This document shows, piece by piece, positions 1 to 22,538 of a DNA stretch of 22,538 nucleotides (positions are counted from its first letter, which is position 1; every line of letters starts with the position of its first letter). A program made the position numbers and the translations under genes. Origin of the DNA: a virus; the IMG/VR virus record IMGVR_UViG_3300042882_001019, positions 1-22,538 of that record; one strand, given 5' to 3'. The notes below the pieces were generated by a model. The model did not search any database. It was not told where the DNA came from and saw only the letters and a program-made list of their open reading frames with translations.

Positions 1-29
1 GTCGTGATGACGCTATAGGAGTGCCACAC

Positions 30-1688
30 ATGGCCGCTAATACAGCCAAGAAACAGGCAAAACAAGACCCCAGCGCCTACTACCAACAGGCTATTGCAGA
101 TGGCTTGTTGGATAATCAAGAAATTGCTTTCTTGAAGCAGACAAAAGCCGGTAAAGGGTTAATCAATGCCGAAAAAAACCGGTTAAATGATGAATTGTCT
201 CAAGGCAATTATGGCGCTTTGAATCCCTATATCACGGCAGGCAAAACCGGATCGAATATGTTTAAAGGCGTTGATAAACTGAACAGCGCCAATCTGCAAA
301 ACATCCTGCAAAGCGTCAACAAGGCCAACTCAGGCAACATTAACCCCGATTTAAGCCAGCTAGACCCATCAACCCAAGGATTTTACGCCAACATAGCTAA
401 AAGCCTTGGCTATGACAATCTGTTGAATGATCAATGGAAAGCTGAGCTTGGCGGAAAGAATATGTACCTGGGTGCTGATGGTAACCTGCAAATGACTACA
501 GCAGGCCAGAACGCCTATAAAACCGGGATTAATAGCGCTGGAAACTTAACAGACTACCAAAAACAGTTTGTGTACGATAACTATGCAAACCAGTTTTATA
601 ACGCTGATGGATCACTGAACGAAACCGGGCAAGGCAAGTTTAACGACTTCTGGCAAACATCCGGCACAGCCGATAGAGCGGCAGCACTGGATAAATTTAA
701 CCAGCAATACAATCCGATTTACAAGCCCACAACGCAAACGGGAACAACGCCAACACAAGGGGGAGGAGCTCCTACAGTAGCGCCTACAAATCAAAATCAG
801 CTCAATGAGTGGTCATCTAATAACCTGATGGGCACTACTCAAGCTCCGTTGTCGCAACAAAACATCGATGCTTTGAAATCCATGGAAAGCACAGCCAGGG
901 AAAATATAGCTAGCGGCGACAAATACGGGGCTATCCGTAATCAGCTTATGGGCATGGTTAGCAATACCGAGAAAAACCCATTTATAGGCACAGCTAACCC
1001 TTATTTGCAGGCTGTAATTGATGCGACAAACGAGGATATTACCAAGAACTACAATAACAATGTGATGGCTTCCACCAATGCCACAATGGCGCGTAATAAT
1101 GCCTTTGGTGGCTCAGCTTGGCAGCAAGCGCAGGATGATAACGCGCATAGATTAGCCAAGGACTTAAGCACCAATACTGCTACCATGAGAATGCAGGACT
1201 ATAACCAGCAGGCGGGGCTGTGGCAGCAAGACCAAAATAGACGATTAAATGCAGCCGGTTTATATGGCAACTATGCCAACGATTCCCGCTATAACGACGC
1301 TAACATGCTGATGGGTGTTGGTGATCAATACCGCAACTATTCACAAGGTCTCATCAATGAGAACCTGAAAAACTGGCAAGATCAGCAGAACTGGGCGCAA
1401 CAACAAAATGACCGATACGGCAACGCCATTAACATGCTAGCTCAATCCAACAACTCGACCACAACAACGGGCAGCGGCCAGAGTCAACAGACATTACCCG
1501 GGTCTGGTTGGGGCGGTGCGGCTGGACAGGCGTTAGGCGCTGGGTTATCGGCTTACTCTATGTTTGGCGGCGGTGGGTTTGGCGGCGGTGGCAATACTGG
1601 AAGCATTAACCAAGGCAACGCCAGCTTAAACAACATGAACAACAATTACATGAATGCCGGGAGCTTCGGCTTTGGCAACTGGGGGTAA
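30..1688 (+). CDS. Putative ejection / internal virion protein (552 aa)
   Basis: A 552-residue Asn/Gln/Gly-rich protein. About residues 320-470 are predicted long helices rich in Asn, Gln and Tyr, and a glycine-rich stretch lies near the C-terminus. The segment beginning NPYLQAVIDAT, followed by many Asn-Met/Ala-Gln helices, resembles a type of structural protein found before the DNA-ejection proteins of short-tailed phages. That assignment is by family resemblance and not by a catalytic motif. I chose ATG 30 because AGGAG (17-21) sits 8 nt upstream; a GTG at 21 overlaps that ribosome site and is unlikely. The frame is open to the left edge, so a longer form cannot be fully excluded. It is followed 1 nt later by the next gene, so the two are probably co-translated late genes. 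Confidence 0.6.
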   Translation: MAANTAKKQAKQDPSAYYQQAIADGLLDNQEIAFLKQTKAGKGLINAEKNRLNDELSQGNYGALNPYITAGKTGSNMFKGVDKLNSANLQNILQSVNKANSGNINPDLSQLDPSTQGFYANIAKSLGYDNLLNDQWKAELGGKNMYLGADGNLQMTTAGQNAYKTGINSAGNLTDYQKQFVYDNYANQFYNADGSLNETGQGKFNDFWQTSGTADRAAALDKFNQQYNPIYKPTTQTGTTPTQGGGAPTVAPTNQNQLNEWSSNNLMGTTQAPLSQQNIDALKSMESTARENIASGDKYGAIRNQLMGMVSNTEKNPFIGTANPYLQAVIDATNEDITKNYNNNVMASTNATMARNNAFGGSAWQQAQDDNAHRLAKDLSTNTATMRMQDYNQQAGLWQQDQNRRLNAAGLYGNYANDSRYNDANMLMGVGDQYRNYSQGLINENLKNWQDQQNWAQQQNDRYGNAINMLAQSNNSTTTTGSGQSQQTLPGSGWGGAAGQALGAGLSAYSMFGGGGFGGGGNTGSINQGNASLNNMNNNYMNAGSFGFGNWG

Positions 1689-1689
1689 T

Positions 1690-2952
1690 ATGGCTGGGTT
1701 ATTAGGATTGGAAGAAATCAGCAATGATCCAGGCAGAATGGGGTTGCTCATGATGGGGTTAGGCATGATGGGCGGCGGTGGTGGTCGTAATGCGACTTTT
1801 GGCGATTCTATGCAGGGTGGTATGCAAGGGCTTTTAGCCGGTATGCAACAAGCACAAGCCATGAAAATGCAAAACCGTAGACTATCACGCGACGAACAGG
1901 AACAAGCCTGGATTGATCAGCAGCGGGAAGCCATGCAAGGCATGGACATTAATAATCCGGATGCCGTTAATCAATTGCTGAGAAGCGGCAACGCGGCACA
2001 AGCCATGCAGCTATTGAAGATTCAACAGCCAAACAAGGGGATAGACCCGTATTATCAAGCTATCCCAACCAGTGACGGATACATATCATTTAACGCCAGA
2101 ACAGGCGAATATGCACCGTTGGGCAGTAATGGGCAGCCATTGAGACAGCCAGCGGCAGACCCGGGATTACAAGGCCAGATTATGGCAGCAAAGGAAAATC
2201 AGAAAATCAATGATGTAACTTTGCAGGATGGTCGAAAAGTCCCGCGCAGGATGGGTGATGTTGTTGGAACCACTGAGCGTGTTATAGATGACGAATATTT
2301 AAAAGCCTTAATGCAAGCTGCAAGCCAAAACGACGACCCACAATTAAAAGACAGGGCGGCGGCTGAACTGGACGCAATTAGCAGGCAACAAGGAAACAAT
2401 CCAGAGATAGGCCAAAGCACGGCAGAAGAGGCCAAGCAAAAAGAGCTTGGCAAAGCATCAGGAGAAGCTGCAAGCAGCGTGAATAATCGCTTAACGGCTT
2501 TAGATGGGATCATTGAAGAAGCCGATAGAGGAATTCAAGCGCTATCGCCTAAAGTGGATCCACTTAGCGGAAATGTTGTAGGTTTTGGGATAGAAACTGG
2601 CGGCATGTTGCCAAGCGCTAGAAAGCTTTGGAGTAGTGGCATTACAAACGACCCCAATTATCGAGATATCGAGACAGCAGCCAGCGGGGCAAAATTGCAA
2701 GGTGCAATTAATTTCCTGAAAGGCCAAGGAAGTGTAACAGAAGCAGAGCGGGCTTTGATTGGTGAACAAACAGGTATAGACCCTTATCAATACAGTTCAC
2801 AACGTAATTTTGAGCGGTTGGTGAGACTGAAAAAAAATGCCGAAAACGCTAAAAAAGCCATATTGCAGCAATCGCAAGGCAATTTTTCGCCGGTGCAAAG
2901 CAATCAAGGGCCAAGTGTTGATGATCTATTGAAATTATACGGTGGTCAATAA
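1690..2952 (+). CDS. Putative DNA-ejection / internal virion protein (420 aa)
   Basis: A 420-residue protein. It has a short Leu/Met/Gly-rich N-terminus (LLMMGLGMMGGGGG), a Gln/Met-rich helical segment (about residues 35-95), then a mixed helical body. N-termini of this kind (small hydrophobic Met/Gly run, then a Met-Gln helix) are common in the middle member of podovirus ejection-protein triplets; this is inference. Start ATG 1690 lies just after the TAA of the preceding gene (1686-1688) and uses the G-rich end of that gene as its ribosome site. An in-frame ATG at 1654 would overlap the upstream gene by 35 nt and is less likely. The stop overlaps the next start (TAATG). No enzymatic motif is visible. 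Confidence 0.6.
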   Translation: MAGLLGLEEISNDPGRMGLLMMGLGMMGGGGGRNATFGDSMQGGMQGLLAGMQQAQAMKMQNRRLSRDEQEQAWIDQQREAMQGMDINNPDAVNQLLRSGNAAQAMQLLKIQQPNKGIDPYYQAIPTSDGYISFNARTGEYAPLGSNGQPLRQPAADPGLQGQIMAAKENQKINDVTLQDGRKVPRRMGDVVGTTERVIDDEYLKALMQAASQNDDPQLKDRAAAELDAISRQQGNNPEIGQSTAEEAKQKELGKASGEAASSVNNRLTALDGIIEEADRGIQALSPKVDPLSGNVVGFGIETGGMLPSARKLWSSGITNDPNYRDIETAASGAKLQGAINFLKGQGSVTEAERALIGEQTGIDPYQYSSQRNFERLVRLKKNAENAKKAILQQSQGNFSPVQSNQGPSVDDLLKLYGGQ

Positions 2953-4760
2953 TGGCGACACGGGAACAGATAGCGCAAGCACTCCAAGCAGCTCACGCGG
3001 CTGGTAATGTTGAACACGCCAGAATATTAGCGCAAGCTTACCGGGACTTAGGTGACAAGCAGGCAATAACACAACCATCAACAGCGGCTTATTCTGAATT
3101 CGATAAATTGCCATTAGGAGAAAAGCTATTAGTCGGCACTGGTAAAGGTGCGGCTGATGCTATAACAGGCATTACTGATTTACTTGGCTATAGTGATACT
3201 TTCAATCTTGGAAATCATGCAGAACAAGATAAAATTATTAGCGAATCGACACCAGGGAAAATAGGCGAGGTTGCAGGAAATGTTGCGGCCACATTGCCAA
3301 CTACCTTTATACCTGGGGCCAACACGCTAAAAGGCGCGGCATTAATTGGTGGCGGAACTGGATACTTGACAAATAAAGGCGACCATCACGAAAGGGTCGA
3401 TAATGCCCTGATTGGTGCGGCTGGTGGATTGTTAGGGGCTTCATTGCCATACGGGTATAATTTAGCAGAAAAAATATTCGCGCCTTTAGGCTCAAGGAAG
3501 TCAAAGGAAAAGATTATTGGCAGTGTCATCAATAACGCGGCACAAGATAGCGCTCCGGACATTGAGCAAAGATTGCTAAGTTCTGATGAACTGATACCGG
3601 GCAGCGCTCCCACGGCAGCAGAAGTGGCTGAAAGCGGAGGTATTTCCTCACTACAACGGGCCATGTCTGCCGCCAATCCAGAGGCTTACACTAACAGAGC
3701 CTTAGAGCAATCTTCAGCGAGGGTTAATGCTTTGCGGGGTATTGCAAAAGATGAAACGGCGCTAAATGACGCGATCATCGCAAGATCAAAAGCTGTAGAG
3801 CCATATTATCAAACCATCGATCAAGCAATCTTAGATATTGATCCACAGTTACAATCCATTATGGAGCGGATGCCTAAAGGAACTATTGAACAGGCTAAAG
3901 AAATAGCCAGAATGGAAGGTCGGCCATTCATGTTGAAGCCCGCAACAAATCAAGCATCAAGTGGATACAGTTTTGTCAATCCAAAGCCAGATAGAATCTA
4001 CGGTGGAGACATTGACACTATGAAAAAAGCCATCGATGTTGTTTTAGCAAAAGATGCAAAAAACGTGATCGATAAAAACATGGGCAGCGCTTCTGGATCG
4101 GTGAAAGGAGCATTAACAAGTTGGGCTGATGCACAAGTTCCAGATTACGCAATTGCTAGGAAAACATTCCAAGAGTACAGCAAGCCAATCAACCAAATGG
4201 AAGTCGGACAAGAGCTATTAAACCGTTTAAAGCCTGCATTATCAGATTATGGATCGCTTGGTAAAGAAACAAAAAACGCTTATGCGAAGGCGCTAAAAGA
4301 TGTGAATGGTAATCTGGTTAAAAAATCCACTGGCGGTATATCAAAAGGAATTGTTGATGTAATGACTCCTGAGCAAATGGGCATCCTTAACAACATAGCA
4401 AAGGATTTAGCTAGAAAGGAAAATCTTGAAGGTCTTGGGCGTGGCGTTGGATCAAACACTTTTCAGAATTTCGCTATGAACGGCATAGCCGAGGCGGCGG
4501 GGATTCCTTCTGCTGTTTCTGGATTGCTGCAACTGATACCGCCAACACGCTACGCAATGAACGTAGGCAAGGCGGCAAGCTCTAAGCTTTACGAAGGCGC
4601 AGAAAAGGAAATGAAGGCCATGATGGCAGATGCATTGCTTGATCCAAAAGAAACAGCACGATTAATGAAACTTGCTAGGCAGCGTGGCTTGTTGAGTGGG
4701 CCGCGTGTTGATGCATTACCGGGGCTGCTAGGTATAGGGTTAGCTAATTCGCTTCAATAA
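2952..4760 (+). CDS. Putative DNA-ejection protein with hydrophobic Gly-rich segments (602 aa)
   Basis: A 602-residue protein. The N-terminus (about residues 5-35, IAQALQAAHAAGNVEHA) is a small helical hairpin seen at the start of many large phage virion proteins. Residues of about 100-165 hold Ala/Gly-rich hydrophobic stretches with GxxxG-like spacing (for example ALIGAAGGLLGASLP). These are typical of ejection proteins that cross or line the inner membrane during genome delivery. The rest is helical, with no lysozyme or protease motif visible. It starts by a one-base overlap with the previous gene (TAATG at 2950-2954). It is the last of three consecutive structural genes, and its 3' end overlaps a small convergent gene by 21 nt. 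Exact role unproven. Confidence 0.6.
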   Translation: MATREQIAQALQAAHAAGNVEHARILAQAYRDLGDKQAITQPSTAAYSEFDKLPLGEKLLVGTGKGAADAITGITDLLGYSDTFNLGNHAEQDKIISESTPGKIGEVAGNVAATLPTTFIPGANTLKGAALIGGGTGYLTNKGDHHERVDNALIGAAGGLLGASLPYGYNLAEKIFAPLGSRKSKEKIIGSVINNAAQDSAPDIEQRLLSSDELIPGSAPTAAEVAESGGISSLQRAMSAANPEAYTNRALEQSSARVNALRGIAKDETALNDAIIARSKAVEPYYQTIDQAILDIDPQLQSIMERMPKGTIEQAKEIARMEGRPFMLKPATNQASSGYSFVNPKPDRIYGGDIDTMKKAIDVVLAKDAKNVIDKNMGSASGSVKGALTSWADAQVPDYAIARKTFQEYSKPINQMEVGQELLNRLKPALSDYGSLGKETKNAYAKALKDVNGNLVKKSTGGISKGIVDVMTPEQMGILNNIAKDLARKENLEGLGRGVGSNTFQNFAMNGIAEAAGIPSAVSGLLQLIPPTRYAMNVGKAASSKLYEGAEKEMKAMMADALLDPKETARLMKLARQRGLLSGPRVDALPGLLGIGLANSLQ

Positions 4761-4886
4761 CAAGCGTTTTAACCAGCAATCAGGGAAAAACTTGATAAAC
4801 AGCCATTCTATAGGGATGACAACAAGCACAAACAGCGCTAAAGCAATGATTGGTTTTAGCGCTGCGGTTAAAAATGTTACATCCAT
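4740..4886 (-). CDS. Small membrane protein (48 aa), unknown
   Basis: A 48-residue reading frame. Residues of about 8-35 form one long hydrophobic helix (LKPIIALALFVLVVIPIEWL). After FFPDCW comes a basic tail, WLKRLLLKRIS, that should stay in the cytoplasm. An AGGA ribosome site lies about 7 nt before the ATG. The layout (one membrane span, basic C-terminus, position between virion genes and the integrase) matches small conserved phage membrane proteins of unknown role. A holin or lysis accessory function is possible but not shown. It lies 8 nt beyond the integrase stop and could be the end of that transcript. Its own stop falls inside the convergent ejection-protein gene. Confidence 0.6.
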   Translation of the reverse strand: MDVTFLTAALKPIIALALFVLVVIPIEWLFIKFFPDCWLKRLLLKRIS

Positions 4887-4894
4887 AATTTATC

Positions 4895-5866
4895 CTATTT
4901 GAGTTTTTTTGCTATTTCTTCAGCGGTTTCGTTGTAATAGAGCAGCGTCATAGATAAAGATTTATGGCCGACCATACGGGCCAGCTCAAACTGTGTTAGC
5001 ACCTTAGCCAGACGCGTAATTGCTGAATGCCGTCCGTCGTGGAATGTACCATGCTTTACACCGCCTCGAACTCTCCCACGCTGGAATGCTTCGGTTAGCG
5101 TATGCCGTTTAATGCCGAATGGCTTTAATTCTGACTGCCTACTTTTCAGTATTTCGACAGCCTTACTGGATAATGGCACGGTTCGACGCTCCCCGTTCTT
5201 GGTCATCGATAGCAACACAAATCGATTCTCTAAGTCTATTTTTGCTTACTCCATACCAATGATTTCCCCGGCTCTCATGCCTGTTTCAATCGCAAACAGA
5301 AAAGCATCGCCACTGGTCTGTTCCACTTTGGAACATGGCCCATTGTGGCCTAATCCTTTCAATATCTGGCTGATTTCATCATCACTGTATATCCTATCGC
5401 GCCCTTGGCTCTTAGAGGGCTTTCTAAGCTCCTTGGCGGGGTTTTCTTTAATCCAGCCCCACTCACGCCTAGATTGTTCGAGAACGGTCTGTATCATCGA
5501 ACAATATCGGCTAACGCTATTATTCTTCATTGTCTTCAGCTTTTCATCCCTATACCTTGCAAGCATCTCGGTTGTAATGTCTGATACGGGCTTGTCGGCA
5601 AAATCGGCTTGTTTGACGATCTTGAGCAAATAGGATTCGTTGTAAGCGTTTCGCTTGGTAGGGGTGATTTCTGCAAGGTACTTGTCCACAGCATCAGAAA
5701 ATGTTTTGTTTGTGCCATGGTGATAAGTACCGGCATTGATTTCAGATTCAGTCTGTGTTGCCCATGCCTGAGCTTGGCCTTTAGCTTGGAAAGACTTAGC
5801 AAGGCGTATGCCTTTCTTGAATATTTGCACTTGCCAAGTCTTTCCGCGTTTGGTGATGGTTGCCAT
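4895..5866 (-). pseudogene. int: Tyrosine integrase interrupted by an in-frame TAA
   Basis: A site-specific tyrosine recombinase of 323 codons, read from ATG 5866 (start of MATITKRGKTW, the usual N-terminus of this family). The frame is broken only at codon 207 by TAA (5246-5248) and then continues in the same frame to TAG at 4895. All expected catalytic residues are present across the break: Arg198 (TGMRAGE), Lys223 (TKNGERR), His276 and Arg279 (FHDGRHS), His301 (VGHKS) and Tyr310. The stop sits just after GME, where relatives usually read G-L-x-W, so it probably replaces Trp; TGG to TAA needs two changes. Downstream restarts (GTG 5218) would lack Arg198. It is either an inactivated gene, a read-through case or a sequence error. 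Without read-through the product should be inactive. Confidence 0.85.
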
Positions 5867-5883
5867 GTCGTGATTTTGTCGTG
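5866..5883. repeat. 18-bp direct repeat, copy 1 (abuts int start)
   Basis: TGTCGTGATTTTGTCGTG, identical to 6051-6068. The box is itself two TGTCGTG units 11 bp apart. It begins on the integrase start codon, so bound integrase could also repress its own gene. Interpretation as an arm-type site is inference. Confidence 0.7.
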
Positions 5884-6073
5884 GAACGGATATTAAACAA
5901 CATAACAGAATAGCAAAAGATAGCAAAGTTACATATATAAAAAACAGTTATTTAGAGGAATCTAGCAAAATATGATAAGCCTTATAAAGTTACCTATCTT
6001 CTCTCAACCAGAAGTTAGTTTTGTTGGTATACATGGCTCTCATGTGATGTTGTCGTGATTTTGTCGTGATTGG
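5867..6073. other. Candidate attP / integrase-arm region
   Basis: A 207-bp AT-rich gap between the integrase start and the next gene. It holds paired direct repeats: an 18-bp box at 5866-5883 and again at 6051-6068; TAGCAAA at 5911, 5921 and 5963; and AAAGTTAC at 5925 and 5986. Clusters of short direct repeats next to int are typical of arm-type integrase and excisionase binding sites, and no other gap near int is large enough. No core crossover site could be identified from this sequence alone. The integrase promoter must also lie here or further upstream. Confidence 0.45.
6051..6068. repeat. 18-bp direct repeat, copy 2
   Basis: Exact second copy of the 5866-5883 box, 185 bp away in the same orientation and just past the end of the 85-residue gene. 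Probably the other outer boundary of the integrase-binding region. Confidence 0.7.
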
Positions 6074-6331
6074 TTAATGTTCTAACAAGGTGCTAGGTAT
6101 AGGTTGAGTATGAGACGCTGCAAGATTTGCGGATATTATCGCATCTTCAAATGTTGCGCCTTGGCCAACTACAAACAAAGGGCATTTATCCTGATCTTCT
6201 TGTGTTAGTTGGTTAAATTTCTTCATATCTTCTTTGCATCTGCAAAGCGTGACATACCCTGTGTCACGCTTTGCAGATGCTAATAATGAGAAGTCAGCAG
6301 TATAAAATACCCAGCCATTTTCAATATTCAT
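6074..6331 (-). CDS. Hypothetical phage protein (85 aa)
   Basis: An 85-residue soluble protein with no family I can name. A small N-terminal region (NGWVFYTADFSLLASA) looks like beta strands, followed by a cysteine pair (CRC) and a helical C-terminal half. GAGG lies 5 nt before the ATG. It is 6 nt downstream of the excisionase-like gene and 207 nt upstream of the integrase, so it probably belongs to the same leftward transcript. No transmembrane segment or enzymatic motif. Confidence 0.6.
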   Translation of the reverse strand: MNIENGWVFYTADFSLLASAKRDTGYVTLCRCKEDMKKFNQLTQEDQDKCPLFVVGQGATFEDAIISANLAASHTQPIPSTLLEH

Positions 6332-6337
6332 AAAACC

Positions 6338-6511
6338 TCACTGATTAGCAGGATTGCTCCACCATTTTAACAATTCTTCACGCGGGAAAAATAGCTTCCC
6401 ACGTTTGACGACTGGAAAGCCTGGTTTGTTGCGGTACTTGCGTAGCGTTGATTCAGCAACGCCTAACAGCTCCGCAGCTTCAACGATTTGAAGGAATGGT
6501 TTATCTGTCAT
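6338..6511 (-). CDS. Excisionase-like HTH protein (57 aa)
   Basis: A 57-residue MerR/AlpA-type winged-helix DNA-binding protein. The sequence runs IVEAAELLGVAESTLRKY (helix-turn-helix, about residues 9-26), then PGFPVVKRGKLFFP (wing) and EELLKWW (final helix), the classic layout of phage excisionases and Cox/AlpA regulators. The ATG overlaps the DHFR stop (ATGA at 6508-6511). Lying two genes upstream of the integrase, it probably directs excision by bending DNA in the att region and may also regulate transcription there. DNA-binding role is well supported; the excisionase assignment rests on size and position. Confidence 0.75.
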   Translation of the reverse strand: MTDKPFLQIVEAAELLGVAESTLRKYRNKPGFPVVKRGKLFFPREELLKWWSNPANQ

Positions 6512-7011
6512 TTTTTACGCTCCCACCGCTCAAACCTATAACCTTCACGGTATTCCACTTGCTCAAGTTCAAAATTAACCCGTTCTTTGTTCCAGGTTTC
6601 AAGCGGGAAATAAGCTACTTCATCGCCATCTTCAACGGGAGTATTTTGATCGACTTTAGTGAGCAGTAACGTATCAGCAAGCGGTATCGCTTCTTCGTAG
6701 AGTCTTGAGCCGCCTATGATGAATGCTTGTTCATAATTCAAAAATTCATTAGCCGTATAAAGCGCACCCGTTAAATTTCCACATAACCAAACATCATCAA
6801 GTAGTTCTGTTTTTGTTGAAACAATAATATTTTGTCTAGCTGGTAACGGCTTAAACGGCAAACTTTCCCAAGTTTTTCGCCCCATAATAACGGCATGACC
6901 AGTAGTCAACGATTTAAATCGCCTCAAATCCTCCGGTATGTGCCATGGCAGTTTGCCGTTTACGCCTATAACCCCATTGGCATCGAATGCCGATATGATT
7001 TTGATTTTCAC
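6508..7011 (-). CDS. folA: Dihydrofolate reductase
   Basis: A complete 167-residue DHFR, which reduces dihydrofolate to tetrahydrofolate with NADPH for thymidylate and purine synthesis. Visible motifs are IISAFDANGVIG and LPWHIPEDL (Asp at the folate-binding catalytic position, about residue 28), VIMGRKTWESLP with the PLPARQNIIVS strand (NADPH site), and FIIGGSRLYEEAIP. The length is typical. It starts with GTG 7011 (AGGA about 9 nt upstream), overlapping the previous stop by GTGA. No thymidylate synthase gene is visible, so the phage copy may supplement host folate during replication or also serve a virion role as in T4. Lying next to the excisionase and recombination genes places it in the early-left operon. 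Confidence 0.93.
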   Translation of the reverse strand: MKIKIISAFDANGVIGVNGKLPWHIPEDLRRFKSLTTGHAVIMGRKTWESLPFKPLPARQNIIVSTKTELLDDVWLCGNLTGALYTANEFLNYEQAFIIGGSRLYEEAIPLADTLLLTKVDQNTPVEDGDEVAYFPLETWNKERVNFELEQVEYREGYRFERWERKK

Positions 7012-7175
7012 AAGTCTTTTCCTATCTCTTCAAGATACTGCCCAAGCAACGCCAAAAGCTCATCTTTATGTTTGTCATTTAAAACTGGTATGGGGATGAA
7101 CAATATACCGGCTTGTTTCATAGAATCTGCTAATTCGCATGATTTCCGCATTTCAACTGGTGAGGCTTTATTCAT
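7008..7175 (-). CDS. Hypothetical protein (55 aa)
   Basis: A 55-residue reading frame from ATG 7175 to a stop overlapping the DHFR start. It is mostly helical: MRKSCELADSMKQAG, then FIPIPV, then KDELLALLGQYLEEIG. No family recognised. The ribosome site is weak, but the tight overlap with DHFR and the gene-dense context support a real gene, probably translated by coupling. 36 nt separate it from the upstream gene. Confidence 0.5.
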   Translation of the reverse strand: MNKASPVEMRKSCELADSMKQAGILFIPIPVLNDKHKDELLALLGQYLEEIGKDL

Positions 7176-7211
7176 GATTCAATACCATTTCAATAGCTCT
7201 TGCGAAATCAA

Positions 7212-7526
7212 TCAAGCTAACTTCTTCACCAAATGTAAAGCTCCGTCTATTACTTGCATGATTTCATCATCACTCAGCGGCTCACGGGACGGTGGTGATG
7301 TGTAAAACTTGGTGCCAACCGGGTATCTTTTTTTAACCAAAAGACTAACAGTTGAGTGCTCTTGGTTTCTTCTTTCTACAATAGCCACCGGCTCAGGCTC
7401 AGGCTTTGCAAGTTCGGTTTCAATTTTTTGCAAAACGTTATAAAGAGCAACTTCGTCTTTGTATTGCCATTTTTGCAGGTTTGCTAGAATCGCCTGCTTG
7501 CATTCTTCCAATAGTTCACGACTCAT
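7212..7526 (-). CDS. Hypothetical phage protein (104 aa)
   Basis: A 104-residue soluble protein. The N-terminal helical half (SRELLEECKQAILANLQKWQ) is followed by a Pro/Glu linker (KPEPEPV). Its C-terminal part contains YTSPPSREPLSDDEI, a short motif I know from many small phage early proteins (substrate or partner unknown). GGAG lies about 9 nt before the ATG, inside the overlapping upstream gene (ATGA overlap). Its role is not known. Confidence 0.65.
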   Translation of the reverse strand: MSRELLEECKQAILANLQKWQYKDEVALYNVLQKIETELAKPEPEPVAIVERRNQEHSTVSLLVKKRYPVGTKFYTSPPSREPLSDDEIMQVIDGALHLVKKLA

Positions 7527-7699
7527 TTCTTACTCTCCCTATGCAATTTTGATGTTAAGTTTCTTTGTTTTTTAGCGCAAGCTGGACATCTTTTTTGCAT
7601 CCTTGATTTCATAATATAATCACTTCCACAACTGCAAATTCGAGTTGTGCCAACAATAAAATCCTTTCTAAAATCAATGCCTGATTTAGTTACTTGCAT
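7523..7699 (-). CDS. Small zinc-ribbon protein (58 aa)
   Basis: A 58-residue basic protein with one zinc-ribbon-like site: CSCG at residues 22-25 and CPAC at about 38-41, followed by a Lys/Arg-rich tail. Such proteins usually bind nucleic acid or act as small adaptors. The start (ATG 7699) lies inside the 3' end of the tandem-HTH gene (14 nt overlap), and the stop overlaps the next start, which fits translational coupling. The function is unknown; the Cys spacing is what is seen and zinc binding is inferred. Confidence 0.6.
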   Translation of the reverse strand: MQVTKSGIDFRKDFIVGTTRICSCGSDYIMKSRMQKRCPACAKKQRNLTSKLHRESKK

Positions 7700-8165
7700 G
7701 GATTGGCCTGAATATTGAATTGATTAACTGAACTTGTTTGTGCTCAGTTTTAACTTCTTTTTTAACAGGCATTTCATAATTCAGCTTATCTAAAAAATCC
7801 TGTATGTCGTCTTTCCACCAAGCATCAAAATAGCAACCAAGTTTATTTCTAACCTTGTCATCCGATACCGGAAAATCTGGGTGCCTAACCCATTCGTAAA
7901 CTCTGTTTGTGCATACGCCAAACGCTTTAGGTATTCGACTCACGCATAGCAATTCACCGTTATCAATATCCAAAATATCCGGCTCAGTTTTCCAACTAGC
8001 CACAGCTTTTAAATTATATAAACCTTCTGCAATAGGCTTAGGAAATCCTGGTTGTGTTGACCATCGCCGTGCAGTTGCCCATGAACAGCTGTATATTTTA
8101 GCTATCGTGGTGTATGTACCATTTACGGCGTTTACATCGGCCTTGTGAAAATAACGCCTTCTCAT
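7686..8165 (-). CDS. Tandem AlpA/MerR-type DNA-binding protein (159 aa)
   Basis: A 159-residue protein with two similar winged-HTH modules in a row. Module 1 (about residues 20-60) reads TTIAKIYSCSWATARRW, then PGFPKPI and YNLKAVASW. Module 2 (about 75-130) reads VSRIPKAFGVCTNRVYEW, then HPDFPV and YFDAWWKDDI. Each resembles a single AlpA/Nu1-type unit: helix-turn-helix, FP turn, then a final helix with Trp. The ATG 8165 overlaps the exonuclease stop (ATGA); a TTG three codons earlier is possible. It might recognise a direct-repeat site, act as a regulator, or be a terminase-small-subunit-like protein in an unusual place. No ATPase or nuclease motif is visible. Confidence 0.65.
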   Translation of the reverse strand: MRRRYFHKADVNAVNGTYTTIAKIYSCSWATARRWSTQPGFPKPIAEGLYNLKAVASWKTEPDILDIDNGELLCVSRIPKAFGVCTNRVYEWVRHPDFPVSDDKVRNKLGCYFDAWWKDDIQDFLDKLNYEMPVKKEVKTEHKQVQLINSIFRPIHASN

Positions 8166-8779
8166 GCACTGCAACCAATTTTTTCCAGTTGATCGACAAT
8201 TTTTTGTACCGAGTCTAAAAACTCAATGGCTTTTTGCTGGCACTCTTGCAACTCTTCTGCGGTTGGTTCGTAGCGCTTAATAAATAGCTGCAATTCATCC
8301 GGCAGTCGGCTATCAAACGACACGAAATCGCACCATTTCCGACCAGTGCAGAGCATTTGCCAGAGCATTTGGTTTTTGTATTGCTCAGGCACAACACCCG
8401 ATAAAAGCGTTTTTATGTGCGTTGTAGTGGTAGGGCATTTAATTTCTATCAAGCCATCGTTTACAAGGCCATCAGGCGACGCACCGGCCCATTCCAATGT
8501 AGGGTGCTTAATAAAGCCTACCTCTTGCACCATAACACCGCGATCAGCCTCATAAGCGCTTCTAGCGTATGGCTCAGAAGCAGATCCCCATTTCATAGCG
8601 TTATTTTCGAAAAACTCTGTCTGTAATCCGGTTAATCTTTCGGCGACAAGTTCTAGCCTGTATTGTTGCCGTTTTGCGCCTTCTAATCCTTTTGCAGTCA
8701 AGTCAAACGCATCATTAAGCCTGGAAGCGGTCAACGATCCTAATCTAGCTGCAAACCATTCATCAGTTCTTTGTTCCAT
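8162..8779 (-). CDS. YqaJ-family viral recombination exonuclease
   Basis: A 205-residue lambda-exonuclease-like (YqaJ) nuclease of the PD-(D/E)xK fold. It resects double-stranded DNA ends so that the neighbouring annealing protein can pair single strands. The motifs in order are SLTASRLND at the start (about residues 15-23), Glu69 (GSASEPYAR), Asp103 (GASPDGL), Glu112-x-Lys114 (LIEIKCP), and Gln133-Tyr134 with Gln137 (QYKNQMLWQ). All metal-binding and catalytic positions are present, and the length is normal. It overlaps the Erf-like gene by one base (TAATG at 8779), so the two proteins are probably made in balance as an exonuclease-annealase pair. Confidence 0.9.
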   Translation of the reverse strand: MEQRTDEWFAARLGSLTASRLNDAFDLTAKGLEGAKRQQYRLELVAERLTGLQTEFFENNAMKWGSASEPYARSAYEADRGVMVQEVGFIKHPTLEWAGASPDGLVNDGLIEIKCPTTTTHIKTLLSGVVPEQYKNQMLWQMLCTGRKWCDFVSFDSRLPDELQLFIKRYEPTAEELQECQQKAIEFLDSVQKIVDQLEKIGCSA

Positions 8780-9309
8780 TATGCGGCCTCTTGTTTCGGT
8801 GTTAGTTTGGCTTTCATATCGTCTTTAACTGGCGTTAATTGCTTTTGCAATGCCTTTGGTATGGTTTGCCAAACTGTGACAAGTTCTTGCAGTGATTTAG
8901 CCGATTTAATGGCTTGTTCGTGCTTGTTTTCTGGTTCTGATTGTTGAGAATCAATAGCATCATGTTCAACAATTTCTAAGGCCAACATCCACAAATAGCG
9001 TCTTAAGTAAGTATGCATTGAGCCTAAGCACTGTATAGGTGTTGCACCTTTGACAGTAGCGTCCGCAATTGGAGACTGAAAAACAATACTGCCTTCGCCT
9101 TCGCTTGCATAAATAGTAAGAAAAGCGTTTGTATGTTCAAACGAAACAACCCCACAAAGCCCGTTATCATGCATAACTTTGTTGATATGTGGGATTATGT
9201 CTTGCAGCTCAAAATATTTAAAATGCGAATATGTGTTTAACCCAGACTTGCTTATATTAATTGATTGCAGATCAATTCTAGCTTTTGCTAGTTTTGCGTA
9301 AATATTCAT
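8779..9309 (-). CDS. erf: Erf-type single-strand annealing protein
   Basis: A 176-residue protein of the ERF family, which anneals complementary single strands in phage recombination and genome circularisation. The core (about residues 10-125) has an N-terminal helix, a FKYFELQDIIPHI segment, and the signature GATPIQCLGSMHTYLRRYL (Gly... Tyr-x-Arg-Arg-Tyr). The C-terminal third is a charged linker and tail, as in P22 Erf. GAGG lies 5 nt before ATG 9309. It pairs with the exonuclease immediately downstream, matching the common exo/annealase module of temperate phages. Confidence 0.88.
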   Translation of the reverse strand: MNIYAKLAKARIDLQSINISKSGLNTYSHFKYFELQDIIPHINKVMHDNGLCGVVSFEHTNAFLTIYASEGEGSIVFQSPIADATVKGATPIQCLGSMHTYLRRYLWMLALEIVEHDAIDSQQSEPENKHEQAIKSAKSLQELVTVWQTIPKALQKQLTPVKDDMKAKLTPKQEAA

Positions 9310-9317
9310 AAATACCT

Positions 9318-9422
9318 CTAAAACGGCGCATATAGCCAGTATTGTTGCGTCATTTTTCTTTTATAAAAATACTCGTATAAATGCCGCCTTTGATGGCTAT
9401 GCTTGTGTTTTTTTAAACTCAT
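9318..9422 (-). CDS. Very small basic protein (34 aa)
   Basis: A 34-residue frame rich in His, Lys, Arg and Tyr (LKKHKHSHQRRHLYEYFYKRK). The ATG overlaps the upstream stop (ATGA at 9419-9422), and it ends 8 nt before the Erf start. Spacing and overlap fit a real coupled gene, but no family is known and the size makes it uncertain. It could simply be a translated spacer that keeps ribosomes moving into erf. Confidence 0.4.
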   Translation of the reverse strand: MSLKKHKHSHQRRHLYEYFYKRKMTQQYWLYAPF

Positions 9423-9718
9423 TCTGACAGCTCCTTGATGGCTTGTTTTTCTGCTAGAGTTTCCCAGTAACCAGAAACCCATGATTTAATCATCACGCTT
9501 AATGTACAAGCAGAATGATTAACCATAGCGACTAGTATCGCCTCTTGGTCACTATTTAACTGTCCTAGCGTTTCCATAATATGCTCATGGGTTTTAGGGT
9601 TATATTCTTTGTCTAATAACTTACTAATTCTTGCATTAACTTTTTCGTTGAATGCATCACATACATCAATATCATGCAGGTAGTTATCTATTTGGTGTGA
9701 AACGTAGCAGGTATTCAT
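9419..9718 (-). CDS. Hypothetical protein (99 aa)
   Basis: A 99-residue mostly helical protein with two His-containing patches (NPKTHEHIMETL and VAMVNHSACTL). No family recognised. The start overlaps the stop of the 62-residue gene by one base (TAATG) and the stop overlaps the next start (ATGA). It therefore sits in an unbroken chain of coupled early-left genes between the membrane protein and the recombination pair. No signal peptide or membrane segment. Confidence 0.6.
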   Translation of the reverse strand: MNTCYVSHQIDNYLHDIDVCDAFNEKVNARISKLLDKEYNPKTHEHIMETLGQLNSDQEAILVAMVNHSACTLSVMIKSWVSGYWETLAEKQAIKELSE

Positions 9719-9906
9719 TATGCATACTCCCAGTATATCTCTAATCTATCATTAGCCCATTCTTGTACAATTTCATATTGATCGTTTTCGCTCATTGACT
9801 CAAATTCGCCTTCTTCAAGTCCTAAGTCTTTTACAGTATCTAATGTTGCAGTGCGGCATGAATCAATATTTGCACCGCTATTGCAATGAAATTTAACTAT
9901 TGCCAT
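9718..9906 (-). CDS. Small acidic phage protein, DUF7167-like (62 aa)
   Basis: A 62-residue acidic protein. The N-terminal part KFHCNSGANIDSCR is a motif I recognise from small conserved phage proteins (DUF7167 type). It is followed by LGLEEGEFESMSE and an acidic helix ending RLEIYWEYA. Function unknown; a partner-binding or inhibitor role would fit the size and charge but is speculation. ATG 9906 lies inside the 3' end of the membrane-protein gene (10 nt overlap), and the stop overlaps the next start. Confidence 0.65.
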   Translation of the reverse strand: MAIVKFHCNSGANIDSCRTATLDTVKDLGLEEGEFESMSENDQYEIVQEWANDRLEIYWEYA

Positions 9907-10172
9907 TTCCGCACCCTCTCAGGTTTAGCCAAATTTAAATGACTAATATCTTTTTTAGTCATTTCGCTTTTCGCCAATATCTCGCCAGTTTTAGCGCTTG
10001 GCGATCTGTAATAAGCGTCTAATAGAAAGCCTCCGATTAAGCCGGTAATCAAGGCAGTAATTAATAATAAATGCCCTTTGTAATCTTCTGAAAACTGTTT
10101 AGGTTTTAAACCTGCTTGTTTTTCAAGAGTGCGGCGATTTGTGATAATTTCTTCATCTTCAAAGTGAAACAT
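9897..10172 (-). CDS. Single-span membrane protein (91 aa)
   Basis: A 91-residue protein. An N-terminal charged domain (about residues 1-32) precedes one hydrophobic helix, HLLLITALITGLIGGFLL (about 34-51), and a polar C-terminal domain (YYRSPSAKTGEILAKSEM...). The arrangement suggests an inner-membrane protein with both ends folded outside the bilayer; no family recognised. AGGAG lies 8 nt before the ATG. Upstream is the 246-nt region with the structured repeat elements and an AACGAGATA sequence shared with the pentapeptide leader, so both genes may be controlled alike. A superinfection or host-takeover role is possible but not shown. Confidence 0.6.
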   Translation of the reverse strand: MFHFEDEEIITNRRTLEKQAGLKPKQFSEDYKGHLLLITALITGLIGGFLLDAYYRSPSAKTGEILAKSEMTKKDISHLNLAKPERVRKWQ

Positions 10173-10246
10173 TTTTTATTTCTCCTATCTCGTTAATTAA
10201 AGAAAGCTCAAGCCGATTAGAGTCAAGCTCGCACGGTCATTTAATT
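10173..10246 (-). promoter_or_regulatory. Leader of the 91-aa gene with candidate promoter and palindrome
   Basis: On the minus strand this stretch holds TTGACT, followed 19 nt later by TTTAAT (a poorly spaced sigma-70-like pair), then AACGAGATA just before the AGGAG ribosome site. A perfect 10-bp inverted repeat (GAAAGCTCAA at 10202-10211 and TTGAGCTTTC at 10245-10254) encloses the candidate promoter and runs into the first structured repeat. It could be an operator. The same AACGAGATA and GAGCTTTCA words precede the pentapeptide gene. Weak as a promoter call. Confidence 0.3.
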
Positions 10247-10344
10247 GAGCTTTCACGGCTGGCGACTGACTGCAATTTTTAAGACCTCTGCTATTACCTA
10301 CCGGAACGGTCATGCGGTCGATCAGTCGCCATGCGTCAAAACTC
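10247..10344. repeat. Structured inverted-repeat element A
   Basis: The arms GAGCTTTCACG (10247-10257) and CGTCAAAACTC (10334-10344) pair at 9 of 11 positions. Inside them GGCGACTGA (10261-10269) and TCAGTCGCC (10322-10330) pair perfectly over 9 bp. The loop contains a further hairpin, ACCG-GAA-CGGT. The first 23 bases match the starts of elements B and C. The paired core spans 70 nt, the size of a tRNA, but no D- or T-arm is recognisable. Confidence 0.6.
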
Positions 10345-10346
10345 AA

Positions 10347-10416
10347 CTTTCACGGCTGGCGACTGGGGAGATCGTCCCGACCCGCTAGCGAGGCACTCAG
10401 AGGCCAGCCGTCAAAG
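10347..10416. repeat. Structured inverted-repeat element B
   Basis: CTTT-C-ACGGCTGGC (10347-10360) pairs with GGCCAGCCGT-C-AAAG (10403-10416): 13 pairs with a single C-C mismatch. Inside, on the minus strand, is GGGA-CGATC-TCCC followed by CAGTCGCCAGC, resembling a shortened version of the T-arm and acceptor end in element C. It lies directly after the pentapeptide stop (10419). Confidence 0.6.
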
Positions 10417-10418
10417 CT

Positions 10419-11153
10419 CTATTCAGCGTCTTTTAAACGCTCATCAATAATTGCAAATAGTGGTTGTTTCCAGCGTTTCCACCATGAAAGTGCTTTGCTA
10501 TCCATTTTTAAAATCTGTTCATCAGTAAATTCTTTCCATTTTGAAATTGGATGTTTTTGGCATCCTATTTGTAGTATTTCTTTAGTAAATCCAACACACC
10601 AATTGTCAATTTGAAGCGTGAAAATGAATTTCATATCGCCATAACAAAGCAAGTTAACATCACTCAAGTTGGCATCACACAAGTTGGCATAACTCAAGTT
10701 GGCAGCACTCAAGTTGGCAGCACGCAAGTTGGCATCACTCAAGTCGGCAGCACTCAAGTCGGCAGCACGCAAGTTGGCAGCACTCAAGTCGGCAGCACTC
10801 AAGTTGGCAGCACGCAAGTTGGCATCACACAAGTTGGCATCACACAAGTTGGCAGCACTCAAGTTGGCAGCACGCAAGTTGGCATCACTCAAGTCGGCAG
10901 CACTCAAGTCGGCAGCACTCAAGTTGGCAGCACGCAAGTTGGCATCACACAAGTCGGCATAACTCAAGTTGGCAGCACTCAAGTTGGCAGCACGCAAGTT
11001 GGCATAACTCAAGTTGGCATAACTCAAGTTGGCATAACTCAAGTCGGTTTTTGCTTTTATTGCAAATTCAACTGTTATCCTTATCGAGTTGTTTTCTTGT
11101 TCATGAGAAAACAATACTTCGTTAGTTATTTTGTGCTTTATTTCTATTTTCAT
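10419..11153 (-). CDS. Pentapeptide-repeat protein (244 aa)
   Basis: A 244-residue protein with three parts: an N-terminal beta-like domain (about residues 1-36, KIEIKHKITNEVLFSHEQEN); roughly 26 consecutive A(N/D)L-S/C/R-x pentapeptides (about 38-168), which should fold as a right-handed quadrilateral beta-helix; and a C-terminal domain with the run FTLQIDNWCVGFTKEILQIG then CQKHPISKWKEF, seen in other phage pentapeptide proteins. Pentapeptide proteins often mimic DNA or bind other proteins, but the target here is unknown. I chose ATG 11153 (MKIEIKHK); an in-frame start at 11231 would read through the tRNA-like element. The repeats are also near-identical at DNA level, which suggests recent expansion. 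Confidence 0.82.
   Translation of the reverse strand: MKIEIKHKITNEVLFSHEQENNSIRITVEFAIKAKTDLSYANLSYANLSYANLRAANLSAANLSYADLCDANLRAANLSAADLSAADLSDANLRAANLSAANLCDANLCDANLRAANLSAADLSAANLRAADLSAADLSDANLRAANLSAANLSYANLCDANLSDVNLLCYGDMKFIFTLQIDNWCVGFTKEILQIGCQKHPISKWKEFTDEQILKMDSKALSWWKRWKQPLFAIIDERLKDAE
10651..11040 (-). repeat. 26 tandem 15-nt units encoding the pentapeptides
   Basis: On the plus strand, 26 back-to-back units of the form AAGT(T/C)GGCA(G/T)(C/A)AC(T/G/A)C, with no insertion or deletion and a handful of variable positions. The first unit has a diverged AAGTTAACA start, and a partial 27th unit begins at 11041. Units group into higher-order runs (for example the order at 10696-10725 recurs at 10846-10875), which points to unequal recombination or slippage of blocks larger than one unit. 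Confidence 0.9.
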
Positions 11154-11188
11154 TGTTATCTCGTTAAAAAGACCTTGACCAAAGCCAT

Positions 11189-11329
11189 GGTTTGAGCTTT
11201 CAATGCTGACGACTGGTTGGAATCGAACCAACGCAATACACCGTCACAACGGGGCTTTAGGTAGCTACAACTAAGAACCCACCGACAGCAGCTCTCCCAA
11301 CTGAAGCTACAATCGCCAGCATTCAAACC
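11189..11329 (-). other. tRNA-like structured element (element C) in the pentapeptide leader
   Basis: On the minus strand there is a perfect T-arm, GTTGG-TTCGATT-CCAAC (11232-11216), and a nearly standard D-arm, TAGCTTCAGTTGGGAGAGC (11309-11291). A 7-bp acceptor-like helix joins GCGATTG (11316-11310) to CAGTCGT (11215-11209), with two G-U pairs. The helix extends by ATGCTG/CAGCAT (6 bp) and, after a 7-nt bulge, GGTTTGA/TCAAACC (7 bp). Between D- and T-arms are 58 nt instead of about 23, forming a 9-bp stem (GGGTT-C-TTAG with CTAAAGCCC) and a CCGT-TGTG-ACGG hairpin. No ordinary anticodon stem can be drawn and no CCA follows. It is tRNA-derived but probably not a working tRNA. Confidence 0.6.
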
Positions 11330-11344
11330 TCAAAGAGCAATCAG

Positions 11345-11491
11345 CTACCTGAATCTGTTATTAAAAACAAAACAGGCTTTATCAAATTGAGCATCGTAAG
11401 TACGCGATTCATGGCAAATATCAATAAACGCTCTTAGTTCTGCTTGACTCATGGTTTCAAATTTTGTTTGTCTTTTTGTTTTCGCTTTCAT
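11345..11491 (-). CDS. Small basic protein (48 aa), first gene of the left operon
   Basis: A 48-residue frame with a strongly basic N-terminus (MKAKTKRQTKFE) followed by a helix (MSQAELRAFIDICHES) and a short aromatic tail. It is the first reading frame after the candidate left promoter and a promoter-proximal terminator. N-type antiterminators of lambdoid phages begin with a similar basic stretch (for example AKTRR in P22) and occupy this place, but they are about twice as long, so this is only a suggestion. A weak GGA lies upstream of the ATG. It could also be an unrelated small regulator or a chance frame. Confidence 0.45.
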   Translation of the reverse strand: MKAKTKRQTKFETMSQAELRAFIDICHESRTYDAQFDKACFVFNNRFR

Positions 11492-11502
11492 TTTTATTGT
11501 CC

Positions 11503-11529
11503 AAAAAGACCGGCTAAACGTCAGCCGGT
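11503..11529 (-). terminator. Rho-independent terminator, leftward
   Basis: Minus-strand ACCGGCT-GACGTTT-AGCCGGT: a 7-bp perfect stem at 11529-11509, followed after one C by TTTTT (11507-11503). It lies about 42 nt downstream of the candidate left promoter start and before the first left-operon gene. It can therefore terminate either that promoter's transcript (attenuator-like) or read-through from the repressor gene. Confidence 0.75.
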
Positions 11530-11550
11530 TTGAGTTAGGAGTTTCACATC

Positions 11551-11569
11551 ACAAAGCAGCTTGCTTTGT
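11551..11569. promoter_or_regulatory. 19-bp palindrome, candidate operator
   Basis: ACAAAGCA-GCT-TGCTTTGT, 8 bp perfect arms with a 3-nt centre. It sits just downstream of the candidate left promoter, about where a repressor would block initiation. As RNA it would also form a tight hairpin. Which protein binds is unknown; the arms differ from the switch-region boxes. Confidence 0.45.
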
Positions 11570-11577
11570 TGGGTGTA

Positions 11578-11605
11578 ATATTAGCATTATGCGAATAATT
11601 TGCAA
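11578..11605 (-). promoter_or_regulatory. Candidate left early promoter
   Basis: Minus strand TTGCAA (11605-11600), 16-nt spacer, TAATAT (11583-11578), predicted start near 11571. It is placed where a lambda pL-like promoter would be, left of the repressor and reading into the recombination/integration genes. A palindrome covers its start and a terminator follows. Confidence 0.5.
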
Positions 11606-11637
11606 TAGGCAAAAGCAAATAAATTTTACAAAAAAAC

Positions 11638-11952
11638 TCAATCACAGATTAAACCGATGATTTCCTTAAGTATTTTTTTTTGCTCATCCGTTAGGGTTGG
11701 TTCTTTTTTTTGTGATGCTGTAGGCGTTTTATCACCTTTTCCGGTAGCCAACCACTCTACACCCACTTCTAAAAGCAAACAAATTTCAATTAGCTTTTCA
11801 GTGCTGGGCATTTTTAAGCCATTCAGCCACTCACTAAGAGTGGGTGCTGATACACCAAGGCTTTTGGCCCATACAGCCTGCATACGTTCGCCAGGCCATT
11901 TATCAAGCAGTGATACCCGTAGTCTAAAAGAAAACTCTCTCTTTATGTCCAC
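11638..11952 (-). CDS. Short CI-like repressor, HTH only (104 aa)
   Basis: A 104-residue XRE-type DNA-binding protein. Residues of about 25-72 form the HTH domain: VWAKSLGVSAPTLSEWLNGLK (helices 2-3, with Ser-Pro-Thr-Leu recognition) and STEKLIEICLLLEVGVEWLATGKG, the VEWLATGKG end being typical of phage repressors. The usual C-terminal LexA-like self-cleavage domain is missing; only a Lys-rich linker and one short helix follow. Induction by RecA cleavage is thus not expected unless another protein relieves it. I chose GTG 11952: it has no ribosome site, but the TATACT at 11964-11959 places transcription start on or next to it. A longer form from ATG 12036 would run through the operators. Confidence 0.75.
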   Translation of the reverse strand: MDIKREFSFRLRVSLLDKWPGERMQAVWAKSLGVSAPTLSEWLNGLKMPSTEKLIEICLLLEVGVEWLATGKGDKTPTASQKKEPTLTDEQKKILKEIIGLICD

Positions 11953-11958
11953 GCTTGA

Positions 11959-11964
11959 AGTATA
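11959..11964 (-). promoter_or_regulatory. -10 box of the repressor promoter
   Basis: Minus-strand TATACT; expected start 7 nt downstream is at about 11952, the GTG of the repressor. No good -35 box lies 16-18 nt upstream, as for repressor-activated maintenance promoters. Leaderless translation is inferred. Confidence 0.4.
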
Positions 11965-11976
11965 GGCGTTAATAAC

Positions 11977-12024
11977 TTTGCAATCAGCAAATATTTTGTT
12001 GCTACAATGTTTGTAATCGACTAA
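11977..12024. promoter_or_regulatory. Operator array between repressor and cro-like gene
   Basis: Box 1 is TTTGCAATCAGCAAA (11977-11991), a near-palindrome with TTTGC/GCAAA arms. Box 2 is TTTGTAATCGACTAA (12010-12024), matching box 1 at 11 of 15 positions, with start 33 bp (about three helix turns) away and overlapping the rightward -10. Between them TTGT-TGCT-ACAA (11996-12007) is a shorter palindrome over the -35. The arrangement is that of a three-operator lysis-lysogeny switch. Confidence 0.55.
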
Positions 12025-12027
12025 TAT
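11999..12027 (+). promoter_or_regulatory. Right early promoter (PR-like)
   Basis: TTGCTA (11999-12004), 17-nt spacer, TAATAT (12022-12027). Predicted start 12034-12035 coincides with the ATG of the cro-like gene, so its mRNA should be leaderless. No ribosome site is present upstream of that ATG, which agrees. Confidence 0.65.
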
Positions 12028-12034
12028 AGTGCCC

Positions 12035-12223
12035 ATGAAAAAGCTCCTAGAATACAGATTGGCTCATAAACTTAACCAAAGGCAAATGGCTGCATTTATT
12101 GGCTTTTCTCCCGTCACTTATCACGAGTGGGAAAAAGGCAAAAAAAGGATGAGCCGAACTGCTGCTTTGGTTGTTGCTGAAAAAACGGGTTTATCCCGCG
12201 ATTATTTAATTTTTGGCGATTAG
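12035..12223 (+). CDS. Cro-like HTH regulator (62 aa)
   Basis: A 62-residue XRE/Cro-type DNA-binding protein: LEYRLAHKLNQRQMAAFIGFSP (helices 1-2), then VTYHEWEKGKKRMSRTAALVVAEK (recognition helix and helix 4), ending DYLIFGD. Its size and position (first gene of the rightward early operon, divergent from the repressor) make it the Cro counterpart. It should repress the repressor promoter and fine-tune early transcription. ATG 12035 is preferred over GTG 12029 because the promoter puts the transcript start at 12034-12035. Downstream are the hairpin series and terminator that separate it from the rest of the operon. Confidence 0.8.
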   Translation: MKKLLEYRLAHKLNQRQMAAFIGFSPVTYHEWEKGKKRMSRTAALVVAEKTGLSRDYLIFGD

Positions 12224-12250
12224 TCATGCTGCCAACATGCATCAATCAGT

Positions 12251-12317
12251 TTAAAGCCGCTTGCAGACCGGCTAAGTCTGCGCTCTCGTTAGTTAGGACA
12301 GGGGAAACCCAACTAGC
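12251..12317 (+). ncRNA. Structured RNA leader before the right terminator (candidate nut/put-like site)
   Basis: AGCCG (12255-12259) pairs with CGGCT (12269-12273), and the loop sequence GCAGAC (12263-12268) pairs with GTCTGC (12276-12281). Together they have the order of a compact H-type pseudoknot, or they are two alternative hairpins. Next comes CGCTCTCG (12281-12288), close to the boxA core CGCTCTT. Then a hairpin follows: TAGTT (12290-12294) with AACTA (12311-12315), a 6-nt bulge, and GGG-GAAA-CCC (12301-12310), a GNRA-capped stem like a boxB. It directly precedes a strong terminator, so an antitermination or attenuation role is a reasonable inference. No homologous element was identified. 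Confidence 0.45.
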
Positions 12318-12361
12318 CCACGTTTGCATTGCGGAATCGCGGTGGCGTGGGCGTTTTTTTT
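12316..12361 (+). terminator. Strong rho-independent terminator (tR1-like)
   Basis: GCCCACG (12316-12322) pairs with CGTGGGC (12346-12352). Above a TTTG/G internal loop, CATTGCG (12327-12333) pairs with CGCGGTG (12338-12344) around a GAAT loop: 14 bp in all. It is followed by G and eight T (12354-12361). It ends the cro-like transcript and stands only 10 nt before the next start codon, so genes further right need read-through. Confidence 0.85.
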
Positions 12362-12371
12362 GGGTGGCGGC

Positions 12372-12575
12372 ATGAACGCTATTTGCGAGCTGAAAGCCAA
12401 GGTTACGGAACAGACTCATGATGATTTCCTTGTTGCGGCTCGTCATCTTGGATTCTCCACGCGATCAGAGTTTTTGAGATACATCGTAGAGCGTGAGCTT
12501 TACGGTATTTCGGCACAGTTACAGATTACGAGAATACCTGGTGCTTATACAGGGCAGGATTCTCAAAAAGTTTGA
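12372..12575 (+). CDS. Ribbon-helix-helix-type regulator (67 aa)
   Basis: A 67-residue protein. Residues of about 6-45 (ELKAKVTEQTHDDFLVAARH, LGFSTRSEFLRYIVERELYG) fit a ribbon-helix-helix fold: one strand (ELKAKVT), helix A, a Gly-Phe-Ser/Thr turn and helix B with the pattern S-x-F-L-R. Such proteins bind DNA as dimers. It may be a second early regulator comparable in position to CII-like genes, though of a different fold. ATG 12372 is chosen because the frame upstream is taken up by the terminator hairpin; the ribosome site (GGTGGCGG) is weak. The short tail after YGISAQLQ is unlike known domains. Confidence 0.7.
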   Translation: MNAICELKAKVTEQTHDDFLVAARHLGFSTRSEFLRYIVERELYGISAQLQITRIPGAYTGQDSQKV

Positions 12576-12997
12576 CCCTGTTTTGTGTGCGTTAGCGTAC
12601 AGACAGGCATGAAGTAATGGAAACACGCAATAAGCGGACATAGCCAGAGACAGACCCTGAAAGGCCGGAGTAATTACCGGGTGAATTGGCAAGACGGCAG
12701 GAACTTAGCGCGAAACAAAGCTAGGCCGTTTTGAAACCATAGAAGCGGGGAAGGTTGATTGTACTGGTTACAAAGTAGGCAGGCGTGGGGTAGTTAATGG
12801 TTATCTCTTAACTCCCGAACGATGATTGATAAAAGCAAATTAGCCATTAGGCGAGCTGTAAAACTGAAGGTTGTTAGTAGCATCAACGGTCACAGCGGAT
12901 TATCACATAAAAAGCCAGGAGGCCCAAGTAACCAACAAAACCGCTTCGGGTGCAATTTGCGCCTTGGGTAAGTTATACCCTGAAAACTGAGGTTTAC
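12576..12997 (+). ncRNA. Gene-free structured region, candidate RNA of about 400 nt
   Basis: 422 nt with stops in every frame and no plausible gene on either strand, in an operon where other genes touch or overlap. Stem-loops on the plus strand: CCTGT/ACAGG plus TGTGCG-TTAG-CGTACA (12577-12607); CAAGACGG (12690-12697) with CCGTTTTG (12726-12733), stacked on CTTAGC (12704-12709) with GCTAGG (12720-12725); TTGTA-CTGGT-TACAA (12759-12773); GGG-T-AGTTAA (12788-12797) with TTAACTCCC (12808-12816); GCTGT...ACAGC with GTTG/CAAC inside (about 12855-12895); CCCAAG (12923-12928) with CTTGGG (12963-12968), competing with GGGTA-AGTTA-TACCC (12966-12980). No iteron-like repeats or T-tract terminator are seen. 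It could be a trans-acting RNA, a cis-regulator of the next gene, or origin DNA. No known family could be assigned. Confidence 0.5.
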
Positions 12998-13264
12998 ATG
13001 AGAATTGATATGAATGTCCCTTTCCAAGACAAGGACGAAGCAAAGGCTCTTGGTGCTAGATGGGATGGCTTCAAAAGGTGCTGGTTTATAGTCGATCAGG
13101 AAGATTTGAACCCATTCATTAAATGGTTTCCTGAGTATTTAACCCGCCCATACAACAACAATCCTGGACAGGGAAAAAAGAAGAAAAAGAAAAAAAGCAA
13201 TACAAGTCAATACGGTTTGAAAGACATACACAAACAAAGTGTTAAGCATTTCAAAACAATTTAA
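12998..13264 (+). CDS. DUF5710-type protein with lysine-rich tail (88 aa)
   Basis: An 88-residue protein. Residues 1-45 (MNVPFQDKDEAKALGARWDG, FKRCWFIVDQEDLNPFIKWF) match the DUF5710 module, a small domain found alone or fused to primases, helicases and mobile-element proteins. It is thought to bind nucleic acid or partner proteins, but its role is not established. The second half is basic, with seven Lys in a row from an A-rich run (about 13176-13198). GAGG (12989-12992) lies 5 nt before ATG 12998; an upstream in-frame start at 12950 would lie inside the structured region. It is placed directly before the helicase, so a replication role is likely. Confidence 0.75.
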   Translation: MRIDMNVPFQDKDEAKALGARWDGFKRCWFIVDQEDLNPFIKWFPEYLTRPYNNNPGQGKKKKKKKSNTSQYGLKDIHKQSVKHFKTI

Positions 13265-13266
13265 AT

Positions 13267-13305
13267 AAAAAAGCCGGTCATTCCCGCGAAGAAAGTAACC
13301 GGCTT
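13267..13305 (-). terminator. Leftward rho-independent terminator inside the right operon
   Basis: AAGCCGGT (13271-13278) and ACCGGCTT (13298-13305) form an 8-bp stem. Read on the minus strand it is followed by TTTTATTT (13270-13263). Read on the plus strand it has no T-run. There is no minus-strand gene upstream for 7 kb, so it either stops stray leftward transcription or ends a short antisense RNA. Confidence 0.6.
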
Positions 13306-13330
13306 AGTGTTCAACGAACGAGGTGATTAT

Positions 13331-14806
13331 ATGACGGAACTAAGTTTAAGGCCATATCAGATAACGCAAAACAATGCGATACGCCAATCCTTTGGGAAGG
13401 GTAATCGCAGAATCATAAGCTGTATTGCTACCGGATCAGGCAAAAGTGCAATGCTTGCCGATTTAACAAAAAATATGCTTGATAAATCGCCTATCGCAAG
13501 GGTTTTGATAGTGTTGCCGCGTAGATCGTTGGTTATGCAGTTGTCAGAATCATTTAGCGGATGGGGCATTAATCACGGAATTATTATGGCAGGGATAAAG
13601 CCGGTTAATTTGCCAAGAGTGCAGATAGCAAGCATTGACACATATTTGAGCAGGCTTAGCAGTAGTTACATCGAATTGTTTAACGCCGATATGTTAATTA
13701 TTGATGAAATGCATCTTCAATTTACAGCAAAAAAACTGGAATTGTTTAGCAATTACCCGTTAGTAATCGGATTTTCTGCAACACCTATTGCACCAAAAAA
13801 GCAAAGCTTAGGCATTTTTTATCATGACATCGTGGAAACCATCACGATGCAACAATTGATGGATCAAGGATTTTTAACGCCGTTGAAGTGCTACGCAAAA
13901 CCTGGAATTGATCTATCAGGCTTGAAAACTGATGCAGATGGCGACTATAGGGAATCACAACTAGGCGACGTAATGGATAAGCCGCAATTAGTGGGCGACA
14001 TATACGCCAACTGGAAGCGTTTAGCAGCCGGAAAACCAACAGTGATATTCGCATCAAGCCAAGCACATGCGCGGCATTTATGCGAAGAATTCAACGGCCA
14101 TGGGTGGAGGTTCCACTATGTCGATTGCAACTATTCAGATGACGAAAGACAGGGGATTTTCGATGAAGTTAGAACAGGAAAAGCGATTGGGATTGTTAAT
14201 GTTGGGATTGTCAGCGTCGGTATTGATATTCCTAATCTCGAATGTGTGGTTCTTGCACGACCCACAAAACTTATTAGCGTGTATTTGCAATGTGTTGGGC
14301 GCGTTACTCGTCTTGCTACTGGTAAACAAAGCGGAATCGTTATTGACCACGCTGGAATCATCGAAAAAATAGGCTTACCCACAGATGCTTTTGAATGGTC
14401 ACTTGACGGAAAAGAATCCGTCGAAGAGCGGGCCAGGAAAAAGAAAGAAGATCGCAAGGGACCAAAAGAGCTAGTTTGCAAAAAATGCGAAACCGTTTTT
14501 AAAAGCCGTCGATCATGCCCTGCTTGCGGATTTGAGATTATCCCAAAAGGCGACGCAATCCCCGTACACCAAGCCGAGCTGCAAGAGGTCAAAAAAGTAC
14601 CAAGCATAGAAAAAGAAGATTGGTATCAACAGATGCTAGGTTGGTGCAGACGTACCGGCAAGCGTGACGGCGTGGCTTTTTATGCCTATCAGGCGAAATT
14701 CGGCGTACAGCCAGCCTGGAAGAAGGTAGCAAAAGAGCCTACGTCCGACGTTGTCAACTACATGAAGCACAGACAGATTGCTTATGCAAAAGGACGTGCA
14801 GCATGA
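13331..14806 (+). CDS. Superfamily 2 DNA helicase with C-terminal zinc finger
   Basis: A 491-residue SF2 helicase of the RadD/UvsW-like type, using ATP to unwind or remodel DNA at the phage fork. It has a Q-like LRPYQ motif (6-10), Walker A ATGSGKS (33-39), Walker B DEMH (125-128, in place of DEAH), motif III SATP (149-152), a second RecA-like domain with VGIVSVGIDIP (291-301), and motif VI QCVGRVTR (320-327). A zinc finger (Cys383, Cys386, Cys396, Cys399) follows, and then a small C-terminal domain. Start ATG 13331 has GAGGTGAT (13320-13327) just before it. The next gene overlaps by ATGA. Its partner is the primase downstream; no DnaB-like helicase is seen, so this may be the main replication helicase. 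Confidence 0.9.
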   Translation: MTELSLRPYQITQNNAIRQSFGKGNRRIISCIATGSGKSAMLADLTKNMLDKSPIARVLIVLPRRSLVMQLSESFSGWGINHGIIMAGIKPVNLPRVQIASIDTYLSRLSSSYIELFNADMLIIDEMHLQFTAKKLELFSNYPLVIGFSATPIAPKKQSLGIFYHDIVETITMQQLMDQGFLTPLKCYAKPGIDLSGLKTDADGDYRESQLGDVMDKPQLVGDIYANWKRLAAGKPTVIFASSQAHARHLCEEFNGHGWRFHYVDCNYSDDERQGIFDEVRTGKAIGIVNVGIVSVGIDIPNLECVVLARPTKLISVYLQCVGRVTRLATGKQSGIVIDHAGIIEKIGLPTDAFEWSLDGKESVEERARKKKEDRKGPKELVCKKCETVFKSRRSCPACGFEIIPKGDAIPVHQAELQEVKKVPSIEKEDWYQQMLGWCRRTGKRDGVAFYAYQAKFGVQPAWKKVAKEPTSDVVNYMKHRQIAYAKGRAA

Positions 14807-15765
14807 TCGCATTAGTAGACATCCATCAGCAATGCTCAGGCCGTTGGAGTGGCGTTTTGACCGCTATAGGACTGCCAAGACAAGCGTTTACAGGAAAGCA
14901 CGGTGATTGCCTTGTCTGCGGTGACGATCGCAAGAATGCCCGCTGGAACCCAAAGAAAGAATACTGGGTGTGTTCAAAGTGCGGCGTTACTCAGGCCATG
15001 GAATTAGCCCTTAAATTTACCGGCGAATCATTCAGACAAACAGCAGCCCGTATTCGTGGCGAGAGAATAGAAACCATGGAACCCATTAAACGAGAATATG
15101 ACTATGAAAAAAATAAAACCAGATTACAAGCAATTCACAAAACATTATCAAGACTTACTGAACAATCGTTGGCCTTTGCCTACTTTACAGAACGCGGCAT
15201 TTCGGTTCTGCCAGAAAAGAATTGTCACGAAAGCACAGGCGTTCCTTATTACCAGGACGGAGCAAAACAAGGGGCATTCCCCGCGTTATGTTCATCTTTC
15301 AGAAACATCAGCGGCGAGATTTGCAGTTATCACGTTACCTATTTATCAGACGATTGCAAAACAAAAAGAGCCATTGAATCGCCAAAAAAAATACTTCCAT
15401 CACTATTCCCGCTTGCCGGTTGTTCTATCCAACTGTTTGAGCCAAAAGCCGGAGTTTTAGGGATAGCGGAAGGCATAGAAACAGCGCTTGCTGTGCATCA
15501 ACTTGAAGGCTTGCCGATGTGGGCGGCTGGCAATGCGGTTTTGATGGAAGCCTTGCAGGTTCCTGAGTCAGTAAATGAGGTTTGGATTTACGCTGATAAC
15601 GATGCGAGTTTCACCGGCCAAAAAGCGGCTTACACCCTAGCCAATAGATTAAAGCGCGAAGGGAAAAAGGTTTTTGTTGAGATTCCGAAGGAGGTCGGAA
15701 CCGATTTTTTGGACGAATTAAACCGCGAACGCTCCGAGACAGAAGCCCGGAGACAGCCGACGTGA
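14803..15765 (+). CDS. Phage primase (zinc finger plus Toprim)
   Basis: A 320-residue primase that makes RNA primers for DNA replication. It has an N-terminal zinc ribbon (Cys36, Cys39, Cys57, Cys60), a linker region (90-210), and a Toprim domain with GIAEGIETAL (Glu223) and WIYADNDAS (Asp265, Asp267) as metal-binding sites. This matches the short phage primases related to the N-terminal half of P4 alpha and T7 gp4, without the helicase domain, which is instead supplied by the gene upstream. It begins inside the helicase stop (ATGA). The C-terminus after DELN is short and polar. All key residues are present. Confidence 0.9.
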   Translation: MIALVDIHQQCSGRWSGVLTAIGLPRQAFTGKHGDCLVCGDDRKNARWNPKKEYWVCSKCGVTQAMELALKFTGESFRQTAARIRGERIETMEPIKREYDYEKNKTRLQAIHKTLSRLTEQSLAFAYFTERGISVLPEKNCHESTGVPYYQDGAKQGAFPALCSSFRNISGEICSYHVTYLSDDCKTKRAIESPKKILPSLFPLAGCSIQLFEPKAGVLGIAEGIETALAVHQLEGLPMWAAGNAVLMEALQVPESVNEVWIYADNDASFTGQKAAYTLANRLKREGKKVFVEIPKEVGTDFLDELNRERSETEARRQPT

Positions 15766-15899
15766 TGAATATATTGAAATCAGCGTTTGGGCCATTGCCG
15801 TTTATGCATATCGAAATCGATGGAGAAGTGATTGTTAGCGTTGACAGAAGGGAAGCCGGTAAACCGTACTGGGACGGATGTTTGAGGCTAACACGATGA
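15765..15899 (+). CDS. Small protein (44 aa), unknown
   Basis: A 44-residue frame starting by a one-base overlap with the primase stop (TGATG at 15763-15767) and ending in the next start (ATGA). The segment HIEIDGEVIVSVDRRE looks like a small beta hairpin; the end PYWDGCLRLTR is of a kind seen in small phage proteins near replication genes. No known function. Its exact fit between two coupled genes supports it being translated. Confidence 0.6.
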   Translation: MNILKSAFGPLPFMHIEIDGEVIVSVDRREAGKPYWDGCLRLTR

Positions 15900-16171
15900 T
15901 GCCTAAATTTGAAAATGTAATCCCAAAATGCGCAGATAAGGAGTCAGTGTATCTGTGGTTGGTTGCAGCGGATAGCACTTACCTTTATCCGCCAGCAGCC
16001 GGATTCTGCACAGATTGTCATCCTGCATATCAGGCAAGAATGATTAAAGATGGGCGTTGTGAAAATCCAGATGTACGTTTCATGGTTCAGAGGCAATCAA
16101 TTTACGGCGTAATCCGTGACTTTACAGTGCCAAAGGGGAAAAGGGAAAAAGGAGTGGTTATAGATGATTGA
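15896..16171 (+). CDS. Small Cys-containing phage protein (91 aa)
   Basis: A 91-residue protein with CTDC near the middle followed by HPAYQARMIKDGRCENPDV. The wording CTDC...YQ.RM...G.C is recurrent in small proteins of phage replication regions, possibly a zinc site (three Cys and a His). Function unknown. GAGG lies about 8 nt before ATG 15896, which overlaps the previous stop. An upstream in-frame ATG (15878) is less well placed. It overlaps the next gene by 8 nt. Confidence 0.65.
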   Translation: MMPKFENVIPKCADKESVYLWLVAADSTYLYPPAAGFCTDCHPAYQARMIKDGRCENPDVRFMVQRQSIYGVIRDFTVPKGKREKGVVIDD

Positions 16172-16961
16172 TTTATCAGCATACGGCATTGAATGCACTG
16201 GAAGTGAAAAAATAACATCATTAATAAAATGTGTTGTTCCTTTATCCGGTGGCAAAGATTCGCAAGCGTCTTTGATGTTGGCATTACAAAAATTCAGTGC
16301 TGAAAATATCATTGCGATGTTTTGCGATACAGGATTTGAGCATCCAGAAACATACGCGCACGTTATAAAAACAGCAAATGAAAACAATGTTGTTTTAGTG
16401 ACTTTATCAGCAGGCACTGTGCAAAGCGTTTGCACAAAGTACAAAAGATTTCCAGGTGGCGGCGCTAGGCATTGCACAGATGAACTAAAAATCAGACCGT
16501 CTAAGTATTTTTACAAAGAGCTTTCAAAAATCAACGGAGGCTTTGAGATTTGGTACGGCGTGAGAGTGCAAGAAAGCGCAGAGAGGGCGGCAAGATACAA
16601 ATTTAAAGTAAGTGATGAATTGTATGCGCCTCATGACTATATGCCGAACAAGTACCCTAAATATTTAGCTAAATCGAGTGTGAGTATTCGAATGCCGGTA
16701 CTGGATTGGTCAAAATCCGAAGTATTGGAATTTTTGGAAGGTAAGCAAAATCCATTGTATGCGGCTGGATTTGATCGTGTCGGTTGTTTTCCCTGTTTGG
16801 CGGCAGGGGAATCACATCAGATGAAAGCATTTTATTTTGATGAAACTGGGCGCAGGCATTATGAAATTGCTGAGCAAATAGCAGTAATCGCAGGTAGAGA
16901 CGTACTTCAATCAAAAAAATATAGAGGACAAGGTCCAGGGTGTGCTTTGTGTTCAATATGA
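16164..16961 (+). CDS. PAPS-reductase-family PP-loop enzyme
   Basis: A 265-residue member of the PAPS reductase / adenine-nucleotide alpha-hydrolase superfamily. The PP-loop SGGKDS (28-33) binds ATP or a nucleotide. Cys104 (RHCTDELKI) and two pairs, Cys208/Cys211 (GCFPC) and Cys260/Cys263 (GCALC), could hold an Fe-S cluster or zinc. The C-terminal ECGLH tail of true PAPS reductases is absent, so assimilatory sulfate reduction is uncertain. Related phage enzymes are annotated as sulfurtransferase-like, and sulfur modification of nucleic acid or tRNA is another option. GGAG lies 9 nt before the ATG. NinB follows by an ATGA overlap, so it is embedded in the replication/recombination operon. Confidence 0.82.
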   Translation: MIDLSAYGIECTGSEKITSLIKCVVPLSGGKDSQASLMLALQKFSAENIIAMFCDTGFEHPETYAHVIKTANENNVVLVTLSAGTVQSVCTKYKRFPGGGARHCTDELKIRPSKYFYKELSKINGGFEIWYGVRVQESAERAARYKFKVSDELYAPHDYMPNKYPKYLAKSSVSIRMPVLDWSKSEVLEFLEGKQNPLYAAGFDRVGCFPCLAAGESHQMKAFYFDETGRRHYEIAEQIAVIAGRDVLQSKKYRGQGPGCALCSI

Positions 16962-17395
16962 AGCAACTATACAAAATAGATAGCCCAAAATCTAAAGACT
17001 ACATGCTTTTGCAGCTTCAAGCGCTGAGCCTTGAGCCTGTTATGTGTGTTGAGGTTAAACCGTTTCAAAAGATACGCACAGGCGACCAAAACCGGCTGAT
17101 GTGGGCGTCTTTGATGGGTGACTTTGCAGAGCAAGCATTCGTAGAAGGTCGGCTATGGTCGCAAGCGGTGTGGCATGAAATGCTGAAAACCCACTTTTTG
17201 CCAGAGCAAGCAACGCCAGGCATCACGACAGCAGACTATAAAAAATGGCTGGAAATGCCTGATGGCAGTTTAAAAATGGTCGGCAGCACGACAAAACTCA
17301 CAACAAAAGGCATGAGTGATTATTTGGAACAGTGTTACGCCTACGGGTGTGATTTGGGCGTTATGTTTACAGCCAACCCAAGGGGGATGATGTGA
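16958..17395 (+). CDS. ninB: NinB-like recombination protein
   Basis: A 145-residue member of the NinB/Orf family, which in lambda (Orf) binds single-stranded DNA and SSB and helps replace host RecFOR in recombination. Matches include the N-terminal strand, then RTGDQNRLMWASLMGDFAEQ, WHEMLKTHFLPE and the end TKGMSDYLEQCYAYGCDLGV, all in their usual order. Length is typical. ATG 16958 overlaps the previous stop; the reading frame is open further upstream but without a better start. It lies with DUF1364 and DUF1064 genes, as in the nin region of lambdoid phages. Confidence 0.88.
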   Translation: MKQLYKIDSPKSKDYMLLQLQALSLEPVMCVEVKPFQKIRTGDQNRLMWASLMGDFAEQAFVEGRLWSQAVWHEMLKTHFLPEQATPGITTADYKKWLEMPDGSLKMVGSTTKLTTKGMSDYLEQCYAYGCDLGVMFTANPRGMM

Positions 17396-17676
17396 GCAAA
17401 ATAACCAAATCAGCGCATGGAGAGCAATGCCAAATCAGAATACCAGGCGTATGTAATCACAATTCTGAAACGACTGTTTTTTGTCACTACCGGCTTAATA
17501 CAGGCATAGGCATTAAACCAACCGATTTACAAGGTGCTTACGGTTGCTCAGATTGTCATAGCGAAGTAGACAGGCGCACTACTAAGCATGATATTGATTT
17601 TGTGAGGCTGTGCTTTGCTGAGGGGGTTTTTAGGACTCAGGCGATATTGATGCAAAAAGGATTGGTGAAAATATGA
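17392..17676 (+). CDS. DUF1364 nin-region protein, nuclease-like (94 aa)
   Basis: A 94-residue protein of the DUF1364 family: KITKSAHGEQCQIRIPGVCNH, then VFCHYRLNTGIGIKP, then YGCSDCHSEVD. The Cys/His pattern (Cys13, Cys20, Cys50, Cys53, His54) is like that of HNH-type zinc folds, and the family is thought to be nuclease-like; activity is not established. It starts with GTG overlapping the NinB stop (GTGA). It is a standard neighbour of ninB and probably processes recombination intermediates. Confidence 0.85.
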   Translation: MSKITKSAHGEQCQIRIPGVCNHNSETTVFCHYRLNTGIGIKPTDLQGAYGCSDCHSEVDRRTTKHDIDFVRLCFAEGVFRTQAILMQKGLVKI

Positions 17677-17996
17677 AATATAGAAATACCAAGACCGAAA
17701 TTGATGGAATAAAGTTTGACTCTAAAAAAGAGGCTGAACGATACAGATTATTAAAACATTGGCAAGATTCAAAAGTAATCTGTGATTTACAAACACAAGT
17801 TAAATATCAATTAATACCGAATCAATATATTGACGGAGAATTAGTAGAAAGAGCAGTAAAATATATTGCTGATTTCGTATATAGACATTATGGAATTATT
17901 GTCGTTGAAGATGTAAAAGGAATGAAAACTAGGGATTACATAATTAAAAGGAAATTAATGCTAGATAAGTACAATATTAGGATTAAGGAAATATAA
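17673..17996 (+). CDS. DUF1064 endonuclease-like protein (107 aa)
   Basis: A 107-residue protein of the DUF1064 family. The series FDSKKEAERYRLLKH (Glu at about 20), DLQTQVKYQLIP, YIADFVY (Asp at about 67), and VVEDVKGMKTRDYIIKRKLM (Glu-x-x-Lys) gives a restriction-endonuclease-like PD-(D/E)xK core: E...D...ExK. Members probably act as phage Holliday-junction or structure-specific nucleases, which is inference. ATG 17673 overlaps the upstream stop. The length fits the family. Confidence 0.85.
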   Translation: MKYRNTKTEIDGIKFDSKKEAERYRLLKHWQDSKVICDLQTQVKYQLIPNQYIDGELVERAVKYIADFVYRHYGIIVVEDVKGMKTRDYIIKRKLMLDKYNIRIKEI

Positions 17997-18173
17997 ATGA
18001 CAATATATCGCTGTACTTACAATGGATGCAATAAAGAAACAGATCAGAAAGGCCAGCGATGCAGGCATGGCCGGTCAATGGTTGAAATGCGGAAGGTTGT
18101 AGCCGTACCGGGATCAATGACTTATTCATTGACTGGTAAGTGCTCCTATAAATCGAGTCATGTGAGTGAATAA
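17997..18173 (+). CDS. Small Cys-rich protein (58 aa)
   Basis: A 58-residue basic protein starting 1 nt after the previous stop, with AAGGA 6 nt ahead. Four cysteines (positions 6, 11, 22, 49) and one His at 24 (CTYNGC...RCRH) suggest a small zinc site. No family recognised. Its stop touches the next ATG, so it is a coupled operon gene. Confidence 0.55.
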   Translation: MTIYRCTYNGCNKETDQKGQRCRHGRSMVEMRKVVAVPGSMTYSLTGKCSYKSSHVSE

Positions 18174-18413
18174 ATGAAACCATCCGATATTCAAGTAGGG
18201 AAAACTTACGTTAATAAGGGCGCTGGGAAAACAACTAGAACAGTTTCGGCCATTGGGGATGCTTTTAAGCCGGATATTTACTGGAACGCGACAGGTAAAA
18301 ACCCGCGTGAAAATGACACAGGGGTTCTGTATCAACAGGGCGACAAAAAAAGAAAGCTGTATTTATCAAGCTTTGCCGCATGGTGCGGTAGAGAAGTAGA
18401 ACAAGGGGAATAA
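18174..18413 (+). CDS. Small phage protein (79 aa), unknown
   Basis: A 79-residue protein beginning immediately after the previous stop. It reads KPSDIQVGKTYVNKGAGKTTRTV, then a strand-rich middle with a Gly/Asp stretch, and ends LSSFAAWCGREVEQ. The motif IxVGKTYxNKG...R.V and the end SSFAAW.GREV is common in small proteins next to phage SSB genes; the biochemical role is unknown. It directly precedes ssb and could form part of the single-strand-DNA handling set. Confidence 0.65.
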   Translation: MKPSDIQVGKTYVNKGAGKTTRTVSAIGDAFKPDIYWNATGKNPRENDTGVLYQQGDKKRKLYLSSFAAWCGREVEQGE

Positions 18414-18830
18414 ATGAGCAATGTTTTCAATGCAGTATGCACATGCACAAGAGATGCGGAAGTTCGCTATCTGCAATCAGGCGGAGCCGTTTTGAATGTC
18501 AACGTGGCTAATAATCAAGGTTTCGGTGACAAGCAGAAAACCATGTTTATTCGAGTCGCATTATTCGGTAAACGAGCAGAAGGGCAGTTAAAAGATTATC
18601 TGGTAAAAGGTCAGCAGGTTTTTGTATCGGGTGAATTGTCGGTTAATGAGTATCAAGCACAAGACGGCACAACAAAAACAAACCTGGAACTCAATGCAAA
18701 TATTATTGATTTAGTGGGTAAAAAATCCGGTACTGAGCAAAAACAAGAAAATCATGCTCAGTATAGTGAGCAAAACAGCAGGAAGTATCAAACACAAAAT
18801 GTTGAAGAATTCGATGACATCCCATTTTAG
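18414..18830 (+). CDS. ssb: Single-stranded DNA-binding protein
   Basis: A 138-residue SSB: an OB-fold at residues of about 3-100 (AVCTCTRDAEVRYLQSGGA, TMFIRVALFGKRAEG, VFVSGELSVNEYQAQDG), then a Gln/Asn-rich linker and the acidic tip FDDIPF, which recruits replication and repair proteins. It coats single strands during replication and recombination and is the natural partner of NinB and Erf in this genome. A ribosome site (AAGGGGAA) lies ahead of ATG 18414. Somewhat short compared with bacterial SSB, as expected for phage. Confidence 0.93.
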   Translation: MSNVFNAVCTCTRDAEVRYLQSGGAVLNVNVANNQGFGDKQKTMFIRVALFGKRAEGQLKDYLVKGQQVFVSGELSVNEYQAQDGTTKTNLELNANIIDLVGKKSGTEQKQENHAQYSEQNSRKYQTQNVEEFDDIPF

Positions 18831-18838
18831 GAGGCACT

Positions 18839-18931
18839 ATGAAGCATGAAGTCTATTTTTGGTGCATCGAGGCTTATGTCGAATTGTTCATTATTTTAAG
18901 TCTGTGCTTTTTAGCGTCATTGCCATGCTGA
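18839..18931 (+). CDS. Tiny hydrophobic protein (30 aa)
   Basis: A 30-residue frame with a perfect AGGAGG (18829-18834) 4 nt before ATG 18839. A short polar start (KHEVYFWC) is followed by one hydrophobic helix (YVELFIILSLCFLASLPC). Its stop overlaps the next start. The ribosome site is the best on this strand, so translation is likely even though the product is so small. It could be a membrane peptide or a leader that controls the following membrane protein. Confidence 0.55.
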   Translation: MKHEVYFWCIEAYVELFIILSLCFLASLPC

Positions 18932-19071
18932 TTTTGCGCATAATGTTTGCCATGTTTGCTGCAACCTGGATTATATCAATCGGGGTAATCCGGGGATGCT
19001 GGGCGGTATTTAACGAGGTTTGCAAAATGGTTGACGAGTTGATTAACCGGATATTTGAGGGGCTGGTGTGA
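18925..19071 (+). CDS. Small membrane protein (48 aa)
   Basis: A 48-residue protein with a hydrophobic segment ILRIMFAMFAATWIISIGV (about residues 3-21) and an amphipathic, charged C-terminal helix (VDELINRIFEGLV). ATG 18925 overlaps the stop of the 30-residue gene; an in-frame upstream start (about 18859, GTG) would lengthen it by 22 residues. A holin-like or antiholin role is possible because the lysozyme is nearby, but this is not shown. It ends in TGATG, coupling it to the next gene. Confidence 0.55.
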   Translation: MLILRIMFAMFAATWIISIGVIRGCWAVFNEVCKMVDELINRIFEGLV

Positions 19072-19256
19072 TGATGAAATGTTATGCCACTGAAATACAT
19101 ATTTATGAAGATGATTTAAGTCTTATGGCGATTGTGTCTGGATATGATGAATGCAGCGCCAAAATTGAAATTAAAAGCGAGTTGCACACAAAAGAAAGCT
19201 GGCAAGAGTTGTCGGCGGCTATTGGTGAGGCAATAGATAGATTGGAGCTTCAATAG
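19071..19256 (+). CDS. Small phage protein (61 aa)
   Basis: A 61-residue soluble protein: a strand-rich N-terminal part (KCYATEIHIYEDDLSLMAIV), then a helix (TKESWQELSAAIGEAIDRLEL). No family recognised. GAGGGG (19057-19062) lies 8 nt before ATG 19071, which overlaps the upstream stop (TGATG). Its stop overlaps the next GTG. Confidence 0.55.
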   Translation: MMKCYATEIHIYEDDLSLMAIVSGYDECSAKIEIKSELHTKESWQELSAAIGEAIDRLELQ

Positions 19257-19468
19257 TGTCTAACATCGGCGAAATATACGAGCAGGATATAGAGTGGCTA
19301 CTGTCTAAAATGCCGAATGCCACAGAATCAGAACAAGACGATTTTGCTGAGCGTGTGGCGGTTATGGTCATTGATGGCAAACTGGATCAAGACCGAGCCA
19401 GGATGCTGGCATTTAAGCGCCTAGAACTGAAAAGTGGGGTAATGGGTAAATGTTTTTCCCTCCAATAA
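19256..19468 (+). CDS. Small acidic helical protein (70 aa)
   Basis: A 70-residue acidic, mostly helical protein (IGEIYEQDIEWLLSKMP, SEQDDFAERVAVMVIDGKL, QDRARMLAFKRLE). It starts at GTG 19256 by overlap with the previous stop; GGAG lies about 9 nt upstream. No known domain. It may be a small adaptor of the replication operon; function unknown. Confidence 0.5.
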   Translation: MSNIGEIYEQDIEWLLSKMPNATESEQDDFAERVAVMVIDGKLDQDRARMLAFKRLELKSGVMGKCFSLQ

Positions 19469-19503
19469 ACTTGTGGACAGCACCAAAAAAACTAGGGTAT
19501 TAC

Positions 19504-19968
19504 ATGACAAATCATATTTGGGTTTGGGGTGATGATGTGGAAGCAGAGGCTAAAAAAAGCGATGAAAGCATTCAGGCAATTAGTAAAAGTTGCTATGGAC
19601 AATACAGCAGCGCAAAAAATGCACTGTGTGGTTATTGTCCGTTAATTGTTGGGTGTATGAGTGAGGACAAAATGATGTCAGAGAGAATGAAAGCAATGAG
19701 CGAGGCAAAGCCAAAAATTGAAGATACACTGAAAGAGCGTGGCAATAGGTATGGCGAATTTAAAAGCCATGCGTTAATAACTCAGAATATAAAATCTGCA
19801 ATGTACGTTGGCGGCTGGCATGATTTAAATTCATCGCAGAAAGAAGCGCTGGAAATGATTGCTCACAAAATCGGTAGAATCATCAATGGCGATTCTAATT
19901 ACTCTGATAGCTGGCATGACATCGCTGGATATGCAAAGCTGGTCGAGGATCAGTTAAATGGTAAGTGA
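19504..19968 (+). CDS. DUF6378-type protein with N-terminal Cys cluster (154 aa)
   Basis: A 154-residue protein in two parts. Residues of about 20-55 hold a Cys cluster, CYGQYSSAKNALCGYCPLIVGC (spacing C-x11-C-x2-C-x5-C), like small zinc- or Fe-S-binding motifs. Residues of about 75-150 are a DUF6378-like helical domain with RGNRYGEFK, SSQKEALEMIAHKIGRIING and DSWHDIAGYAKLVEDQL; related proteins are phage-encoded and unexplained. I prefer ATG 19504 (AGGG 7 nt upstream) to the in-frame ATG at 19450, but the choice is uncertain. The two parts being joined is uncommon to me. It overlaps the lysozyme start by 11 nt. Confidence 0.65.
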   Translation: MTNHIWVWGDDVEAEAKKSDESIQAISKSCYGQYSSAKNALCGYCPLIVGCMSEDKMMSERMKAMSEAKPKIEDTLKERGNRYGEFKSHALITQNIKSAMYVGGWHDLNSSQKEALEMIAHKIGRIINGDSNYSDSWHDIAGYAKLVEDQLNGK

Positions 19969-20422
19969 TCAACTGATAAAGCAAGTCAAGTTTGAAGAGG
20001 GTTTCATAGCCAAGCTATATTTATGCACAGGCGGAAAAAAGACGATAGGCTTTGGACACAACTTAGAAGCCTGTCCACGGTTCAAAGGCGAAGTGATACC
20101 GGACAATATCAGTAAAGCATATGCTGAAGAGCTGCTGAGGTTTGATCTAACCCATGCACAAGATGCTTTATACCGCGAGTGGCACGGACTAGGCTTAATG
20201 ACTGGCTCTAGACATGATGCGTGTGTACAGATGGCTTTTCAGTTGGGTATAGCGGGATTTATGGGGTTCAAGAAAATGAGGCAGGCTTTAGTCATGTGTG
20301 ACTGGCAAGAGGCGAGAAAACAAGCACTTTTAAGCAAGTGGGCGATGCATGATTCCCCAGCCAGAGCTAAGAGGGTGTCATTGCAATTTGTGACGGGTGA
20401 ATATTATCAGGTTCCGTCTTGA
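19958..20422 (+). CDS. T4-type lysozyme (endolysin, GH24)
   Basis: A 154-residue glycosidase that cuts murein between MurNAc and GlcNAc to release virions. The catalytic region reads FEEGFIAKLYLCTGGKKTIG with Glu14, Cys23 and Thr29, spaced as Glu-x8-Asp-x5-Thr in T4 lysozyme. The central Asp is a Cys, a variant known in other phage lysozymes. The GFGHN turn follows, and the C-terminal helices carry an AFQLGIAGF segment. There is no signal peptide or signal-anchor, so a holin should be required; nearby small membrane proteins are candidates. GAGGAT (19945-19950) precedes ATG 19958. It is the last gene of the rightward operon before a terminator. Confidence 0.9.
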   Translation: MVSDQLIKQVKFEEGFIAKLYLCTGGKKTIGFGHNLEACPRFKGEVIPDNISKAYAEELLRFDLTHAQDALYREWHGLGLMTGSRHDACVQMAFQLGIAGFMGFKKMRQALVMCDWQEARKQALLSKWAMHDSPARAKRVSLQFVTGEYYQVPS

Positions 20423-20457
20423 CAAAACCTAGGCTAACCAAGGTTAAGGGAGTGTGG

Positions 20458-20494
20458 CTTTGCCGGTGTGGGCGATATACCGGCAAAGGGTTTT
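20458..20494 (+). terminator. Terminator after the lysozyme gene
   Basis: CTTTGCCGGT (20458-20467) and ACCGGCAAAG (20479-20488) form a perfect 10-bp stem with an 11-nt loop, followed by GG and TTTT. The stem is strong but the T-run is short. It separates the rightward operon from the convergent DUF4942 gene. Confidence 0.65.
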
Positions 20495-20525
20495 CACATA
20501 AAACAGCGTTTATTGATTGGCGGCG

Positions 20526-21323
20526 TTACTTCGGTGCTGGTAATGCGCCAGGATAGTTCCTAGCAATTACAAAATTCATTTGTTCGATCAAATCAGGGCG
20601 TTTAAATTCTATGTGCATGTTTTGGTTTTTGAACATCTTGACAGATACATAATCGTCTTGATATGTTTTTTCACCTGTTTTTTGTGAATAAGCATCTATC
20701 CTCATAGGTAATGTTTTAGAGTGTTCTGGCTGTGGCTTTTTGTCGATGGTTAGCATTATCCTTTCTAAATCAACTAATTCATCACTAGCTCGGCCATAGT
20801 TGACAGCCATACCTTTATTCCAGTTGGGGCGACAACAGAAAGTTTTAACAATGCGTTTGCCAAACTTTTGCGGCTGATTAGTCTTGTAATCCCAAGATAG
20901 GTTTTTAAACAAGTTTATGATGCCTTGCTCAAAAATATCATCGCGTGAGTTAAGTAGTTCGGCAAAAGTGGCGGCAACTGATTCGACGGTTAAAGCGGGT
21001 GGATTCTCAAGATCTTTTCTGAATTTGGCTTTTGTAGCATGATCCATCACGTTGAACATGTTTGTTTTCTCCATCAGATAACCCCACATGGATTTATCGA
21101 TGTTTTTTTCGATTTCAGGCATAGGGTTATGACGCAATTCAAGACCATCACGACTCGCATAACTAAAGCCAAACAAATCGTAAAATTCTTTCATTTCTTT
21201 TTGTATCGCCAACAATTCATCCGTTGCGACTTTAGCTCGGTCTATAAACTGTTTGCGCAGGGTGACAAGTCTTTCAACATCGGTTGAAGTGATGAGTTCG
21301 TTATTTTCTGCTATTGTTGTCAT
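20526..21323 (-). CDS. DUF4942 phage protein (265 aa)
   Basis: A 265-residue protein whose C-terminal 200 residues match the DUF4942 type: IINLFKNLSWDYKTNQPQ, FGKRIVKTFC, LVDLERIMLTIDKK and the end YVSVKMFKNQNMHIEFKRPD. It may be related to methyltransferase-like or DNA-modification proteins, but no SAM-binding motif is visible here, so no activity is claimed. The N-terminal 60 residues are a charged helix. GGAG lies 8 nt before ATG 21323. It is the last gene of a leftward group after the small RHH-like protein; its promoter may be that of the group. Confidence 0.8.
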   Translation of the reverse strand: MTTIAENNELITSTDVERLVTLRKQFIDRAKVATDELLAIQKEMKEFYDLFGFSYASRDGLELRHNPMPEIEKNIDKSMWGYLMEKTNMFNVMDHATKAKFRKDLENPPALTVESVAATFAELLNSRDDIFEQGIINLFKNLSWDYKTNQPQKFGKRIVKTFCCRPNWNKGMAVNYGRASDELVDLERIMLTIDKKPQPEHSKTLPMRIDAYSQKTGEKTYQDDYVSVKMFKNQNMHIEFKRPDLIEQMNFVIARNYPGALPAPK

Positions 21324-21354
21324 ATCATTAACTCCAGTTTAGTTAGTGGTCATG

Positions 21355-21389
21355 GCCCCGGATAATTCGCAGTTATCGCGGGGCTTTTT
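21355..21389 (+). terminator. Rightward terminator inside the minus-strand group
   Basis: GCCCCG-GATAA (21355-21365) pairs with TTATC-g-CGGGGC (21373-21384), an 11-bp stem with one bulged G and loop TTCGCAG, followed by TTTTT (21385-21389). The stem contains the stop codon of the minus-strand 60-residue gene. On the minus strand there is no T-run, so it is directional. It may shield these genes from rightward transcription. Confidence 0.6.
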
Positions 21390-21555
21390 CGTTTAAAGTG
21401 TTGATAATCCATTCTGTAAGCTTCAAGCCTTCAGATTGGGCCGCACGAACCCAAGATGCTTTGTCTTGAGGCTTACAGCGAGCATGTATATATGATTCTG
21501 CGCAGTCGTCCTTGGCCGCGTTACGTTTTCCGGTCATGCCGTGTTTTTTTTCCAT
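21373..21555 (-). CDS. Small RHH-like protein, paralogue 1 (60 aa)
   Basis: A 60-residue protein, basic at the N-terminus (MTGKRNAAKDD) and ending in IHARCKPQDKASW, VRAAQSEGLKLTEWIINTLN. This strand-helix-turn-helix layout with EGLKLTEWI fits a ribbon-helix-helix DNA-binding fold, as in small regulators and antitoxin-like proteins. It is clearly related to the 61-residue protein at 22203-22388. GGTGA lies 5 nt ahead of ATG 21555, with TTGACA about 30 nt upstream of it. No toxin partner is recognisable next to it. Confidence 0.7.
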   Translation of the reverse strand: MEKKHGMTGKRNAAKDDCAESYIHARCKPQDKASWVRAAQSEGLKLTEWIINTLNEKAPR

Positions 21556-21574
21556 AAATCACCATGTTGTAATA

Positions 21575-21640
21575 TAATAAAAATTGTCAAGCCATGCTGA
21601 AAAGCACTGTAACCGCCTTCCTTGGCGGTGTGGCTTGGCT
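21575..21640 (-). terminator. Branched hairpin, terminator of the J-protein gene, possibly bidirectional
   Basis: CAAGCCA (21588-21594) pairs with TGGCTTG (21631-21637). Inside are TGCT-GAAA-AGCA (21595-21606) and ACCGCC-TTCCTT-GGCGGT (21612-21629), giving a three-way junction. Minus-strand T-rich sequence follows after four bases; plus-strand GCTTTT follows on the other side. It directly abuts the J-gene stop (21642). Confidence 0.5.
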
Positions 21641-21641
21641 T

Positions 21642-22136
21642 TTATGCTTCCAGCTTTTCGCGTTCTTTTCTTGATACTGTTACGCTGCCGTGAGTGTCGC
21701 GGATTTTTTCAATATCCCATGTTCCTCTATTTGTAGATTTCCATTCAGCAGGGCGAAAGTACCACATTGATTTTTTAGATGCCCACCAAAAACCAGCGGC
21801 TTTTATTGCGTCCTTGTGTGGCTTAGTATTGCCAGATAACCAAACCCAGTTACCGCAAACTTCAATAATCACGCCTTCCATGGCTAACGCAGAATTAATT
21901 GCATCATTTAGCTTGTCACCAAAAAAGAACTCCTCACCTGTTCCTTGTGTTTTGTCTGTATCATCAGGTAAGCCTTTTAATGCATCATAAGCCACATTAA
22001 CGGCTTTCATCATTTCCAGGCCAGCAGGGTTTCTATCGGGGTGATATTTTGCGCAGGCTGCGCGGTAGGCTTTTTTTAATGCTTCAGCAGTTAAAACTGT
22101 AAGCCCTAAAACATTCATTGCATCATTTTTTTTCAT
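21642..22136 (-). CDS. J-domain protein (164 aa)
   Basis: A 164-residue DnaJ-like co-chaperone. The J-domain (about residues 1-55) reads AMNVLGL, LTAEALKKAYRAACAKYHPDRNP with the essential HPD at 34-36, then AVNVAYDALKG; it would stimulate host DnaK. The C-terminal part has IIEVCGNWVWLSGNTKPHKD and AGFWWASKKSMWYFRP, a small domain widespread in plasmid and phage proteins whose role is unclear. ATG 22136 is chosen (GGAG 8 nt ahead) over an in-frame start at 22160. It is preceded by a good promoter and followed by a hairpin. Phages use J-proteins to redirect host chaperones to replication or virion assembly; which applies here is unknown. Confidence 0.85.
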   Translation of the reverse strand: MKKNDAMNVLGLTVLTAEALKKAYRAACAKYHPDRNPAGLEMMKAVNVAYDALKGLPDDTDKTQGTGEEFFFGDKLNDAINSALAMEGVIIEVCGNWVWLSGNTKPHKDAIKAAGFWWASKKSMWYFRPAEWKSTNRGTWDIEKIRDTHGSVTVSRKEREKLEA

Positions 22137-22185
22137 GGTCAATTCTCCAATTAGGTTCAAGGTTCCGCCTTGCCGGTATGGTTAA

Positions 22186-22213
22186 ATAATACTTTGTTAT
22201 TTCTATTTGTCAA
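22186..22213 (-). promoter_or_regulatory. Sigma-70 promoter of the J-protein gene
   Basis: Minus strand TTGACA (22213-22208), 16-nt spacer, TATTAT (22191-22186): a near-consensus pair. The transcript leader contains a CAAGG-CGGAA-CCTTG hairpin (about 22164-22178) before GGAG and the ATG. The -35 box overlaps the end of the upstream gene. Confidence 0.7.
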
Positions 22214-22388
22214 CACAAATTGATAAATTATTTATAATCCACTCAGACAGCTTTAAGCCCTCTGCCTGAGCAGCTTGTATAAAGCCATCTTTCTGGCCTT
22301 TCGTGCATCGGAACTGCACTGTGCTATGCGCAGGTTGTTCACCACGCATAGCGTTTTTATTGTTGCGTGGTGCGCCTGGTTTATTCAT
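22203..22388 (-). CDS. Small RHH-like protein, paralogue 2 (61 aa)
   Basis: A 61-residue protein, paralogue of the one at 21373-21555. Matching positions include FRC/ARC, then QAAQAEGLKLSEWIINNLS against RAAQSEGLKLTEWIINTLN. The N-terminus (NKPGAPRNNKNAMRG) is a basic tail seen in small phage and plasmid DNA-binding proteins. I chose ATG 22388 because it overlaps the upstream gene's stop (ATGAATAA); an in-frame ATG at 22418 is possible but too far from GGAGG. Probably a regulator; target unknown. Confidence 0.65.
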   Translation of the reverse strand: MNKPGAPRNNKNAMRGEQPAHSTVQFRCTKGQKDGFIQAAQAEGLKLSEWIINNLSICVDK

Positions 22389-22527
22389 CTTCATTGAAGA
22401 ATTTATGTTCGTTTTCATCCATAAAAATAGTTGCCTCCCTTTTTGTTTTGAAAATTGCTAACAGTCTGTCAGGCCCAAAAACTTGCCAAATAATTTTCCC
22501 GCATAATTCTAATTTTTGAATACTCAT
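22381..22527 (-). CDS. Small protein (48 aa), unknown
   Basis: A 48-residue frame with GGAGAG 5 nt before ATG 22527. The start is hydrophobic and mixed (KLELCGKIIWQVFGPDRLLAIF), and the last third is acidic (DENEHKFFNEDE). It overlaps the RHH-like gene by 8 nt at its end. No family recognised. It is complete in the window, and its promoter would be beyond the right edge. Confidence 0.55.
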   Translation of the reverse strand: MSIQKLELCGKIIWQVFGPDRLLAIFKTKREATIFMDENEHKFFNEDE

Positions 22528-22538
22528 GATTGCTCTCC

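Follow-up and report, generated by a model that had tools for sequence, protein, structure and literature searches.

In phage lambda, the nut site (boxA-boxB) belongs to the rightward operon and comes after cro; in HK022, antitermination at the put sites works by way of the zinc-binding domain in the beta' subunit of RNA polymerase. Among replication elements, a lambda-O-type origin has its iterons inside the initiator gene, and the pre-primer of the ColE1 RNA II type is a long, untranslated and structured RNA that stands in cis ahead of the replication start. Further afield are the large, gene-free RNA candidates GOLLD, ROOL and OLE. The put RNA of HK022 measures about 70 nt, is composed of two stem-loops, and occurs twice, each early operon having one of two similar copies (PMC9378689).

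The locus described here, a 422-nt gene-free segment (the ‘gap’), has features in common with each of these, and differs from each. The virus record that contains it is 22,538 bases long; we refer to the whole of this record as the window, and read it as a temperate phage. Like put, the gap would be a short structured RNA of an early phage operon, but it is single-copy and continues into a ‘body’ of about 400 nt; like nut it is found downstream of cro, but is far longer and carries no boxA-like sequence. As with a lambda-O-type origin it would serve a replication module, that module however having no initiator gene and the gap no iterons. The likeness to ColE1 RNA II, as an untranslated RNA in cis, is a lead only, and neither an RNA-DNA hybrid nor a primer is evidenced for the gap; and the likeness to GOLLD, ROOL and OLE is one of size and lack of genes, the gap itself having no match in Rfam.

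The gap and its operon

Reading the early operon from left to right (Table 1), we see a Cro-like regulator and a 67-aa small protein, then the gap, then a small DUF5710 protein, a superfamily-2 (SF2) helicase and a primase, with the recombination and SSB genes coming after the primase; the gap thus separates the regulator genes of the phage from its DNA-copying genes. The 67-aa protein has no match in Pfam or PHROG, and is by our own reading ribbon-helix-helix-like (RHH). Between the other genes of the operon the distances are -22 to 63 nt, save for 148 nt ahead of the RHH gene, and it is against these that 422 nt stands out; the picture of a packed operon with one gene-free stretch, as drawn in an earlier note on this DNA, therefore holds with that single exception.

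Table 1. Features of the early region in the window, and comparable regions in other phages (L numbers are our handles for individual records)
Feature	Position	Strand	Basis or remark
Cro-like HTH regulator	12029-12223	+	Pfam HTH_3, E 1.2e-8; PHROG transcriptional regulators; heads the rightward early operon
67-aa small protein	12372-12575	+	stop codon adjoins the gap; L007 protein 88% identical
5' hairpin TGTGCG-TTAG-CGTACA within CCTGTT/GACAGG	12576-12607	+	fold of -14.0 kcal/mol
Gene-free body	12608-12997	+	no Rfam, protein-family or similar-DNA match
8+6-bp stacked stem	about 12690-12733	+	in MFE fold; local -15.8 kcal/mol; no better than shuffles
9-bp bulged stem	12788-12816	+	in MFE fold; local -10.5 kcal/mol
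7-bp stem CCCAAG/CTTGGG (12922-12969), then TTGGGTAAGTTATACCCTGA	12922-12984	+	drawn from the sequence
DUF5710 small protein (88 aa)	12998-13264	+	Pfam PF18974, E 1.6e-18; first gene past the gap
Pre-helicase hairpin GCCGGT..ACCGGC, A-run on left	13269-13302		sequence and local fold
SF2 DEAD/ResIII helicase	13328-14806	+	ResIII, E 3.2e-19; phrog_16 DNA helicase, E 2.8e-85
Toprim primase	14803-15765	+	Toprim_3, E 1.2e-18; phrog_510 DNA primase, E 6.7e-48
Pseudomonas element loci	L016 (YA3) 2750-3250; L015 (PS-1) 2990-3500; L025-L032; L046-L057
Enterobacterial G-run core	L034 2083-2495; L021 1738-1995; L065 1528-1955; L067 1529-1955; L017 2310-2497

Neither strand of positions 12576-12997 carries a credible gene, as the same note had maintained. 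The open reading frames present are short (49 aa on the plus strand, 45-57 aa on the minus strand), have no meaningful match in Pfam or PHROG, and score between -0.13 and 0.15 bits per codon, against 0.17-0.38 for known genes; on this lack of protein similarity, together with the low codon scores, we reject a frameshifted gene, and see no sign of an intact or decayed one. The gap also has no promoter-like site, no plus-strand terminator at its end, no tRNA or tmRNA, no DnaA box and no boxA-like site (CGCTCTTNNA; both at up to one mismatch), and no iterons, the repeats around it being two-copy and 11-14 nt long. We found no second copy of its sequence elsewhere in the window, and no initiator gene or iteron array elsewhere in the early region. 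A decoy for CsrA/RsmA was considered and set aside, GGA motifs being no commoner here (judged by eye) than composition predicts. The cumulative GC skew of the window reaches its minimum near 11.5-12.5 kb.

Other parts of the window have features of their own. The integrase is split into two open reading frames on the minus strand (4895-5926), as a frameshift or an error in sequencing would do, with the N-terminal domains at 5246-5926 and the catalytic domain at 4895-5218. A minus-strand pentapeptide-repeat gene (10419-11231) has strong tandem DNA repeats and a spurious repetitive reading frame on its opposite strand; between it and a CI-like repressor is a second long gap with no clear gene (11232-11637, about 407 nt), inside which there is a leftward terminator-like hairpin (11509-11529).

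Folding and relatives of the gap sequence

The gap had been called highly structured, and the three helices named in support of this can indeed be drawn (Table 1); structure beyond chance, on the other hand, is not borne out. The global minimum free energy (MFE) is -118.8, compared with -111.8 in shuffled sequences (z = -1.17), and is equalled by 13 of 100 shuffles, whilst the best local fold of 60 nt is matched by 69 of 100. For coding segments of this phage, z lies between -1.6 and 1.4. Saying this, MFE is a weak test here, its z-scores being uninformative for every body type that we describe below: the Pseudomonas ‘type A’ elements, whose stems covary, reach merely -0.3 to -1.4, such that a chance-level fold in the window does not exclude a functional RNA.

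A scan against Rfam 15 at curated thresholds, a check that the earlier note had asked for, returned no match in the window (group I and II introns, tmRNA, RNase P and 6S RNA included), in keeping with the view that the gap belongs to no known RNA family; the GOLLD, ROOL, HEARO, OLE and c4 antisense RNA families likewise have no match in the window. Relaxing the threshold to an E-value of 10 yields two chance-level matches, both outside the gap.

Full-length relatives of the gap were found in two contigs, both of them identical copies, for which reason compensatory change cannot be tested on the window sequence itself. Searches by DNA of phages, plasmids and Escherichia coli genomes found no diverged relative of the body, and searches of viral contigs, by neighbouring proteins and by pattern, returned identical copies plus one different phage, L007; a scan of genome contigs gave no relative either. 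The DNA identity with L007 (82.6%) spans the RHH gene and the 5' hairpin at 12576-12607, and ends there; the hairpin, directly after the same RHH gene, is thus the sole part of the gap common to another phage (local score of 44, compared with 25 +/- 4 in shuffles, none of 300 reaching it). The replication module of L007 is of another kind, with a DnaB-type helicase and a gap of just 129 nt. Upstream of that helicase, four 21-nt palindromic iterons (6764-6859) lie inside an HTH initiator-like gene, an arrangement that is likely to be a lambda-O-type origin; the gap of the window, as noted, has no iterons.

A chance-level fold and the want of conserved relatives beyond identical copies are what one would expect of a decayed-gene remnant, or of a neutral spacer without function. 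We regard this as very improbable: the reading frames of the gap have no similarity to proteins, spacers are rare in this operon, and many phages have a gene-free region of similar size at this place.

Same-place elements in Pseudomonas phages

Among annotated phages, the nearest relatives of the helicase (about 33% identical) come from PS-1 and other Pseudomonas phages. From cro to the helicase, PS-1 has no annotated gene over 614 nt, and in YA3 a distance of 472 nt separates the last small regulator from a 64-aa reading frame that precedes the helicase; the passages of the YA3 paper in which these coordinates are given leave the gap uncommented (PMC7326022). Scans by shared motif and helicase alignment add about 15 further IMG/VR Pseudomonas contigs with the same arrangement. 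The gene-free regions measure about 430-614 nt, and all accompany an SF2 helicase and primase module.

The window agrees with these phages in several respects. Its gap is in the same place, after cro and one or more small regulators and before the SF2 helicase and primase. An unrelated small reading frame comes after the gap both in the window and in type A. The hairpin ahead of the helicase in the window, which looks like a terminator for leftward transcription, has a counterpart of similar appearance in the Pseudomonas phages, AAAAACGCCCC..GGGGCGTT, at the same position (3430-3466 in YA3).

The first 60 nt or so of each Pseudomonas region fold as a three-way junction, formed by P1 (ACCGCT/AGCGGT, TCCGGT/ACCGGA or TCCGGC/GCCGGA), P2 (CATC/GATG or CTGTC/GACAG) and P3 (GCGYCT/AGGCGC). 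Across 15 distinct sequences, 93.7% of the cells are paired, and 21 cells have changed on both sides, as compared with 6.6 in shuffles; the covariation score is 0.275 as against 0.125, and is reached by none of 500 shuffles, which ignore kinship in both tests. Sliding one partner by one to three columns, a control that handles relatedness better, abolishes the pairing signal, every slide being far worse. A model of the junction also finds the diverged copy in L046, which was absent from the model, at 51 bits. A short reading frame over this element (MVKAPSPSRRS) was considered and put aside, its start codon being lost in L054-L057 and L046 with the hairpin pairs kept. Rfam has no match in PS-1 or YA3, nor in L027, L046 or L054, and the junction together with the bodies that follow it apparently represents a set of new, undescribed noncoding elements.

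At the level of sequence and model, the resemblance to the window is slight. The 5' element of the window is a single extended hairpin as opposed to a three-way junction, and the junction model, run over positions 12000-13400, has its best match (7.1 bits) beyond the gap, at 13267-13307. A second model, built from a 3' stem of body types B and C with GGGGAAGATNTGCCC, makes a weak match at 12945-12986 (9.4 bits; E = 0.021 for 1.4 kb, 1.2 for 82 kb). Here TTGGGTAAGTTATACCCTGA of the window resembles the corresponding B/C motif, TGGGGAAGATNTGCCCNGA, and does so at the expected end; we take this as suggestive only. The body of the window does not significantly resemble any of the types A, B and C, its local scores being reached by 22-116 of 300 shuffles.

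A compact and conserved element of about 60 nt, similar in size to put (PMC9378689), at the start of an untranslated stretch and constant above varying bodies, invites comparison with antitermination: the 5' hairpin would behave like lambda nut or HK022 put and carry polymerase across the long untranslated stretch, and the body would be only a leader, or a protection against Rho. We think this distinctly unlikely. Searches of four Pseudomonas records found one copy of the element in each, and the window has no second copy of its gap, in contrast to the two copies of HK022; the gap has no boxA-like site; and the strong conservation of the bodies would be left unexplained.

After the junction we find one of three bodies: A (YA3-like), B (L027 and L031) or C (PS-1-like). 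B and C can be aligned with each other (score of 181, compared with 47 in shuffles, the junction supplying part of it), and compensatory changes distinguish two of their stems; the good score of A against B or C comes mainly from the junction. Within a type, bodies are 93-98% identical, compared with 78-90% for the helicase DNA, and constraint spans about 400 nt. Although the difference is at times smaller (87.1% for the body versus 84.5% for the helicase in L015/L046, and 97.6% versus 96.8% in L025/L026), the bodies are as a rule conserved more strongly than the helicase gene beside them.

Bodies are also exchanged. L043 and L041 are 99.6% alike over 507 upstream nt, including the junction, and have similar helicases but unrelated bodies; L025 and L027 are 97% alike over 3.3 kb of helicase-primase sequence, again with unrelated bodies. 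Such unrelated bodies between near-identical flanks define the body as a cassette, with the junction as one boundary and the pre-helicase hairpin as the other, and the swapping of A and B under nearly the same helicase makes body-specific recognition by helicase or primase unlikely. In the two best-supported alignments, one-sided changes within helices are mostly G-U on the plus strand, which is what RNA transcribed from the operon would predict. Taken over whole bodies, where changes are too few for a verdict, we count six GU to four AC in type A and two GU to six AC in type C. We tentatively favour action at the RNA level. In some of these phages (L028 8541-11051 and L029 3090-5600; also L053), the helicase extends to 836 aa through an insertion directly after its GAGK motif, which reads like an intein.

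A discrete cassette, traded between near-identical phages, strongly conserved in sequence and followed, in type A and in the window, by an unrelated small reading frame, as is often seen with accessory modules, might alternatively be a trans-acting RNA, processed from the early transcript and possibly an exchangeable accessory that acts on host machinery or defence. The gap nevertheless has neither a promoter-like site nor a plus-strand terminator at its end, the element is always fixed before the helicase in the loci examined, and a direct sign of a discrete RNA is lacking; we consider this reading fairly unlikely.

Replication modules with and without an initiator

Enterobacterial relatives have a gene-free zone of about 160-430 nt before the helicase, or before one small reading frame that precedes it. 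Nine of these phages have in common a G-rich core, GGGGAAGAGGGTAAGGGGGG ... GGAACAGG ... GTTAAGTAGATCACTGT, in zones that are strongly G-skewed (0.24-0.58); the core may be an origin that could form R-loops or G-quadruplexes. With its G-runs this zone looks different, and a function in common with it is thus an analogy. In other relatives an initiator gene is present. A RepL-type gene (by Pfam) lies directly before the helicase in one Vibrio and one Pseudoalteromonas phage (L018 and L019), and in a second Pseudoalteromonas phage (L024) RepL, so named by the record annotation and with no Pfam match, is one gene further up; none of the three has a large gap directly before the helicase. Taken with the short gap of L007, these sizes indicate that, in the phages examined, a long gap accompanies the helicase-primase module that has no initiator; exceptions are a Pelagibacter phage, in which the primase directly precedes the helicase with no gap, and phage Arya, whose gap is short.

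One reading of the gap, an origin of replication being the main alternative in the earlier note, is an origin at the level of DNA, recognised in double- or single-stranded form, to which an RNA copy would be irrelevant. Consistent with it are the position of the gap directly upstream of the helicase and primase, the lack of an initiator gene or iteron array elsewhere in the early region, the nearby minimum of GC skew (though divergent transcription alone would yield one) and the heavy G-skew of the enterobacterial zones. It fits less well with the prevalence of G-U among one-sided changes in the well-supported Pseudomonas helices, with constraint reaching over some 400 nt, and with the exchange of bodies under the same helicase, and we judge a DNA origin unlikely.

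Our preferred reading, held tentatively and at a likelihood short of even, is that the gap is a noncoding, cis-acting segment of a replication module consisting of SF2 helicase and primase without an initiator. The early rightward transcript (cro, small regulator, gap, DUF5710, helicase, primase) would cross the gap as untranslated RNA; the short hairpin would open the segment, the body of about 390 nt would come next, and the leftward terminator-like hairpin would close it before the helicase. This RNA, or its DNA, may then fulfil in cis the task for which other phages use an initiator protein and iterons, marking or preparing the start of replication, tuning expression of the helicase, or both. 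Action in cis is favoured by the position just ahead of the helicase, and by the initiator gene found in its stead in other relatives; and, given that bodies are exchanged under one helicase, contacts are likelier with the constant 5' element or with steps linked to RNA polymerase.

In support of the cis-acting reading we have the position in the operon, the genes that are absent, and the comparable regions in relatives, which are paired, conserved and swappable, as well as the mutual exclusion with initiator genes; counting against it are the lack of significant similarity between the body of the window and A, B or C, its own chance-level fold, the exchange of bodies under nearly the same helicase, the absence of iterons and DnaA boxes from the gap, and the Pelagibacter phage and Arya as exceptions. 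By analogy of place, we infer that the window region shares the role of the Pseudomonas elements, that the RNA form of the segment matters, and that its role is in the control of replication. The suggestion in the earlier note of a new phage RNA, either trans-acting or a large cis-regulator, accordingly fares in two ways, gaining from the empty Rfam scan and the covarying elements at the same place in Pseudomonas phages, and losing from the fold of the window's own sequence and from the failure of our searches to turn up a diverged relative of it. A bolder version takes the 422-nt segment of the window as one lineage and Pseudomonas A, B and C as others, and proposes that a structured untranslated RNA, carried as an exchangeable cassette, replaces the initiator protein and sets up replication in cis; this we hold to be doubtful, and quite unlikely.

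To our knowledge, how replication starts in phages with a superfamily-2 helicase and primase but no initiator is not established. Here, the place of the initiator gene in some relatives is that of a gene-free segment in others. The sequence of the window alone is of modest weight; what the comparison adds is a set of undescribed elements in culturable Pseudomonas phages, and since the element is carried by two named phages of the laboratory, PS-1 and (on P. aeruginosa PA14) YA3, the question becomes testable. Should the RNA not act in replication, these would still constitute an undescribed set of conserved noncoding elements; if the RNA itself does act, they would represent an unusual, RNA-based form of replication control in tailed phages.
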